From the NCBI RefSeq assembly GCF_002161555.1, contig NZ_NFHZ01000002.1, positions 1 to 64,000 on the forward strand: a stretch of DNA of 64,000 bases. The letters run 5' to 3'. The notes under the pieces are model-generated. The model saw nothing but the letters and a program-made list of their open reading frames with translations. It searched no databases and was not told where the DNA came from. Positions 1-64,000 of the stretch are shown here, one piece after another. This DNA is from Barnesiella sp. An55. Lineage in GTDB: Bacteria > Bacteroidota > Bacteroidia > Bacteroidales > Barnesiellaceae. Positions within the stretch are counted from its first letter, which is position 1; the number at the start of each line of letters is the position of its first letter. A program made the position numbers and the translations under genes.

Positions 1-127
1 GGCTCATAGAATGAAACTTATTGACGAATATATATCAAGACATTATTGAGGATTATCCTGAATTTTGTCGACTAGGAAGTTTTTCAACTGGTTTCATCCT
101 GAATTTTGTCGACTAGGCCCAAAGCAA
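1..127 (+). mobile_element. probable right-hand end of an insertion sequence (IS21-like?)
   Basis: The window opens inside a short reading tail that ends at a TGA at 47-49; its last residues include HRMKL, reminiscent of the C-terminus of IS21 helper ATPases (IstB). It is followed at once by two direct copies of a 22-bp sequence at 55-76 and 96-117. Multiple direct repeats just inside the ends are typical of IS21-family elements. What is seen is the tail and the repeats; the family is inference, because the transposase genes lie outside the window. The exact IS boundary cannot be set and the end given here is a guess. Confidence 0.35.
55..117. repeat. two 22-bp direct repeats, 41 bp apart
   Basis: The 22-bp sequence beginning ATCCTGAATTTTGTCGAC and ending TAGG occurs identically at 55-76 and 96-117, separated by 19 bases. 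Each copy holds the palindrome GTCGAC. The spacing of about four helical turns suits repeated protein binding sites such as transposase sites at an IS end. No third copy was noticed in the window, so this is not a CRISPR array. Confidence 0.8.
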
Positions 128-234
128 GGTCTTTATTAAATTTTACAAATAGATATTTATCACCCAACAAGCAATAAAAGCTACATTTCGATAAAAAAAA
201 TAGCATTTCGGTATCATTTTTTCAATCATTTTCT

Positions 235-242
235 TATATTTG
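235..242 (+). promoter_or_regulatory. likely -7 element for the T9SS-type protein gene
   Basis: TATATTTG fits the Bacteroidota -7 consensus TAnnTTTG and lies 58 bases before the start codon at 300. No clear -33 TTTG was found at the usual distance, so the call rests on the -7 box and the very AT-rich surroundings. Confidence 0.4.
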
Positions 243-299
243 CAAAATACAAATCGAAATATCATTTTTTACATAAATCTTCACTAACAAGTTTTAATT

Positions 300-3200
300 A
301 TGAAAAAATCTTATTTACTCACTTGTATCGGTGTAATAATGAGCTTGTTGGGACTTTCACCAAATGCTCATGCTCAAACCTATCCCTATTTTTGTGGGTT
401 TGAAGACGATGCAGAAAACGCACAGTGGACATTTGTCAACGGCAACAACACCAACCAGTGGTGTATAGGTACAGCCGCCAAAAACACTGGAGACAAAGGG
501 CTGTATATCTCCCAAGACGGAGGTGCAAGCAGCGGTTACGACACCAACTCGGGATGTACGGTATATGCCTATCGCACGTTCGAAGTTACCGAGCCGGGAG
601 TTTACACCATCTCTTTCGACTGCAATGTACTGGGCGAGTTTTCTCTTTCTGGTCAGTATGACTATGCCGATGTCTATCTGGCACCAGGCGATACTCAGTT
701 CAGCGCCGGCCAAAACGAAAATCTTCCCATGCCCCCCAGCGAAGCCATATCGCTCACCAATAAAGCCTTGATTGGTGGCATGTACAGTTGGGAAAACCGC
801 AGTTACATGCAAGAGCTTGAAGTAGGCTCCTACAAGCTGGCCTTCATGTTCTTCGCCGATAGCTGGGGCGGTGGAGAAGGGTCGGCAGCCATAGATAATG
901 TATCCATCAGTAAGATGGCCAGTGAGCCCAACGTCACCATTGCCTCATCACTGGAATTCCCCCTCACATCAGTGGGAGGAAACTCGATTGCCCTGCTCAA
1001 TATCAAAAATACAGGTGGTGGCGATTTAAATATCACCGACATCACCTTCTCCAACCCCGACTTCTCCCTGGCCGAGGCAATTACCTATCCCGATGTCATC
1101 GCAGCGATGGATGGAGATAAGACTTATCAAATCAAGTTTACCCCTAGCAGTAGCGGAGAGATTACCGGCACTATGACCATTCACAGCAATACCGACGATA
1201 TCACCGTATCGCTCACGGGCACCGGATACACAGCTATCGAGATTACCGACGATGCTCCCATCTTCGAAGACTTCAACGAGCTTGATGCCGACGAGCCTAA
1301 TATGGGCCTGGGATCCTGGACTTTGAAAAACGGATATGCCACGGGCAGTACCGCAACCTATTGGAGTATCTGTACGACCAGCGCCTATGTGTGCGACGGA
1401 AAATCGCTGCAAGCCAACGACGCCCGAGCTACAAGCACCGCCCTGCTGATAAGCCCCAAACTGACTTTTGCAGCCGACCGCAGTGCCAAAATCTCGTTCT
1501 ACATGCGTCGGGCCAGTGGCTCCAGCAAAGAGAACGAAGGTTTCAAAGTATATGTCAACGAGGTAGCTGATATTTACAACTACGACAGCGACGGAAACAT
1601 AGTCATTAACAGCAACAACACCGTGACCACACTGGTCGATCCCATACTCCATGCCAAGAGATATGCAGGTAGCGAAATAAGTTTGGAGACGATGTACCCC
1701 GTAGAGGTAAACATCCCCGCCGAATATGCCGGGAAAGATTTCTTCGTTATCATCGAAGCCATTCAGGAATACGGAAATTCCAACGCTATCGACAACCTCA
1801 AAATCGAACTGTTGCCCAACACCCCGCGACTGGAGAATACAACCGAGTCGCTCAACCTGGGATTCGTCAAGGTAGGTGAGACCGCATCGAAGGAGTTCAC
1901 TTTGTCCAACGTAGGTACCAACGAACTGGAAGTATCCTTCTCGATGGACAACGAAAACTCTCCCTTCTCGGTTTCGCCCGAGACTGGCACTATTCCGTTC
2001 AACGAGCAAAAGACCTTCACCGTAAGTTTCTCGAACAGCGAGATTGGCCAGTTTACCGACAACCTTTACATCATAACCAATGGCGGTAATGATACCATTC
2101 CTCTGACTGCCGAGACCTACCCAGCGACCTCGTACTATGAGACCTTTGACAGCTCTACCGACCTGCCTGCCGAATGGGTTATTGCCGCCGACGGAAACGA
2201 GACAACCTACTCCATCAAAAGCAACGTGGGAGAAGACGGATCGAGCGTATTGACCGGCGCCGTGGATTACTGGGGCAGCACCTCGTCGCTCGACACCATC
2301 TATTCACCGGTTGTTTCGGGTAAGGTAACTTTCGATTTCAAGAAAGTTTACTCGGCATCGTCTATCTTCAAGGCTTATATTATCGACGCTACCGGCAACA
2401 AGACCGAAATTGAGTTGGGCGCCAGCACAACCAACTGGACTCCTATCACCCTCGAAGAGGTGCCCGAAGGCTCTCGTATCGCTTTCTTGATAAGCAACTC
2501 TTATCTCGACAACTTCATGGCTTTTGCCCACCAAGAGATTACCAAAGGTGTACAGATGATGAAGAGCTCGCTCAACCGTCCGAGCACTTGGATGACTCTC
2601 TATGCCGGTGAATCCAAAGCTATCGACAACAGCATCCAGTTCACCTTCAAGAACATCGGTACTCAAGCCATCGAAGCCGACTCCTATAATTTCACAACCC
2701 AACTGAGCAATGAAGACGACACTCCCGTAGAGGGCGTTACGTACAAAACCTATATCAGCAACGGCGACGAAGTGGTACTCTACGAAGACAATGTCATTCC
2801 AGGGCCCTCCCTTGCCATCGGCGAAGAGAAGACCATCAGCGGTTATCTGTTAATTGAAAGTGAAGACGAGTTGAATAAGCTCAAATTCAACGTAAAAGCC
2901 AACAATGTTGAGAATACACACTTCTCAGGCATTGAAACCGGTAACAACCTGACGATTAAGCCCAACAAAGGCGCAGCCTCTCTGTCGGATGTAGAATTTG
3001 GCATGGTCAACAAGGTGACCACCATCGACTATATCATCAAGAACAGCAGCAACAACGGCGACCTTACCATTACGGGAATCACCCCCTCCGAAGGGTCTGG
3101 CTTCTCGGTAAATGCCGAACTGCCCATCCTCATCCCCAGCAGTAAGTCCGATACCATTCAAATCACCTTCGATGCCGCTCCCGGATTCCACTCCGACAGT

Positions 3201-5069
3201 ATCGCAGTAGAGCACAATGGCATAGGCGATGTGAAGTTTGCCGTTTCGGGAACCATGCTCACAGAAACCGCCCTGCTCGAATCGTTCGAAGGCGAAGCAT
3301 TCCCCCCGCTCTTGTGGGATATCAAACAAAATGAATGGATAAGAAGCGTAGGTACCAAATACCATGGCGAAGCCAGTGCCGTAATCACCTCGGCTACTCC
3401 CGATACGCTTGTGACTCCGTTGCTCCACCTGGCAGCCGGCGACTCCATCGCATTCACTGCCAAAGCCACCAGCTCATCGGGCTACGGCACCGAATTACTC
3501 TACTCGGCCGATGGCAAGAACTGGACTCTCCTGAAATCGATAGGTATCTATGCCTCTTACTGGAACGATTGGGAATCGATGGCAGTCTATATGCCCGAAG
3601 ACTTTGTAGAGGGCGACTACTACATAGGTTTTGCCAGCAAGAAGACCTACCTCGACTTGGTTTATGGCCCGCAAGTAGTTTATCAAGAGCACCGCATCGA
3701 TATCAAAGACTTCACCGGTGTATCGAAAGGTATGGTCAACTACACGCAGGAATTTACCATCGACGTGGCCTGTCTGGGCACCGAAGGTGAAACTGCCGAC
3801 AGTTACTCGATAGACCTGATGAACGGCGAAGAGACGGTAGGCTCGTTCCAAGTAGAAGCCATGGCTTTGGGCGACCTCAAGAGCTATACCTGCTCGTGGA
3901 CACCTCACACCGTAGGCGAAGCCCAAATTTATGCCTTGCTGACCCTCAACGGTACCGTTACCTCGACCGACACGATTACGGTAAACGTAGCTGAAGAATC
4001 GTTGGTATCGTCTGTCATGGTAGGCGACTTGTCCAACACCACTTCGGCCCCCAACTACAAGCACTATCTCTATGAGTCGCTCTACACACCGGCCGAACTG
4101 ACCGGGCTCCAAGCCGGCGACGTGATCGAGACCATCAGTATCCCCTACTATGTAACCAATGCAGCAGCCAAGGGTTATAGAGTAAATATCTGGATTGGCA
4201 ATACCGAAAAGACCGAACTCTCGACCAGTAAAATGTCTGAAGCCGACATCGAAGGCCTGAGCCACATCGGAGCCGATCTGCGATATGAAGTTGGAGGCAG
4301 TCAGGTAGATCCTCTCTACTTCGAGATGAGACCCGAAACTCCCATTACCTATGAAGGTGGCAACCTGAGCCTCATCGTTTCGGTGGACTCGACCAACTAT
4401 TGCTCGGGTATCAACTTCTTCACCATGGGCGTGGAAACCCGTTCGATGAAGTACTACTCGTTCGATGGCAGCACCACCGCCAACTACATGGATGCCTGGA
4501 CCCTCGGAACCTACTCGCCCAGCCTGAGACAAAACGTTATGGTCATCTCACTGGGACTGGCTACCGAAGCGCCTGTCGTTCACGGTATCGTTACCCGCGC
4601 CGATAACCAAGAGCCCATCGAAGGTGCCACGGTAACCATGCAATCGGGCGAAATCATCTACTCGACAACGACCGATGCCTCGGGTGCTTACAGCATTACC
4701 GTGATGCAACCAGGCAAAGAGTATGAAATGAGTGTTACCAAAGACAATTACACCGCTGCAGAGGGTATAACGATTACCGTCGAAGAAGGCGAAGATATCG
4801 AACAGAACTTCGAACTGACCATCATTACCGGTATCGACCACACAGCCGAAGCCGCCATGAAGATATTTGCCGACCGCTCGGGCAATATCCACATCGAAGC
4901 CGGTACACCCATCGAAATGGTGAAGGTTTACTCGATGAGTGGCAGCCTCTGCATCACCGAAAGCCCGGCTACCGAATCGGCCATCATCAACGCTGCCAAC
5001 CTGAAGGGCGTTTATATCGTCGAGGTTCAAACGGCCGGTAGCGTGAAACGTGCCAAAGTAAGACTCTAA
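300..5069 (+). CDS. large secreted multidomain protein with T9SS-type C-terminal domain
   Basis: 1589 residues. Residues 1-26 form a signal peptide ending AHA-Q. Repeating beta-sandwich modules follow: choice-of-anchor-J/cleaved-adhesin-like segments near 30-205, 320-500, 610-760 and 990-1120, alternating with ASPM-SPD-2-Hydin (choice-of-anchor-D) segments near 210-310, 510-605 and 895-985. A carboxypeptidase-regulatory-like domain lies at about 1430-1510. The last 70 residues (KVYSMSG ... LKGVYIVEV ... KVRL) match the type A sorting domain used by the type IX secretion system. Known of the family: such proteins are exported and anchored on the cell surface. The substrate or ligand is unknown and no catalytic domain was recognised. 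A monocistronic gene, it ends at a strong bidirectional terminator. A PorT homologue lies at 28.1 kb. Confidence 0.85.
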   Translation: MKKSYLLTCIGVIMSLLGLSPNAHAQTYPYFCGFEDDAENAQWTFVNGNNTNQWCIGTAAKNTGDKGLYISQDGGASSGYDTNSGCTVYAYRTFEVTEPGVYTISFDCNVLGEFSLSGQYDYADVYLAPGDTQFSAGQNENLPMPPSEAISLTNKALIGGMYSWENRSYMQELEVGSYKLAFMFFADSWGGGEGSAAIDNVSISKMASEPNVTIASSLEFPLTSVGGNSIALLNIKNTGGGDLNITDITFSNPDFSLAEAITYPDVIAAMDGDKTYQIKFTPSSSGEITGTMTIHSNTDDITVSLTGTGYTAIEITDDAPIFEDFNELDADEPNMGLGSWTLKNGYATGSTATYWSICTTSAYVCDGKSLQANDARATSTALLISPKLTFAADRSAKISFYMRRASGSSKENEGFKVYVNEVADIYNYDSDGNIVINSNNTVTTLVDPILHAKRYAGSEISLETMYPVEVNIPAEYAGKDFFVIIEAIQEYGNSNAIDNLKIELLPNTPRLENTTESLNLGFVKVGETASKEFTLSNVGTNELEVSFSMDNENSPFSVSPETGTIPFNEQKTFTVSFSNSEIGQFTDNLYIITNGGNDTIPLTAETYPATSYYETFDSSTDLPAEWVIAADGNETTYSIKSNVGEDGSSVLTGAVDYWGSTSSLDTIYSPVVSGKVTFDFKKVYSASSIFKAYIIDATGNKTEIELGASTTNWTPITLEEVPEGSRIAFLISNSYLDNFMAFAHQEITKGVQMMKSSLNRPSTWMTLYAGESKAIDNSIQFTFKNIGTQAIEADSYNFTTQLSNEDDTPVEGVTYKTYISNGDEVVLYEDNVIPGPSLAIGEEKTISGYLLIESEDELNKLKFNVKANNVENTHFSGIETGNNLTIKPNKGAASLSDVEFGMVNKVTTIDYIIKNSSNNGDLTITGITPSEGSGFSVNAELPILIPSSKSDTIQITFDAAPGFHSDSIAVEHNGIGDVKFAVSGTMLTETALLESFEGEAFPPLLWDIKQNEWIRSVGTKYHGEASAVITSATPDTLVTPLLHLAAGDSIAFTAKATSSSGYGTELLYSADGKNWTLLKSIGIYASYWNDWESMAVYMPEDFVEGDYYIGFASKKTYLDLVYGPQVVYQEHRIDIKDFTGVSKGMVNYTQEFTIDVACLGTEGETADSYSIDLMNGEETVGSFQVEAMALGDLKSYTCSWTPHTVGEAQIYALLTLNGTVTSTDTITVNVAEESLVSSVMVGDLSNTTSAPNYKHYLYESLYTPAELTGLQAGDVIETISIPYYVTNAAAKGYRVNIWIGNTEKTELSTSKMSEADIEGLSHIGADLRYEVGGSQVDPLYFEMRPETPITYEGGNLSLIVSVDSTNYCSGINFFTMGVETRSMKYYSFDGSTTANYMDAWTLGTYSPSLRQNVMVISLGLATEAPVVHGIVTRADNQEPIEGATVTMQSGEIIYSTTTDASGAYSITVMQPGKEYEMSVTKDNYTAAEGITITVEEGEDIEQNFELTIITGIDHTAEAAMKIFADRSGNIHIEAGTPIEMVKVYSMSGSLCITESPATESAIINAANLKGVYIVEVQTAGSVKRAKVRL

Positions 5070-5084
5070 AGAGTTCACCCCAAT

Positions 5085-5130
5085 AAATAAAAAGGGGGGA
5101 GCGGACCAAATCCGCTCCCCCCTTTTATTT
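5085..5130. terminator. bidirectional rho-independent terminator
   Basis: A near-perfect stem of about 20 bp (AAAAAGGGGGGAGCGGA paired with its complement around a 5-base loop) is flanked by an A-run on the left and a T-run on the right. It therefore serves both the gene ending at 5069 and the convergent gene ending at 5146. Confidence 0.9.
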
Positions 5131-5145
5131 ATCTCTTCGTTCTCT

Positions 5146-6810
5146 TTATTTGGTCGTGAGATTGATGGTAATGCTACTATTGTCGTGTTGAATAGAGAAA
5201 TCACTAATTTCAGGATTCGAGCGAAGTTTCTCCTCAATTGCATCTTCAATACTTTGAAGATGATCAATAGCTTTGTTCTTTAACGAAAGAATAACAAGAT
5301 ACTGGTTTATCTTGGCATCCTTGTTAAGGATATAATCATACCACCAACCATTACTTTTTTGAGTCCATATGTCGCTGCCATAAACAGCTTTCATCTCGAC
5401 AGAGCTATTGTCGCCCGATTCATAATACAATTGAGTATTGGTTCTGTAACGTGAAAAATCCGAGTCTAACAATGAAAAGAATTCACAAACCTCTGCAACA
5501 CTCCAGGTCTTAACCTTTGAAATGGCCGTCTCAAAGTCATCGACTACCGAAGTCATGTCGAAGTAATCACTCTCGGCAACCATTGCGTACAATAATCCTG
5601 AATTATTAAGATACACATCTCGAATGACTCTGTCATAAGCCGGGTTAACCAAATATTTACCATCTTTCCCTATCAATCCCCAATCGCCTTCACCGTCTTT
5701 CACAAGATACATGTCTCCATACAAAGCAATCTCTCTATATTGAGGATTAACCTCCCATTTACCTTGTTCATTAATCAAGCCATACTCGCCATCCATTTGT
5801 GTTATAGCCAAGCCATTGGTCCAGAAAGGCCTTGATACTTCATCATCACACGGCAAAGTAATGACAGTATCTCCATCAATATTTATATACCCTACCATAT
5901 CTTCATTTTCTATCTCCAAACCAACGCTGGCCAACGGGCCATTGCCAAAGGGCGATACCTCTTCATATTGAGGTTCTATGATATATTTTCCATCTCTATC
6001 GCACCAGCCATATTTCCAGTCTTTACGGAAAAGATAGTTTTCTCCATCCAACAGTATATAATCAAATTGAGGCGTAATCACATACTTTCCTTCACGATCT
6101 ACGACACCCCATTGACTGCCTTTTTTAACCGGAATGCGCCCCTCTTTAATACCTCGCCACAAATTGGTATTATACATACCACCGTCGCCTATTATATCAT
6201 CATATTGAAAAGGAATCACCACATTGCCCTCTTTGTCGATAAAGCCATACTTCCCGTTTTCCTCGGCAACACCCAGCAGTCCATCGACATACATTCCTAT
6301 GCAAAATTGATACTTGGGCGATATGACCACATTGCCTTCTTTATCGACCACGCCAATCTTTCTTTTCTCGGAATCGAAAAATATCGACAAACCCTCTCTA
6401 AAGATACCAACCATTTCTGCCTGAGGCAAATCAAACAAGGTCTCTCCCTTCTTGTTGATGGCCATCAATCCTTTCCCTTTGGGAGCGACCCATGCAATCC
6501 CCTCACTAAATGATGTAGCACTGGCATAGGGGCCAAAACATTTTTCCTGGTCATGATTGACAAAATAGATGCTATCATCTTCCTGAATCATAGCATAGCC
6601 ATCGCGATACATCGAAAGGATCTCGTCATAATGTCCCTTCTCTTCACCTGTCTTTATATCTACGAATGTATAATAATCATCCTTTTCGACCGGAAGATAA
6701 CGTAGATCATCACTGTAAAGCCCGAAATTCCCAGGAGTTGAACTGCATGAGCACATGACACTCACTGCAAACATGCACATGAATGCATAAATCAAATTCT
6801 TTGTATTCAT
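5146..6810 (-). CDS. WG-repeat lipoprotein
   Basis: 554 residues. The N-terminus is a lipoprotein-type signal ending MCSCSS, with Cys22 the likely acylated residue. Residues about 60-400 hold at least seven WG-type repeats of the pattern G-hydrophobic-hydrophobic-DKEG-hydrophobic-P-Y/F-D (for example KYGFIDKEGNVVIP and QWGVVDREGKYVITP). Such repeats probably form beta-structured binding surfaces; no function is established for most members. Residues about 410-554 are not WG repeats and form a separate domain that I do not recognise, ending in a short beta-rich segment. It stands alone, convergent with the T9SS-type gene, and is somewhat more AT-rich than its neighbours. Confidence 0.8.
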   Translation of the reverse strand: MNTKNLIYAFMCMFAVSVMCSCSSTPGNFGLYSDDLRYLPVEKDDYYTFVDIKTGEEKGHYDEILSMYRDGYAMIQEDDSIYFVNHDQEKCFGPYASATSFSEGIAWVAPKGKGLMAINKKGETLFDLPQAEMVGIFREGLSIFFDSEKRKIGVVDKEGNVVISPKYQFCIGMYVDGLLGVAEENGKYGFIDKEGNVVIPFQYDDIIGDGGMYNTNLWRGIKEGRIPVKKGSQWGVVDREGKYVITPQFDYILLDGENYLFRKDWKYGWCDRDGKYIIEPQYEEVSPFGNGPLASVGLEIENEDMVGYINIDGDTVITLPCDDEVSRPFWTNGLAITQMDGEYGLINEQGKWEVNPQYREIALYGDMYLVKDGEGDWGLIGKDGKYLVNPAYDRVIRDVYLNNSGLLYAMVAESDYFDMTSVVDDFETAISKVKTWSVAEVCEFFSLLDSDFSRYRTNTQLYYESGDNSSVEMKAVYGSDIWTQKSNGWWYDYILNKDAKINQYLVILSLKNKAIDHLQSIEDAIEEKLRSNPEISDFSIQHDNSSITINLTTK

Positions 6811-7210
6811 AATCGTGTTATTAAAAAATATGTAATTGTTTTTATACTGTAGATATTAATCTGTCGTCCCTTTCACAATGATTAATTAATATGCAAATGT
6901 ATAAATTTTATATAACATTTTACTTCATTTGTGAAGTATTTTTAAATTCGACTTTTTTAAATAGGATGAGAAAACGTTTATCATAGTCTTATATTGAAAA
7001 ACGTATTTCTCATTTGCACAGGCTTTCATCTACCTATTAATTCCATTGGAGCACACTACACCGTGCGGGATACAGCCGACGGAAGAAAGTCTGTTCTCAC
7101 TATACACGAATAATCTAAGAGTTGACTCGATAAAAAACTCAGGCCTCCTTGTTTTTTTACATCCACCTTTGCGTATATTTGTAACAGAAAGTCATTCAGG
7201 AGTGTCATCG
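6811..7210. other. 400-bp divergent intergenic region with ispD promoter
   Basis: An AT-rich region between two divergent genes. TATATTTG at 7174-7181 is a good Bacteroidota -7 box for ispD, with TTG at 7149-7151 as a loosely spaced -33. A 7-bp hairpin TACTTCA/TGAAGTA occupies 6921-6938 with a T-rich 3' side, and may be an operator or a weak terminator. No convincing gene was seen here; an upstream in-frame extension of ispD to 7046 was rejected because it crosses this promoter. Confidence 0.5.
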
Positions 7211-7879
7211 ATGAAACGATATGCAATCATAGTAGCCGGCGGTAAGGGCACACGCATGGGTAGCGAGTTGCCCAAGCAGTTTTTAACCCTGGCGGGGAAA
7301 CCTATTCTGGCCCATACCCTCGACAGCTTCTACCGATTCGACCCCACGATAGAGCTGGTGGTGGTACTCCCTGCCTCGCAACAGGAGTACTGGAAACAAT
7401 TGTGTGCCGACTATCGCATCGACATTCCCCATCGCATTGCCTCAGGCGGAGAGACTCGCTTTCACTCGGTGCGCAACGGGCTGGCACTCCTCCCCGACGA
7501 GGGACTCGTAGCCATTCACGACGGGGTGCGTCCGCTGGTCACCCATGCGGTCATCGAAGCCTGTTTCCAAGCGGCTCAGGCTTGCGGAGGAGCCATTCCT
7601 ACCCTCCCCCTTACCGACTCGTTGCGGCAGATTCTCCCCGAAGGGAACAGCCGGGCCGAAGACCGCAGTCGGTTTGTCACGGTACAGACCCCGCAGACTT
7701 TCCGTTGCAGCGAAATCAAACGAGCCTACGACCAGCCCTACCAGAGCACCTTTACCGACGATGCCTCGGTTTATGAAGCGGCCGGATATACTCCCCACCT
7801 AGTCCAGGGGAATCGTGAAAACCTGAAGATAACCCTACCCATAGATCTGGCTTTGGCCGAAATTCTGCTTACCCGATGA
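7211..7879 (+). CDS. ispD: 2-C-methyl-D-erythritol 4-phosphate cytidylyltransferase
   Basis: 222 residues. It transfers CMP from CTP to methylerythritol phosphate, the third step of the non-mevalonate isoprenoid pathway, in the cytosol. The nucleotide-binding signature AGGKGTRMG sits at residues 9-17, followed by PKQF and VHDGVRP-like motifs (IHDGVRPLV), the usual IspD pattern. The start at 7211 was chosen because MKRYAIIVAGG is the family N-terminus, it has CAGGAG upstream, and a promoter lies just before it. The stop overlaps the recG start by four bases (ATGA), so the two are translationally coupled. Confidence 0.95.
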   Translation: MKRYAIIVAGGKGTRMGSELPKQFLTLAGKPILAHTLDSFYRFDPTIELVVVLPASQQEYWKQLCADYRIDIPHRIASGGETRFHSVRNGLALLPDEGLVAIHDGVRPLVTHAVIEACFQAAQACGGAIPTLPLTDSLRQILPEGNSRAEDRSRFVTVQTPQTFRCSEIKRAYDQPYQSTFTDDASVYEAAGYTPHLVQGNRENLKITLPIDLALAEILLTR

Positions 7880-9972
7880 CCGACCTCGCCAGCCTCAATA
7901 TCAAATATCTGCCCGGGGTCGGGCCCAAACGGGCCGAACTTCTCAACAAGGAACTGGAGATAGCGACCTATCTCGACCTGCTCCACTACTACCCCTACAA
8001 ATACATAGACCGGAGCAAGACCTACAAGATAAGCGAAATCGACGGCTCCATGCCCTACATCCAACTGCGGGGGCGCATCGTCTCCTACAACACCATAGGC
8101 GAAGGTGCCCGTCGCCGGCTCACCGCCCTCTTTACCGACAGCACAGGGGTAATCGAGCTGGTATGGTTCAAGGGCATACGCTACATTACCGACCGCTACA
8201 AACCGGGCACGGAATATACCCTCTTCGGGCGGCCTACACTCTTCAACGGGAAGTTCAACATCGCCCACCCCGAACTCGACCCTATCGACGACCGCATCGA
8301 CAATACCACCGGCCTACAAGGATACTACAACACCACCGAGAAGATGAAGAACGCCTTTCTCAACTCCAAGGCGCTCCAAAAGATGATTTACACCCTTCTT
8401 GCCGGCATCCAGGCCCCTCTGCCCGAGACTCTGCCGGCACCCGTCATCGCTCACATGCAACTGATGGGTCTCACCGATGCCCTGCGCAACATTCACTTCC
8501 CGGCATCGGTCAACCACCTGCGCCGGGCCGAAATGCGACTCAAATTCGAAGAGTTGTTCTACCTGCAACTCCACATCCTGCGATATACCCGGCTACGCAA
8601 CCAGAAGCTGGGCGGATTCCGCTTCGAGCACATAGGCGACTACTTCAACAACTTCTACCACCATATCCTGCCCTTCGAACTTACCCAGGCTCAAAAGCGA
8701 GTTATCAAAGAGATCAGGGCCGACATGGGCAGCGGTCGGCAAATGAACCGTCTGCTGCAAGGCGACGTGGGCAGCGGCAAGACCCTGGTGGCCCTCATGA
8801 GCATGCTCATTGCCGTCGATAACGGATACCAAGCCTGCCTGATGGCCCCCACCGAGATACTGGCCACCCAGCACTACGAGGGATTGAAAGCGATGGTCGA
8901 GCCTCTGGGGCTACGTATCGAACTGCTCACCGGGTCGGTCACCAAGAAACGCCGGGCTCCCATCCTCGAGGGGTTGCTCAACGGCGAGGTTAACCTGCTC
9001 ATCGGCACCCATGCCCTGCTCGAAGATACGGTCACTTTTGCCAATCTGGGCTTTGTCGTCATCGACGAGCAACACCGGTTCGGTGTCGAGCAGCGAGCTC
9101 GGCTGTGGCACAAAAACACGATACCTCCCCACATCCTGGTCATGACGGCCACCCCCATCCCGCGCACCCTGGCCATGACGGTTTATGGCGACCTCGACGT
9201 GTCGGTCATCGACCAGTTGCCTCCCGGTCGAAAACCCATACAAACCCTGCTCCAGTACGACAACAAGCGGGCCCAACTCTATGCCGCCCTGCGCAAACAA
9301 CTGCAAATAGGACGACAGGCCTATATCGTCTATCCCCTCATCCAGGAGAGCGAAAAGAGCGACCTGAAAAACCTCGAGGAGGGATATGACCACATCCGGG
9401 AGGCCTTCCCCGAATACCAGGTGTGCATGGTACACGGCAAGATGAAAGCCGCCGAGAAGGAGGCCGAGATGCAAAAGTTCGTCTCGGGCGAGGCCCAAAT
9501 CATGGTAGCCACCACCGTAATCGAGGTAGGGGTCAACGTGCCCAACGCCTCGGTCATGATTATCGAGAATGCCGAGCGGTTCGGCCTGGCCCAACTGCAC
9601 CAGCTGCGCGGACGCGTGGGCCGGGGTGCCGAACAATCCTACTGCATACTCATGACTTCGTACAAAATCAACCCCGATACCCGCAAGCGACTCGAACTCA
9701 TGACCGAGACCAACGACGGGTTCCGCATTGCCGAAGCCGACATGCAGATGCGTGGCCCGGGCGATATGGAGGGTACCCAGCAAAGCGGCATTGCCTTTAA
9801 CCTGCAAATCGCCAATCTGGCCAAGGACGGCCAAATCTTGCAGGCCGCACGCGACGAAGCCAACGCCCTGCTCGACAGAGACCCCTCGCTGGAACACCCC
9901 GAAAACTACATCGTGCGAAAAGAGTTAAATCGCATTTTCGAAAGACAAAAAAACTGGGGATTGATTAGCTAA
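7876..9972 (+). CDS. recG: ATP-dependent DNA helicase RecG
   Basis: 698 residues, the usual RecG length. RecG remodels stalled replication forks and Holliday junctions. The N-terminal wedge/OB-fold domain (about 1-240) opens with LPGVGPKRAELL. The helicase core has Walker A GDVGSGKT at 296-303, the DEQH box followed by RFG at 397-403, MTATPIPRTLAM, and the C-terminal QLRGRVGRG motif VI. It begins inside the ispD stop codon and is the last gene of this two-gene unit. No obvious terminator follows in the 260-base gap to the next gene. Confidence 0.97.
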   Translation: MTDLASLNIKYLPGVGPKRAELLNKELEIATYLDLLHYYPYKYIDRSKTYKISEIDGSMPYIQLRGRIVSYNTIGEGARRRLTALFTDSTGVIELVWFKGIRYITDRYKPGTEYTLFGRPTLFNGKFNIAHPELDPIDDRIDNTTGLQGYYNTTEKMKNAFLNSKALQKMIYTLLAGIQAPLPETLPAPVIAHMQLMGLTDALRNIHFPASVNHLRRAEMRLKFEELFYLQLHILRYTRLRNQKLGGFRFEHIGDYFNNFYHHILPFELTQAQKRVIKEIRADMGSGRQMNRLLQGDVGSGKTLVALMSMLIAVDNGYQACLMAPTEILATQHYEGLKAMVEPLGLRIELLTGSVTKKRRAPILEGLLNGEVNLLIGTHALLEDTVTFANLGFVVIDEQHRFGVEQRARLWHKNTIPPHILVMTATPIPRTLAMTVYGDLDVSVIDQLPPGRKPIQTLLQYDNKRAQLYAALRKQLQIGRQAYIVYPLIQESEKSDLKNLEEGYDHIREAFPEYQVCMVHGKMKAAEKEAEMQKFVSGEAQIMVATTVIEVGVNVPNASVMIIENAERFGLAQLHQLRGRVGRGAEQSYCILMTSYKINPDTRKRLELMTETNDGFRIAEADMQMRGPGDMEGTQQSGIAFNLQIANLAKDGQILQAARDEANALLDRDPSLEHPENYIVRKELNRIFERQKNWGLIS

Positions 9973-10234
9973 TGTAAAATTGGGGCTTTTTATGTTGTAA
10001 AACATATTCTCTATATCTTGCTATAAATCATACAGATAAGTGCATAAATTCACTATATCGCCCCAAAGTCGAACTAAATTTTGTTAACCACCCAGAACAC
10101 TTATACCCAAAATTGATTATCTTTGAAGAGTGCGTTTGAAAAAACACACACCATATCATGGTTTTACTTACTGAAAGTCTCTTTTATTGACTCTCTTTTT
10201 TTAGGAATTGGCTCGGGCCAAAAACAAATTAATA

Positions 10235-11182
10235 ATGTATTTCGGAAAAATAAAACATTGTATCCTACCACTGCTAATTGTATTCTCGTTAGGCAACCTC
10301 AGTGCCCAACACAATAGAAATCTCTCTACTCACCAACACTCCAAACAGCACCAAGACCTTATCGCCGGGCAACAAAACATACACAAGGCCATCAACCTGG
10401 TCGATTCCATTGCTCTGCTCGAGATGCTCGAGGAGGAGGAAGAAGAATTTCCCGGCATGGATATCTATGGTGACAACTGGGACCAAACATGGGTAAACCC
10501 CTATAAAGTCCCGGCCGAGAAATTGCCCGAGACCGAGACCATCGACGTGTCGGAGTACTGCATGCCTATCATCAGCCACATCACCTCGAACTACGGCTGG
10601 CGTCGCCGCCGCATGCACCGGGGAGTTGACCTGGCTCTGCACATTGGCGATACCGTACGTGCCGCATTCTCGGGTAAAGTACGCCTCACCCGGTATGAGC
10701 GTCGCGGCTATGGATACTATGTCATCATCCGTCACAACAACGGTCTCGAAACCATATACGGGCACCTCTCCAAATTCCTGGTAAAACCCGATCAAATCGT
10801 AAAAGTGGGCGATCCCATCGCATTGGGTGGAAACACAGGCCGTTCTACCGGTCCTCACCTCCACTTCGAAACCCGCTACCTGGGCATGGATATCAACCCC
10901 AACAAGATTTTCGACTTCGTCAACCAAGTGCCCCATACCGATACCTACACCTTCAACCCCAAAGAGTTGGCCAGCGGTTTGGGTTATGGCAAATACAAAA
11001 GCAATGTCAAAAGCAAAGGATCCCACAACGGTTCGAAATATATATCTTATCGCGTACGTAAAGGCGACTCTCTCTCGAGAATAGCCAGCAAATACGGAGT
11101 CTCGATCAACCAATTGTGCAAATTGAACGGAATCAAACGAAACGCCATCTTGCGTGAAGGAAAGGTTCTGAGAATAAGATAA
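10235..11182 (+). CDS. secreted M23 metallopeptidase with C-terminal LysM
   Basis: 315 residues. A signal peptide ending LSAQ is followed by a linker with an acidic run (EEEEEF), then a zinc peptidase domain with H128-x3-D132 (HRGVD) and HLH at 208-210 (TGPHLHFE). A LysM repeat closes the protein (SYRVRKGDSLSRIASKYGVS to the end). M23 enzymes cut peptidoglycan cross-bridges or activate amidases; the zinc ligands look intact. I chose ATG 10235 rather than the upstream TTG at 10208, because it gives a clean signal peptide. It is monocistronic and followed by a terminator. Confidence 0.9.
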   Translation: MYFGKIKHCILPLLIVFSLGNLSAQHNRNLSTHQHSKQHQDLIAGQQNIHKAINLVDSIALLEMLEEEEEEFPGMDIYGDNWDQTWVNPYKVPAEKLPETETIDVSEYCMPIISHITSNYGWRRRRMHRGVDLALHIGDTVRAAFSGKVRLTRYERRGYGYYVIIRHNNGLETIYGHLSKFLVKPDQIVKVGDPIALGGNTGRSTGPHLHFETRYLGMDINPNKIFDFVNQVPHTDTYTFNPKELASGLGYGKYKSNVKSKGSHNGSKYISYRVRKGDSLSRIASKYGVSINQLCKLNGIKRNAILREGKVLRIR

Positions 11183-11242
11183 TAACAAAAAAGAACAACA
11201 AGAAATCGAATCATTTCCATTTAAAACAAACTGCTTCATTCT

Positions 11243-11279
11243 ATAAAAAGCATCAACTCCAGGTTGATGCTTTTTTTAT
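11243..11279 (+). terminator. rho-independent terminator after the M23 peptidase
   Basis: An 8-bp core stem, GCATCAAC/GTTGATGC with a 5-base loop, is extended by A/T pairs and followed by seven Ts. It sits 60 bases after the stop codon at 11182. Confidence 0.85.
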
Positions 11280-11452
11280 CCCTATACTATATCCAAGGCC
11301 GAATTCTCGCCCCACGGCCATGGGCACCTTGCCCCAAGAGGTGTGAGCCGAATAAAGATAAACCGAGGTAGCTACTCCCTTTTTACGATACACCGAAAAG
11401 AAGCAGGTCGAGAAAGAAGAAATGGCAAGACAAGAGAGTAGTAAAGCGCCTA
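11280..11452. other. short intergenic stretch, possible leaderless small frame
   Basis: On the minus strand a 67-codon frame begins with a TTG that overlaps the stop of the TPR gene (11454-11456) and starts MIGALLLSCLAIS, resembling a lipoprotein signal. Its last codons run into the terminator hairpin at 11243-11279. I list it as possible but unproven: the start is weak and the end is structural DNA. Confidence 0.2.
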
Positions 11453-13078
11453 TCAATTGGCAAGGTCAAACAGAGAGGCATATTGCTGCAACAAGGCACT
11501 ATACTGTGCCAGATGCCTGATGGGTAACAGCGAAAGCGGCGAAGAGCTCTCGAGGTGTATTCTGTAATAATCGCCAAAGCCACTCTGCAACGCCTTTGAC
11601 AGATAATCGAGCGACTTGTTGGCATCGGTCATGGCATACATGCAGGCCAGATAGTAATAGTCGATATTACGCACCTTACCCGATTCCAGGAGCCTGCGTT
11701 CCCACTCGGCCATCGCATCGGGTTGGTGAAGCCGGGCAAAAGCGATGCCCTTGAGGTTATCGCCATAATAGTCCGACCGATCGTCGAGGCTCAGCACCTT
11801 GCGATAATCGGCCTCGGCTGCGGCACGATTTTCCAACCCGTATTCCTGCGTATAACCCCGCAACAGATAGGGATAGGGCAACGTGGGGTCAACCGCCACA
11901 GCATCGCTGTAATAGCTTACGGCATCGGTAAAATTCCCTTCGCTATAAGCAATCATTCCCCGCTCGATGCACACCAGCACATTCGAGGGGTCATACACGG
12001 CGGCCTGTCGTATGGCCTGGTCGGCCTCGACCAGATTACCCGCACCTCGCTCCACCTCGGCCAGCAATCGGTAATACTCGACATTCTGCCCCTCTTTTTC
12101 GATAGCCCGCTTGATATCGTTGCGAGCCTCGTCAAACCGACCCAATCGCGACAAGCAGTAGGCCCGGTTGTAATAGATGCTATGGAAATTGAAAAAGTTC
12201 TCCTGCAAAATGGTATTCCAGTCGCGCAACGACGAGCAATAGTCATAGTGGTCTTTGTAGATAGAACCCCGTACATAGTAGAGCATACCCTGACGGGGAG
12301 AACGTTCGATATTGCGGGTGAGCCCGGCAATCACCTCGTCGTAAAATTCGCGGCTGTAACCCACCAGCTGCTGAATGGCTCCCGAGCGGCCATCGTCGAG
12401 CGACACGGCATAGACCAGGTCATCGACCGCCTCGGGCAACAGCCCCATCTCTTTGTAAATCTCGCTACGCTCGAGATAGACCGTAGGATCTTTGGGCGAC
12501 AGGTTCACCGCCTGGGCCAGCAGGTCTTTGGCCCGCACGGGCTGCCCGGTGTGTGCCTCGACCCGAGCCAGCCCCATATAGGCACTTTGGCTGCGGGTAT
12601 CCAGCCGCAACAGATGTTTATAATCGATAGCGGCCAGCTCATACTGTCCCAACTTGCACAACAAATCGCCCCGATCTTTCAAGGCCAGCCGATGGCTGGG
12701 CACCAGGCGAAGGGCACTGTTCAGGTCGGTCAAGGCCGGTTTGTCATCGCCCTTCACGGTCAAAATCTTGGCCCGTAACAGATAGGCCTGAGCCAAATCG
12801 TCTTTCTCACGTCGAGGAAAATATTTGATGGCCTGGTTGATATCCGACAAGGCCAGGTCGAAATTTTCTTGTCCGAAATAGGCCATGGCCCGGCTGTAAT
12901 AGGTACGGTAATCGCGAGGGTTGGCCGCCAGTTCCTCGGCATAGACCTCCATCATCGCATTTACCAGATCGTCTTTTCCCGCCTCCGCCGAAACCGGAGC
13001 CGAAACAATCGAGAGACCCAACAAGACAACTCCCATTACACAATTACGTCGTACACCCATTGTGAACCCCCTTTTCAT
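11453..13078 (-). CDS. secreted tetratricopeptide-repeat protein
   Basis: 541 residues from the chosen ATG. The N-terminus MKRGFTMGVRRN leads a signal peptide ending PVSAEA. The rest is a near-continuous array of TPR-like helix pairs (for example YYSRAMAYFGQENFDLALSDINQAI and VYLERSEIYKEMGLLPEAVDDLVYAV), about twelve repeats covering residues 35-500. TPR arrays are protein-interaction scaffolds; no catalytic domain is visible. ATG 13060 (MGVRRN, with AAAGGGGG ahead of it) is an equally plausible start. It is separated from the upstream MBL gene by about 200 bases, so it is probably its own unit. The partner is unknown. Confidence 0.8.
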   Translation of the reverse strand: MKRGFTMGVRRNCVMGVVLLGLSIVSAPVSAEAGKDDLVNAMMEVYAEELAANPRDYRTYYSRAMAYFGQENFDLALSDINQAIKYFPRREKDDLAQAYLLRAKILTVKGDDKPALTDLNSALRLVPSHRLALKDRGDLLCKLGQYELAAIDYKHLLRLDTRSQSAYMGLARVEAHTGQPVRAKDLLAQAVNLSPKDPTVYLERSEIYKEMGLLPEAVDDLVYAVSLDDGRSGAIQQLVGYSREFYDEVIAGLTRNIERSPRQGMLYYVRGSIYKDHYDYCSSLRDWNTILQENFFNFHSIYYNRAYCLSRLGRFDEARNDIKRAIEKEGQNVEYYRLLAEVERGAGNLVEADQAIRQAAVYDPSNVLVCIERGMIAYSEGNFTDAVSYYSDAVAVDPTLPYPYLLRGYTQEYGLENRAAAEADYRKVLSLDDRSDYYGDNLKGIAFARLHQPDAMAEWERRLLESGKVRNIDYYYLACMYAMTDANKSLDYLSKALQSGFGDYYRIHLESSSPLSLLPIRHLAQYSALLQQYASLFDLAN

Positions 13079-13280
13079 TTTTGTTTTCAATTCTACTCCG
13101 AGTCGTAACAAAGATCTGGATTTTGAAGTGAATCATTCGCCTGTCGGCCAAGATTCGATTCTCCTCTTTCCTGATGCGACTCTTTCCTGATTACAAAAGT
13201 ACAATATTTCTCGAAATGGGCAAACGCCTGTCACGGCTATTGAAGTCGCACAAAATACCTCTCAACGCCAGTCGCTGGAA

Positions 13281-14093
13281 TCAGCCCAAGTCGATGACTT
13301 CCAAATCGTCGGGCACAAACACTCGCCCCGTGAAATGTTGCCGAGCTTCGGCCCGATACAACGCTTTGCGGGAGGCCAAGTTGCGATCTTCGGTGTGATA
13401 GAGCAAGAGATTCTTTACCCCCAACTCCTGAGCCAGAGCCCCGGCCTCGAGCGCTGTACTGTGATGCTTCTCATAGGGCTTGAAAATGGCTCGGTCGCGA
13501 TAGAGGCAAAAAGCCTCGCACAGCAGCCAGTCGGCCTGCTCGACATACGAACGGTTAGCCTCGTTGTAGGGTTCGTCGCCCAGGCAAACCAAAGTCTGCC
13601 CACCGGGCAAGGCAACCCGAAATCCGAATTGCTTCTCCTTGGTCGAGAGAATATCGAAACACTGGAAGGCCATATCGCCCACCTCAAAACGGTCTTTATC
13701 CTTCACCTCACAAAACCGAACCCCTTGGCCCAAGTAGGAACGGTCTTTGGCCGAGAGGGTCATGCGGCATATCCAGTCGAGCACCGTCAGCGACTTGTCA
13801 TGTCCATACACGGTAAACACCCCCTCGTAACGATTGCTCTTGAGGCGGTTGATAATCATGCGCACCACCCACACGGCTCCCAGTATATGGTCGGTATGGG
13901 CATGGGTAATGAACATATCGTGAATGGAACCCAAGTCGATTTGGGCCTTCTCGAGTTGCGAAAGCACCCCGTTTCCACCCCCGGCATCGACCAGACAGCG
14001 GGCCTTCCCGGTACTCAGGACGAAACAGGTATTGTAACACCGGGTGACGATGGCATTGCCCGTCCCCAGCATGGTAATTGTATTGTGACTCAT
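13281..14093 (-). CDS. MBL-fold metallo-hydrolase (RNase Z-like group)
   Basis: 270 residues. The metal-binding signature HAHTDH is at residues 64-69. It is preceded by a glycine-rich first strand (MLGTGNAIVTRCYNT) and followed by later ligands near LGDEPYN and a final His (KHHSTALEAG). The architecture resembles the RNase Z/ElaC branch, but the true rnz of this genome is probably the gene at 34.2 kb. The substrate here is therefore unknown. It lies downstream of kdsA on the same strand with a 90-base gap and may be cotranscribed. Confidence 0.8.
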   Translation of the reverse strand: MSHNTITMLGTGNAIVTRCYNTCFVLSTGKARCLVDAGGGNGVLSQLEKAQIDLGSIHDMFITHAHTDHILGAVWVVRMIINRLKSNRYEGVFTVYGHDKSLTVLDWICRMTLSAKDRSYLGQGVRFCEVKDKDRFEVGDMAFQCFDILSTKEKQFGFRVALPGGQTLVCLGDEPYNEANRSYVEQADWLLCEAFCLYRDRAIFKPYEKHHSTALEAGALAQELGVKNLLLYHTEDRNLASRKALYRAEARQHFTGRVFVPDDLEVIDLG

Positions 14094-14182
14094 CTCTTCA
14101 GCTTTTTGTTTTAGCGGTACAACTGGGCCCCACCGAAGGATACGGTAGAGCCTATATTTGCCACAGGGCCCCTGTGGGCAGG

Positions 14183-15004
14183 CTATTTCTTGTCAAAGGC
14201 GACAACCGTCTGCCTGATTTGTACCAGTCGGGTGAGCAACCCCTCGAGTAGCGAGAGAGGCAGCATGTTGGCCCCGTCCGACTTGGCTTCACGGGGATTG
14301 GGATGTGTCTCCATGAAGAGGCCATCGACCCCCACAGCCACCCCGGCACGAGCTATCGTCTCGATGAGTTCGGGCATACCGCCAGTCACCCCCGAGTCTT
14401 GATTGGGTTTCTGCAACGAGTGCGTAGCATCGAGGACCACGGGAAATCCGAACTTCTGCATCACCGGGATACCCCGGTAATCGACCACCAGGTCCTGGTA
14501 GCCAAAGGTCGTTCCCCGCTCGGTAATCATCACCCGGTCATTGCCGGCATCGACCACCTTTTGAGCGGCAAACTTCATCGCCTCGGGCGAGAGGAACTGC
14601 CCCTTCTTGATATTCACCACGCGCCCCGTTTGGGCAGCGGCCACCAGCAGGTCGGTCTGGCGACAGAGGAAAGCGGGAATCTGCAACACATCGACATATT
14701 GGGCTGCCATGCGAGCCTCCTCGGCCGTGTGGATATCGGTTACCACGGGAATCTGGTAGGTCTCACCCACCCGACGCAGTATCTTCAGGGCCTTCTCGTC
14801 GCCAATGCCGGTAAAGGAGTCGAGGCGCGAGCGGTTGGCCTTGCGGTAAGAACCCTTGAACACATAGGGTATCTGCAACGCGTCGGTTATCTGTACAATC
14901 TTCTCGGCAATATCCATAGCCATAGCCTCACCCTCGATTACACAAGGGCCGGCCAGCAAAAAGAAATTACCGCTATCGGTATGTTTCAGTTTCTCGATTT
15001 TCAT
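14183..15004 (-). CDS. kdsA: 3-deoxy-8-phosphooctulonate synthase
   Basis: 273 residues. It condenses phosphoenolpyruvate with arabinose 5-phosphate to KDO 8-phosphate for lipopolysaccharide core synthesis. Diagnostic segments are FLLAGPCVIEGE, FKGSYRKANRS, IPAFLCRQTDLLVAAA, ITERGTTFGY, DATHS and FMETHPNPREAKSDG. The Cys of AGPC (residue 21) is the metal ligand of the metal-dependent KdsA class; E. coli has Asn there. The start overlaps the rsmE stop by four bases (ATGA), so the two genes are coupled. The family assignment is secure; metal dependence is inferred from that residue. Confidence 0.96.
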   Translation of the reverse strand: MKIEKLKHTDSGNFFLLAGPCVIEGEAMAMDIAEKIVQITDALQIPYVFKGSYRKANRSRLDSFTGIGDEKALKILRRVGETYQIPVVTDIHTAEEARMAAQYVDVLQIPAFLCRQTDLLVAAAQTGRVVNIKKGQFLSPEAMKFAAQKVVDAGNDRVMITERGTTFGYQDLVVDYRGIPVMQKFGFPVVLDATHSLQKPNQDSGVTGGMPELIETIARAGVAVGVDGLFMETHPNPREAKSDGANMLPLSLLEGLLTRLVQIRQTVVAFDKK

Positions 15005-15717
15005 AATTTCGGGTTTAATTGGTTCATAATCTGAATCGTGTGGCAGGCCACCACACCAGCCGTCTCGGTGCGCAGGCGGCTCGGTCCCAGCATCACGGGA
15101 CGGAATCCGCAGGCAATCGCCTGCTCCACCTCTTCGGGGCTGAAGTCGCCCTCGGGACCAATGAGCACCAAGGCGTTCTCGCCAGGACGGTAAAGTTCGG
15201 TCAACTCCTTGCGGTCACCCTCTTTGTAACAGTGGGCAATGAACTTCTGGCCGTCGAAGGGACGGGTCACAAACTCGGCAAAGGGGGTCATCTCGGAGAG
15301 AGTTGGCAGTACCGCTTTGAGCGACTGCTTCATGGCCGAAACCAGAATCTTGTTCAATCGCTCGGTCTTCAACTCCTTCCGTTCCGAGAAACGGCAACGC
15401 AACAACGTAATGGAGTCGATGCCTATCTCGGTCACCTTCTCGGCAAACCACTCGATGCGGTCGAGATTCTTGGTGGGAGCAATGGCCACATGCACCTGAG
15501 CCCTCCACGGGTTGGGTACAGCCTCCCGCTCGAGCAGCTTCACACCGCAACGTTTCGGATGCGCCAGCACAATCTCGGCCCGATAGCGGTTACCCTGCCC
15601 GTCGATAATACCTATCTCGTCGCCCTCCTTCATGCGCAACACCTTCACGCAGTGTTGGCTTTCGGTCTCGGGCAACTCGTGAACCGTCTCTATATCGGGG
15701 GCATAAAACTCCTGCAT
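15001..15717 (-). CDS. rsmE: 16S rRNA m3U1498 methyltransferase
   Basis: 238 residues, the usual RsmE length. It methylates N3 of U1498 in 16S rRNA using S-adenosylmethionine. There is an N-terminal PUA-like domain (HCVKVLRMKEGDEIGIIDGQG) and a C-terminal SPOUT knot with the family motifs LIGPEGDFSPEEVEQA and LGPSRLRTETAGVVA. It overlaps kdsA by four bases and lies 16 bases after the MFS transporter stop, so all three probably share a transcript. Confidence 0.95.
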   Translation of the reverse strand: MQEFYAPDIETVHELPETESQHCVKVLRMKEGDEIGIIDGQGNRYRAEIVLAHPKRCGVKLLEREAVPNPWRAQVHVAIAPTKNLDRIEWFAEKVTEIGIDSITLLRCRFSERKELKTERLNKILVSAMKQSLKAVLPTLSEMTPFAEFVTRPFDGQKFIAHCYKEGDRKELTELYRPGENALVLIGPEGDFSPEEVEQAIACGFRPVMLGPSRLRTETAGVVACHTIQIMNQLNPKL

Positions 15718-15733
15718 GGTTTCTTGGTGACAA

Positions 15734-16990
15734 TTAGGCGTGAGCCGTTGTAGTACGTTGATGTTTGTAATGGAATGTCAAGGCAAACAAGACTCCGATA
15801 ACAAGGGCATAGGCGGCAAAGATAGTCCAGCAGGTCGTCCAGTCGGTTTCTCCGGCCGTGGTATGAGCCTTGATTACCCATCCGGCGCCATAACCACCCA
15901 CAATCGAGCCCAATCCGTTGGTCATCATCATGAAGATACCCTGGGCACTGGCCTTGATGGCAGACGGAGCCTCATCGGCGATAAACAGCGAGCCCGACAC
16001 GTTGAAGAAGTCGAAGGCCATACCATAGACTATCATCGAGAGAATGAGGAATACCACCGAGAATCCTTCGGGGCCGCCAACGGCAAAGAAGCCAAACCGC
16101 AATACCCAGGCGGTGAAACTGATAATCATAACCCGTTTAATGCCGTAACGGCTCATAAAGAAGGGAATGGCCAGGATAAAGAGGGTCTCGGATACCTGCG
16201 AAAGCGACGACAGAATAACCGCATATTTCACGGCCCAAGAGTCGGGCGAGGTGGTTTCGAAGCTGTCGAGGAAAGGCACCCCATACATGTTGGTCACTTG
16301 CAGAGCCGCACCCAACAGGAACGAGAAGAGCAGGAATACAGCCGTGCGGTAGTTCTTGAAGAGAACCAGAGCATCGAGCCCCAACATCGACATGAGACCG
16401 CTGTTCTTCATCATCTTGGCTGGCGGACAAGCAGGCAGCGTGAAACAGTAAAAGCCCATCACTACCGATGCACAACCGGCCATGATGAGTTGCCCGTGGT
16501 TGGCGCTGAATCCCGTAAAGTTGTCGATCCACATGGCAACGATAAATCCTACCGTACCCCATACCCTCACCGGCGGATAGTCTTTCACACGGTCCAGTCC
16601 AGCCTTGTCGATGGCGTTGTAGGCTACCGTATAGGAGAGTGAAAGGGTGGGCATATAGGCCAGCATATTTACCAGCATGGCTATCTTGAAAAGATCGTAG
16701 TCCGAAATGAATGCCGCACTGAAGAGTGCGATGGCTCCTACGAAATGCAGGCCTCCCATCAACCGCTCGGCATTGATCCATTTGTCGGAGACGATACCAA
16801 TGAGTGCCGGCATGATGAGCGAAGCAATACCCGAGAGGGCAAACACACTACCCACGAGTTCACTGTTAAAGGCAAGGCCCCCCTTTTCGACGGGTGTAGT
16901 CATATAAAGGCCCAACGTGCAGAGCCAGGCTCCCCAAATAAAGAATTGGAGAAAATTCATTACGATAAGTCGCTGCTTGATATTCTTCAT
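15734..16990 (-). CDS. MFS nucleoside:H+ symporter-like transporter
   Basis: 418 residues with about twelve hydrophobic segments. The N-terminus LIVMNFLQFFIWGAW and the segment VRVWGTVGFIVAMW are typical of the NupG/XapB nucleoside symporter family within the major facilitator superfamily. Bacteroidota members are usually annotated as nucleoside permeases. The exact substrate cannot be read from sequence. It heads the unit transporter-rsmE-kdsA on the minus strand. Confidence 0.8.
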   Translation of the reverse strand: MKNIKQRLIVMNFLQFFIWGAWLCTLGLYMTTPVEKGGLAFNSELVGSVFALSGIASLIMPALIGIVSDKWINAERLMGGLHFVGAIALFSAAFISDYDLFKIAMLVNMLAYMPTLSLSYTVAYNAIDKAGLDRVKDYPPVRVWGTVGFIVAMWIDNFTGFSANHGQLIMAGCASVVMGFYCFTLPACPPAKMMKNSGLMSMLGLDALVLFKNYRTAVFLLFSFLLGAALQVTNMYGVPFLDSFETTSPDSWAVKYAVILSSLSQVSETLFILAIPFFMSRYGIKRVMIISFTAWVLRFGFFAVGGPEGFSVVFLILSMIVYGMAFDFFNVSGSLFIADEAPSAIKASAQGIFMMMTNGLGSIVGGYGAGWVIKAHTTAGETDWTTCWTIFAAYALVIGVLFALTFHYKHQRTTTAHA

Positions 16991-17075
16991 ATTGTTGTGT
17001 TTGTTTTACGATTCGTTTCCTATCGTCTCATGGTTTTAGACGAGAGCAGGCAAAGCTACCAAAATATCGCTGCTT

Positions 17076-17666
17076 TTACAAATGATTATCCCTTTTATTG
17101 AGTTCTTCCTGTATGCGGGCGGCCTCTTCGTAGGCCTCCGAGGCAATCGCCTTTTCGAGCCGGTCCTTCAGCTCCTTGCGCGAACAGTTCGACAGACTGC
17201 GATCTGCCGCAGCAGGCTCTTTCTTGCCCCGCACACTCTCCCGGTCGTCGTCGCCCTCGTAAATAAACCCGGCCTCCTCGATAATCTCTGGCATGACAAA
17301 GATATCGGAGCGTGTACGCAGAGCTATGGCTATGGCATCGGAGGTGCGGGCATCGAGCCGTATCTCGCGAGTGCCGTCGTCAAAAATCATCTCCGACGAG
17401 AAAACGCCATTCTCAAATTTATAGATACAGACCTCTTTCAATCGTATCCCGAAACCGTGAGCGAAACTGACAAACAGATCGTGGGTGATGGGCCGCGGCG
17501 GGATAATCCCCTCGAGCGATATGGCTATCGACTGCGCCTCGGCCACCCCGATCACTACGGGTATGCGACGGGGGCCATCCTCTTCGGCCAGCACCAGGGC
17601 ATACGCGCCCTTTTTCACTTGACTATACGTCAAGCCCAATACCTTTAACTTGATACGATTTTCCAC
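17076..17666 (-). CDS. DUF151 bifunctional-nuclease-family protein with UVR motif
   Basis: 196 residues. Residues 1-130 are a DUF151 domain (LGLTYSQVKKGAYALVLAEE, RPITHDLF, LDARTSDAIAIALRT). The C-terminus carries a UvrB/C-type helical hairpin (LEKAIASEAYEEAARIQEEL). Plant and bacterial members were described as having DNase and RNase activity, but the cellular role in Bacteroidota is not established. It is the first gene of the minus-strand block and ends 86 bases before the transporter start. Confidence 0.85.
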   Translation of the reverse strand: MENRIKLKVLGLTYSQVKKGAYALVLAEEDGPRRIPVVIGVAEAQSIAISLEGIIPPRPITHDLFVSFAHGFGIRLKEVCIYKFENGVFSSEMIFDDGTREIRLDARTSDAIAIALRTRSDIFVMPEIIEEAGFIYEGDDDRESVRGKKEPAAADRSLSNCSRKELKDRLEKAIASEAYEEAARIQEELNKRDNHL

Positions 17667-17759
17667 GGCTCACTTGTTTTATGAGAAACAAAAATAACAA
17701 AAATATCGTACCATTGGACTCGCGATGCCAGAAATATGCGACAAAACCGAGGGGCATAA

Positions 17760-17889
17760 AAAAAGACTTTGTGGCCGATTCTTCCTTTTCAGGTGTTATT
17801 GGGTCAAAAAAACTATGCTCACGCACAGAGGGGATCTCAAAATAACGATTCTCATCGTCCTTAAAATAGAATCAAAGCCACAAAGTCTA
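17760..17889 (-). terminator. long-range inverted repeat with U-tract (structured 3' end)
   Basis: AGACTTTGTGGC at 17764-17775 is perfectly inverted at 17877-17888, about 100 bases away. Read on the minus strand, the first arm covers the stop codon of the DUF5106 gene and the second is followed by seven Ts. It could be a terminator with a large branched loop. A smaller inverted repeat, GATTCT/AGAATC, lies inside it. Confidence 0.45.
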
Positions 17890-18792
17890 TTTCGTACTAT
17901 TTTCTTCCTTACTTAAAGTCTGCTCTACCTCTTCGAGCGAGGTATTGCGCAGGATTATCTTTTTATCCTTATCCAGCAAATACATGGCCGGCATGATTCG
18001 TAAATCGAAATAACGATCGCCATTCTCCATCGAGGCCACTATCCACTCCTTGGGATATTCCCCCACTCCAGCCAGCCACTCCTCGGTCTCACCGTCGGGA
18101 TAGACCGAGAGTATGGTGAGTCGCCCTTCCCGTATCTCTTTCAACAAGGCCTGCGACACGCTCAATCGCAAGGTGGTCAACGAACAATCGTCACAGTCGG
18201 GATCATTGATATAGACCAATATGAAAGGCGATTTCAGTTTCTTGAGGCGATACATCTTTTTCTCACCCGGCAACTTGTATTCAAAGTCGGTCATCTTCAT
18301 GCCCAACTGGTTTTTCGTGAGTACATCATACTGGTACTCATAACGCAACTTGCGCAGCTTATCGACCTTTTTCGACTCGATAACCGCGTTGACAAATGGC
18401 AGATAAGCCTCCTCACTCACAAAAGGCCCCTGCCCGCTATACAAATATTTGTCGGCAATATCGGCATACATCAACAAAATGTCGCCATCGCTCGAGGCGC
18501 GCTCGAGCAAACGGTCAATCGAGTTCATGGTGCAATCGCGCGAAGTGAGACGCATAATCGACATGAAATCGACAAAGGCCTGCTCGACTACCAGAGGAGC
18601 ATCCAGATAGGCCCGGTTCTCTACTTCAAAATTATCCCAATAATGGGTTATAAGATACTCGCTTCTGACATCGGGGGTCGTCAAACTATCGGGTATATCG
18701 GGCAACTGATATGGCGCAACCGAAGCATCTTGTGCCTTTAACAAAGCACAAAAACCGACAAAAGCACACACTATCAACACTCTTTTTACCAT
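17887..18792 (-). CDS. secreted DUF5106/thioredoxin-fold protein
   Basis: 301 residues. A signal peptide ends at LLKAQ. The middle (about 30-165) is the helical region of DUF5106-type proteins. The C-terminal 110 residues have a thioredoxin-like fold with CDDC at 200-203 (INDPDCDDCSLT) and the cis-proline segment IMPAMYLLDKD. Such periplasmic proteins are thought to act in thiol-disulfide exchange. The CDDC pair is present, but activity is inference. The start at 18792 has AGGAGGTTTT immediately upstream, a strong site for this genome; the longer frame to 18837 lacks one and buries the signal peptide. Confidence 0.8.
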   Translation of the reverse strand: MVKRVLIVCAFVGFCALLKAQDASVAPYQLPDIPDSLTTPDVRSEYLITHYWDNFEVENRAYLDAPLVVEQAFVDFMSIMRLTSRDCTMNSIDRLLERASSDGDILLMYADIADKYLYSGQGPFVSEEAYLPFVNAVIESKKVDKLRKLRYEYQYDVLTKNQLGMKMTDFEYKLPGEKKMYRLKKLKSPFILVYINDPDCDDCSLTTLRLSVSQALLKEIREGRLTILSVYPDGETEEWLAGVGEYPKEWIVASMENGDRYFDLRIMPAMYLLDKDKKIILRNTSLEEVEQTLSKEENSTK

Positions 18793-18960
18793 AAAACCTC
18801 CTAATATTAAGCGATATAAAATAAGTCCCTCAGACATTACATCTTTGCAACAAAGATAACGAATTTATCTAAACTTGCAACAATCCGTCTCTCTTTTATT
18901 TCTACGATAAATGCAAGTTTATGCAAGAATCATACCCTCAAACAGGCATACGGCTCTATT

Positions 18961-20301
18961 TCATATCTTTTTGTCGAGCCATTTGCCTCGTTTTATATAA
19001 GCAGCAGAGAACAGTAGTATCCCCAACGCATAGACGTGCTCGGTAGTCCAGCAAACAGCGACATCGACCCGCAGGTAGAATATCATCACCACCACATAGA
19101 CGATGTAGATGAGCAAGGTAATCAACTCCAGAAAGAAGGCCATGCGGGTATTGCCTGTGCCCGATACGGCCTGGAAATAGACGTTGCCCGGCACAATGAG
19201 GATATAGGCCGAACAAAGGACAAAAAGCGAAGGTATCGAAGCCGATACGAGATCGGGCATATCGGTATAGATGCGCAGGATGAGGGTGGGAAAGAAGACG
19301 AAAAAGAGAATAAGCGGCAGCTCCATGAGATAGGCCATGCGGATGCATTGCCCCAGTGTGCCCCGCACATAGCGGGCATCGCCCGCCCCAATCAGGTTGC
19401 TCACAAGGGTACTGCATGTCGAGGCAAAGGTGATGACAATCATAAAGGGCAGCGCCGATACGTTGCGGATGATGTTGGTAATGGCCAGCGAACGTTCACC
19501 CAAATGCTCGACCGCGATGAAGAAGAGGAACCAGGTGGACATCGACACGAAATTCTGAATCATTGTCCACACCGAGGTATTCAGGATATGCCCGAGGGAG
19601 TCGCCCCGATGCAACCCGAAACTGTTGAGCCCATACTTGCCTATATCGACCCGCAATCGGGTATAGACGATAAAGAAGATAAGCGAGACCAGCTCGGCCA
19701 GCGACGACCCGATAGCGGCTCCCGCAATGCCCATGGCCGGGAATCCCAGTTTACCAAACACGAGGATATAGTTGAATACCACATTCGACAGCACCATCAC
19801 CACCGAGTTGAGCGTGAGGGTCTTGGTTTGTGTCGTTCCCACGAAGAAGGCCCTGAACATCACGGCAACAAAGGCAAAGAAAAAGCCATAGACCCGCCAG
19901 TGAATATAACTCATGGCTGCCTCATAGACATGGGGCGACTCGATGACCCGGGCCAGCAGAATGGGCGAAACGAAATAGGAGCAGACAAACAGCACCAGCG
20001 CCACGCCTAGCAGAAACAGTGTACCTTTGTAGAAGATGGGACCTATGCGGCTGTAATTCCCCTCACCGTTGCGACGGCCCATGATAATCTGAGCCCCCAG
20101 ACTGAAGCCGAAGGCTATCATGAAGAAGGTCATGTAATAGACCCCCGCAATGGCCGACGCACCCAACTCCACCTCGCCTACCCGGCCCATGAACGCTGTA
20201 TCGGTCATGCCGATAAGCTGCTCCATCACCAGGCTGATGAGTATGGGATAGGCTATGTGCCAAATCTGTTTGTTACTGTATTTTACCGCATTATTCGCCA
20301 T
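18961..20301 (-). CDS. MATE family efflux transporter
   Basis: 446 residues with about twelve membrane segments in two homologous halves. It opens with IWHIAYPILISLVMEQLIGMTDTAFMGRVGEVEL, written here in parts as the classic MATE pattern 'hydrophobic helix, then DTAFMGR'. MATE proteins export cationic compounds using Na+ or H+ gradients. The start at 20301 (MANNAVKYSN) overlaps the end of the DUF3109 gene by 11 bases, so the two are coupled. A longer reading to 20358 gives an Arg/Pro-rich extension and was rejected. Confidence 0.88.
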   Translation of the reverse strand: MANNAVKYSNKQIWHIAYPILISLVMEQLIGMTDTAFMGRVGEVELGASAIAGVYYMTFFMIAFGFSLGAQIIMGRRNGEGNYSRIGPIFYKGTLFLLGVALVLFVCSYFVSPILLARVIESPHVYEAAMSYIHWRVYGFFFAFVAVMFRAFFVGTTQTKTLTLNSVVMVLSNVVFNYILVFGKLGFPAMGIAGAAIGSSLAELVSLIFFIVYTRLRVDIGKYGLNSFGLHRGDSLGHILNTSVWTMIQNFVSMSTWFLFFIAVEHLGERSLAITNIIRNVSALPFMIVITFASTCSTLVSNLIGAGDARYVRGTLGQCIRMAYLMELPLILFFVFFPTLILRIYTDMPDLVSASIPSLFVLCSAYILIVPGNVYFQAVSGTGNTRMAFFLELITLLIYIVYVVVMIFYLRVDVAVCWTTEHVYALGILLFSAAYIKRGKWLDKKI

Positions 20302-20899
20302 ACTGTTGCAGATAGGCCTCGGCCGCCTCGCAAAGCTCGTTGTACCACGCTTCGCCAAACCGGCGTATCAAGGGTTCCTTCAAAAATTCATAAACCCGCA
20401 CCTGCTCGCGACGACCCAGCACCTCGCCGGCCTTGCAGATTTTCCAGCGGTGATAATTCACGGCCGAGAAGTCGGGATACTCTTTCAACCGTATGGGATA
20501 GAGGTGACACGAAATGGGTTTGTAGAAGTCAATCTTCCCGGCCCGATAGGCCTTCTCGATGGCACACTGGCACATCCCGTTCTTGTCGTAGCAGGTAAAC
20601 ACGCAATCCTTGCCGTTGACAATCGAGGTTACCAGATCGCCCTCCTCATCGACATAGGCTACCCCCTGCTGCTCGATGACCCGCCGGGCCTCGGGCAACA
20701 AATCGTCCCACACGACGTCGAGTATTTCCTTGAGTTTGCGACGCTCCTCTTCGGTAATGGGGGCACCGGCATCACCCTCGACACAACAGGCGCCCAAGCA
20801 CTTCTCAAGGTTACAGATAAAGAAACGTTCTACGACGTCGAGGCTCACCAGAGCACGGCCTACTTGCAACATAATTTCCTCGGTTACGGTTGATTTCAT
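20291..20899 (-). CDS. DUF3109 cysteine-rich protein
   Basis: 202 residues. Cysteines occur in clusters (FICNLEKCLGACC near residue 30; CVFTCYDKNGMCQC near 100; SCHLYP near 130; KICKAG near 155), which is the DUF3109/YkgJ-like pattern and suggests an Fe-S or zinc site. The family is common in Bacteroidota and has no established function. It overlaps the downstream MATE gene by 11 bases; any functional link is inference. Confidence 0.85.
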   Translation of the reverse strand: MKSTVTEEIMLQVGRALVSLDVVERFFICNLEKCLGACCVEGDAGAPITEEERRKLKEILDVVWDDLLPEARRVIEQQGVAYVDEEGDLVTSIVNGKDCVFTCYDKNGMCQCAIEKAYRAGKIDFYKPISCHLYPIRLKEYPDFSAVNYHRWKICKAGEVLGRREQVRVYEFLKEPLIRRFGEAWYNELCEAAEAYLQQYGE

Positions 20900-20915
20900 C
20901 GGTTATTACAAGGCA

Positions 20916-20949
20916 GAAAAGCCGGGGCGCACATGACATACGCTCCGGC
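20916..20949 (-). terminator. gpmI terminator
   Basis: GCCGGGGCG (20921-20929) pairs with CGCTCCGGC (20941-20949), one G-T pair included. Read on the minus strand the stem is followed by TTTTC, 26 bases after the gpmI stop. Confidence 0.7.
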
Positions 20950-20974
20950 ATATTCCAATCAAAAAGATTACAGT

Positions 20975-22489
20975 TTATTTCAACAGGTCATGACCCGTCA
21001 TTTCGGCAGGCTGGGGCAAGCCCATGATGTGGCAGATCGAAGGAGCCACATCGGCCAGGATACCGTTTTCGACACGGGCCTCTTTGTTCTCGGTCACATA
21101 GACAAACGGCACGGGGTTGAGCGAGTGGGCCGTGTTGGGCGTACCGTCGGGGTTCTCGGCATTGTCGGCATTACCGTGGTCGGCAATGATGATTACCTCG
21201 TAGCCGTTGGCCTTGGCAGCCTCGACCGTATCGCGCACGCAAGCGTCGATGGCAATCACGGCTTTCTCGATAGCCGAGTAAACACCGGTGTGACCCACCA
21301 TATCGCCGTTGGCATAGTTCACTACGATAAAGTCGTATTTATTTTCGTTGAGGGCAGCTACCAGTTTGTCTTTCACCTCATAGGCGCTCATCTCGGGCTT
21401 CAGATCATAGGTGGCTACCTTGGGCGAGGGCACCAGAATACGATCCTCACCTTCGAACGGAGCCTCGCGACCGCCGTTGAAGAAGAAGGTTACGTGGGCA
21501 TACTTCTCGGTCTCGGCAATGTGCAACTGGCTCTTATGCTGTTTCGACAGATATTCGCCCAGCGTGTTGTGCACGTTCTCTTTGTCAAAGAGGATGTGTA
21601 CACCCTTGAACGAAGCATCGTAGGGAGTCATGCAGTAGTACTGCAACCCGGGGATGGTGTGCATGCCGGCTTCAGGCATATCCTGCTGCGTGAGCACGAT
21701 AGTGAGCTCTTTGGCCCGGTCGTTACGGTAGTTGAAGAAGATAACCACATCGCCCTCTTTGATGCGACCGTCGCAGGTCGTGTTGACGATAGGTTTGATA
21801 AACTCATCGGTTACATCGGCATCATACGACTCCTGCATGGCCTGTACCATATTGTCCGACTGGCGGCCGATACCGTTTACCAACAGGTCATAAGCCTCCT
21901 TGATGCGCTCCCAACGTTTGTCACGGTCCATGGCATAGTAACGGCCAATGATTGAGGCCACCTTACCGGCCGAAGTTGCGCAGTGGGCCTCCAGTTCCTG
22001 GATGAAACCCTTGCCGCTATGAGGGTCGGTATCACGACCATCCATGAAGCAGTGAATGAAGGTGTTCTCCAAGCCATACTCTTTGGCAATGTCGCACAAT
22101 TTGAACAGGTGATCGAGCGAACTGTGTACACCGCCGTTCGAGGTCAAGCCCATGAAGTGCATGTTCTTGCCGTTGTCACGGGCATACGAGAAGGCCGAAA
22201 CGATCTCTTTGTTCTGCATGATAGAGTTGTCTGCACAAGCCTTGTTGATCTTTACCAAATCCTGGTAAACGATGCGGCCGGCACCGATATTGAGGTGACC
22301 TACCTCCGAGTTACCCATCTGACCGTCGGGCAAACCCACATTCTCGCCACTGGCTTGCAGTTGCGAGTGAGGATAGGTTTTCAACAGATAGTCCCAATAA
22401 GGAGTAGGGGTATTGTAGATTACATCTGCGTGAGAATGATTGCCGATGCCCCAGCCATCGAGAATCATCAAAAGTGCTTTTTTGCTCAT
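20975..22489 (-). CDS. gpmI: 2,3-bisphosphoglycerate-independent phosphoglycerate mutase
   Basis: 504 residues. It interconverts 3- and 2-phosphoglycerate in glycolysis and gluconeogenesis, using two manganese ions and a phosphoserine. Visible features: DGWGIG (metal ligand Asp11), [16 protein letters not shown] with the nucleophile Ser61, [22 protein letters not shown], and the closing HGNADNAE and TAHSLNPVP. All alkaline-phosphatase-superfamily ligands seem present. It is monocistronic, with its own promoter (22684-22714), an unusually GC-rich leader and a terminator. Confidence 0.97.
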
Positions 22490-22519
22490 CTCTTCTATTA
22501 TTTAGAGTTATTTATCTTC

Positions 22520-22677
22520 TATTCTCTCCTCGGCAAAAACAGTGCCGAAGTCGGTGCTGCCGGCTCGCGCCTACAACTCGGGCCGCCACGACGGGGCCCT
22601 CTCTGTCAAATTGTCCTGCGCCCTACCGGGTTCCGGTATTCCGCCAACCCGGCCCAAACAGAGCGACTTGCGCATAG
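22520..22677 (-). ncRNA. candidate structured RNA / gpmI 5' leader
   Basis: A GC-rich stretch between a strong minus-strand promoter and gpmI. Complementary arms seen: 22664-22669 with 22548-22553 (AAGTCG/CGACTT), 22658-22663 with 22601-22606 (CTCTGT/ACAGAG), 22646-22652 with 22626-22632 (CCGGGTT/AACCCGG), GGGCC/GGCCC next to it, and a GGC-GCGA-GCC hairpin with a GNRA-type loop. Together they give a plausible multi-branched fold. It matches no RNA family I could recognise; the conserved cores of RNase P RNA, tmRNA and SRP RNA were looked for and not found. It could be a leader element or an independent RNA. Confidence 0.4.
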
Positions 22678-22683
22678 ACCATG

Positions 22684-22714
22684 CAAAGATAGTGCAAACC
22701 ACGGGCATCGCAAA
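22684..22714 (-). promoter_or_regulatory. promoter for gpmI leader
   Basis: Read on the minus strand, TTTG (22711-22714), 19 bases, then TATCTTTG (22684-22691): a full match to the Bacteroidota primary sigma consensus. The start codon is about 190 bases downstream, leaving a long leader. Confidence 0.8.
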
Positions 22715-22786
22715 ATTTATTTCAATTCGTTAAGGGAATCCTAATATTCATTTAAGAGGGGTCTGATATGCTACGTCTTAAAACAT

Positions 22787-22819
22787 AAAAACCGCACCGA
22801 CTGCTCGGTGCGGTTTTTA
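22787..22819 (-). terminator. rplS terminator
   Basis: A perfect 14-bp stem, AAAAACCGCACCGA with its complement around a 4-base loop, symmetrical A/T tails. It lies 18 bases after the rplS stop codon. Confidence 0.9.
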
Positions 22820-22837
22820 TATGCCTCGGTAAAGAGA

Positions 22838-23191
22838 TTAGACTCTCTTCTCTTTGATACGGGCTTTCTTACCGGTGAGTGCACGCAGATAGTACAGTTT
22901 GGCGCGACGCACTTTACCACGACGGTTGATTACGATCTCTTCGATGAACGGCGACTCGATGGGGAAGATTCTCTCTACACCTACGTTGCCCGACATCTTG
23001 CGAACCGTAAAACGCTTTTTGTTACCGTGACCCGAGATGCGGATAACGTCTCCGCGGAATTGCTGGATACGCTCCTTGTTACCCTCTTTGATACGGTACG
23101 ATACGGTAATCGTGTCACCACTGCGGAAATCGGGGTGCTCTTTACCGCACGCGAATGCTTCTTCTGCAATCTTAACTAAATCCATTTTCAA
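22838..23191 (-). CDS. rplS: 50S ribosomal protein L19
   Basis: 117 residues, the family length. Characteristic segments are [26 protein letters not shown] (in parts), [14 protein letters not shown] and [20 protein letters not shown] at the C-terminus. L19 sits at the interface of the two ribosomal subunits. It stands alone with its own terminator; in many bacteria rplS follows rimM and trmD, but not here. Confidence 0.97.
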
Positions 23192-23453
23192 TAGCTATTT
23201 AAAATGTTTATAATGAAACGTAATATAACAGGCCACTTTTCCTGCCAGAGATTACGAAAAGCGGTGCAAAGTAACAACTTTTTTGCTACATAGCCAAGAG
23301 GTACCCGTTTTTTTTATGCATCAACAGGCTCTGACCGAGAATTATCTCGGTTACCGATAACAAATTTCTGTCACAGCCGTTTGATATATCCTTCCGAAAT
23401 TTGTAATTTCGTCCAACAGAAATCAAGTAATTCACCAATTTATCCTGCAATTT

Positions 23454-24332
23454 ATGGTAAAGAAAATTATCGGAATCACGACCATATGCCTCTCTATCGC
23501 CCTGGGAGGATGGGCTCAGAGCGGGCGCATCGTCATTCTCCACACCAACGACACCCATAGCCAGATGGAACCGTTCGACCCCTCGCACAAGAGCTATGGC
23601 GACCTGGGCGGCGTCGTGCGGCGCATGGCTATCATCGACAGTGTGCGCCATGCCGAACCCAACGTGCTGCTGGTCGATGCGGGCGATGCCATACAGGGCA
23701 CTCCCTACTTCAATCTGTTCAAGGGCGATGCCGAGTTTGAGGCTATGAATGCCATGGGCTACGACGTGCGCACCCTGGGCAACCACGAATTCGACGCCGG
23801 CATGGAGAAACTTGCCGAGCTGATCAAGAACTCGACGGCCGACTTCATCTCGACCAACTACGACCTGTCGGCCACCCCGCTGGCCGGGCTGGTGAAACCC
23901 TGGGTTATCCGCGAGATTGGCGGCTACAAGGTGGGATTCCTGGCTCTGAATGTCAACCCCGAGAACCTCATCCCGGCCGAGTCGTGCCAGGGGGTGGTAT
24001 TCCACGACCCCATCGAGGCGGCCAACCGCACGGCCCGACTGCTTCGCGAAAAGGGGGCCGACCTGGTAGTGGTACTCTCGCACCTGGGATACACGCCCGA
24101 GAGCGAACAGAGCACTACCGACCCGCAGGTAGCAGCGGCCAGCACCGATATCGACATTATCATCGGCGGCCACTCGCACACTGCAATTAACCCCGAGAAG
24201 ATCGACGCCAATCCCGAGTCGGACATACAGTACCGCGTGAAGAACCGCCAGGGCCGCGATGTCATCATTGCCCAAACCGGCATGAGCGGAGCCTACCTGG
24301 GCTGCATCACTATTGATCCTAAAAACAAATAA
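23454..24332 (+). CDS. 5'-nucleotidase N-terminal metallophosphatase domain protein
   Basis: 292 residues. After a signal peptide ending GGWAQ comes a complete calcineurin-type domain of the UshA/5'-nucleotidase family: HTNDTHSQMEPF (about 32), DAGDAIQGTPYF, GNHEFDAG, VLSHLGY and GGHSHT, giving all the expected metal ligands. It should hydrolyse nucleotides or related phosphoesters in the periplasm. The C-terminal substrate-binding domain of classical UshA is absent and is encoded by the next gene 15 bases downstream. This makes a two-subunit enzyme likely. Confidence 0.9.
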   Translation: MVKKIIGITTICLSIALGGWAQSGRIVILHTNDTHSQMEPFDPSHKSYGDLGGVVRRMAIIDSVRHAEPNVLLVDAGDAIQGTPYFNLFKGDAEFEAMNAMGYDVRTLGNHEFDAGMEKLAELIKNSTADFISTNYDLSATPLAGLVKPWVIREIGGYKVGFLALNVNPENLIPAESCQGVVFHDPIEAANRTARLLREKGADLVVVLSHLGYTPESEQSTTDPQVAAASTDIDIIIGGHSHTAINPEKIDANPESDIQYRVKNRQGRDVIIAQTGMSGAYLGCITIDPKNK

Positions 24333-24347
24333 CCAAGCTGCACACAC

Positions 24348-25118
24348 ATGATGAAAACCACATTTCCACACACATTATATCTTCTGGCCGCAGCCCTGCT
24401 CTTCGGCTCGGCCTGCACGGCTTCGCGCCCCGAGTTCGACATCAACTCGCGTCTCATTCCTGTCGATGCCCACTGGAGTCGCACACCCGAGCCTCAAATG
24501 GAGGCTATCGTAGCCAAATACAAGACAAGCGTCGATAGCATCATGCGCATCGTCATCGGCACCTCGAGCCAGTATATGGAGGCCCGTCGTCCCGGCTCCC
24601 TGCTCACCAACCTCTCGGCCGACATGATCAAGAGCGAGGCTGCAACCGTGTTCAACACACCCATCGACCTGGCCATCACCAACATCGGCGGCATACGCAA
24701 CCCCATGATGCAGGGCGAGATTACCCTTGGCACAATCTACTCCATCTTCCCCTTCGACAACACGCTGTGCCTCATTAAACTGAAAGGGAGCGACCTGCGC
24801 GACCTCTTCGACATTATCGCCTCACGCAAGGGCGAAGCCGTGAGTCATGGCGTGCGCATGACCATTGCCGACGGGAAAGCTGCCAACCTCACCATCGACG
24901 GGACCCCCATCGACGACAACCGCATCTACACCATTGCCACCATCGACTATGTGGCCAACGGAGGCGACCACCTGACGCCTTGCCTGAAGGCAACCGAGCG
25001 AAAAGACAGCGCGACCTTTCTGCGCGATATCGTAATTGATTATATCGAACGGGAGACGAAAGCCAACCGGGCCATTTCGGCTCAGGACGAAGAGCGCATC
25101 TCCTTTGCAACGCCTTAA
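24348..25118 (+). CDS. 5'-nucleotidase C-terminal domain lipoprotein
   Basis: 256 residues. The signal LLAAALLFGSAC predicts a lipoprotein (Cys23 or so). The rest is the 5'-nucleotidase C-terminal (substrate-specificity) domain: ITNIGGIRNPMMQGEIT, IYSIFPFDNTL, LKGSDLRDLFD and the closing YVANGGDHL. On its own it lacks metal ligands. It follows the catalytic-domain gene by 15 bases and precedes the NagZ fusion gene by 9, so the three form an operon. The ATG at 24351 is an alternative start. Confidence 0.9.
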   Translation: MMKTTFPHTLYLLAAALLFGSACTASRPEFDINSRLIPVDAHWSRTPEPQMEAIVAKYKTSVDSIMRIVIGTSSQYMEARRPGSLLTNLSADMIKSEAATVFNTPIDLAITNIGGIRNPMMQGEITLGTIYSIFPFDNTLCLIKLKGSDLRDLFDIIASRKGEAVSHGVRMTIADGKAANLTIDGTPIDDNRIYTIATIDYVANGGDHLTPCLKATERKDSATFLRDIVIDYIERETKANRAISAQDEERISFATP

Positions 25119-25127
25119 TAACGGGAT

Positions 25128-28103
25128 ATGAAAAAGACAGTTCTCTGCATGGCAATTTTCTGCCTCATCGCCATGCTGCCCCTCCGGGCAGTCGAACCCC
25201 ATCTGCTGCAAACGACCGACCGCCAACAGATGGAACAGTGGGCCGACTCGGTTTTCAACACCCTCACCCCCGAGGAGCGCATTGCCCAACTGTTTGTGGT
25301 TACCGTGCGCAACAGCGATACTCGGCAAAACCGCCAGTCCTTGCAACGGCTCGTGCAGAAACTGAAAATCGGCGGCCTCCTCTTCGATGCCGGTACCGCC
25401 ACCGACCAGGCCACCCTCACCAACTACTGCCAATCGTTGGCTCGGGTTCCCCTGCTCATCACCCTCGATGGCGAGTGGGGACTGGCCATGCGCCTGAACG
25501 ATACCCCCCGATTCCCCATGAACATGATGCTGGGAGCCATTCAAAACGACTCGCTCATCTATGAATACGGCCGGGCCGTAGGCCGGCAATGCCGTCGCCT
25601 GGGCATCCAGGTCAACTTTGCTCCGGTACTCGACGTCAACAGCAACCCCCGCAACCCGGTCATTGGCATGCGGTCGTTCGGGCAAGGGCTCGACAACGTT
25701 TCGGCCAAAGCCATTGCCTATGCCCGCGGGCTCGAGACCGAGGGGGTGATGGCCGTTGGCAAACACTTCCCGGGGCACGGCGACACTTCGGAAGATTCGC
25801 ACAAGACCCTGCCTCTTGTGCCACACAGCCTCGACCGGCTCACACAGGTAGAGATGGTTCCCTTCAAACGCTACATCGACAGCGGTCTATCGGGCATGAT
25901 GGTGGGACACCTGAATATCCCGGCACTCGACAACTCGGGACTCCCGGCCTCTCTCTCACGGGCCATCACCCTCAACCTGCTGGGCAATTCACTGGGATTC
26001 GAGGGGCTGATTTTCACCGACGCCCTCAAGATGAAAGGGGCATCGACCTTTGGCAACACTGCTCTGATGGCCCTCATGGCCGGTAACGACATCGTGCTGA
26101 ATCCCTTGAACCCCAAGGAACAGCTCAAGAGCATTTGTGAAGCCGTTGCCAAGGGAAAGATATCCCAACGGCTCATCGACGAAAAATGCAAAAAGGTTCT
26201 GCGATACAAATACGCGCTGGGGCTGGCCCGGCAAAAGCCCATTGAATTGAAGGGGCTCATGGCCGACCTGAACGAACCCCGCTACGAGGCACTGAACCGT
26301 CGGCTCAATGCCGAGGCGCTCACCCTGCTGCATAACCGCCACCACACACTCCCCATCACGCATCTGGCCAGAACAGAGATTGCCGTCGTATCGGTGGGAG
26401 CCTCCGCCCAATCGGTTTTCCAATCGACGGCGGCACGCTATGCAACCCTGGGGCAGTTCGACGACAGCACCGATTTGGAACTCCTGCTCGACACCCTGCG
26501 CCACTACGACCGGGTAATTGTAGCCATCCATAGTGACAAGGCACAATACCGGGCCCGCATCGGCCGTATCGGCCAAACGGGCAAAGCTATTGCCGTCTGT
26601 TTCATATCGCCCTACCAAATGAACAGACTCAAACACGAGCTGGCCCACAACCGGGCTCTGCTGCTGGCCTACGAAAATACCCCGCTGGCTCAAGAGTATG
26701 CCGCACAAGCCATCTTTGGCGGCTGTGCCATTCGGGGCAAACTGCCGGTAAAACTGGAAGGAGCCTTTGAACTGGGCGAGGGGATAGAGACCGAGAAATG
26801 CCGCCTGGGCTATACCCTGCCCGAAGCGGTAGGAATGGACAGCCATGTATTGGCGAAGGTCGATTCGATTATCGCCGAAGGCATCGAGCATGAGGCTTTC
26901 CCCGGTTGTCAGTTGGTAGTGGCCCGTCGGGGCGAAGTCGTTTGGAACAAGGCCTATGGCTACTTCGACTACGAGACCCACAGCCACCCCGTCACCACGA
27001 CCGACCTCTACGACCTGGCTTCAGTATCGAAAGCCACGGGCACCCTGCCTGCTGTCATGAAGGCCTGCGACGAGGGCGTTGTCGCCCTGGATCGACCCAT
27101 GAGCCGCTACTTTGCGCCACTGTGGCACAGCGACAAGCGGGGACTCACCCTGCGCCAGGCACTTCTCCATGAAACCGGCATGCAGCCCTCGCTGCAAGCC
27201 TCGGCAGTGCTCATCGACCCGAACAGCTTCACCCCGCCCCTCTTCAAACGGACAAAAAATGCCACCTATTCGATACCGGTCGATGTCCACACCTATGGCA
27301 ACCGCAACGCCCGGCTACGGGCCGACCTGGTAGCCACCGAACCGTCGCCGCAATTTCCCATGGAGATAGCCCGGGGACTCTATGGCGCAACCGCCCTCCC
27401 CGACACGCTCATGGCCCGTATCATCGGCAGCAAGCTACGCCCCTCCAAACGATACCTGTACAGCTGCCTCAACTTCATCCTTCTGAAAGAGACTGTCGAA
27501 AGTGCCACGGGAGTACCCATGGACAAATATCTGCAACGGTACATTTATGCCCCGCTGGGAATGAGTACGACCGGCTATTGCCCCACTACCCGATTCCCCG
27601 TCGAGCGGATAGCCCCCACCGAGAACGACCAGTTCTACCGCCGGCAGCAGCTCCAGGGGTATGTCCACGACGAGACAGCGGCTTTCTTTGGAGGCGTACA
27701 AGGCAATGCAGGGCTATTCTCCTCGGCCAACGATCTGGCCAAACTATGTCAGATGTGGCTCAACAACGGCAGCTATGGAGGCGAACAGATTCTCTCGCCC
27801 GAAACCGTACACCGGTTCATGACCGAGAAGAGTGCCACCAGCCGCCGGGGACTGGGATTTGACAAGCCCGACATGAAAGATCCCGAAAAGAGCCCCACCG
27901 CCCTCGAGGCATCGGCCTCGACCGTAGGGCACCTGGGATTTACCGGCACCTGCTTCTGGATAGACCCCGAGCAACAGCTCATCTACATCTTCCTCTGCAA
28001 CCGGGTCTATCCCTCGCGCACGCACAATGCCCTGTCCGAGCTCAACACGCGGCCCGAACTATTCTCGGTTATCTATCAATCAATCGACGATTATTCGAAG
28101 TAG
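25128..28103 (+). CDS. GH3 beta-N-acetylhexosaminidase (NagZ-type) fused to serine hydrolase
   Basis: 991 residues with a signal peptide ending PLRA. Residues about 30-350 are a glycoside hydrolase family 3 domain with the NagZ signature KHFPGHGDT (212-220), the Asp223/His225 catalytic dyad and nucleophile Asp298 in FTDALKMKG. Residues about 350-560 fit a GH3 C-terminal domain. Residues 575-991 are a class-C-beta-lactamase/S12-type domain with Ser632-x-x-Lys635 (SVSK), a YSC motif where YSN or YSD is usual, and HLGFTG near the end. NagZ cuts GlcNAc from muropeptides; Bacillus AmiE, a muramyl-alanine amidase, belongs to the same serine-hydrolase family. A combined peptidoglycan-recycling enzyme is my inference. 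The 3' end overlaps porT by 13 bases, tail to tail. Confidence 0.9.
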   Translation: MKKTVLCMAIFCLIAMLPLRAVEPHLLQTTDRQQMEQWADSVFNTLTPEERIAQLFVVTVRNSDTRQNRQSLQRLVQKLKIGGLLFDAGTATDQATLTNYCQSLARVPLLITLDGEWGLAMRLNDTPRFPMNMMLGAIQNDSLIYEYGRAVGRQCRRLGIQVNFAPVLDVNSNPRNPVIGMRSFGQGLDNVSAKAIAYARGLETEGVMAVGKHFPGHGDTSEDSHKTLPLVPHSLDRLTQVEMVPFKRYIDSGLSGMMVGHLNIPALDNSGLPASLSRAITLNLLGNSLGFEGLIFTDALKMKGASTFGNTALMALMAGNDIVLNPLNPKEQLKSICEAVAKGKISQRLIDEKCKKVLRYKYALGLARQKPIELKGLMADLNEPRYEALNRRLNAEALTLLHNRHHTLPITHLARTEIAVVSVGASAQSVFQSTAARYATLGQFDDSTDLELLLDTLRHYDRVIVAIHSDKAQYRARIGRIGQTGKAIAVCFISPYQMNRLKHELAHNRALLLAYENTPLAQEYAAQAIFGGCAIRGKLPVKLEGAFELGEGIETEKCRLGYTLPEAVGMDSHVLAKVDSIIAEGIEHEAFPGCQLVVARRGEVVWNKAYGYFDYETHSHPVTTTDLYDLASVSKATGTLPAVMKACDEGVVALDRPMSRYFAPLWHSDKRGLTLRQALLHETGMQPSLQASAVLIDPNSFTPPLFKRTKNATYSIPVDVHTYGNRNARLRADLVATEPSPQFPMEIARGLYGATALPDTLMARIIGSKLRPSKRYLYSCLNFILLKETVESATGVPMDKYLQRYIYAPLGMSTTGYCPTTRFPVERIAPTENDQFYRRQQLQGYVHDETAAFFGGVQGNAGLFSSANDLAKLCQMWLNNGSYGGEQILSPETVHRFMTEKSATSRRGLGFDKPDMKDPEKSPTALEASASTVGHLGFTGTCFWIDPEQQLIYIFLCNRVYPSRTHNALSELNTRPELFSVIYQSIDDYSK

Positions 28104-28861
28104 AACGACAAGACCACCATATTGGAGGTAGCCCTCTTTAGCGACTGGGTAAATTTGATATCGGCAGGATCCTTCAAATCATTACGATTGCGATTAATTA
28201 CATTGGTAAGCCCAAAGCAGAATTTCAATTCGGGAATCAGCTTGAAATAAGGCAAATAGAAATCGCACCCAATGCCAATGGTGAGGTAGCCGTCAAAGGT
28301 ATTCAACTTGAGCAAGTCGTTACGCTTTTTCGACACATCGGCCGTACCCATTACTCCGCCAATCAGATAAGGCCGATAATTGTTGCAACGCTGGGCACTG
28401 AACTTCAGCTCGACAGGCAGCACAATGTAGTTCGACTTCAGGTCCTGAGTTCGAGTCTCCTGCGTGTTCGACTCACGATACTTCACCACCTTGTTACCAA
28501 AGAATATACCCGGCGATACCCGCAGGTTGAGATATTGGCACAGATAGAGGTCGGCCAAAAGATTCACATTAAACCCCGGTGAAAAATCGGGTATATCCAT
28601 GTACCAGCTCTCACCCCCCTCGGTCACAACCCCCGAGTGGACAAACGTCATGTCCTGCACATGGGTGCCGATAGAGAAACCCAAATGTAAAATCTTGTAG
28701 TCGGCATAAGGCAAATTCTGCACCTTGCGGGGCTGAGCCCACGCCGTACCGCACACCAGCGACAAGAGCGCAATCGCCCCCGCACACCAGCACGCAACAG
28801 ACTTCCGACCCAGGAATATCTGCCGTCCCACAGAGCCTCTATGTAACCATCGTTCCATCAT
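28091..28861 (-). CDS. porT: PorT-like outer-membrane barrel protein (type IX secretion)
   Basis: 256 residues. After a signal peptide ending TAWAQ comes a beta-barrel protein opening KVQNLPYADYKILHLGFSIG, the hallmark of PorT, followed by the alternating strands of an eight-stranded barrel and a terminal aromatic (VVLSFYFE). PorT is required for assembly of the type IX secretion system in Porphyromonas. ATG 28861 was chosen over the upstream TTG at 28885. The tail overlaps the NagZ fusion gene by 13 bases in antisense. A paralogous barrel of other function cannot be excluded. Confidence 0.78.
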   Translation of the reverse strand: MMERWLHRGSVGRQIFLGRKSVACWCAGAIALLSLVCGTAWAQPRKVQNLPYADYKILHLGFSIGTHVQDMTFVHSGVVTEGGESWYMDIPDFSPGFNVNLLADLYLCQYLNLRVSPGIFFGNKVVKYRESNTQETRTQDLKSNYIVLPVELKFSAQRCNNYRPYLIGGVMGTADVSKKRNDLLKLNTFDGYLTIGIGCDFYLPYFKLIPELKFCFGLTNVINRNRNDLKDPADIKFTQSLKRATSNMVVLSFYFE

Positions 28862-28947
28862 CGGGTAACTATTTATCAAACGCAAAAACAGCGGGGATAT
28901 TGTTTGGCGAGAATGCTATTTGCGCCAGAAATTATCGCCCTATTTTT

Positions 28948-28977
28948 TTTGCAATCGCAATAAAAGTACTACATTTG
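28948..28977 (+). promoter_or_regulatory. promoter for the ferredoxin gene
   Basis: TTTG (28948-28951), 18 bases, TACATTTG (28970-28977), 46 bases before the ferredoxin start codon: a full match to the Bacteroidota consensus. Confidence 0.75.
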
Positions 28978-29022
28978 TGCTGCAATTAGATCTAATTATT
29001 TCAAACTAAAAACTAAAGAACA

Positions 29023-29190
29023 ATGGCTTACGTAATTAATGACAACTGTGTTGCTTGCGGTTCTTGCATTAGCGAGTGCCCGGTAGAAGCTATCTCGGAA
29101 GGCGATATCTACAAAATCGATCCCGAAAAATGCTTGAGCTGCGGAACTTGCGCCGAGGTTTGTCCTAACGACGCTATCCACGAAGCATAA
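29023..29190 (+). CDS. 2[4Fe-4S] ferredoxin
   Basis: 55 residues, beginning MAYVINDNCVACGSC. Two CxxCxxCxxxCP clusters are visible (CVACGSCISECP and CLSCGTCAEVCP), the pattern of small clostridial-type ferredoxins that carry two 4Fe-4S centres and shuttle electrons in anaerobic metabolism. It has its own promoter and a strong terminator, so it is monocistronic. Likely partners such as pyruvate:ferredoxin oxidoreductase are not in the window. Confidence 0.96.
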   Translation: MAYVINDNCVACGSCISECPVEAISEGDIYKIDPEKCLSCGTCAEVCPNDAIHEA

Positions 29191-29212
29191 GAAGCACACA
29201 CGTGAAAGATTA

Positions 29213-29254
29213 AAAAGGGGCCTGTATCACACAGATACAGGCCCTTTCTTATTT
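29213..29254 (+). terminator. ferredoxin terminator
   Basis: Stem GGGGCCTGTATC with its near-complement GATACAGGCCCT around a short loop, flanked by AAAAA and TTTCTTATTTT, 23 bases after the stop codon. Confidence 0.88.
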
Positions 29255-29275
29255 TGACAGAAGATTATCGGAGAA

Positions 29276-29653
29276 TCAATACAGCTGATACTGGATGGTT
29301 ATGGACTCAAGAGTTCCAGAATGATCAAGAGTATAACCTTCTATGAAAATGCGCAAATATTTGACTTCATTCTCTTCTGTCGTAAAAAAGGCCGCATAGC
29401 CATGATTGGGCTGAACAGTAGAATATTTATATTTCATGTATTTATTATAAGATCCGCCCTTCTCGATATAATCATTATCTTTAAATTTGGATGTTACCTC
29501 CTCTATAGAGCCAACCTTACCCCTATCGCTTATACCATGAGCATCATTGCCATAAGAATCAGGAGAAAGAACAAGAAACCAGGTACAACGAGGCGACAAA
29601 CAGCCTCCCCTCTCACAGCACCAACCCTTACTCGACCCACTACCGCCGCACAA
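29276..29653 (-). pseudogene. hypothetical gene remnant
   Basis: An open frame of 125 codons. Its C-terminal 100 residues (from SPDSYGNDAHG to ESITIQYQLY) look like real protein: beta-rich and with balanced codons. The N-terminal part (CGGSGSSKGWCCERGG) does not, and the frame opens inside the U-tract of the rpmA terminator with only a TTG as start. There is no internal Met until about residue 70. I read it as the 3' part of a decayed gene. No family was recognised. It is more AT-rich than its neighbours. Confidence 0.4.
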
Positions 29654-29690
29654 AAATAAAAAACGTGACTGCTCTTGCGAGCCGTCACGC
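29652..29690 (-). terminator. rplU-rpmA terminator
   Basis: Read on the minus strand: stem CGTGACggCTC/GAGcaGTCACG with a GCAA loop, followed by TTTTTTATTTTT, 25 bases after the rpmA stop. Confidence 0.85.
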
Positions 29691-29715
29691 TTTCTATCAA
29701 TAAGGTTATAACTTT

Positions 29716-29979
29716 TTAGTTATTATCTGCAGGTACAACCGATACATACGAACGGTTCTCTTGACGTTTGCGGAATACTACCGTACCGTTTACCAAGGCA
29801 AACAACGTGTGGTCTTTACCCATACCTACGTTCTCACCCGGGTGATGAACAGTACCTCTTTGACGTACCAGGATATTTCCGGCTTTGGCATACTGGCCAC
29901 CGAAAATTTTGATACCCAATCGTTTGCTTTCCGATTCACGACCGTTCTTAGAACTACCAACACCTTTCTTATGTGCCAT
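29716..29979 (-). CDS. rpmA: 50S ribosomal protein L27
   Basis: 87 residues. The start [20 protein letters not shown] is diagnostic, followed by [19 protein letters not shown]. The N-terminal tail of L27 reaches the peptidyl-transferase centre. There is no cleavable N-terminal extension of the Firmicutes kind. It lies 21 bases after rplU, the conserved order, and ends in a terminator. Confidence 0.97.
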
Positions 29980-30000
29980 TTTCTTAGAAGTTTAATAGGG

Positions 30001-30336
30001 TTAAGCAACAATTTCTTTAACTAACACTTCGGTGAAATATTGACGGTGACCGTTCAAACGACGATAGCCTTTTCTTCTTTTCTTCTTGAAAACAAGAACT
30101 CTTTCACCTTTTACGAGGCCTTTCTTACCGAACCCGTCGTTCGAAACAACCTCACATACGACCTTCGCACCTTCTACGGTGGGAGTGCCTACGGTTACTG
30201 CTCCATCTTTGTCAACGAGCAATACTCTGTCAAATTCGAGAACGGCGCCATGCTCTGCTCCCAAATAGTGGACAAACAACTTCTTTCCGTTTTCTACCTT
30301 GAATTGTTGTCCTTGAATCTCAACAATAACGTACAT
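30001..30336 (-). CDS. rplU: 50S ribosomal protein L21
   Basis: 111 residues. The N-terminus [17 protein letters not shown] and the C-terminal [21 protein letters not shown] are typical of L21, which binds 23S rRNA together with L20. First gene of the rplU-rpmA pair. The C-terminus is slightly longer than the E. coli protein of 103 residues, as is common in Bacteroidota. Confidence 0.97.
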
Positions 30337-30492
30337 TTTATATTTGTTTTTTACGTTTATCTCTGCCGGGCGGGGCCAACCGAGGCACCTCTTTTTGAGC
30401 CCATATCAGAATCAGCCCACAAAAGTACTACAAAAAATCGGCACACACAAGTATTCGGCCTATTTTCTCCCCAAAAATCAAAAAACAACGCA

Positions 30493-31374
30493 CTATACAA
30501 AAATCTTTTTCTTGTAATAGATCTCTCTGAACTCTTTGGGCGAGCACCCTTTTTTCTTTTTGAAGATGCGATTGAAGTTCGACAAATTGTTAAAACCACA
30601 TTCGTAACAGATTTCGGCCACGGTCTTGGTCGAATCGACCAATTGCCGGGTAGCATGCCCCAAACGGATATCGATGATATAGTCCGACAGGCTCTTCCCG
30701 GTTCGCAACTTGAAAAAACGGCTGAACGAGACCGGCGTCATATCGGTAAGTTCGGCCAACTGCGCCAACCTTATCTCCTCGGTATAATGCTGGTTGATAT
30801 ACTCTTCGACCTTCTGCACACGGCGACTGTCCGATGCCGTCTTGGAACGTGCAAAAGAGCTGCTCGACAAGGTGCGGGCATCGTCACAAATCGACAGTTC
30901 ATACAAGATGGTCAGGAATTTCACAAACTGATAAAAACCCGGTTCCCCCTTCAACAAAGAATCGAGATTTGCATAGACCTTCATCACGGCATGCAACGGG
31001 AACGACAACCCCTTCTGCGCCCGCTCGAGCATCTTGCGAATCGAAGTAAACTGTTTCTTCTCAATAAAGTTATTGGAGAACAGGTCGGGCGAAAACTGAA
31101 TCGTAATCTCCCGTATCTGCTTGGAATGACAATTACCCTGCTCCCACACATGCTCCAGGTTGTCGCCACACAACAACACCAGGTCATAGTCGCCAATCTC
31201 CTCGACCGAATCGCCCACAATACGACGCACACCGGCGCCGTTCTCTACAAAATTAAGCTCATACTCCTTGTGATTATGCAACGGATAGGTAAACTCGGTC
31301 TTATACCGCTCTACAATAAACAGGCAATCCTTTTCCGACAGGGGTGATATTTCTGTAATGATGTGTTTATTCAT
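30493..31374 (-). CDS. AraC family transcriptional regulator
   Basis: 293 residues. The N-terminal half is a cupin-like sensor domain (FTYPLHNHKEYELNFVENG, residues about 27-95). The C-terminal 100 residues hold the two helix-turn-helix motifs of AraC/XylS proteins, with IRLAQLAELTDMTPVSFSRFFK and the signature segment YECGFNNLSNFNRIFKKKKGCSPKEFRE read in parts. The ligand is unknown; small sugars are usual. It stands alone, so its target genes are not evident from context. Confidence 0.92.
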   Translation of the reverse strand: MNKHIITEISPLSEKDCLFIVERYKTEFTYPLHNHKEYELNFVENGAGVRRIVGDSVEEIGDYDLVLLCGDNLEHVWEQGNCHSKQIREITIQFSPDLFSNNFIEKKQFTSIRKMLERAQKGLSFPLHAVMKVYANLDSLLKGEPGFYQFVKFLTILYELSICDDARTLSSSSFARSKTASDSRRVQKVEEYINQHYTEEIRLAQLAELTDMTPVSFSRFFKLRTGKSLSDYIIDIRLGHATRQLVDSTKTVAEICYECGFNNLSNFNRIFKKKKGCSPKEFREIYYKKKIFV

Positions 31375-31486
31375 GACATTCCTCCTCTCTATGCGGGTAT
31401 AAAGTTACTCAAATCCCTTAAAAATCAAAACCATTTAATTCAATTTATCGCAAGCCCCCTCCATGGCAAGAAACCCTTTAAACGAC

Positions 31487-31523
31487 CAATCGCAACAACT
31501 TCCTGACGAAGCTATTGCGATTG
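31487..31523 (-). terminator. hairpin after tRNA-Pro
   Basis: CAATCGCAA (31487-31495) is perfectly inverted at 31515-31523, with an inner CTTC/GAAG pair. It lies 4 bases past the tRNA 3' end on the minus strand. The T-run after it is weak, so it may act in processing or termination. Confidence 0.45.
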
Positions 31524-31527
31524 TCTG

Positions 31528-31601
31528 TCGGGGTGAGACGACTCGAACGTCCGACCTCCACGTCCCGAACGTGGCGCGCTAACCAACTGTGCTACACCCC
31601 G
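31528..31601 (-). tRNA. tRNA-Pro (CGG)
   Basis: A 74-base cloverleaf on the minus strand: acceptor CGGGGTG/CACCCCG with discriminator A, D arm AGCACAGTTGGTTAGCGC, anticodon stem CCACG/CGTGG with loop TTCGGGA (anticodon CGG), and TpsiC arm with GTTCGAGTC. The CCA end is not encoded. It reads CCG proline codons. Confidence 0.95.
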
Positions 31602-31743
31602 CACTTTGTTTTGCGGGGACAAAGATACATAAAGTTTGACAAAAGCAAAAACGAAACGTCTAAAAATCTTCTCTCCGCGACCAAAATATCTTTTCTTTTT
31701 CATTTTTACCGTAAAAAATTAGGCGGATACAAAAAAATAATCC

Positions 31744-31751
31744 TATCTTTG
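31744..31751 (+). promoter_or_regulatory. -7 element for tRNA-Phe
   Basis: TATCTTTG lies 17 bases before the mature tRNA 5' end. A -33 element is not clear. The spacing leaves a short 5' leader for RNase P to remove. Confidence 0.55.
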
Positions 31752-31767
31752 CAGTCGCAAAAATGAG

Positions 31768-31840
31768 GGTGCCATAGCTCAGTTGGTAGAGCAAAGGACT
31801 GAAAATCCTTGTGTCACTGGTTCGATTCCCGTTGGCACCA
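31768..31840 (+). tRNA. tRNA-Phe (GAA)
   Basis: A 73-base cloverleaf: acceptor GGTGCCA/TGGCACC with discriminator A, D arm AGCTCAGTTGGTAGAGC, anticodon stem AAGGA/TCCTT with loop CTGAAAA (anticodon GAA), and TpsiC arm TGGTTCGATTCC. CCA is not encoded. It reads UUU and UUC. Confidence 0.97.
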
Positions 31841-31928
31841 CAGCAAAACGAGGTTGTGCAAAATGCACAGCCTCGTTTTGGTTTATTCCCCCGCCAATTC
31901 CATTTTTACAAAGAGAGAGATAAAACAA

Positions 31929-31968
31929 GAGTTCCCGAAATGTCCTCACAGAACATCTTCGGGAACTC
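31929..31968 (-). terminator. purT downstream hairpin
   Basis: GAGTTCCCGAA pairs with TTCGGGAACTC, continued inward by ATGT/ACAT, a stem of about 15 bp. On the minus strand it is followed by TTGTTTTATC, a modest U-tract. It lies 84 bases beyond the purT stop. Confidence 0.6.
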
Positions 31969-32051
31969 AAAAAGTATCGGAAAGTCTGGTCACGATATTC
32001 CCCGGTGCCTTCGGCCAACTCTGGAAGAAGCTTGCCGAACCGGGCAAAAGA

Positions 32052-33242
32052 TTATCGGGGCAGCACTTTTATCTGCAGTTTCTTATAGGCACGATCGGCC
32101 TTGGCCCGAGCCTCTTCTACGGTATCGGCAATGGCCAAAATTACACCCAGACGACGATGGCCTACCACCTCGGGTTTACCAAAGATACGCATCTGTACCC
32201 CCTCTTCGGCGAGTACTTGATCGAGGTTGGCAAATACGACCTTGTCGGTATCGCCCTCTACGACAATGGCCCGAGAGGCCGACGGACCGTAGAAGCGCAC
32301 GCCGGGGACAGGCAATCCCAATACGGCACGAGCATGCAGGGCAAACTGCGAGAGGTCTTGCGAAATCATCGTCACCATACCCGTGTCGTGCGGGCGGGGA
32401 GATACTTCGCTGAAGAGCACATCGTCGCCCTTGATAAACAACTCTACCCCGAAGATACCATATCCCCCCAAGGCATCGGTTATCTTACGGGCTATCTCGC
32501 GAGCCTTTTCCAACGCTTTTGGCGACATGGCTTGTGGTTGCCACGACTCCCGATAGTCGCCATCGACCTGTATGTGCCCCACGGGATTGAGGAAGGTTGT
32601 CCCTGCCGAGTGGCGCACCGTGAGTTGCGTAATCTCGTAGTCGAACTTCACGAACCCCTCGACAATAACCCGGCCGGCTCCGGCACGGCCGCCCTCTTGA
32701 GCATAGTGCCAGGCGTGGTCTATATCGTCGGCCGTACGTATCACACTCTGTCCGTGTCCCGACGAACTCATGATGGGTTTCACCACACAGGGCATTCCTA
32801 TCTCACGAACTGCCTCTTCAAACTCTTCGCGTGTAGAGGCAAACTTGTAGGGCGAGGTGGGCAAGCCCAGTTGCTCGGCGGCCAGGCGACGTATGCCCTC
32901 GCGATTCATTGTGAGGTAGGCGGCCGTAGCGGTAGGGGTAACCGAATAGCCCTCTTTTTCAAGAGCGACCAGTGTATCGGTAGCGATAGCCTCTACCTCG
33001 GGGATAATATAATCGGGGCGCTCCTCCTCGATTACCTCACGCAATTTCTTACCGTCGAGCATCGACAGCACGTGACTGCGATGAGCTACCTGCATGGCCG
33101 GTGCATTGGCATATTTATCCAAGGCTACCACCTCTACTCCATAGCGTTGCAACTCGATTGCAACCTCTTTTCCCAACTCTCCGCTACCGCAGAGCAATGC
33201 TTTTTTACCGACAGGGGTCAGTACCGTTCCTATTTCTACCAT
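32052..33242 (-). CDS. purT: formate-dependent phosphoribosylglycinamide formyltransferase
   Basis: 396 residues. It makes formyl-GAR from GAR, formate and ATP, the folate-independent third step of purine synthesis. The ATP-grasp architecture is evident: [20 protein letters not shown] at the N-terminus, [18 protein letters not shown] for ATP binding, and the late segment [25 protein letters not shown], given here in parts. Start 33242 ([10 protein letters not shown]) matches the family; the longer frame reads through the promoter at 33275-33306. Monocistronic. Confidence 0.95.
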
Positions 33243-33270
33243 AGTATTATGTGAGTTTGTATGTTTTTCT

Positions 33271-33322
33271 TGTACAAAGATAGTGAAAGGCGAGTGCAGA
33301 GGCAAATGGGAAACATAGTTTT
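33271..33322 (-). repeat. dispersed promoter-bearing repeat, copy 1
   Basis: About 51 bases beginning TGTACAAAGATAGTGAAAGG resemble 39592-39642 (TGTACAAATATAGTAAAAGG), roughly three quarters identical with one single-base indel. Both copies hold a promoter of identical geometry, each in front of an unrelated gene. Confidence 0.7.
33275..33306 (-). promoter_or_regulatory. purT promoter
   Basis: On the minus strand, TTTG (33303-33306), 20 bases, TATCTTTG (33275-33282). It lies in a roughly 51-bp sequence that recurs upstream of the SIMPL gene (see the repeat at 39592). Confidence 0.8.
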
Positions 33323-33465
33323 CAACATTTGGCTATGCCAAACCAACTCCTATCTTATCCAAAGATAAAAAAAGGTGAGCATAGGGGCAATCGAGATACG
33401 ATTTTCAAGGTCGATTATCTCGAACGACACGTGTTCTCTACAAGCATGGCTCACCCGGGAGTTTA

Positions 33466-33510
33466 CAAAACAGGCCTACTTCCTCTGCAGGGAGGAAGTA
33501 GGCCTGTTTC
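33466..33510 (-). terminator. terminator of the CDGSH gene
   Basis: A long near-perfect palindrome: AAACAGGCCTACTTCCT and its complement around a short loop, with T-run on either side. It lies about 20 bases beyond the CDGSH gene stop and may also work in the other direction. Confidence 0.85.
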
Positions 33511-33530
33511 GACTGCCCGGATGGCAATCG

Positions 33531-33725
33531 TTATTTCTTGGCATGGGACCCATCGCAAAAAGGCTGATTGGCCGATTTGCCACAACGGCACATAAATGCC
33601 CGTTGTTTAATCACCATGCTCCCGTCGGAAAACATAATGCGCACATGCCCGCCGATACGCAGCGGGCCACACTCGATTACTTTCACGACAACCTCGGGTT
33701 TTACGGGTACGATGGCTTCTTTCAT
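33531..33725 (-). CDS. CDGSH-type iron-sulfur protein
   Basis: 64 residues. The C-terminus carries the CDGSH motif CRCGKSANQPFCDGSH (C-x-C-x2-S-x3-P-x-C-D-G-S-H, residues about 46-61), which binds a 2Fe-2S cluster through three Cys and one His. Small stand-alone members are common in Bacteroidota; proposed roles are redox sensing or cluster transfer, unproven here. It stands alone between two terminators. Confidence 0.92.
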   Translation of the reverse strand: MKEAIVPVKPEVVVKVIECGPLRIGGHVRIMFSDGSMVIKQRAFMCRCGKSANQPFCDGSHAKK

Positions 33726-33803
33726 AGCTGTTTGGTTTTAATGTCTTGCTTACTAAACAGCCGATGCCCCTCTTTTGTTTATCGCCCCGCTACCCTACAA
33801 CAC

Positions 33804-33840
33804 AATCGGGGGCGCGAAAGTTATTTTCGCGCCCCCGATT
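33804..33840 (-). terminator. terminator of the winged-helix gene
   Basis: AATCGGGGGCGCGAAA pairs with TTTCGCGCCCCCGATT around a 4-base loop: a very stable 16-bp stem. U-tracts are weak on both sides. Confidence 0.75.
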
Positions 33841-33865
33841 TATAAACTGCCGTATTACGTCTCAA

Positions 33866-34066
33866 TTAGAGCAATACTACTTCTACGTCTGCTTCTGTTT
33901 CACAGATGCTCACTTTACCTTCGCGAGCCAACCAGCCAAGGGCAGCATAGATCTCTTTTTCTTTCAGCTTAGTCGCTTTCTTCAGACCTTTTACAGTCAG
34001 TTTACCCGACTCATGCAAAGCATTCCAAACCTGGCCTGCCCATGTTCCAATAACTTCTACATTCAT
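33866..34066 (-). CDS. small winged-helix domain protein
   Basis: 66 residues. The sequence (IGTWAGQVWNALHESGKLTVKGLKKATKL then AALGWLAREGKV, in parts) is the compact winged helix-turn-helix family (DUF2582-like) found throughout Bacteroidota. It presumably binds DNA, but no target is known. Its AT-rich upstream region has a TACCTTTG -7 box at 34122-34129 (minus), flanked by a 9-bp inverted repeat, so autoregulation is possible. Confidence 0.85.
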   Translation of the reverse strand: MNVEVIGTWAGQVWNALHESGKLTVKGLKKATKLKEKEIYAALGWLAREGKVSICETEADVEVVLL

Positions 34067-34100
34067 TCTTTTTTACGTTTAAATGAAACAACTTGAAAAC

Positions 34101-34162
34101 ACATTGTTTTTTAAATCGATGCAAAGGTAATACATTTTTTCTTTATTTTTAATAAACAATGT
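34101..34162 (-). promoter_or_regulatory. promoter of the winged-helix gene with flanking inverted repeat
   Basis: TACCTTTG on the minus strand at 34122-34129 is the -7 box. ACATTGTTT at 34101-34109 is inverted at 34154-34162 (AAACAATGT), so the arms straddle the promoter. An operator role is inference. Confidence 0.4.
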
Positions 34163-34243
34163 ATTTTTTACGTTCTTCCTGCATTTTTATCAAGAAAATC
34201 GATATTGAAACAACGTTTTGAGTAGCAATTTTGTTTATGCAGC

Positions 34244-35164
34244 TCATCGACCTAAAACGATTTTCATCCCTTCATGTGCCAGCATACAGGGGGTAAATTC
34301 CTGGCTGGCCTCGTCGCAAAGGGGTTGCTCGTCGTCATAGCGAGCCGAGAAATGCCCCAGCAACAACTGTTTAACCGCGGCTTTTCGAGCCATACGGGCA
34401 GCCTGGCGAGCCGTCGAGTGGCAAGTAAGCCGAGCCAACTCCTCGGCATCGTCGCCAAAGGTAGCTTCGTGATAGAGACAATCGACCCCACGAATGAGAG
34501 GAATAAGCGCCTCGTTATAGGCGGTATCGGAACAGTAGGCATATCGCAAGGGCTCATCGGCCGGTGTGGTCAACCGGGCATTGGGCACGATTTGCCCGTC
34601 GGGGGTCGTATAGTCGGCCCCGGCCTTGATCTCGGCCCGACGGTAGATGGGAATATCGTAAAACTTCACCATATCGCCCCGCAAATGAAGTTGCCCCGGT
34701 TTTTCCTCAAAGAGAAACCCCGAGCAGGGTACCCGGTGAATCAACGGCAGAGAGGTTACCCGGATGGAACGATCTTCATAGATAACCTCCGAACGGTTGG
34801 GAACAACCGGCTCAAACCGCACTGCAAAGGGCAACTCCCGGCAGAAGAAATCGAGTTGCGGGCGAAAGACCGCCTCGGCCTGCGGATGAGCGTGGATGAC
34901 GAGTTCGCCCGTTCGACCCAACAACGACAGGGTCGAAATCATGCCGATAAGTCCGAAACAATGGTCGCCATGCAGGTGACTGAGAAAGATGTGCCCCAGT
35001 CGTGTAAACTTCAGGTGCATGCGCCGGAACTGTATTTGTGCCCCCTCGCCACAGTCGATCATAAACAGATTGTCGCGAATGTTGAGTACTTGCGTGCTGG
35101 GGTAATGTCGCAGTGTGGGCAAAGCCGAACCGCACCCCAAGATATTGATTTCAAATTTTCCCAT
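34244..35164 (-). CDS. rnz: ribonuclease Z
   Basis: 306 residues. RNase Z removes the 3' trailer of tRNA precursors that lack an encoded CCA, which is the case for both tRNAs in this window. The zinc motif HLHGDH is at 63-68, preceded by the family strand ILGCGSALPTLRHYPSTQ; later come HRVPCSGFLFEEKPG, YCSDTAYNE and LGHFSARY. Start 35164 (MGKFEINILGCG) fits the family; a longer frame to 35260 adds an unrelated leader. It lies after the rpsA terminator. Confidence 0.95.
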   Translation of the reverse strand: MGKFEINILGCGSALPTLRHYPSTQVLNIRDNLFMIDCGEGAQIQFRRMHLKFTRLGHIFLSHLHGDHCFGLIGMISTLSLLGRTGELVIHAHPQAEAVFRPQLDFFCRELPFAVRFEPVVPNRSEVIYEDRSIRVTSLPLIHRVPCSGFLFEEKPGQLHLRGDMVKFYDIPIYRRAEIKAGADYTTPDGQIVPNARLTTPADEPLRYAYCSDTAYNEALIPLIRGVDCLYHEATFGDDAEELARLTCHSTARQAARMARKAAVKQLLLGHFSARYDDEQPLCDEASQEFTPCMLAHEGMKIVLGR

Positions 35165-35239
35165 AACGATCGATGGTCTATCACATACATCGACAAAGAT
35201 AATCTTTTTCTCCGAGCCGATACATTCTACCGACGGCCC

Positions 35240-35276
35240 GAAAACAAGATAGGCCGACAAAATTGCCGGCCTATCG
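35240..35276 (-). terminator. rpsA terminator
   Basis: GATAGGCCG (35248-35256) pairs with CGGCCTATC (35267-35275). Read on the minus strand it is followed by TTGTTTTC, 31 bases beyond the rpsA stop. Confidence 0.75.
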
Positions 35277-35306
35277 TCCTATAGAATTTGTATGGTTCTA
35301 CGCAAA

Positions 35307-37100
35307 TTATTTCTTCTCGGCTTCGAGTTTCTCTTTGAGAGCAGCCAGAGCATCGATATCACCCAGAGTAGTTTTCTCTACTTGCGGAGTTACGATAGCG
35401 TCTTCCGATTTAGCAGCTTTCTTGGCAGCTTTCTTGGCAGCAGACTCTTTCTTGGCTTCGGCCTTAGCCTCATCTTCGAAGATACGGCTGTGCGAGAGGA
35501 TGATACGTTTGGCGTCTTTGTTGAATTCGATTACCTTGAAGGGAAGTTTCTCCTCGAGCTGAGCTTGAGTTCCGTCTTGTTTTACCAGGTGTTTGGGAGT
35601 AGCAAAGCCTTCTACACCGTAGGGCAAAGCGATAACGGCACCCTTGTCGAGCATCTCGACGATTGTACCCTCGTGAATCGAGTCAACGGTAAAGATGTTC
35701 TCGAATACATCCCAAGGATTCTCCTCGAGTTGTTTGTGACCGAGGCTGAGACGACGGTTCTCTTTGTCGATTTCGAGTACTTGAACTTCGATATCGGCAC
35801 CGATCTGAGTGAACTCCGACGGGTGTTTGATCTTCTTCGTCCAAGAGAGATCCGAGATGTGAATCAAGCCATCTACGCCCTCTTCGAGTTCAACAAATAC
35901 ACCGAAGTTGGTGAAGTTGCGAACTTTGGCGTGGTGACGCGAACCCACAGCATATTTCTCCTCGATATTTTCCCAGGGATCGGGTTTGAGTTGTTTGATA
36001 CCCAGCGACATCTTGCGCTCTTCGCGGTCGAGAGTAAGGATTACGGCTTCTACCTCGTCGCCTACTTTCATGAAGTCTTGAGCGCTGCGCAGGTGTTGCG
36101 ACCACGACATTTCCGAAACGTGGATAAGACCCTCTACGCCCGGAGCGATTTCGATGAATGCACCGTAATCGGCCATGACAACTACTTTGCCTTTTACTTT
36201 GTCGCCTACCTTCAGGTTGGGATCGAGAGCATCCCAAGGATGGGGTTGCAGTTGTTTCAAGCCCAGAGCGATACGTTTCTTCTCGTCGTCGAAGTCGAGG
36301 ATAACCACATTGAGCTTCTGGTCGAGCGAAACCACCTCTTCGGGGTGAGAAACGCGGCCCCAAGAGAGGTCGGTGATGTGAATAAGACCATCTACGCCGC
36401 CCAGGTCGATGAATACACCGTAAGAGGTAATGTTCTTGACAGTACCCTCGAGTACCTGACCTTTTTCGAGTTTGGCGATGATCTCTTTCTTTTGTTGTTC
36501 GAGCTCGGCTTCGATGAGAGCCTTGTGCGAAACAACCACGTTCTTGAACTCTTGATTGATTTTAACAACTTTGAATTCCATCGTTTTGCCCACGAATACA
36601 TCGTAGTCGCGGATGGGTTTCACGTCGATTTGAGAACCGGGCAAGAATGCCTCGATACCAAATACATCGACAATCATACCGCCTTTCGTACGGCATTTGA
36701 TATAACCCTTGATGATTTCATCGTTTTCGAGAGCCGAGTTGATGCGATCCCAAGAACGGGTAGCACGGGCTTTCTTGTGCGACAAAACCAGTTGTCCTTT
36801 CTTGTCTTCTTGATTTTCGATATAAACCTCTACTTTATCGCCCACTTTCAAGTCGGGATTGTAGCGGAATTCGCTCATCGGGATGATACCATCCGATTTG
36901 TAACCGATGTTTACGACTACCTCGCGTTTGTTCAAGGCGATAACCGTTCCCTCGATTACCTCTTTGTCTTTAACCGTGTTGAGAGATTGGTCATAGGTTT
37001 TTACCAACTCGTCGTGGCTTTTGTCGCCATACACTTCGCCTTTTTCATAGGCATCCCAGTCGAAATTTTCTACCGGGCCATTTTTCAGTTCTTCACTCAT
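35307..37100 (-). CDS. rpsA: 30S ribosomal protein S1
   Basis: 597 residues. Six S1/OB-fold repeats are visible, most clearly in the second half, where units of the form 'G..V.G.V..I..YG.FV.L..GVDGLIHISDLSW' recur (for example SYGVFIDLGGVDGLIHITDLSW and NFGVFVELEEGVDGLIHISD). S1 binds mRNA and brings it to the 30S subunit. The C-terminal 40 residues are Lys/Ala-rich (KKESAAKKAAKKAAK), a Bacteroidota feature. A longer antisense frame overlaps it fully and is a codon-bias artefact. Confidence 0.97.
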   Translation of the reverse strand: MSEELKNGPVENFDWDAYEKGEVYGDKSHDELVKTYDQSLNTVKDKEVIEGTVIALNKREVVVNIGYKSDGIIPMSEFRYNPDLKVGDKVEVYIENQEDKKGQLVLSHKKARATRSWDRINSALENDEIIKGYIKCRTKGGMIVDVFGIEAFLPGSQIDVKPIRDYDVFVGKTMEFKVVKINQEFKNVVVSHKALIEAELEQQKKEIIAKLEKGQVLEGTVKNITSYGVFIDLGGVDGLIHITDLSWGRVSHPEEVVSLDQKLNVVILDFDDEKKRIALGLKQLQPHPWDALDPNLKVGDKVKGKVVVMADYGAFIEIAPGVEGLIHVSEMSWSQHLRSAQDFMKVGDEVEAVILTLDREERKMSLGIKQLKPDPWENIEEKYAVGSRHHAKVRNFTNFGVFVELEEGVDGLIHISDLSWTKKIKHPSEFTQIGADIEVQVLEIDKENRRLSLGHKQLEENPWDVFENIFTVDSIHEGTIVEMLDKGAVIALPYGVEGFATPKHLVKQDGTQAQLEEKLPFKVIEFNKDAKRIILSHSRIFEDEAKAEAKKESAAKKAAKKAAKSEDAIVTPQVEKTTLGDIDALAALKEKLEAEKK

Positions 37101-37323
37101 GTTTATTAAATAATTGATTTTTTGATTACTAAGTTAGACATTATATGGTCTGTTAAAATCGGTGCGAAGATACGAAATCTTTTTTTCTCTGCAAACTATT
37201 TCCAAAATAATAACTTACAATCGTTCACGACCATACCACACGGCGACCTGCGAAAACCCGAGGTCATGCAATAAACGGCGCTGTTTTTTGTTTTTTAAAA
37301 GGATAGTTATCATTTCTACCTGC

Positions 37324-38304
37324 ATGAAACAGAAAATTACCTGGTTGCAAATACTCCAAGGGTGGAGTATGCTGTTGGTCGTTATCGGCCACATCACGCT
37401 CACCGGCACGTTCAAGAATCCCGAGACTCCGGTAAGTTCGGCTATCGAGACTATTATCTATAGTTTCCACATGCCGCTGTTCATGTTCATATCGGGGTTT
37501 CTTTTTTACCTGACCAAAATCAGCCGCGACAAGGCCTATCCCGAAGTGGCGGTCGATAAACTCAAACGGCTGGGCACACCGTTTCTCTTCTTTACCCTCT
37601 TTACCTTTATTGTCAAAATCATATTTGCCCCCTTCATGAAACGCCCCGTGGAACTGTCTCTATCGCAATTTATCGACAGTTTCCTCTATCCGGGCAGCAA
37701 CCCTCTGAGCGAGATGTGGTTTGTCGCCACCCTCTTTCTCATCATGCTCACCTACCCGTTGCTCAAGTTCATGGTTGCCACCCGACTCAGAAGTGGTCTG
37801 CTTCTGCTGGGATGCCTGGTGCTGAACCTCTTCTTCCCGACCGATATCGAGCTGCTATGCCTCTCGAGTGTAGCCTACATGCTTCTGTTCTTTTGTTTGG
37901 GTATTTTGTTTTGTCAACATCGGATACAACGGTATCTCGCTACGCCCTGGGCTCTCCTGGTACTGACTCTCCTTTTTGTCGGGCTGACCCTCGCGCCCGG
38001 TTGCCCCAAGCTCCTGCTGAACCTCTCGGGCATAGCCTTCTCGGTAGCTCTGGCTCTTAATCTCGAACCCGTCGTTCCCCGCCTCTTCTCTTCATTCCGA
38101 GACTACACCTTCCAGATATTTCTGCTGGGTATCTTCCCGCAAATAGCGGTGAGAATATTGTATGGTTACATTCCCCACACCGAATTTTCCTACTGGGGGC
38201 TCTATCTGGCAAGTATTCTACTGGGAGTCTATCTGCCGGTTCTCGTTGCCAAAGTGATCGAGAAAAGCCGCAGTGCGCTCATCCGCCGCTGCTTTGGATT
38301 GTAA
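37324..38304 (+). CDS. acyltransferase family 3 membrane protein
   Basis: 326 residues, with about ten membrane segments. The start MKQKITWLQILQGWSMLLVVIGH places the catalytic His (VVIGHI) in the first helix, as in the acyltransferase-3/OafA family; FHMPLFMFISGFLFYL is the second family motif. Members transfer acetyl or other acyl groups to surface polysaccharides. No glycan gene neighbours help to define the acceptor. It converges with tadA with only 5 bases between stops. Confidence 0.85.
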   Translation: MKQKITWLQILQGWSMLLVVIGHITLTGTFKNPETPVSSAIETIIYSFHMPLFMFISGFLFYLTKISRDKAYPEVAVDKLKRLGTPFLFFTLFTFIVKIIFAPFMKRPVELSLSQFIDSFLYPGSNPLSEMWFVATLFLIMLTYPLLKFMVATRLRSGLLLLGCLVLNLFFPTDIELLCLSSVAYMLLFFCLGILFCQHRIQRYLATPWALLVLTLLFVGLTLAPGCPKLLLNLSGIAFSVALALNLEPVVPRLFSSFRDYTFQIFLLGIFPQIAVRILYGYIPHTEFSYWGLYLASILLGVYLPVLVAKVIEKSRSALIRRCFGL

Positions 38305-38309
38305 ACAGG

Positions 38310-38759
38310 CTATCGTCTCCGGGCAAAGAAATCTTTCATCAAGGCCACACACTCGCCGGCCAAGATGCCCTGTTCGACCTGAGTCTTGGGGTGCAGAGCA
38401 TCGGGGGCAAACCGTCTGTACCCCCGCTTGTCGTCACCGGCTCCGAAAACGAGCCGGGAGAGTTGGGCCCACCCGATGGCTCCGGCACACATCACACAGG
38501 GTTCGAGCGTGACATAGAGCGTACAATCGGTCAGGTATTTACCCCCCAGGGTAGCCGCAGCCGAGGTAATGGCCTGCATCTCGGCATGCGCCGTCACATC
38601 GCCCAGGCGCTCGGTGAGGTTATGGGCTCGGGCCACCACCCGGTCTTTACACACCACAATGGCTCCCACCGGTATCTCGCCGGCATCAAAAGCGGCCCGG
38701 GCCTCCTGCAAGGCCATCCGCATGTATCGCTCGTCTTTCTCTCTTTCCTTGTCGTTCAT
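38310..38759 (-). CDS. tadA: tRNA adenosine(34) deaminase
   Basis: 149 residues. The zinc site is complete: HAE at 58-60 with the proton-shuttling Glu, and PCVMC (Cys88, Cys91). The context TLEPCVMCAGAIGWAQLSRLVFGA is typical of TadA, which makes inosine at the wobble position of tRNA-Arg(ACG). A guanine deaminase is the main alternative, less likely from the C-terminal segment. Start 38759 (MNDKEREKDERYMRMAL) was chosen because the upstream frame reads through the terminator at 38780-38838. Confidence 0.9.
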   Translation of the reverse strand: MNDKEREKDERYMRMALQEARAAFDAGEIPVGAIVVCKDRVVARAHNLTERLGDVTAHAEMQAITSAAATLGGKYLTDCTLYVTLEPCVMCAGAIGWAQLSRLVFGAGDDKRGYRRFAPDALHPKTQVEQGILAGECVALMKDFFARRR

Positions 38760-38779
38760 GGGTTGTTCGATTATAGCTA

Positions 38780-38838
38780 AAAAAGCGGAGAATACTCCCT
38801 TCCCGATTGACCGGGGCAAGTACTCTCCGCGAGGGTAT
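38780..38838 (-). terminator. terminator of the SIMPL gene
   Basis: GCGGAGA/TCTCCGC, continued by TACT/AGTA and an inner CCG/CGG, forms a long stem. Read on the minus strand it is followed by TTTTTT. Confidence 0.8.
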
Positions 38839-38852
38839 TCAAGAGGTTTTGT

Positions 38853-39557
38853 TCAATCTTTCAAATAGAAGACTACCGAGGTCACCACACGCACATGTTT
38901 TAAATAAGGTGTATTGGCATCACGATCTTCGATTGAGAACTGTCCTTGATAGGCCGAAGAGATTTTACCCAGCTTGCTGTCTGAATCCTTGGCAAACTTC
39001 TCGGCAGCGACCCGGGCATTTTGGGTAGCCTCGGCAATCATCTCGGGCTTCAGCTCGTTCAACTTCGTAAAGAGGAACTGGGTGTTGTACTGGTAGTCGC
39101 CCGACACGATGGCCACCCCTTTCTCGAGCAGAGAGGCCTGTTTCACGATAAGTTCGCGCACCTTATCGACCTGATTGGACGAAACCGTGATAACCGAGGT
39201 AACGTTGTACCGATACGGATTATTGAGATTGCTGTACCGGTCGGCCTGCATATCGACGATGCTGGGGGGAGCCACCGAAATTTCGCTTTCGGGAATTCCG
39301 TTCGACTTCAAGAAATCGATTACAATCTGGTTTTTGGTATTTACCGCACGGTATATCGAAACCAAATCGTTGCCCAGCTCTTTATACACCAGAGGCCAAA
39401 TGACTTTATCGGCCGGGACTTCACGCTCCGACAAGCCTTTTACCGAAACCGTGCGCACAGCCTCTTTCGACTTGACGATACCACTCTCGATTCGCTGGCC
39501 CAACAAAAACAGGCCCAAGGCTACAATGATAGCCGGTACAATCCATTGGTTTTTCAT
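38853..39557 (-). CDS. SIMPL domain-containing protein
   Basis: 234 residues. The single N-terminal membrane segment (IVPAIIVALGLFLLG) anchors a periplasmic SIMPL/DUF541 domain (VRTVSVKGLSEREVPADKVIWPLVY; ATQNARVAAEKFAKDSDSKLGKI, quoted in parts). Family members such as BP26 form oligomeric channels or cages, but the physiological role is unclear. The start at 39557 follows directly after its promoter region; the longer frame to 39677 contains the repeat at 39592. Monocistronic. Confidence 0.87.
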   Translation of the reverse strand: MKNQWIVPAIIVALGLFLLGQRIESGIVKSKEAVRTVSVKGLSEREVPADKVIWPLVYKELGNDLVSIYRAVNTKNQIVIDFLKSNGIPESEISVAPPSIVDMQADRYSNLNNPYRYNVTSVITVSSNQVDKVRELIVKQASLLEKGVAIVSGDYQYNTQFLFTKLNELKPEMIAEATQNARVAAEKFAKDSDSKLGKISSAYQGQFSIEDRDANTPYLKHVRVVTSVVFYLKD

Positions 39558-39591
39558 AACTCTTCTATTATAAATAGGTATTACATACTCC

Positions 39592-39642
39592 TGTACAAAT
39601 ATAGTAAAAGGTAAGTGCCAAAGCAAATGAAAACAAAGTTTT
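39592..39642 (-). repeat. dispersed promoter-bearing repeat, copy 2
   Basis: Partner of 33271-33322. On the minus strand it holds TTTG (39624-39627), 20 bases, TATATTTG (39596-39603), the promoter of the SIMPL gene. The resemblance extends beyond the promoter boxes into the spacer and the upstream side. Confidence 0.7.
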
Positions 39643-39804
39643 GCCGAGTCGTATCCTACACGATTCGGTCTATCCAAAGCTTCGTTCTCCTTGAATAAAT
39701 AACGATAGCAGACGTTCTTCCCCCTACTCCTACTGGAGTTATTTTTCGTCGAGTTTCATATTTCAACCGAATCTTTGTATATTCGCTTCACCAATCTCAG
39801 GCCT

Positions 39805-40173
39805 ATGGCACGACACAACCAGTTAGGAAAAACCGGCGAAGAGCGGGCGGCCGAGTACCTCATTTCAAAAGGGTATATCATCCGCGACATCAACTGGCGC
39901 AGCGGAAAGATGGAGCTCGACCTTGTAGCCTACCGCGACTCAACCCTCGTGGTGGTCGAGGTCAAGACCCGCAGCAGCCACGAGTTTCTGCGCCCCGAGG
40001 AGGCGGTCAATCTGCGCAAGATCAAGAATATCGTGCGGGCTACCGACGCCTATATACGGTTGTTCAACATCCCGTTTGAGGTACGGTTCGACATCGTTAC
40101 TCTCGTAGGCGACAACGACCGTTTCGAAATCGAGCACATCGAAGATGCATTCCTCGCCCCGCTAAATGGTTGA
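39805..40173 (+). CDS. YraN family (UPF0102) putative endonuclease
   Basis: 122 residues. The start MARHNQLGKTGEERAAEYL and the nuclease-like core KMELDLVAYRDSTLVVVEVKTRSS (Asp and the E-V-K motif, given in parts) define the YraN family, related to Holliday-junction resolvases. The function is not established. ATG 39805 gives the family N-terminus. It is 36 bases ahead of birA and probably cotranscribed. Confidence 0.88.
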   Translation: MARHNQLGKTGEERAAEYLISKGYIIRDINWRSGKMELDLVAYRDSTLVVVEVKTRSSHEFLRPEEAVNLRKIKNIVRATDAYIRLFNIPFEVRFDIVTLVGDNDRFEIEHIEDAFLAPLNG

Positions 40174-40209
40174 AGCTCGGGCTTGTGACCGTGTACAAAC
40201 TTTATTATC

Positions 40210-40968
40210 ATGCCAATTATGGAGAACAAAGAGATAATCTTCATCAAAGACCGCCTGCCCGAAACGGGCTCGACCAATACCTATCTGCAAGAACTGGACA
40301 ACGAACGGCACCTGCCCGAAGGCTACCTGGTCTATACCGATACCCAGCGGGCCGGTCGGGGTCAGCGGGGCAACTCGTGGGAATCGGAACCGGGGAAAAA
40401 CCTCACCTTCAGCCTTTTGCTCAGGCCCGAACATATCTCGGCCAATCAACAGTTTCTGCTCTCACAGGCCGTATCGCTGGCCATGACCGATGTACTTAAC
40501 CAGTATGCCCCGGGATTTTCGATCAAGTGGCCCAACGACATCTATTGGGAGGACAAGAAGATTGCCGGCATCCTCATCGAGAATGTATTGAGCGGCAGCA
40601 CGTTTGCCCGTTCAATAGTGGGTATAGGACTGAATATCAACCAGGAGAAATTTATCAGCGACGCTCCCAACCCCGTGTCGCTCACCCAAATTACAGGACA
40701 CACCTACGACATCGATAGGCTGCTCGACCAGTTTATCGATGCCTTCAGGCGTCGTTACCTGCAGACATTTACCAACTCGTCCCAGTCGCTGCGCGAGGAG
40801 TACCTAAGCACCCTCTACCGCAACGACGGCAGATATCCCTACGATAGCGCAAGCGAAAAATTCTATGCTTCGATTGTTGGCGTGGAGCCCGACGGTCACC
40901 TGATTCTCATGACCGATGCGGGCGAAGAGCGGCGTTTTGCCTTCAAAGAGGTTTCATTCCTGCTTTAA
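40210..40968 (+). CDS. birA: biotin-[acetyl-CoA-carboxylase] ligase, catalytic domain only
   Basis: 252 residues. It joins biotin to the carrier protein of biotin-dependent carboxylases. The biotin-adenylate loop GRGQRGNSWES, the motif KWPNDIYWEDKKIAGILIEN and an SH3-like C-terminal domain are present. There is no N-terminal helix-turn-helix, so it is a monofunctional ligase and not a repressor as in E. coli. ATG 40219 (MENKEII) is an alternative start. The tail overlaps the convergent TPR gene by 15 bases. Confidence 0.93.
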   Translation: MPIMENKEIIFIKDRLPETGSTNTYLQELDNERHLPEGYLVYTDTQRAGRGQRGNSWESEPGKNLTFSLLLRPEHISANQQFLLSQAVSLAMTDVLNQYAPGFSIKWPNDIYWEDKKIAGILIENVLSGSTFARSIVGIGLNINQEKFISDAPNPVSLTQITGHTYDIDRLLDQFIDAFRRRYLQTFTNSSQSLREEYLSTLYRNDGRYPYDSASEKFYASIVGVEPDGHLILMTDAGEERRFAFKEVSFLL

Positions 40969-41844
40969 CCGCCGGAGCAAGGGGGATACAATACCACTAC
41001 TCTGGGGCAACGCATCGGTAAGTTGCGATAACCGGTCGAGCTGTTCGGTCAAATAGCGATTACTTTTAATGCTGGCTGCGACCGTAAAATAGTGACGGGC
41101 ACAGGCAATGTCGGTATCGAGCACCTCGCGTTTCTCGGTACGGAAGGAGGGTCCTTGCATCGACAATGTCCCATCCATCGAATCGAGATAACGCTCGTCA
41201 ATCGAGTCGAGACGTTCCTGCCCTTTGACCGCATAGTAACTTCCCAGGAAAATATTGGCATCGAAGTCGAGTGAATCGAGTTGCAGAATCGACTTCTGCA
41301 CCTCGACAGCCGCCTCATTATCGCCAGCCAGCAACAAGGCATTGGCCTTGGATTTGAGATAGTTTATCTGCCGAGGCATCACCGCCAGCAATTCGTCGGC
41401 AATCGAGAGAGTGCGGGCAGCATCGCGCCTGAACTCGTAATAGCCCAACAGATAATTGTTGGCCACACGGGTAAACCACGGCTGCTCGCTCTTGACCAGC
41501 AACAGCACCTGTTCATAGAGTCCCGTATGACCGATGGAACGGGAGAGAAAATCGACTCCCGTAAAAAGCGAGTCGAGCGAAAGGCCCTGCATTTCGGACC
41601 GCACCACATACTGCATGATAGCCGTCGAATCGTTGAGCATGGCCGAGGCAACCACGGCATCGACATAGGTCTTCATGCGGGTAGGCCGGCGCTCGAGCAG
41701 GGTATCATACAAGGCAAGCGCGTCGCGCCACTCCTCGTTGACAAAATGGTCGTTGGCCTTTCGCAACGCAGTACGGTACGGCATCTCGCCAAACACGGGG
41801 AAAAGAATCGCGCAAAGCAGAATGATTCCTATTACTCGCCTCAT
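40954..41844 (-). CDS. secreted TPR-like protein
   Basis: 296 residues from MRRVIGIILLCAILFPVFGE, a signal peptide. It contains several loosely conserved TPR-like helix pairs (ALRKANDHFVNEEWRDALALYDTLLERRP; KANALLLAGDNEAAVEVQKSILQLD, in parts) in residues 25-290. No enzymatic motif was seen. It probably acts as a periplasmic scaffold; no partner is evident. ATG 41850 (MYMRR) is also possible. It lies tail to tail with birA. Confidence 0.75.
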   Translation of the reverse strand: MRRVIGIILLCAILFPVFGEMPYRTALRKANDHFVNEEWRDALALYDTLLERRPTRMKTYVDAVVASAMLNDSTAIMQYVVRSEMQGLSLDSLFTGVDFLSRSIGHTGLYEQVLLLVKSEQPWFTRVANNYLLGYYEFRRDAARTLSIADELLAVMPRQINYLKSKANALLLAGDNEAAVEVQKSILQLDSLDFDANIFLGSYYAVKGQERLDSIDERYLDSMDGTLSMQGPSFRTEKREVLDTDIACARHYFTVAASIKSNRYLTEQLDRLSQLTDALPQSSGIVSPLLRRLKQE

Positions 41845-42033
41845 ATACATAAGCTTAATCGAACAAATTACCGATGGACAAAGATAATCATTCACCCTTG
41901 GAATATAACCACTGAAGAGGATAAAAAAACAAAACATCTACCCCTCAATCAGATTTTGACAACTAAAATTCAGAGAATAATAAAAATTCACTATTTTTGG
42001 AAAACCAAAAATCCAACGAACAACCGAGTGATT

Positions 42034-42744
42034 ATGAGTAATCAATACAAAAGAATTCTACTGAAACTGAGCGGCGAGTCGCTCATGGGCGAAAAACAAT
42101 ATGGCATCGACGAGAAGAGAGTCAACGAGTATGCCTCGCAAATCAAGGAGATTGCCGACATGGGCATCGAGATAGGCATCGTTATCGGTGGCGGCAACAT
42201 CTTCCGCGGACTGAGCGGTACGACCCAGGGAGTCGATCGGGTCAAGGGCGACCAGATGGGCATGCTCGCCACGGTTATCAACAGCCTGGCCCTGAGTTCG
42301 ACCCTCGAAAAGGTAGGCCAGAAAGCCCGGGTATTCACGGCCATCAACATGTTTCCCATAGGTGAGCATTACAGCAAATGGAAAGCTATCGAGGCCATGC
42401 AGAAGGGCGAAATCGCCATCATCTCGTGCGGCACGGGCAACCCCTTCTTCACGACCGACACCGGCTCGGCCCTGCGCGGTATCGAAATCGAAGCCGATGT
42501 GATGCTCAAAGGCACCCGCGTCGATGGCATCTACACGGCCGATCCCGAAAAGGACCCCACGGCTGTGAAGTTCGACAAGATAAGCTACGACGAAATCTAT
42601 ACCCGGGGCCTGAAGGTGATGGACCTCACGGCCACTACCCTGTGCAAAGAGAACCACCTGCCCATCATCGTATTCGACATGGACACCGTGGGCAACCTGA
42701 AAAAGGTCATGACAGGCGAAAACATAGGGACTCTGGTATATTGA
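42034..42744 (+). CDS. pyrH: uridylate kinase
   Basis: 236 residues. It phosphorylates UMP to UDP, the committed pyrimidine nucleotide step. The start [19 protein letters not shown], then [39 protein letters not shown] and LMDLTA-like [11 protein letters not shown] give the amino-acid-kinase fold of bacterial PyrH. It is followed 79 bases later by frr, the conserved pyrH-frr pair; rpsB and tsf are not adjacent. Confidence 0.97.
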
Positions 42745-42823
42745 CCGGTGCCCTTTGTCATTCTTGAAAAAAAGAGTACATTTGTTGACAAAACTATTAG
42801 AAACATTTCAACCCATACTTATT

Positions 42824-43384
42824 ATGAACGACGTAAAATCATATCTCAGCGCAGCCGAAGAAAAAATGACCATGGCTATCGAATTTCTCGACGAAGCTCT
42901 GGCCCACATTCGAGCCGGCAAAGCAAACCCGCGGATTCTCGACGGCATACGGGTGGACTACTATGGCAGTCAGGCTCCTCTCTCGAACGTAGCCAATATC
43001 TCGGTGCCCGATGCACGCACCATCGTCATCACCCCGTGGGAAAAATCGATGTTCAAAGTGATTGAAAAAGCCATTCTCGACTCCGAGCTGGGTATCACCC
43101 CCGAGAACAACGGCGAAATCATACGCCTCTCCATACCCCCGTTGACCGAGGAACGACGCAAAGCCCTCGTGAAACAATCGAAACAGGAGGCCGAGAATGC
43201 CAAGGTGAGTGTGCGTAACGCCCGCCGCGACGTCATCGACAGCCTGAAGAAAGCCCAGAAAGAGGGTATGGCTGAAGATGTAGCCAAAGATGGTGAAACC
43301 TCGGCCCAGAAACTTCACGACAAGTACATGAAGAAAATCGACGAGATATTTGCCGAAAAAGAGAAAGAGATTCTCACCGTATAA
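42824..43384 (+). CDS. frr: ribosome recycling factor
   Basis: 186 residues. Together with EF-G it splits the post-termination ribosome. The segments [50 protein letters not shown] and [16 protein letters not shown] are the standard Frr signatures, and the C-terminal coiled region is intact. It ends at a hairpin terminator (43400-43445) and pairs with pyrH. Confidence 0.97.
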
Positions 43385-43399
43385 TTTCCATCGCCACAC

Positions 43400-43445
43400 A
43401 AAAAGGGTGTGCCGGGCGCGAAAACCGCAGGCATACCCTTTTTCG
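43400..43445 (+). terminator. frr terminator
   Basis: AAAAGGGT...TGCC pairs with GGCA...ACCCTTTT, with an inner GCG/CGC pair, followed by TTTTC, 16 bases after the frr stop. Confidence 0.8.
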
Positions 43446-43495
43446 TTTCCATTTCAGAAAACTTTCTGTTACATTTGTCGCTAAAACCAGATTAC

Positions 43496-44428
43496 GTGGA
43501 AGGTCTTGTCATCAAAAATACGGGCAGTTGGTACATCGTCGGCACCGCCGAGGGTGAGTCGATACCTTGCAAAATCAAAGGAAATTTCAGATTGAAAGGG
43601 ATACGCAGCACCAATCCCGTATCGGTGGGCGACCGTGTCGATATCGAAATCAACCCCGACCGTACCGCCTTCATCACACGCATACACGAACGGAAAAACT
43701 ACATCATACGCCGAGCCTCCAACCTGTCGAAAGAGTCGCACATCATCGCGGCCAACATCGATCTGGCCCTGCTCATCGTCACCGTGACCACCCCGTTGAC
43801 CTCGACCACCTTCATCGACCGGTTTCTGGCCACGGCCGAGGCCTATCGCATACCGGTGCACATCGTCATCAACAAGTGCGACACCTTCACCCCCGACGAC
43901 CGCGAATATGCCGAGGCCCTCTGCTACCTCTACCGCTCCATCGGGTATGAGTGCCGCTGCGTGTCGGCCACCACGGGCGAGGGATTCGACTTCATCACCG
44001 ATGCCCTCAAAGACCGCATTACTCTGCTCTCGGGCAATTCGGGGGTAGGCAAATCGACCATCATCAGCCGCATCCTGCCCGGTGTCGATATCAAAATCGG
44101 AGCCGTATCGACGGCTCATCACAAAGGGATGCACACGACCACCTTCTCCGAAATGTATCCGTTGCCTCAAGGAGGATACCTCATCGATACCCCGGGCATC
44201 AAGGGTTTCGGGACCATCGACTTCGACCCCGGCGAAGTGGCGCACTTCTTCCCCGAGATATTCCGCATTTCGCAAGATTGCCGTTTCAGCAACTGCACCC
44301 ACCGGCACGAACCCGGCTGCGCGGTACTGAAGGCACTCGAAAATCACGAAATAAGCGAATCGAGATATGCCAGTTACCTGAGCATCATCGACGACAGTTC
44401 CGACGGCAAGTACCGGGAGGCGTATTAG
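43496..44428 (+). CDS. rsgA: ribosome small-subunit GTPase RsgA
   Basis: 310 residues. RsgA helps mature the 30S subunit. The GTPase motifs are circularly permuted as expected: NKCD (G4) precedes GNSGVGKST (G1, about residue 183) and DTPG (G3). An N-terminal OB domain precedes and a C-terminal zinc site follows ([14 protein letters not shown]). The start is a GTG at 43496 ([12 protein letters not shown]), which matches the family; frames extending upstream run back over the frr terminator. Confidence 0.94.
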
Positions 44429-44470
44429 CACAACCGATATCCCCGCCAATCACACACAAACAACGAGATT

Positions 44471-45145
44471 ATGAAAAACCGCATTACCCTGTATCACAAA
44501 ATAGCCATCGTGCTCCTGGCCACAGCCTGTGCCCTGTCGGCCGGAGCGGCCAAAAAGAAAAGCCGAAAGGCCGATGCGCCCCGCACAACGACCGAGGCAA
44601 CAACCACGGCTGCCGATTCGCTGCCAATCACGCTGCCTACACCTCAAAGTCTGGTCGATAAACAAATCGACAGCCTCATCGTCTATGCCCGCAAATACAC
44701 GGGGACGCCTTATCGTCGGGGCGGGAAAGGGCCCAACCGGTTCGACTGCTCAGGGTTCATGCAATACGTCTTCAACCATTTTTCCTATTCGCTCAACGCC
44801 AGTTCGGCCTCGCAATACCTGCAAGGCATCTCGGTGCCCGACGAGAAGATACGCCGGGGCGACCTGGTATTTTTCAAGGGAAGGAACAGCCGCAGGGCCA
44901 CCGTGGGGCATGTGGGGCTCGTGACCGAGGTCTATGCCGACGGACGGTTCAAATTCATACACGCCTCCACCTCCCGGGGGATACGCGAAGACTGGAGCAA
45001 CGCCCCCTACTACGCCCAACGGTACATGGGTGCACGACGCATCTATTTTGCACAAATCGACCAGCAATCGTTGCTCGATGCCATCATCGACCTCGACGAA
45101 GCCGACGATGCGAGCCCCTTCGAGGAAGGACCGGTTACAGAATAA
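44471..45145 (+). CDS. secreted NlpC/P60 (C40) peptidase
   Basis: 224 residues. The signal peptide ends ALSAGA, followed by a basic, Thr-rich linker and an NlpC/P60 domain with the Cys of RFDCSGF, the His of VGHVGLV and a third polar residue near FIHAST. These enzymes cut gamma-D-glutamyl-diaminopimelate bonds in peptidoglycan. It lies 42 bases after rsgA on the same strand and its stop directly abuts that of the convergent transglycosylase gene. Confidence 0.92.
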   Translation: MKNRITLYHKIAIVLLATACALSAGAAKKKSRKADAPRTTTEATTTAADSLPITLPTPQSLVDKQIDSLIVYARKYTGTPYRRGGKGPNRFDCSGFMQYVFNHFSYSLNASSASQYLQGISVPDEKIRRGDLVFFKGRNSRRATVGHVGLVTEVYADGRFKFIHASTSRGIREDWSNAPYYAQRYMGARRIYFAQIDQQSLLDAIIDLDEADDASPFEEGPVTE

Positions 45146-46660
45146 TCAGGCAGCCGGAATCTTCAGCCGCTGACCCGGCCGAATGGCATTTCCCCGCAGA
45201 TTATTTTCACGCCGGATATCCTCGGCCGAAACGCCTTTGTATTTTTGAGAAATAGACCACAGGCTCTCGCCCTTGCGCACGGTGTGATACTTCGATGCGG
45301 ACGACTTCTTGGTCTGTGTCTTCGACGAAGCCGTCACAGTGCTGTTACTCTTTTTCACAGCCCCTTTCTTACTGACGGCCAACCGCTGTCCCACGCGCAG
45401 GTAGGAACTCTTACGCAGATTGTTCCACGCCCGCAGATTGCTCACCGACACACCATACTTGCGGGCAATCTTCGAGAGCGTCTCGCCCTTGCGCACTTTG
45501 TGATAGATGGTGGTACCGGGAGCTACACCAGCCGGCTCGACCACCGTGCGTTGTGCATACAACTCGGCATCGTGAGCCAATATCTCGGCCTCGGCTTCGA
45601 TATAGGCATAGACCTGCTGTGAAGGTAAAATGAGGGTATAGGGCCGTATGTGACCCGGAATGATATCGCGACGATATTGCGGGTTGAGGCTGCGAATCTC
45701 GTCGAGCGACAGTTGCAGCACATCGGATATCTGCTTGAAGTGTACCCGATGGGTCACCTGCACCGTGTCGGTGAGGAGCGGACGACGAGTGAGCACGGGG
45801 CAGATATTGTGGTCGCTGTAATAGTTCATCACATAATTGACGGCAATAAAGGCAGGCACATATCCCCTCGTCTCACGAGGCAGATAGGGATAGATGGCCC
45901 AATAGTCGGTCTTGCCACCCGAGCGGCGAATGGCCTTATTCACATTGCCGGGACCGCAGTTATACGAGGCAATGGCCAGCGCCCAGTCGTGATAGATGCC
46001 ATAGAGGTCTTTGAGATAACGGGCCGCCATGGCCGACGACTTGATGGGGTCGCGCCGTTCATCGACCAGGCTGTTTATCTCGAGCCCCATGCTTTTGCCG
46101 GTTCTTACCATAAACTGCCACAACCCGGCCGCACCGGCTCGCGAAGTGGCGTCGGGACGCAGGGCCGACTCGATGATGGGGAGGTATTTCAATTCGAGCG
46201 GAAGCCCCTCACGCTCGAGAGCCTGCTCAAAGATGGGCATATAATAGGTACTCAGTCCCAGCAGATTCTCTACCAGGGCACGGCGTTTCTGCACATACAT
46301 ATCGATATATCGCCGCACCACGCTGTTGTAGGGCATCTCGATAACCGTGGGCAGTTGCGACAGTTTGCGGATATAGACCGAATCTGGATAATCGATGTTC
46401 ACGCTATTCTCCAGACACGAGTTGTCCACCACGGCATACTGCTGCATATACCAGTTGGTTCGCAGCGTATCCAGGTTGGCCTCCATACTCTCGGGATAGA
46501 CCACGGCACTGTCGGGCAAAATGATATCTACCGTATCGCTCAGTGTCATCTCGGCCGTATCGGGCCCGACATACTCACCGTCGAACCCCGTCTCCTGGGC
46601 GAAGCTACACCACACGAAGCTCAACCCCGTTAAAAATAAACATATCCTCCTCTTCATCAT
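45146..46660 (-). CDS. membrane-bound lytic transglycosylase with LysM repeats (MltD-like)
   Basis: 504 residues. After a signal peptide ending CSFAQ comes an SLT domain with the catalytic Glu in YLPIIESALRP and the family motifs AGAAGLWQFM and YNCGPGNVNKAI. Two LysM domains follow near 395-440 and 455-502 (YHKVRKGETLSKIARKYGVS; YHTVRKGESLWSISQKY, in parts). It cleaves glycan strands to anhydro-muropeptides. It is the last gene of parA-parB-DUF5683-mltD, with 10 bases to its upstream neighbour. Confidence 0.92.
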   Translation of the reverse strand: MMKRRICLFLTGLSFVWCSFAQETGFDGEYVGPDTAEMTLSDTVDIILPDSAVVYPESMEANLDTLRTNWYMQQYAVVDNSCLENSVNIDYPDSVYIRKLSQLPTVIEMPYNSVVRRYIDMYVQKRRALVENLLGLSTYYMPIFEQALEREGLPLELKYLPIIESALRPDATSRAGAAGLWQFMVRTGKSMGLEINSLVDERRDPIKSSAMAARYLKDLYGIYHDWALAIASYNCGPGNVNKAIRRSGGKTDYWAIYPYLPRETRGYVPAFIAVNYVMNYYSDHNICPVLTRRPLLTDTVQVTHRVHFKQISDVLQLSLDEIRSLNPQYRRDIIPGHIRPYTLILPSQQVYAYIEAEAEILAHDAELYAQRTVVEPAGVAPGTTIYHKVRKGETLSKIARKYGVSVSNLRAWNNLRKSSYLRVGQRLAVSKKGAVKKSNSTVTASSKTQTKKSSASKYHTVRKGESLWSISQKYKGVSAEDIRRENNLRGNAIRPGQRLKIPAA

Positions 46661-46670
46661 TCATCAATCA

Positions 46671-47522
46671 TTAAAATGTAATTGCACATTGCACTCCCAC
46701 CGCCGGCAATGCCGATCGCCCGGTGGGGATAACGGCCGGCTGCCATTGCATAGAGATATCGGGGCTCACGTCGAAATGGTACAACTGGGCATCGACATAG
46801 GCATCGATCATACACACGGCATACAACCCTATCATGCAGATGATACACAGGTCGCGATACTGCCGGTAGTAGTCCTTGCGCTGTTTCAACACGCTGGTGA
46901 GCCAATCCTTATCTATATCCTCCTCTTTATATGCCGAGGAGAAAAAGTCCATATAGCTGTTGGTCGTGGGGTCGCTGTCCATGATATCGAGATAGGCCCG
47001 TTGATAGTCGGCCAACATATTGCTGTTCCAGGTCGTCGCATAAAAGAGACCTACATAACCGCCCACGACGATAGGCAGTTTCCAATAACGGCGGTTATAA
47101 ATCTGCCCGAGCCCCGGGAATAGGGCCGACAGCCACACCGCGCGCATGGGGTCGGGGTTGAACGACGAGGGGCGCCACGACTTGCGGGCAGTCGATTCCA
47201 ACCGAGTGGAGTCGGCCAACGACAAGTGCCCCATCGAATCGGTAATCATCAGCGGGACAGAATCTTGCAATAGAGCTTCCACACTGTCGCCCGAGGCTAC
47301 CGAAATCGTATCGGCTACCGCCGACGGGAGAGCAACCTGCACAGAGTCGATGGAAACCGTCTTTGCCCCCTCGGCCTTACGCACCTCGGCAGGAGAGGAA
47401 TTTCCGGCTCTGACAGAACGTGACAACTCGGGAACCGCGCCCAACGACGACAAGGTCCACACACTCATTATCCACACCAGAACCGAGGCTCTCTTCCAGC
47501 CTATGTTAGCCGATTGTCTCAA
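46671..47522 (-). CDS. DUF5683 domain-containing membrane protein
   Basis: 283 residues. There is an N-terminal signal or membrane segment (VLVWIMSVWTLSSLG), a low-complexity Ser/Val/Asp-rich linker to about residue 115, then the conserved DUF5683 domain (PDPMRAVWLSALFPGLGQIYNRRYWKLPIV, in parts) with two or three hydrophobic segments. The function is unknown. In Bacteroidota it sits between parB and an mltD-type transglycosylase, as here, which suggests an envelope role. Spacing is 5 bases to parB. Confidence 0.88.
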   Translation of the reverse strand: MRQSANIGWKRASVLVWIMSVWTLSSLGAVPELSRSVRAGNSSPAEVRKAEGAKTVSIDSVQVALPSAVADTISVASGDSVEALLQDSVPLMITDSMGHLSLADSTRLESTARKSWRPSSFNPDPMRAVWLSALFPGLGQIYNRRYWKLPIVVGGYVGLFYATTWNSNMLADYQRAYLDIMDSDPTTNSYMDFFSSAYKEEDIDKDWLTSVLKQRKDYYRQYRDLCIICMIGLYAVCMIDAYVDAQLYHFDVSPDISMQWQPAVIPTGRSALPAVGVQCAITF

Positions 47523-47527
47523 AACCT

Positions 47528-48406
47528 TTATTTCAATTTATCGAACAAACCGATAATTCGTTCCAAATCCTCCTCGTTCTTAAACGGGATCGATATTTTT
47601 CCTTTTCCTTTCTCGTCGCAGCTAAACTGCACTTTGGCCTGGAAAAAGTCGGAGAGATGGGTCTTGAGCACGTTGTACTCTTGACGCATCATCACTTTCT
47701 TCTGCGCCTTCTTGCGAGCGCGTTCGCCTCCGGCCGCGAGGGTCTTGGCCAGCTCCTCGACGTTGCGCACACTCAACCCGTCGGAGAGGATGCGCTCATA
47801 GAGCTCGAGTTGCAGAGCCGGATCGGATACCGACAACAGGGCGCGAGCATGACCCATGTCGATACGCTTGTCGCGCAAGCCTATCTGCACCTCGGCAGGG
47901 AGTTTCAGCAGACGCAGGTAATTGGCGATAGTCGTCCGTTTCTTACCCACCCGCTCGCTCAGTTTCTCCTGGGTGAGCTGGTAGAGCTCGATCAGTTTCT
48001 GGAATGCGAGAGCTATCTCGATCGAGTTCAAATCTTCGCGTTGAATATTCTCGATGAGAGCCATCTCCATGAGGGTCTCGTCCTCGGCCGTGCGCACATA
48101 GGCGGGAATGGTTTCGAGCCCGGCCATCTGGGCGGCCCGATAACGACGCTCACCGGCAATGATCTGATAATCGCCATCGGCCAACTGCCTGAGCGATATG
48201 GGTTGTATGATACCCAATTCGCGAATCGAGGCAGCCAACTCCTCGAGCGCCTCCTGGTCAAACTCGCGACGGGGCTGGTCGGGGTTGGGCACAATTCGCG
48301 ACAGCTCTATTTCGTGGATCGAAGAGGTGCCGCTGGTCACGATGTCGTCCATCGAAATCAGCGCGTCCAGTCCTCTACCCAATGCACTTCTCTTAGGTGC
48401 TGACAT
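47528..48406 (-). CDS. parB: chromosome-partitioning protein ParB
   Basis: 292 residues. It binds parS sites and, with ParA, segregates chromosome origins. The N-terminal CTPase/nuclease-like domain contains NPDQPRREFD and the box II motif GERRYRAAQMAG. The helix-turn-helix LTQEKLSERVGKKRTTIANYLRLL follows, and a C-terminal dimerisation region ends in IGLFDKLK. It lies 16 bases after parA. No canonical parS was noticed in the window, but see the palindrome upstream of parA. Confidence 0.96.
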   Translation of the reverse strand: MSAPKRSALGRGLDALISMDDIVTSGTSSIHEIELSRIVPNPDQPRREFDQEALEELAASIRELGIIQPISLRQLADGDYQIIAGERRYRAAQMAGLETIPAYVRTAEDETLMEMALIENIQREDLNSIEIALAFQKLIELYQLTQEKLSERVGKKRTTIANYLRLLKLPAEVQIGLRDKRIDMGHARALLSVSDPALQLELYERILSDGLSVRNVEELAKTLAAGGERARKKAQKKVMMRQEYNVLKTHLSDFFQAKVQFSCDEKGKGKISIPFKNEEDLERIIGLFDKLK

Positions 48407-48422
48407 ATCTTTATTCTCCTTT

Positions 48423-49187
48423 TTATCGATTTTTCGTAATCAACTCCTTGGCCAGCTCCATGTGGTTGACACTGCCTCGCGACTCGCAGTCATACAAAAG
48501 GGCGGGCAGACCGTGGCTAGGCGCCTCGCTCAACCGGATATTCCGCTGAATAACCGTGTTGAATACCAGGCTGCCGAAGTGACCTTTCAACTCTTCATAG
48601 ATTTGGTTGGCCAGTCTCAAGCGCGAGTCGTACATCGTGAGCAGGAAACCTTCGATTTCGAGCTTCGGATTCAACTTTGACTTGATGATCTTGATCGTGT
48701 TCAACAACTTGCTGATTCCCTCCAGGGCAAAATACTCGGCCTGTACGGGGATAATAACAGAATCGGCCGCGGTGAGGGCATTGACCGTAATCAATCCCAA
48801 CGAGGGTGAGCAGTCGATCAATATGTAGTCATAGTCGTCGCGCACCTGGCTCAAGGCTTGTGCCAACACCCGTTCGCGGGTTCTCATATTCATCAGTTCC
48901 AGCTCGGCACCCACCAAGTCGATATGCGAAGCTACCAGGTTGAGGCCATCGACACAGGTACCCACCACCGAGTCTTGAATCGACGATTGTCCTACCAGAC
49001 ATTCGTAGATCGACGACTTCACCTGTTGCGGGTCTATACCCAACCCCGACGAGGCGTTGGCCTGCGGGTCGGCATCGATGAGCAAAACCTTCTTTTCCAA
49101 AACAGCCAGAGAGGTAGCCAAATTGATGGAAGTCGTTGTTTTACCAACTCCCCCTTTTTGATTTGCAATAGCGATAATTTTACCCAT
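48423..49187 (-). CDS. parA: chromosome-partitioning ATPase ParA
   Basis: 254 residues. A deviant Walker A, KGGVGKTT, at residues 10-17, Walker A' LLIDADPQANAS, and Walker B YILIDCSPSLGLIT identify a Soj/ParA ATPase. It works with ParB in origin segregation. Start 49187 (MGKIIAIANQKGG) is the family start; an upstream ATG at 49208 adds MKRKNNS. First gene of the four-gene minus-strand unit. Confidence 0.96.
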   Translation of the reverse strand: MGKIIAIANQKGGVGKTTTSINLATSLAVLEKKVLLIDADPQANASSGLGIDPQQVKSSIYECLVGQSSIQDSVVGTCVDGLNLVASHIDLVGAELELMNMRTRERVLAQALSQVRDDYDYILIDCSPSLGLITVNALTAADSVIIPVQAEYFALEGISKLLNTIKIIKSKLNPKLEIEGFLLTMYDSRLRLANQIYEELKGHFGSLVFNTVIQRNIRLSEAPSHGLPALLYDCESRGSVNHMELAKELITKNR

Positions 49188-49469
49188 ACTGTTATTTTTT
49201 CTCTTCACAAAGGAATATTTTTTAATTCACATTCCCCTCTCTTGCGGGGACGAAAATAGTCCAATTGTTGATAAGTGCCCCCTTTTGTTGATAAACACAA
49301 GAGCCACTTTGCTGTTTTTCTGCGTAAAGATACACTTTTTTTCAGAATGTTCTACCAGAACAGCCCGGCTCTTTTATCTATTTTAGGACTCCATATTATC
49401 CGTTAAAATATAAAAGATTAAGGCTTTTATTCATTACTTTTGCATGAACTAAACAGGTTTTTGCATTTT
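49188..49469. promoter_or_regulatory. parA-surE divergent intergenic region with palindrome and DnaA-box-like repeats
   Basis: TGTTGATAA occurs at 49266-49274 and again at 49286-49294, spaced by exactly 20 bases. On the minus strand these are TTATCAACA, one base from the DnaA box TTATCCACA. TGTTCTACCAGAACA, a perfect 6-bp inverted repeat with a 3-base centre, lies at 49348-49362. Both are upstream of parA. An operator, parS-like or replication-linked role is inference. Confidence 0.45.
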
Positions 49470-50255
49470 ATGAAAAAAATAATTCATTCCCACAGACCGC
49501 TTATCCTCATCACCAACGACGATGGCATCCAGGCCAAGGGCCTGCAGCAGGTTGCCGAATTTCTGAGACCGTTGGGCGATATCGTGGTCGTAGCTCCCGA
49601 CGGCCCCCGCTCGGGACAAAGTTCGGCCATCACGGTCACCACACCCCTGCGCATAAAGGTTATCGACGAGCAGGAGGGGTTCTACCTGATTCGCACCAAC
49701 GGCACACCGGTCGATTGTATCAAACTGTCGATGAACATCCTGCTCGACCGTCACCCCGACCTCATCGTGTCGGGTATCAACCACGGCTCCAACTCGGGGG
49801 TGAGCGTCATCTATTCGGGCACCATGGGTGCCGTTTTCGAGGGGGCTCTGCAACATATCCCCTCCATTGGATTCTCACTCTGCAACCACAAGGCCGATGC
49901 CGACTTCTCACACTATCACGAACTCGTCACCGGCATTTGCCAGAAAGCTCTGGCCGCCACCAACTGGCCGCAAGGTATCGGGCTCAACATCAACATACCC
50001 AACACGCCTCAACTCAAGGGCATCAAACTATGCCGGGCGGCCCAAGGCTACTGGACCGAAGAGTATGACTGCCGGGTAGATCCTCACGGACAGGAGTATT
50101 TCTGGCTCACAGGCAAGTTTGTCAACAACGAACCGCAGGCTACCGACACCGACGAGTATTGGCTCGACCGGGGATATGCTACCATCGTTCCCTGCACGAC
50201 CGACGACTCGGCCACAGGTGTTACTCCCGAATTTGCTTCGATACTGGGCCTATAG
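49470..50255 (+). CDS. surE: 5'/3'-nucleotidase SurE
   Basis: 261 residues. SurE is a metal-dependent nucleoside-monophosphate phosphatase linked to stress survival. The start leads to LILITNDDGIQAKG with the metal-binding DD pair, then RSGQSSAIT, SGINHGSNSGVSVIYSGTMGAVFEG (in parts) and a C-terminal dimerisation arm with DSATGVTPEF. ATG 49470 (MKKIIHSHRP) is preferred to the upstream TTG at 49440. Confidence 0.95.
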   Translation: MKKIIHSHRPLILITNDDGIQAKGLQQVAEFLRPLGDIVVVAPDGPRSGQSSAITVTTPLRIKVIDEQEGFYLIRTNGTPVDCIKLSMNILLDRHPDLIVSGINHGSNSGVSVIYSGTMGAVFEGALQHIPSIGFSLCNHKADADFSHYHELVTGICQKALAATNWPQGIGLNINIPNTPQLKGIKLCRAAQGYWTEEYDCRVDPHGQEYFWLTGKFVNNEPQATDTDEYWLDRGYATIVPCTTDDSATGVTPEFASILGL

Positions 50256-50501
50256 ACAATACAAATCACACACGTTCATCCCTATCGGGCGGGTGTACCC
50301 AATACCGAGGTGCACCCGCTTCAAGTTTATCATCCGTAACAACCGATGACACTGCCCGACGGGGCTCTTATTCCTGCATACACATGCATCAATAGTTTAA
50401 ATTTTCAGGTTATACTGTAAAAAATATACAAATATCGTTCGAATATACCAAATTATAGTTATATTTGCCGCATAATTATTCAACCCATAAAATTCTATTA
50501 T
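50256..50501. promoter_or_regulatory. argR upstream region: promoter and candidate ARG box
   Basis: TATATTTG at 50460-50467 is a -7 box with TTCG at 50438-50441 as a weak -33. GCATAATTATTCAA at 50470-50483, immediately downstream, matches the right half and centre of the ARG box (AATwwwwATTnA) and part of the left half. This suggests ArgR represses its own cluster. The rest of the gap is AT-rich, with no gene seen. Confidence 0.5.
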
Positions 50502-50987
50502 ATGAAAAATAAAGCTGCTCGCCTACAAGCCATCCGAGAAATCATCATCCACTCGAGGGTAAAAAGCCAGGACGAAATCTTGAGCCGCCTTCACGAATCG
50601 GGATTCGACCTGACTCAAGCCACCCTCTCCCGCGACTTGAAACAACTGCGCATTGCCAAAGTACCCGGCAGCGACGGGTCCTATGTCTATATCATGCCCG
50701 AGATCGGGAGCGTAGGCAAACTCATGCAGGAGAAACTGGCCGAAAATCCCGAACGACAAATCTCCGGGAGCTTCATCTCAATCAACTTTTCGGGCAACCT
50801 GGCCGTCATCAAGACCCGCCCGGGATACGCCGGCAGCCTGGCCTACGACATCGACAGCAACACCCCGCCCGAGGTCCTCGGCACAATTGCCGGTGACGAT
50901 ACGGTGCTGGTGATTCTCAATGAGAACATCAACCACCAGCAGGCCATGCTGGCGCTCTCGCCCTTCATGCCCGACCTGCACAAGTAA
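50502..50987 (+). CDS. argR: arginine repressor ArgR
   Basis: 161 residues. The N-terminal winged helix (VKSQDEILSRLHESGFDLTQATLSRDLKQLRI, in parts) binds ARG boxes. The C-terminal domain (about 85-155) has GDDTVLVILNE, the region that binds arginine and forms hexamers. It heads the arginine cluster argR-GNAT-argG-argC-argD-proC and is presumably autoregulated through the box just upstream. Confidence 0.95.
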   Translation: MKNKAARLQAIREIIIHSRVKSQDEILSRLHESGFDLTQATLSRDLKQLRIAKVPGSDGSYVYIMPEIGSVGKLMQEKLAENPERQISGSFISINFSGNLAVIKTRPGYAGSLAYDIDSNTPPEVLGTIAGDDTVLVILNENINHQQAMLALSPFMPDLHK

Positions 50988-51045
50988 ACTCACTATCCCC
51001 CCCGACGTCAAAATCCTCTTTTAAGGAGAAGAGGTGAACCACATT

Positions 51046-51621
51046 ATGGAAGAAATTAAAGTCATTGTAGCCGACGAACGTCACATCAAGTATGTCGATA
51101 CCATTCTCGACACCATCGAAAAAGCCGCCAAGATAAGAGGAACCGGTATTGCCAAACGTTCCCCCGAATATGTAAAACAGAAGATGCTCGAGCACAAAGC
51201 CATCATCGCCCTCGACGGCGACAAGTTTGCAGGCTTCTGCTACATCGAGAGTTGGAGCAACAAGCAGTTTGTGGCCAACTCGGGACTTATCGTGGTCGAT
51301 ACCTACCGTGGCCACGGTCTGGCCAAGCGCATCAAGCGCAAAGCCTTCGAACTGTCGAGAGAGCGGTTTCCCGAAGCCAAAATCTTTGGCCTCACCACCG
51401 GTGAGGCCGTGATGAAAATCAACAACGAGTTGGGATACCGACCCGTCGCCTTTGCCTCACTCACCGACGATCCCGCCTTCTGGAAAGGGTGCGAGAGTTG
51501 TGTCAACTTCGACATTCTGCAACGCAACAACCGTCGCATGTGCCTCTGCACCGGCATGCTCTACGACCCCCACGAACACGAACACGAGAACGACAACCAC
51601 GACAACCAACCCTCTAAATAA
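51046..51621 (+). CDS. GNAT N-acyltransferase of the arginine cluster
   Basis: 191 residues. A GNAT domain with LIVVDTYRGHGLAKRIKRKAF, the acetyl-CoA P-loop (R-G-H-G-L-A). Position between argR and argG makes it the candidate for the first step, acylation of glutamate; in Bacteroides the arginine pathway uses N-succinyl rather than N-acetyl intermediates. The C-terminus holds four cysteines (GCESC and MCLC, about residues 146-166) and a His/Asp/Asn-rich tail (HEHEHENDNHDN), which hints at metal binding. Start 51046 (MEEIKV) is preferred to 51034. The assignment as glutamate acyltransferase is inference. Confidence 0.8.
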   Translation: MEEIKVIVADERHIKYVDTILDTIEKAAKIRGTGIAKRSPEYVKQKMLEHKAIIALDGDKFAGFCYIESWSNKQFVANSGLIVVDTYRGHGLAKRIKRKAFELSRERFPEAKIFGLTTGEAVMKINNELGYRPVAFASLTDDPAFWKGCESCVNFDILQRNNRRMCLCTGMLYDPHEHEHENDNHDNQPSK

Positions 51622-51632
51622 TACAGCACATT

Positions 51633-52835
51633 ATGGCTAACAAGAAAGTAGTATTGGCTTTTAGCGGAGGTCTCGACACCTCCTTTTGCGTGAAATACCT
51701 GTCGCAAGAATGCGGGTATGACGTCTATACCGCCATTGCCAACACCGGCGGTTTCGGTCCCGAAGAGTTGAAATCAATCGAAGAGCGAGCCTACCGGCTG
51801 GGCGCCGTGCGACACGTCACACTCGACATCACCCAGGAGTATTACCAGAAGAGTATCAAATACATGGTATTCGGCAATATCCTGCGCAACGGTACCTACC
51901 CCATCTCGGTAAGTTCCGAACGCACCTTCCAGGCCATTGCCATCATCAACTATGCCAAAGAGATAGGGGCCGACTACGTGGCTCACGGCAGCACCGGAGC
52001 CGGTAACGACCAGGTGCGGTTCGACCTCACCTTCCAAATTCTGGCTCCCGAGATTGGCATCATCACCCCTACCCGCGACATGACCCTCACCCGCGAATAC
52101 GAAATCGAATACCTCAAGAATCATGGCTATACCGCCGACTTCAAAAAGATGGAATACTCGATCAACAAAGGGCTGTGGGGCACCAGCATAGGGGGCAAGG
52201 AGACCCTCAAAAGCAACCAGACTCTGCCCGAAGAGGCCTACCCCTCGCAGATGACTGCCACCCAAAGCCGCACCCTCACGATCGATTTCGTCAAGGGAGA
52301 GATTGCCGCCATCGACGGGAAAAGCTACACCGACAAGGTAAAGGCCATACAGGCTCTCGAAGCCATCGCCGCGCCCTATGCCATAGGCCGCGACATGCAC
52401 ATAGGCGACACCATCATCGGTATCAAGGGCCGGGTAGGATTCGAAGCCGCAGCCCCCATGCTCATCATCGCCGCCCACAAGATGCTCGAGAAACACACCC
52501 TCACCAAGTGGCAGCAATACTGGAAAGACCAATTGGGCACCTGGTATGGCATGTTTCTGCACGAAGCCCAACACCTCGAGCCGGTCATGCGCGACATCGA
52601 GGCCTTCCTCGACAACTCGCAACAGAATGTCACGGGCCGCGTAATTGTCGAGCTGCATCCCTACCGCTATGTACTGGTGGGCATCGAGAGCGACTACGAC
52701 CTGATGAAGTCCGACTTCGGCGAATATGGCGAGGTGAACAAAGCCTGGAGTGCCGACGACGTGAAGGGATTCACAAAAATTTTGGGCAACCAGATGAAAA
52801 TTTTCTATTCCGTACAAAATAAAAACAAAAAATAA
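51633..52835 (+). CDS. argG: argininosuccinate synthase
   Basis: 400 residues. It condenses citrulline and aspartate with ATP. The N-terminal PP-loop KVVLAFSGGLDTSFCVKYL (in parts), YVAHGSTGAGNDQVRFDL, and the segment NKGLWGTSIGGKE identify ArgG. It lies 11 bases after the GNAT gene, within the arginine unit. argF and argH, its pathway neighbours, are not in the window. Confidence 0.96.
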   Translation: MANKKVVLAFSGGLDTSFCVKYLSQECGYDVYTAIANTGGFGPEELKSIEERAYRLGAVRHVTLDITQEYYQKSIKYMVFGNILRNGTYPISVSSERTFQAIAIINYAKEIGADYVAHGSTGAGNDQVRFDLTFQILAPEIGIITPTRDMTLTREYEIEYLKNHGYTADFKKMEYSINKGLWGTSIGGKETLKSNQTLPEEAYPSQMTATQSRTLTIDFVKGEIAAIDGKSYTDKVKAIQALEAIAAPYAIGRDMHIGDTIIGIKGRVGFEAAAPMLIIAAHKMLEKHTLTKWQQYWKDQLGTWYGMFLHEAQHLEPVMRDIEAFLDNSQQNVTGRVIVELHPYRYVLVGIESDYDLMKSDFGEYGEVNKAWSADDVKGFTKILGNQMKIFYSVQNKNKK

Positions 52836-52877
52836 ATCGTAGATTCGAGTCCGAAATCAAATCGTTAACCCATCATT

Positions 52878-53846
52878 ATGATTAAAGTAGGTATTATTGG
52901 AGGCGCTGGATACACCGCCGGAGAACTGATAAGATTGTTGATCAACCACCCCGATGTCGAGATTGTGTTTGTACACAGCGAGAGCAACGCCGGCAACAAA
53001 ATCACCGACGTACACACCGGTCTGTTTGGCGAGACCGATCTTGTCTTCACCCGCGAGATGCCCTTCGACGAGATTGACCTGCTTTTCTTCTGTACGGCAC
53101 ACGGCGATACCCGCAAGTTTATGGAGAGCCACTCGCTGCCCGACGAGCTGCGCACTATCGACCTCTCGGCCGACTACCGGCTCGACTCGCCCGACAACGA
53201 CTTCATCTACGGGTTGCCCGAGTTGAACCGGAAGTACATCATCCGGTCGAAACATGTGGCCAACCCCGGCTGTTTTGCCACAGCCATTCAACTGGCACTG
53301 CTTCCCCTGGCCAAGAACCTGCTGCTCAACAGCGAGATACACGTTCATGCCATCACCGGCTCGACCGGTGCAGGGCAGAAACCGTCGCCCACCAGCCACT
53401 TCAGCTGGCGCAACGACAACATCTCCATCTACAAGCCGTTCAACCACCAGCATCTGGCCGAGATACGGCAGAGCCTCTCGAAACTGCAAAACAGCTTCTC
53501 GGCTCCCATCAACTTCATACCCGTGCGAGGGAACTTCTCGCGAGGCATCTTTGCCTCGCTCTACCTCGACTGCCCCGTCGAGCTGGAGTTGTTGAAAGAG
53601 TTGTACAACAACTACTACGAGGATCACAACTTCACGTTCCTCACCGACAGGATGCCCGACTTGAAACAGGTGGTCAACACCAACAAGTGCCTCTTGTATC
53701 TCGAGAAACACGACAACAAGCTGCTCATCGTATCGGTCATCGACAACTTGTTGAAAGGAGCCTCGGGACAAGCCGTACACAACATGAACCTTCTGTTCGG
53801 CCTGCACGAACGGGTAGGGTTGCATTTGAAACCTTCGGCCTTTTAA
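52878..53846 (+). CDS. argC: N-acyl-gamma-glutamyl-phosphate reductase
   Basis: 322 residues. NADPH-dependent reduction of the acyl-glutamyl phosphate to the semialdehyde. The start MIKVGIIGGAGYTAGELIRLL is the nucleotide-binding fold; the catalytic Cys is in VANPGCFATAIQLAL, and GSTGAGQKPS follows. Given the probable succinylated pathway, the natural substrate may carry a succinyl group; this cannot be read from sequence. It is 42 bases after argG and 13 before argD. Confidence 0.95.
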   Translation: MIKVGIIGGAGYTAGELIRLLINHPDVEIVFVHSESNAGNKITDVHTGLFGETDLVFTREMPFDEIDLLFFCTAHGDTRKFMESHSLPDELRTIDLSADYRLDSPDNDFIYGLPELNRKYIIRSKHVANPGCFATAIQLALLPLAKNLLLNSEIHVHAITGSTGAGQKPSPTSHFSWRNDNISIYKPFNHQHLAEIRQSLSKLQNSFSAPINFIPVRGNFSRGIFASLYLDCPVELELLKELYNNYYEDHNFTFLTDRMPDLKQVVNTNKCLLYLEKHDNKLLIVSVIDNLLKGASGQAVHNMNLLFGLHERVGLHLKPSAF

Positions 53847-53859
53847 GGGAGAAACCGTT

Positions 53860-54984
53860 ATGAAACTTTTCGATGTATATCCGCTTTTCGATATAGAAAT
53901 CGTATCGGGGAAGGGTTGCTATACCTACGACTCGCAAGGCACCGAGTACCTCGACCTCTACGGCGGCCACGCCGTCATCTCCATAGGTCACTCGCATCCC
54001 TACTATGTGAGCCGCATCACCGAGCAGGCCCAGAAGCTCGTCTTCTATTCCAACTCGGTTGTCAACCCCCTGCAACAACAGCTGGCCGACAAGCTGGGCA
54101 GCCTGTCGGGCTATGACGACTACGCCCTCTTCCTCATCAACTCGGGTGCCGAGGCCAACGAAAACGCCTTGAAACTGGCCTCGTTCCACACCGGCAAGAA
54201 GAAGGTCATCGCCTTTGCCCACTCCTTTCACGGCCGCACCTCGGCCGCTGTCAAGGTGACCGACAATCCCCGCATCGTCGCTCCCATCAACGACACCTTC
54301 GAGGTGGCCTTCCTGCCCCTCAACGACATGGAACGGGTAGAGCGCGAGATGGCCGGTGGCGATGTGTGTGCCGTCATCATCGAAGGCATACAGGGCGTGG
54401 GCGGCATACAGATACCCGACCCCCAATTCCTGCGCGACCTGCGCGAAGCCTGCACCCGCCACCACGTTGTACTCATCCTCGACGAAGTGCAATCGGGCTA
54501 CGGCCGCACGGGCAAGTTCTTTGCCCACCAGCACGCCGGCATACGCCCCGACCTCATTACCGTCGCCAAGGGAATGGGCAACGGATTTCCCATCGGTGGA
54601 GTCCTCATCAGTCCCCAGTTCACCCCGGTGTATGGGATGCTGGGCACCACCTTCGGCGGCAACCACCTGGCCTGCACCGCAGCCTGTGCCGTGCTCGACG
54701 TCATGCGCGACGAACACCTCATCGACAATGCGGCCCGCGTGGGGCAATACCTCATCGACCGGCTCAGGGAGATACCCCAAATCAAGGAGGTGCGAGGCAA
54801 AGGACTGATGATCGGGCTCGAGTTTGACCACCCCGTGAAAGAGCTGCGGCAAAAGCTTCTGTTTGAGCAACACGTATTTACCGGGGCCTCGGGCACTCAT
54901 GTCATACGGCTGCTGCCGCCCCTGTCGCTATCGCAAGAACAAGCCGATTGTTTTATCGGTAAACTTAAACATATACTCCCATGA
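53860..54984 (+). CDS. argD: acylornithine aminotransferase
   Basis: 374 residues. A PLP-dependent class III aminotransferase that makes N-acylornithine from the semialdehyde. Characteristic are NSGAEANENALKLA, HSFHGRTSAAVKVT, LILDEVQSGYGRTGKFFAHQ (in parts) and the PLP lysine in TVAKGMGNGFPIGG. The stop overlaps the proC start by four bases (ATGA). Substrate preference between acetyl and succinyl forms is not evident. Confidence 0.94.
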   Translation: MKLFDVYPLFDIEIVSGKGCYTYDSQGTEYLDLYGGHAVISIGHSHPYYVSRITEQAQKLVFYSNSVVNPLQQQLADKLGSLSGYDDYALFLINSGAEANENALKLASFHTGKKKVIAFAHSFHGRTSAAVKVTDNPRIVAPINDTFEVAFLPLNDMERVEREMAGGDVCAVIIEGIQGVGGIQIPDPQFLRDLREACTRHHVVLILDEVQSGYGRTGKFFAHQHAGIRPDLITVAKGMGNGFPIGGVLISPQFTPVYGMLGTTFGGNHLACTAACAVLDVMRDEHLIDNAARVGQYLIDRLREIPQIKEVRGKGLMIGLEFDHPVKELRQKLLFEQHVFTGASGTHVIRLLPPLSLSQEQADCFIGKLKHILP

Positions 54985-55769
54985 AAATAACGATTATAGG
55001 CTGCGGGAATATGGGTGGAGCCATCGCCCGCGGACTGGCAAAAAGCAATTTTGTGGCTCCGGCCGACATCACCGTGAGCAACCGGGGCAAAGAGAAACTC
55101 GATTTACTCAAGACCTACAACCCCGAAGTCCACACCACGACCGACAACAAGGCGGCCGTGAAAGATGCCGACATCATTGTGCTGGCCGTGAAGCCCTGGG
55201 TACTCGAGAGCGTGGCCATCGACATCCGCAACGAGCTCGACCTGCCCCGCCAGATTATTGTATCGATTGTGGCCGGTGTCACCATCGAGCGACTGGCTTC
55301 GCTCTTCACCTCGGGCGACTCCATCCCCGCCATCTTCAGGGCGATGCCCAACACGGCTATTGCCATCCGGCAGAGCATGACCCTCTTCACTCCCTACAAT
55401 GCAGTGCCCGAGCAAGTCGATTGCATCCGGGCCATGCTCGACAGTCTGGGCAAGAGCCTGCTCGTCGATGAGAGCCTCATGGAGGCCGGCACGGCCCTCT
55501 GCTCATGCGGTACCGCCTTTGCCATGCGCTACATGCGCGCGGCGGTCGAAGGCGGCGTAGAGATGGGATTCTACCCCAAGGATGCCCAGTTGGTAGTCGA
55601 ACAGACCGTAAAAGGGGCAGCCGAACTGCTGCTGGCTACCGGCAATCACCCCGAGGTAGAGATAGACCGGGTAACCACCCCTGGCGGAATTACCATCAAA
55701 GGGCTCAACGAAATGGAGGCTGCCGGTTTCTCGACAGCCGTCATCCGAGGGTTGAAAGCCTCGAAATAA
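54981..55769 (+). CDS. proC: pyrroline-5-carboxylate reductase
   Basis: 262 residues. It reduces pyrroline-5-carboxylate to proline with NAD(P)H. The start MKITIIGCGNMGGAIARGL is the dinucleotide-binding motif, and the C-terminal VTTPGGITIKGLNEMEAAGF is the family signature. It is translationally coupled to argD by a four-base overlap, and is the last gene of the cluster. proA and proB are absent from the window. Confidence 0.95.
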   Translation: MKITIIGCGNMGGAIARGLAKSNFVAPADITVSNRGKEKLDLLKTYNPEVHTTTDNKAAVKDADIIVLAVKPWVLESVAIDIRNELDLPRQIIVSIVAGVTIERLASLFTSGDSIPAIFRAMPNTAIAIRQSMTLFTPYNAVPEQVDCIRAMLDSLGKSLLVDESLMEAGTALCSCGTAFAMRYMRAAVEGGVEMGFYPKDAQLVVEQTVKGAAELLLATGNHPEVEIDRVTTPGGITIKGLNEMEAAGFSTAVIRGLKASK

Positions 55770-55808
55770 AAGTCAGAGCCGATTAACGAAACTATTGCTG
55801 GGCAAGGG

Positions 55809-56576
55809 TTACATATCGTAAAACTTGTCCAGCAATTTCTTTTTGTACATCTTGCTCACCTTCAACTCCGACACCTTGTTGAATGGCGGCAACAACGTGC
55901 AGCTGTTCTCCGAAATGAGGTACAGGTAATTGATGTTGATGATATACGCCTTGTGAATCTGGATAAACTCGGGAGCATAATTCAAGATTGTATCGGCCGT
56001 TGTCTGGTGCTTCAGGATGAAATGCTGCAGACTGTTCAGCACCACCTTCCACAACTTGCGTTCCGAGTCGTATTTGAAGAATCCGATATTCTCGGGGCGA
56101 ACGATGAGCTTGTCGTTGGTAATGGTCGTGATCAATATCGATTGGGCCGGCTGCGACACGGGCCTCGGCGGAACCGGCTGGGCCCCCGACCGCAATGCCT
56201 CCTCGCGCGACAGAGAAAAACGGTTCATGATCAACGAAAGTTCACTGTCGCTGACTGGCTTGAGCAGGAAGTCGAACGCCTGTAACCGCAAGGCCGGCAA
56301 CAGATACTTCTCATACGAAGTATAAAACACGACCTTCATATTCCAATCGATGTGCTTGTCGAGCGACGACAGGAACTCCAATCCCGACGTGTCGGACAAC
56401 TCTACATCGAGAAACAGCAACTCGGGTTTGTATTGCATCACCGTGTTCCAGCCCTCCTCGCCATTGCCCGCAGTCGCTACAAGATGCACATCGGGATAGG
56501 CCTTCAGACGCTCGGCCAGTACTCGTATCGACAGATTATCGTCATCGACAATTACCGTGTCAATTCTATTTTCCAT
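55809..56576 (-). CDS. LytTR-family response regulator
   Basis: 255 residues. The receiver domain (1-125) has the acidic pair at 11-13, phospho-acceptor Asp57 (LLFLDVELSD) and Lys of LLKPVSD. The C-terminal LytTR DNA-binding domain (about 150-250) shows KLIVRPENIGFFKYDSERKLW and FIQIHKAYIININYLYLI, in parts. It lies 2 bases after the histidine kinase gene, so the two form one two-component system. Target promoters are unknown. Confidence 0.93.
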   Translation of the reverse strand: MENRIDTVIVDDDNLSIRVLAERLKAYPDVHLVATAGNGEEGWNTVMQYKPELLFLDVELSDTSGLEFLSSLDKHIDWNMKVVFYTSYEKYLLPALRLQAFDFLLKPVSDSELSLIMNRFSLSREEALRSGAQPVPPRPVSQPAQSILITTITNDKLIVRPENIGFFKYDSERKLWKVVLNSLQHFILKHQTTADTILNYAPEFIQIHKAYIININYLYLISENSCTLLPPFNKVSELKVSKMYKKKLLDKFYDM

Positions 56577-56578
56577 GA

Positions 56579-58597
56579 TCAGTCGTTTATATCGAAATTA
56601 TAGACGTCGGGAATAACCAGCAGGGCGCGGCACCCCTCCTCCCCCTCGGGGCTATGATAGCCGTTCAACTCAAACCGCATCTGGTGCTTGTTGCGGGCAT
56701 TGAGCAGTTGTATAATCTGGGCAACCACCCTCAACCCCACCTGCGACTTGTCGCCTCCCCGCTGCACCACGGGCAGCGGACCGTTGTTGAGGACCTCGAT
56801 GCAAATGGCGGCATCGCGATGTTCGACCTGCACGGTCAGGCGTTTTTCGGCATCGAGAGGTTTCTTTTTCAGCCCATGCTTAATGGCATTCTCGACAAAT
56901 ATCTGCACCATCATCGACGGTAACCGCACGGCATCCAGATCGATACCCTCGGCCACCGACACTTTATACTCAAATTTCTCGCCCAGCGATTCCCCTTCGA
57001 CCGCCACGTAGAGGTCGATAAACTTCAGTTCCTCGCGCAGTGTCGTGCAAAACACACTGGCCAACGACTGCCCCTGGCGAAGCATATCGACCAATACGCC
57101 CAACGACGAAGGCCGACCCTCTTGCCGGGCCAAGAGCTCATGGTTGAGAGCATTGTAGATGAAGTGCGGAGTAATGCGGTTGCGCGCATTCTCCATCTTC
57201 ATGGTAACGATGCGACGCAACATCTGTTCCTCACGCTGTTTCACCCGCTTGCGCCGATACACAAACAGGAGGGCCAGCACCAGCACAACAGCCGTCACCC
57301 CAGCCAAGAGGGCATAAATGCGCATCAGCTCGGCCTCCTTGTCGCTGATGACCAGATTCTGGTTCAAGATAGTTGCATCGCGCTCATAACGCATGCGATT
57401 CTCGGCAATTTTCATCCTCACCCGCTCGCTACGCAGAGAGTCGGACAGGGAGGTATAGGCCTGTTCATATTCAAAAGCCTTTTTCCAATCGTGTTTCTCC
57501 TTGGCAAACCGCCGCAGAAAATCGAGCCGCAGCAACCCCTGCTCCGACCGCATGTCATCCCTGTACGGATACTGGGTTGCCAGTTTATCGGCCTGCCCGA
57601 AATCACCATCCTGCAAAGCCAGTTCCATCTGTTGGGTGCGCAGATGCGACATGACCATTTCGTTATATCCGCTCGCCCCGAAATAAGCCAGGTTCTCGGC
57701 AATGAGCGGTCGAGCCTGCTCGGGCTGATGAAGTTTCAGATAAATATCCGACAGATTGGCCTTGCAGAAATGGGCCTCCCACTCCATATCGGGATGCGTT
57801 TGCAAGAAAGTATCGAGACGCAGGAAGATGTCCAACGCCTGCCGATAGTCCTTCTGGTAGAAATAATCATTCCCCCGACTATTCAAATAGTTGAACTGGT
57901 CATAGACGGTCATCATATTCCACAACCGCTCGCACTTGTCCCACCAGATCTTGCTTTGCCCAAAATCGCGAAGGGTCGTATAGGTAGCCGCCAAGCCGCT
58001 ATACAAGGGTATATAGTTCGCCGTATCGGTCTGTATGGAATCGGCCAAAGCGATAGCCTGCCGGTAGGTCATCGCACTCATGGCCAAATCGCCTCCAAAC
58101 TTATAGGCGTCGGCCAAATTGGCATAACTCAACAAACGATCGTTCTCGTCGCCCCCCATATCGGCATACCGGCACGCCTCTTTCTGATAAAAAAGCATCG
58201 AGTCGGCATCAAAGGCATATTGGGTATAATAGAGGCCCTTGGCCTGCATACACTTTATCATCAAATCGTTACGCAGTTTAGAATAGGGTTTCCCCGACAA
58301 GTAGTGTACTACGCTGTCGGCACTGAGCAGAACCGAATCGAGTTGTGCCGTATAGAAATAGCGTATGATGTCCTGCACGACAAAGTTATAATACTCGTCA
58401 CTGTCGCGAGCATTGCTCTTCCCCTGGCTTATCGCTTTCTTGATAAAAGCCATGTTGTGCGTACGAAACGAATCGGCTATCTCTTGATTGATGGCATCGA
58501 GCGAAGTCGCCTCGGATTTCCGGGACGTACAACCGCTTCCTATCAAAACCAGACACAAGAGTAAGGCAACCAAGCGCCACAACTTCACTATTTTCAT
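56579..58597 (-). CDS. TPR-containing sensor histidine kinase (LytS/His_kinase type)
   Basis: 672 residues. The N-terminal signal ends near GSGC and could be a lipoprotein or type I signal. Residues about 60-400 are TPR-like repeats facing the periplasm; one membrane helix at about 425-445 (IYALLAGVTAVVLVLALLFVY, in parts) precedes the cytoplasmic kinase. The phospho-acceptor His is in NRITPHFIYNALNHELL. The N box FVENAIKHGLKKK is clear, but the G1 box reads LNNGPLP where DNG is the textbook form, and G2 is QVGLRVV. The ligand is unknown. Paired with the LytTR regulator downstream. Confidence 0.9.
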   Translation of the reverse strand: MKIVKLWRLVALLLCLVLIGSGCTSRKSEATSLDAINQEIADSFRTHNMAFIKKAISQGKSNARDSDEYYNFVVQDIIRYFYTAQLDSVLLSADSVVHYLSGKPYSKLRNDLMIKCMQAKGLYYTQYAFDADSMLFYQKEACRYADMGGDENDRLLSYANLADAYKFGGDLAMSAMTYRQAIALADSIQTDTANYIPLYSGLAATYTTLRDFGQSKIWWDKCERLWNMMTVYDQFNYLNSRGNDYFYQKDYRQALDIFLRLDTFLQTHPDMEWEAHFCKANLSDIYLKLHQPEQARPLIAENLAYFGASGYNEMVMSHLRTQQMELALQDGDFGQADKLATQYPYRDDMRSEQGLLRLDFLRRFAKEKHDWKKAFEYEQAYTSLSDSLRSERVRMKIAENRMRYERDATILNQNLVISDKEAELMRIYALLAGVTAVVLVLALLFVYRRKRVKQREEQMLRRIVTMKMENARNRITPHFIYNALNHELLARQEGRPSSLGVLVDMLRQGQSLASVFCTTLREELKFIDLYVAVEGESLGEKFEYKVSVAEGIDLDAVRLPSMMVQIFVENAIKHGLKKKPLDAEKRLTVQVEHRDAAICIEVLNNGPLPVVQRGGDKSQVGLRVVAQIIQLLNARNKHQMRFELNGYHSPEGEEGCRALLVIPDVYNFDIND

Positions 58598-58876
58598 GGA
58601 TCAAAACTTATTCTATACAGCGACAATCAAGGCTCATACAGGAAGGAATCATGGCGAACTACGCCTTGCTTGAACGCGACTCTACACCCACCCTCTGCAA
58701 TCGAGAATCGAGAGAGTCCCTACTTATGATACCGAGCATCATCTGTTCTACGGGGAACAAATGTACGACTTTTTTTGGCTCATTCATTACTTTATAAAAA
58801 CAAACCTGTCAATCTCTATTTTTTACCGCTTATCCATCGTGCCGACCTGTTATCCCAAAAACATCGAATCCTGCGG

Positions 58877-58907
58877 TTGCCGAATTGTTTTTATCGTTCT
58901 ATCTTTG
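58877..58907 (+). promoter_or_regulatory. promoter for the candidate sRNA
   Basis: GTTG (TTG at 58877-58879), 20 bases, TATCTTTG (58900-58907), reading rightward into a region without genes. Confidence 0.55.
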
Positions 58908-58913
58908 AATAAA

Positions 58914-59208
58914 TTTCAATATTATTTTATATAAAAGAAAATTTTAGAAAGGGGACGTAAGAGCAAGGATGTGATCAGCAAAATATTGTGCGCGGTGCAC
59001 AATAGACAAATATAACGACACACCGAAAAAGAAATGAGAAATTTATCCCGAGCCTCAACAGCAAGGGAGGGGCAAAAAAAGATTTGTACCCACATCAGGC
59101 GGAGAGGATCTCCACCCTACAACCAAAGCCGTTTCACCGTCAAAAAAAAACGGCACATCCTTGTCTTCTTACATGTGGACTTCCTCTTAAAGAGGAAGTC
59201 CTTTTTTT
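58914..59208 (+). ncRNA. candidate small RNA between histidine kinase and ssb
   Basis: A rightward promoter at 58877-58907 and a strong rightward terminator at 59177-59208 bracket about 295 bases with no convincing reading frame. The two flanking genes diverge, so neither explains this terminator. Inside are the palindrome at 58985-59003, GCCGTTT/AAACGGC arms near 59126-59154 and GGAGaggatCTCC near 59101. The 5' end is set from the -7 box and is approximate. No known RNA family was recognised. Confidence 0.45.
59177..59208 (+). terminator. rho-independent terminator (orphan)
   Basis: GGACTTCCTCT pairs with AGAGGAAGTCC around a short loop and is followed by seven Ts on the plus strand; the minus strand has no T-run. 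It ends the candidate sRNA. Confidence 0.88.
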
Positions 59209-59237
59209 ATCATCACCCTGTGAAAACCAGGCTTCCA

Positions 59238-59269
59238 TTTGCTTCGACTCTCTTTTTTATCTATCTTTG
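59238..59269 (+). promoter_or_regulatory. ssb promoter
   Basis: TTTG (59238-59241), 20 bases, TATCTTTG (59262-59269), 78 bases before the ssb start. Same spacing as the purT and SIMPL promoters. Confidence 0.8.
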
Positions 59270-59347
59270 TAAAAGATAGGGATACAGTTTCTCAGGCAGA
59301 GCCCGATTCTGGAATTACGATTGTATAATCAACAACTTAAACACACC

Positions 59348-59800
59348 ATGTCTGTAAACAAAGTCATTTTGATAGGAAACGTGGGCAAAGACCCCGATGT
59401 GAGATATCTCGAAAACAACGTGTGCGTAGCCAACTTCACCCTGGCTACCACCGAGCGCGGCTACACCACGCAAAGCGGTGTACAGATTCCCGACAAGACC
59501 GAGTGGCACAACATTGTCGCCTGGCGAGGCCTGGCCGAAATTGCCGAAAAATATGTGCGCAAAGGCACCCAACTCTACATCGAGGGGAAAATCCGCACCC
59601 GCTCGTGGGAAGACCAGAACAAGATTCGCCGCTACACGACCGAGATCTATGTCGATAACATGGAACTGCTGGGCCGTCGCGACGCCCCACAGGCTGCTGC
59701 ACCGACTCAGGCCCAACCCCAAAGCTACCAGGCACCGTCCAATCCGGCAGGATTTGCACCCACAGGCGGAAATAGTAGCGACGACGATTTGCCGTTCTGA
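59348..59800 (+). CDS. ssb: single-stranded DNA-binding protein
   Basis: 150 residues. The OB fold opens MSVNKVILIGNVGKDPDVRY, with WHNIVAWRGLAEIAEKYV and YIEGKIRTRSW. A Gln/Ala/Pro-rich linker leads to the acidic tip SSDDDLPF that recruits repair and replication proteins. ATG 59348 gives the family N-terminus. It is followed by gldE after 126 bases with a hairpin between, the usual Bacteroidota order ssb-gldE-gldD. Confidence 0.97.
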   Translation: MSVNKVILIGNVGKDPDVRYLENNVCVANFTLATTERGYTTQSGVQIPDKTEWHNIVAWRGLAEIAEKYVRKGTQLYIEGKIRTRSWEDQNKIRRYTTEIYVDNMELLGRRDAPQAAAPTQAQPQSYQAPSNPAGFAPTGGNSSDDDLPF

Positions 59801-59838
59801 TATAATGTTGTAATTTTGCAGAAAATTAACGGGCTACG

Positions 59839-59890
59839 TTCTCCCTGCCGGCTGATACCGGTGAGGAGAATCGCCAACCCGGCATACGGG
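59839..59890 (+). other. hairpins in the ssb-gldE gap
   Basis: TTCTCC...CCGG (59839-59851) pairs with CCGG...GGAGAA (59858-59870), a 10-bp stem with a small internal loop; CCCGGCATACGGG at 59878-59890 forms a second short stem. There is no T-run after either, so this may be an mRNA processing or stability element and not a terminator. Confidence 0.4.
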
Positions 59891-59926
59891 TAGGCCGGCC
59901 TATTGTTTCACTAATACTATTTTTTC

Positions 59927-61246
59927 TTGGACCCAGATTCATATTTATCGGTTTTCTCGGCCATCGAGGTTACGCCCCCCTCGGGCGGTGCCATTCTGGC
60001 AATTATTCTGGCGGGATTGTTTTTGTGTGTCTCTGCATTTGTTTCAGCTTCCGAAATAGCCTACTTCTCGCTCTCGTCCGAAGAGCTGCACGAGTTTGAC
60101 GACGACGAGTCAACGACCAACGTTTTAGTTAAGAAATTGCTTGCCAAGCCCGAGTATCTGCTGGCCACGATACTCATCTCGAACAACCTGGTCAACGTGG
60201 CCATCGTTATCCTCTGCAATTTCTTCTTCTCCGACATTCTTCATTTTCACAGCGACGTGCTGGACTTCATCTTCCAGACGATTCTGCTCACCTTCCTGTT
60301 GCTCCTCTTCGGCGAGGTGATGCCCAAGTTTTATGCCAACCAGAAACCGGTCAACTGGGTAAAACGCAGCTGCCGGGGACTGTCGGTTCTGGAGCGCATC
60401 TTCTCTCCGCTGGCCAACCTGCTGGTCAACTCGACCCACATTGTCAACAAGCACATCGTGAAGAAGAGTGCCAACATATCGATGAACGAACTCTCGCAGG
60501 CGCTTGAGATGACTCAGGTCGAAGCCAACGACGAGAAAGAGATGCTCGAGGGTATCATCAAGTTTGGCGGCAAAACCGTGCAGGAGGTGATGACGGCCCG
60601 TGTCGATATTACCGACGTAGAGATACGCACCGACTTCAAAGAGCTGCTCGACCTCATCATCGAGACCGGCTACTCGCGACTGCCCGTTTACGACACGACC
60701 GAAGACGATATCAAAGGTATCATTTACAGCAAAGACCTGCTGCCCTACATCGGGCAGGATGCCTCGTTCAACTGGCGCAAGCTCATGCGCCGAGCCTACT
60801 TCGTGCCCGAAACCAAGATGATCGACGACCTGCTGGAGGAGTTCCGCACGAAAAAGATACACATGGCCATCGTGGTCGATGAGTTCGGCGGCACATCGGG
60901 TATCGTGACCATGGAAGATATTCTCGAGGAGATCGTGGGCGACATCAGCGACGAATATGACGAGGAGGAAAAGAACTATGTCAAGATCGACGACAATACC
61001 TATATCTTCGAGGGCAAGACTCTCTTGAACGACTTCTACAAAATCACGGGACTCGACGAAAGCGAGTTTGGCGACAAGGCCGAAGATGCCGAAACCCTGG
61101 CCGGCCTCATTCTCGATATCAAGGAAGACTTCCCCAAAGTGAAGGAACAGATCGACTACGGACGATGCAGTTTCCTGGTGCTCGAGCTCGACAAACGCCG
61201 CATCGGTAAAGTGAAGGTAAAAATCAACCCCACCACCGAAGAATAA
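59927..61246 (+). CDS. gldE: gliding-motility-associated protein GldE (CNNM/CorC family)
   Basis: 439 residues. The N-terminal CNNM domain has about four hydrophobic segments (AILAIILAGLFLCVSAFVSASEIAYFSL, in parts). Two CBS domains follow (VMTARVDITDVE; GTSGIVTMEDILEEIVGDI) and a CorC-type C-terminal domain. Such proteins are linked to ion transport; GldE supports gliding and T9SS-related function in flavobacteria. The start is a TTG at 59927 giving MDPDSYLSVF, which matches relatives; no ATG fits. It lies directly upstream of gldD. Confidence 0.92.
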   Translation: MDPDSYLSVFSAIEVTPPSGGAILAIILAGLFLCVSAFVSASEIAYFSLSSEELHEFDDDESTTNVLVKKLLAKPEYLLATILISNNLVNVAIVILCNFFFSDILHFHSDVLDFIFQTILLTFLLLLFGEVMPKFYANQKPVNWVKRSCRGLSVLERIFSPLANLLVNSTHIVNKHIVKKSANISMNELSQALEMTQVEANDEKEMLEGIIKFGGKTVQEVMTARVDITDVEIRTDFKELLDLIIETGYSRLPVYDTTEDDIKGIIYSKDLLPYIGQDASFNWRKLMRRAYFVPETKMIDDLLEEFRTKKIHMAIVVDEFGGTSGIVTMEDILEEIVGDISDEYDEEEKNYVKIDDNTYIFEGKTLLNDFYKITGLDESEFGDKAEDAETLAGLILDIKEDFPKVKEQIDYGRCSFLVLELDKRRIGKVKVKINPTTEE

Positions 61247-61258
61247 ACCGATTGACTC

Positions 61259-61882
61259 ATGAGACTGGCCCCGCTCGACATACAATCCTACCGACTTGCT
61301 CTTTATGCACTGCTCTGCCTCGTGACCGGGCTGGGTTGCCTCTCCTGCCGCCAACAATACACGCCGCGGCCCGACGGCTACTTCCGCATCGACTCCTATC
61401 CCGATACCTACCGGCGCACTACACTGCTGGCGCCCCACCTCTCGTTCGAGATACCCGAGGGCGCAATCGAAGCCATCGACCCCGACACCACTCGCCAGCG
61501 CGACGGTGTGCAGTGGCTCGACATACGCTTTCCCCGCTACCGAGCCACCCTCTACTGCAGCTATCACCCTCTGCGGGGCAATCTCGACCGGCTGCTCAAC
61601 GAGAGCCGCGAGCTGGTTTACCGCCAGAGCATACGCCCCGACCTGGTGCAGGCCGGTACCTACGAAAACGACAGTCTGCACATCTATGCCACCCTCTACG
61701 ACCTCTCGGCCGAGAGTGCCACCCCGCTGCAGTTTGTCGTTACCGATAGTACCCGATACCTTTTGCGAGGCTCGGTCTATTTCGACGAACCGGGAAAAAG
61801 CGACTCCATCGCCCCGGTCATCGACTACCTGTCGGACCACATCGCCCACCTCATCGAAAGCATAGAAACCCCGGCCCGATAA
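61259..61882 (+). CDS. gldD: gliding-motility lipoprotein GldD
   Basis: 207 residues. A lipoprotein signal with Cys in LSCRQQ (about residue 30) is followed by YTPRPDGYFRIDSYPDTYRR, the signature of GldD. Its molecular role is unknown, but in Flavobacterium it is needed for gliding. It starts 12 bases after gldE and ends 2 bases before the phosphopantetheinyl transferase gene, so the three are cotranscribed. Most gut Bacteroidales do not glide, so a role in T9SS or envelope function is more likely; this is inference. Confidence 0.9.
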   Translation: MRLAPLDIQSYRLALYALLCLVTGLGCLSCRQQYTPRPDGYFRIDSYPDTYRRTTLLAPHLSFEIPEGAIEAIDPDTTRQRDGVQWLDIRFPRYRATLYCSYHPLRGNLDRLLNESRELVYRQSIRPDLVQAGTYENDSLHIYATLYDLSAESATPLQFVVTDSTRYLLRGSVYFDEPGKSDSIAPVIDYLSDHIAHLIESIETPAR

Positions 61883-61884
61883 TC

Positions 61885-62532
61885 ATGCCCGCTCTGCCCC
61901 ACATATCGACTCCCACCGGTGCCTGCATCACCCTGTGGCATCTCACCGAAGACGAAGCGACACTCGCAGCTCTGCTCACCGACGAGGAGCGTAACCTGTT
62001 GCCGCAGCATGAGCTATCGTCCAAACGTTATGTCGAACAGGCAACCGCCCGGCTGCTGATTGACTCGATGGACGAGACACGTGGCCGTTCCCTGGCCCAT
62101 ACCGCCGAAGGGCAACCCTATCTGCCGGGCTGTCCCGGGCACATCTCCATCTCACACACCCGACAATGGGTAGCCGTAGCCTGGCACCCCCACATGCCAA
62201 CAGGTATCGACATCGAGCGTCGGGGCTCCCGGGTCGAACGTGTTGCCGCCCGCGTATTCACCGACAAGGAGTTGAACGCGCACACGACCTCCCTCCAGGC
62301 ACATACCCTGTGGCTGCACCTGTGCTGGTCGGCCAAAGAGGCGCTCTTCAAGGCTATCCCCGAAGCCGCAATCGACTTTCGCGAACACCTGCACGTCGCC
62401 CCGCCCGACCGTCTTGAGAAGGAGGGGATATTCACCGCGACCGAGAGCCGCACGCCGGCTCACCGCCGCTACACCCTATGGTATCGCACCCACGACGAGT
62501 GGGTGATGGTATGCGCCACACCGTTACCGTAA
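61885..62532 (+). CDS. 4'-phosphopantetheinyl transferase superfamily protein
   Basis: 215 residues. It would transfer the phosphopantetheine arm of CoA to a carrier protein. The Sfp-type motifs are TGIDIERRGSRVERVAARVF (metal-binding D-x-E) and WSAKEALFKAIP, with HISISHTRQWVAVA upstream. It is the only such gene here; whether it serves fatty acid ACP or another carrier cannot be told. Last gene of ssb-gldE-gldD-PPTase; its tail overlaps the HMA gene by 9 bases, antisense. Confidence 0.9.
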   Translation: MPALPHISTPTGACITLWHLTEDEATLAALLTDEERNLLPQHELSSKRYVEQATARLLIDSMDETRGRSLAHTAEGQPYLPGCPGHISISHTRQWVAVAWHPHMPTGIDIERRGSRVERVAARVFTDKELNAHTTSLQAHTLWLHLCWSAKEALFKAIPEAAIDFREHLHVAPPDRLEKEGIFTATESRTPAHRRYTLWYRTHDEWVMVCATPLP

Positions 62533-62724
62533 CTCGGCTTTGAAGCCGGCGGCACGCACAGCCTCGACCACCCGCTCGGCCGGCACATCGACCTGTACCG
62601 TCAGCAGTTTGTCGGGACTCGACAAGTCGAGGCTCCACTGTTCGGGCGTGAGAAACCGATTCAACTGTTCACCTATTTTAGCTACACAACCGGCACATTT
62701 GGCCGAAGTCTTTACCTGTATCAT
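62524..62724 (-). CDS. small heavy-metal-associated (HMA) domain protein
   Basis: 66 residues. It has an HMA fold with CAGC (residues 10-13) as metal-binding CxxC and a C-terminal VVEAVRAAGFKAEL. It resembles copper chaperones of the CopZ type. It lies 32 bases after the P-type ATPase gene on the same strand, so it is likely cotranscribed and may hand metal to the ATPase. Confidence 0.88.
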   Translation of the reverse strand: MIQVKTSAKCAGCVAKIGEQLNRFLTPEQWSLDLSSPDKLLTVQVDVPAERVVEAVRAAGFKAELR

Positions 62725-62756
62725 CTCTATATGTTTTTTAGATTAAACTTCTATCT

Positions 62757-64000
62757 TTATCTCAAACGTAAACTGTTGAGTATCACCGATACCGAACTGA
62801 AGGCCATGGCCGCACTCGCCCACATGGGGGTGAGCAACACACCTATGGGATAGAGCACACCGGCGGCCACCGGGATGCACACCACGTTGTAGCCAAAGGC
62901 CCAAAACAGATTCTCGCGAATGATGCGCACCGTTTTGCGCGACAGTGTCACGGCCCGGGGCAACAACAGCAAGTCGGAATTCATCAAGGTGACCATGGCT
63001 ACATCCATAGCCTCATCGGTACCCCTACCCATGGCCACACTCACGTCGGCACGAGCCAGTGCCTGCGAGTCGTTGATACCGTCACCCACCATGGCCACAC
63101 ATTTGCCGGCCTGCTGCAACTCGGTCACAAAGCGCTCCTTGTCGTCGGGCAGCACGCCCCACCGATAGTGGTCGATACCGGCCTCCCGAGCCACCTCGGC
63201 GGCGGTCGATTCCTTATCGCCGGTGAGCATATAGACCTCGATGCCGCATTTTTTCAGCTGCTCCACGGCTTCGCGCGAGGTAGCCTTCAAGGCATCCTTC
63301 ACCTCGAAAGCGGCCAACAGCTCCCGATCGTTCCCGAAGTAAACGGTATAGCCCTCGGGGAGAGCCACACCCTTGAGGTGCTCTTCGGCCAACGCCCTGT
63401 TACCGGCCCAAAAGACAGTGTCTTCGCTGGTGCAGGTCACCCCTTTGCCGGTCACGCTCTCAAAGTCGGTCAAGTCGTCGGTCGGGCGATAGCCCCGCTG
63501 CCGCAGGGTCTCGGCCAGCGACAGAGCCAACGGGTGTTCCGACCGCGTTTCGGCAGCCAACAGTACCGGAGCATAACGCTCGAAATCGGGGCCCAAATGT
63601 TCATCGACCACCTGGGGATGCCCTTCGGTCAAAGTACCTGTCTTGTCGAGCACAACGGCATTCACCCGGCACATGTTTTCCAAAGCGAAAGCATCTTTAA
63701 TGAGGATATGTTGTTGTGCCGCCTTGCCAATACCCACCGTCAAGGCCGTGGGTGTGGCCAGTCCTAAAGCACAAGGGCAGGCGATAACCAGTACCGACAC
63801 GGCACTCAGCAACGCATAGGGGAACTTGCCCCAGCCGGCTACCCCTATCCAGATGATAAAGGTGAGTAGCGAAAGGGCAATGACCGTGGGTACAAAAACG
63901 GCAGCCACCTTATCGACAATACCCTGCACGGGGGCTTTACTGCCCTGGGCCTCACGCACCATGCGCACCATGCGCGAAAGCACCGTATCGGCACCCGAGG
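62757..64000 (-). CDS. heavy-metal translocating P-type ATPase (CopA-like), 5' end outside window
   Basis: At least 414 residues; the start lies beyond the right edge. The visible part begins at SGADTVLSRMVRMVREAQ and contains the metal-site helix CPCALGLATPTAL, the phosphorylation motif DKTGTLTEGHP, HP (SEHPLALSL), the hinge GDGINDSQALARADV, and membrane segments at the C-terminus. The CPC motif points to copper or silver export (P1B-type). The N-terminal metal-binding domain and first helices are not visible, so exact specificity is inference. The HMA protein gene follows. Confidence 0.93.
   Translation of the reverse strand, partial: SGADTVLSRMVRMVREAQGSKAPVQGIVDKVAAVFVPTVIALSLLTFIIWIGVAGWGKFPYALLSAVSVLVIACPCALGLATPTALTVGIGKAAQQHILIKDAFALENMCRVNAVVLDKTGTLTEGHPQVVDEHLGPDFERYAPVLLAAETRSEHPLALSLAETLRQRGYRPTDDLTDFESVTGKGVTCTSEDTVFWAGNRALAEEHLKGVALPEGYTVYFGNDRELLAAFEVKDALKATSREAVEQLKKCGIEVYMLTGDKESTAAEVAREAGIDHYRWGVLPDDKERFVTELQQAGKCVAMVGDGINDSQALARADVSVAMGRGTDEAMDVAMVTLMNSDLLLLPRAVTLSRKTVRIIRENLFWAFGYNVVCIPVAAGVLYPIGVLLTPMWASAAMAFSSVSVILNSLRLR

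Follow-up and report, generated by a model that had tools for sequence, protein, structure and literature searches.

What occupies the interval between a two-component system and ssb in Barnesiella sp. An55, and does it belong to that system? We analysed a 64,000-nucleotide stretch (the window) of a 3.03-Mb genome in 49 contigs (G000), in which the neighbours of this interval are divergent, with a sensor histidine kinase gene on the minus strand and ssb on the plus strand. An initial annotation, made from the letters, had proposed that a consensus-like promoter and a strong terminator enclose a gene-free unit here, that this unit is a candidate for an undescribed small RNA, and that a palindrome in its 5′ part could bind the adjacent LytTR regulator. 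It had named conservation beside the kinase genes and an Rfam search among the suitable checks. Both checks, and both proposed boundaries, came out in favour of the RNA, and the palindrome did not keep the role given to it.

The promoter at 58877-58907 (plus strand) consists of TTG at 58877-58879, N20 and TATCTTTG at 58900-58907. It is of the Bacteroidota type, which has TAnnTTTG at -7 and TTTG near -33 as described in the part of PMC7366714 available to us. Matches to TTG-N20-TANNTTTG number seven in the 64-kb window versus 0.5 expected from shuffled sequence, the RNA promoter being one of them, and TTG and TA[TC]CTTTG are kept in all five genomes that carry the unit. An E. coli-type sigma-70 scan did not list this promoter, as expected for Bacteroidota. 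At the other end, an intrinsic terminator at 59177-59208 (plus strand) comprises an 11-bp stem (59177-59201) followed by seven T. The predicted small RNA gene would thus span 58913-59208 on the plus strand, about 295 nt, with its start placed from the promoter position. The unit contains no plausible gene, as judged from the list of open reading frames and from a comparison of five homologous RNAs, among which no shared-start frame is kept; the longest listed frame starting inside it (59034-59279, 81 aa) reads through the terminator.

A similar promoter motif also occurs in a repeated element of about 77-85 bp, in which a TANNTTTG promoter is followed by (R)AGGANNNGGYTYGGCATA and which stands in tandem before ssb in some relatives. 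The copy in the window (33275-33390, minus strand) has three mismatches to the pattern, and others lie at L069:3120-3330, L070:3160-3370 and L228:341-441 and in G005; the element is possibly a dispersed promoter-bearing repeat of the genus.

Because it lies on the strand of ssb and directly upstream of that gene, the unit could be read as an ssb leader or attenuator rather than a separate RNA. However, ssb has a separate promoter-pattern match of its own at 59239-59269 (plus strand), downstream of the RNA terminator, and is kept without the unit in three relatives (L069, L071 and L073). We regard the leader reading as highly improbable and treat the unit as a separate RNA.

Searched with Rfam at the gathering threshold, the whole window yielded a single match, a tRNA at 31768-31840, and nothing in the unit. 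A relaxed threshold (58600-59350) gave four minus-strand matches, each far below its gathering score. The size of the RNA and its end-to-end helix are loosely 6S-like, and one might therefore suspect a housekeeping RNA (6S, tmRNA, RNase P or SRP RNA) that has diverged too far for Rfam. Against this, the RNA's own strand remains free of matches even at the relaxed threshold, and the RNA was not found in four of nine Barnesiella genomes, which are 94-99% complete. Since a housekeeping RNA should not be missing in sister species, we give this reading next to no weight. The specific identification as 6S was dropped because RF01693 (Bacteroidales-1), which we take to be the group's 6S RNA, is located elsewhere: the window's genome has a strong match on contig C34, and all nine genus genomes have one copy each. 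The part of PMC2864571 available to us does not state that RF01693 is 6S RNA. The unit itself has no match to the RF01693 covariance model; RF01685 also gave no match, as did its controls. The Bacteroidales-1 copy of the window's genome lies at G000:C34:145011-145191 (L154).

Folding of the window's RNA gave z = -5.8 with the terminator included, beating all 200 shuffles, and about -3.2 after removal of the last 40 nt. Across the five RNAs, the corresponding values range from -4.2 to -6.8 and from -2.8 to -4.5. Given these five RNAs and no structural prompt, RNAalifold returned a 16-pair closing helix (5′ arm 58957-58972, 3′ arm 59155-59172, plus strand), the terminator and two small inner helices. 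Fifteen of the 35 pairs in this structure show changes on both sides, including 7 of 16 in the closing helix, and the RNAalifold covariation term is slightly unfavourable (+1.12 kcal/mol). Covariation was counted over the 27 pairs of the closing helix and terminator, the two inner helices (8 pairs) having been dropped beforehand, and the counted structure derives from the very alignment of five related species on which the counting was done. Changes on both sides affect 11 of these 27 pairs (4 of 11 in the terminator), compared with 5.5 ± 1.6 after shuffling (0/500 as high). Pairing is possible in 85.9% of 135 cells (27 pairs in five RNAs) versus 79.4% in shuffles, and the covariation score is 0.378 versus 0.246 (0/500 as high). 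One measure of five, the number of further pair types, does not beat the shuffles (18 versus 16.8; 138/500 as high). Sliding the partner strand by 1-3 columns lowers pairing to 42-56%. When the RNAs are folded singly, the core of the closing helix is near certain in four of the five, and rival folds compete in G001. Overall, the sequence evidence makes the orphan unit very probably a real structured small RNA gene, in line with its initial description as an undescribed candidate.

Just outside the closing helix, the motif AGGGGA (58950-58955, plus strand) is invariant, with all six columns identical in the five genomes. Mean identity falls from 1.0 in this motif to 0.37 in the middle of the RNA, where species-specific hairpins occur. 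AGGGGA was considered as a seed and dropped: the mean unpaired values of AGGGGAY in the five RNAs are 0.73, 0.37, 0.79, 0.37 and 0.27, and because the motif is not consistently unpaired, no seed is named. Its conservation lacks a clear structural reason. The palindrome TATTGTGC-gcggt-GCACAATA exists much as first described (58984-59004, plus strand) and forms one of the hairpins of the variable middle. It is not conserved, however; of the five RNAs, the window's alone has both arms. A LytTR site at 58985-59003, as initially suggested, would lie inside the transcript, and the absence of the palindrome from the four related RNAs leaves such a site unsupported.

The transcript might also encode a small peptide, as RNAIII does, and so be mainly an mRNA. 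Short frames do occur in single species, and three of the five RNAs (G000, G001 and G005) share an open frame that crosses the 3′ helix arm, enters the terminator and, within the last ~50 nt, ends in a similar tail (WTSS or WTSF) before the stop. Yet this frame has no shared start, the window offering TTG or ATG only within its last ten codons; it is broken in G003 and continues past the end in G007, and its similarity between species coincides with the conserved RNA helices. Among closed frames, the window's RNA has a single one of 10 aa or more, a GTG frame of 14 aa. The 3′ open frame is probably a by-product of the conserved helices, and we consider a messenger role for the RNA very unlikely.

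The divergent two-component genes are predicted to form one operon, in which a sensor histidine kinase (PF06580; 56579-58597, minus strand) precedes a response regulator with receiver and LytTR domains (55809-56576, minus strand). Pfam scores are 36.6 bits for His_kinase, 66 bits for Response_reg and 23.1 bits for LytTR, the last barely above its cut-off of 22.6; the Response_reg and LytTR domains were found in all three regulator orthologues scanned. Between the window and G007, the LytTR part of the regulator is 93% identical and the receiver 74%, and between the window and G001 both parts are 96% identical. The N-terminal part of the kinase is TPR-like, with four TPR models matching below their curated cut-offs. 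Structure prediction for the regulator from three sequences reached a mean pLDDT of 36, and none of the best 60 of 94 matches to solved structures extended to the LytTR part.

Within the genus, the RNA and the kinase occur together. Five of nine Barnesiella genomes (G000, G001, G003, G005 and G007) contain the kinase (E ≤ 1e-25), and in each of these carriers the unit lies divergent to it with promoter, AGGGGAY, both helix arms and terminator. An exact pattern of the RNA core is found once in every carrier, beside the kinase, and in none of the other four genomes. Three of the relatives without kinase and RNA (L069, L071 and L073) have proC directly before ssb, as do two Coprobacter records that likewise lack both; for G002, G006 and G008, absence of kinase and RNA rests on searches. 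The proC-ssb junction (window 54981-59800) is thus a presence/absence site for the kinase-LytTR-RNA segment among Barnesiella. Because the RNA adjoins the kinase and one deletion would take both, the co-occurrence (5/5 versus 0/4) is weaker evidence of a functional link than it would be for distant genes.

Searches beyond the carriers were made with R1, a covariance model built from the five RNAs. R1 scores 198-223 bits on these five, as expected for its own training set, and in no other genome does it exceed 29.7 bits. It was run with strict filters on 393 genomes of the order, three carriers included, and on six further genus genomes (the two other carriers and four non-carriers). No convincing copy outside the five carriers appeared among the 393 genomes under these filters, and matches of any kind at E ≤ 1 were seen in 105 of them. 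The two strongest weak hits in other families look like chance: L182 covers the unstructured middle only, and L181 was not recovered at E ≤ 1 and has no adjoining response-regulator gene in its list of open reading frames, read by eye. With two mismatches allowed, the RNA core pattern gave five matches in the genus and its reversed control four; the two that were read, L171 and L173, also look like chance. DNA similarity to the unit at E ≤ 0.001 extended within the genus, beyond the unit itself, to G001 and G003 and missed G005 and G007, both of which were found by pattern and model, and in other families it produced matches of at most 47 bases (best 1.9e-4). Kinase homologues outside the genus were found in 6 of 295 genomes (E ≤ 1e-30, at most four candidates scored per genome), with 25-32% identity. 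Five of these six have no TT[TG]-N17-22-TANNTTTG match in 1,560 divergent-side bases, and in L164, which has two, the 900 bases read revealed no unit closed by a terminator.

The gldE sequences of L068-L071 and L073 are 86-96% identical to that of the window, and in a tree of ten gldE sequences carriers and non-carriers interleave. The sister of carrier G001 is non-carrier L073 (support 100), and that of carrier G005 is non-carrier L071 (support 90, or 95 with a longer stretch); non-carrier L069 stands apart, and placement of the outgroup is poorly supported (38 and 69). By a parsimony count, kinase and RNA must have changed together three or more times within the genus, and neither was seen without the other. 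Each gain or loss of kinase and RNA could have been a single deletion or insertion.

Where might the LytTR regulator bind, if not at the palindrome? Three 11-bp direct repeats lie between the divergent promoters and are gapless in all five genomes: repeat 1 (ACCTGTCAATC, 58804-58814), the weakest of the three, repeat 2 (ACCGCTTATCC, 58825-58835) and repeat 3 (ACCTGTTATCC, 58845-58855), all given on the plus strand. On the kinase side, the likely -7 element of the promoter is at 58758-58765 on the minus strand (CAAATGTA on plus, TACATTTG on minus), and CAAANGTA is kept at this position in all five genomes; a clear -33 element is absent at standard spacing. Self-similarity at lag 20, which aligns repeats 2 and 3, is 38/45, the highest of lags 10-69, and this score was never reached at lags 19-23 in 500 joint-column shuffles, which do not keep dinucleotides. 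Repeat 1 is weak by the same measure: lag 21 gives 27/45, tying with unrelated lags, and lag 41 gives 32, equalled by lag 60. Mean identity among the five related species is 0.84-0.86 for repeat 2 with its preceding spacer and 0.74-0.75 for repeats 1 and 3, compared with 0.47-0.61 for the surroundings. A search pattern derived from repeats 2 and 3 of these loci, applied at one spacing only, occurs exactly once in each of the five carriers and in none of four non-carriers. Allowing one mismatch adds no site in the window's genome, where the reversed control has five, and one to five sites in the other carriers.

The repeat core matches what we take to be the LytTR consensus in its GTTA part only. 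The arrangement of the repeats is LytTR-like. The centre of repeat 3 lies about 63 bp upstream of the predicted RNA start, that of repeat 1 about 57 bp upstream of the predicted start of the kinase operon. For LytTR direct repeats, PMC6193735 gives a separation of 12 bp in most cases and of 11 or 13 in a minority, and PMC4227749 places the centres of the AgrA repeats at about -60 of both divergent agr promoters. In our judgement, the repeats at 58804-58855 are probably the site of the LytTR regulator, in place of the palindrome; they may instead be bound by a regulator other than the LytTR one.

The same region bears on a different account of the locus, in which the RNA is real and structured but constitutive, lies outside the control of the neighbouring system, and merely shares the proC-ssb segment with it. 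The RNA promoter is near consensus by itself and so may not need an activator, and the kinase and RNA genes could come or go as one segment. Such independence leaves unaccounted for a well-conserved repeat-bearing stretch with LytTR-like spacing near -60 of both predicted starts, and an exact repeat pattern found at no other place in the five genomes. We judge a constitutive, independent RNA unlikely, though worth keeping in mind, and prefer regulation by the neighbouring system.

Our main reading, to which we assign a probability of roughly 60%, is that the LytTR two-component system controls its own operon together with a dedicated divergent small RNA. The kinase would sense a signal and phosphorylate the LytTR regulator, which in turn would bind the direct repeats between the divergent promoters. 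Bound regulator would then activate both its own operon, as feedback, and transcription of the RNA. This RNA of ~295 nt, with its long end-to-end helix and intrinsic terminator, would constitute the regulatory output of the system, most likely through base-pairing with mRNAs in trans. By analogy with known small RNAs, we lean slightly towards this pairing mode. A bolder proposal, which we put forward tentatively and think rather doubtful, is a self-contained Bacteroidota cassette in which the LytTR system has one genomic DNA target region, lying between itself and one small RNA, and acts through that RNA alone. Such a cassette would be a counterpart of agr-RNAIII that evolved independently, would contain a new RNA family and would be gained or lost in one piece among Barnesiella species.

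LytTR systems that act through RNA are known from Gram-positive bacteria. Our literature search found no description of a LytTR-to-small-RNA circuit in Bacteroidota, and a search of titles found none of a Barnesiella small RNA. If the main reading is true, gut commensals would have arrived convergently at a LytTR switch whose output is an RNA, and that RNA would define a new family. The TPR-type LytS-like kinase of this group would also gain an assayable output, within a compact locus that offers a regulator site, an RNA and sister species lacking the locus.

How does this arrangement compare with known systems? High-confidence intergenic small RNAs of B. thetaiotaomicron such as GibS have a start site and a Rho-independent terminator, mostly with a canonical promoter (PMC7366714, in part). 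The Barnesiella RNA shares the promoter and terminator, its start being predicted; for the GibS-type RNAs, the part of PMC7366714 available to us describes no LytTR link, the term LytTR occurring zero times there. LytTR Regulatory Systems (LRS) resemble the locus in their autoregulatory direct repeats beside the operon promoter, mostly with 12-bp spacers, but in them the partner of the LytTR regulator is an inhibitory membrane protein, in place of the histidine kinase and receiver domain found here (PMC6193735, in part). The FasBCA-FasX system of group A streptococcus is similar in that an AgrA-like regulator activates a small RNA acting on an mRNA, and dissimilar in having two kinase genes, FasB and FasC, where the Barnesiella locus has one (PMC3673130, in part). 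The RNA described here is divergent to its operon and has no Rfam match. FasX, by contrast, follows its operon in the same direction.

The agr P2/P3-RNAIII locus of S. aureus sends a LytTR operon and an RNA divergently from one intergenic region and has direct repeats near -60 of both promoters (PMC4227749, in part). The Barnesiella locus has a similar layout, in which divergent transcription of the RNA, the starts from which these distances are taken, and binding to the repeats are predicted. As in the agr-RNAIII layout, Pfam identifies a LytTR regulator and a histidine kinase, adjacent here on the minus strand. Unlike agr, the Barnesiella RNA has neither an Rfam match nor a shared-start peptide frame, no agrB- or agrD-like gene was seen by eye in the list of open reading frames around the locus, the kinase has a TPR-like part, and a single array of three repeats lies between the promoters. 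The locus is a member of none of agr proper, FasBCA-FasX, RF01693 and LRS, and we file it under neither agr nor Fas because there is no RNA match, agrB and agrD were not recognised and the kinase is of another kind. We think it fairly probable that the Barnesiella RNA locus works in the manner of agr-RNAIII and FasBCA-FasX while standing outside both.
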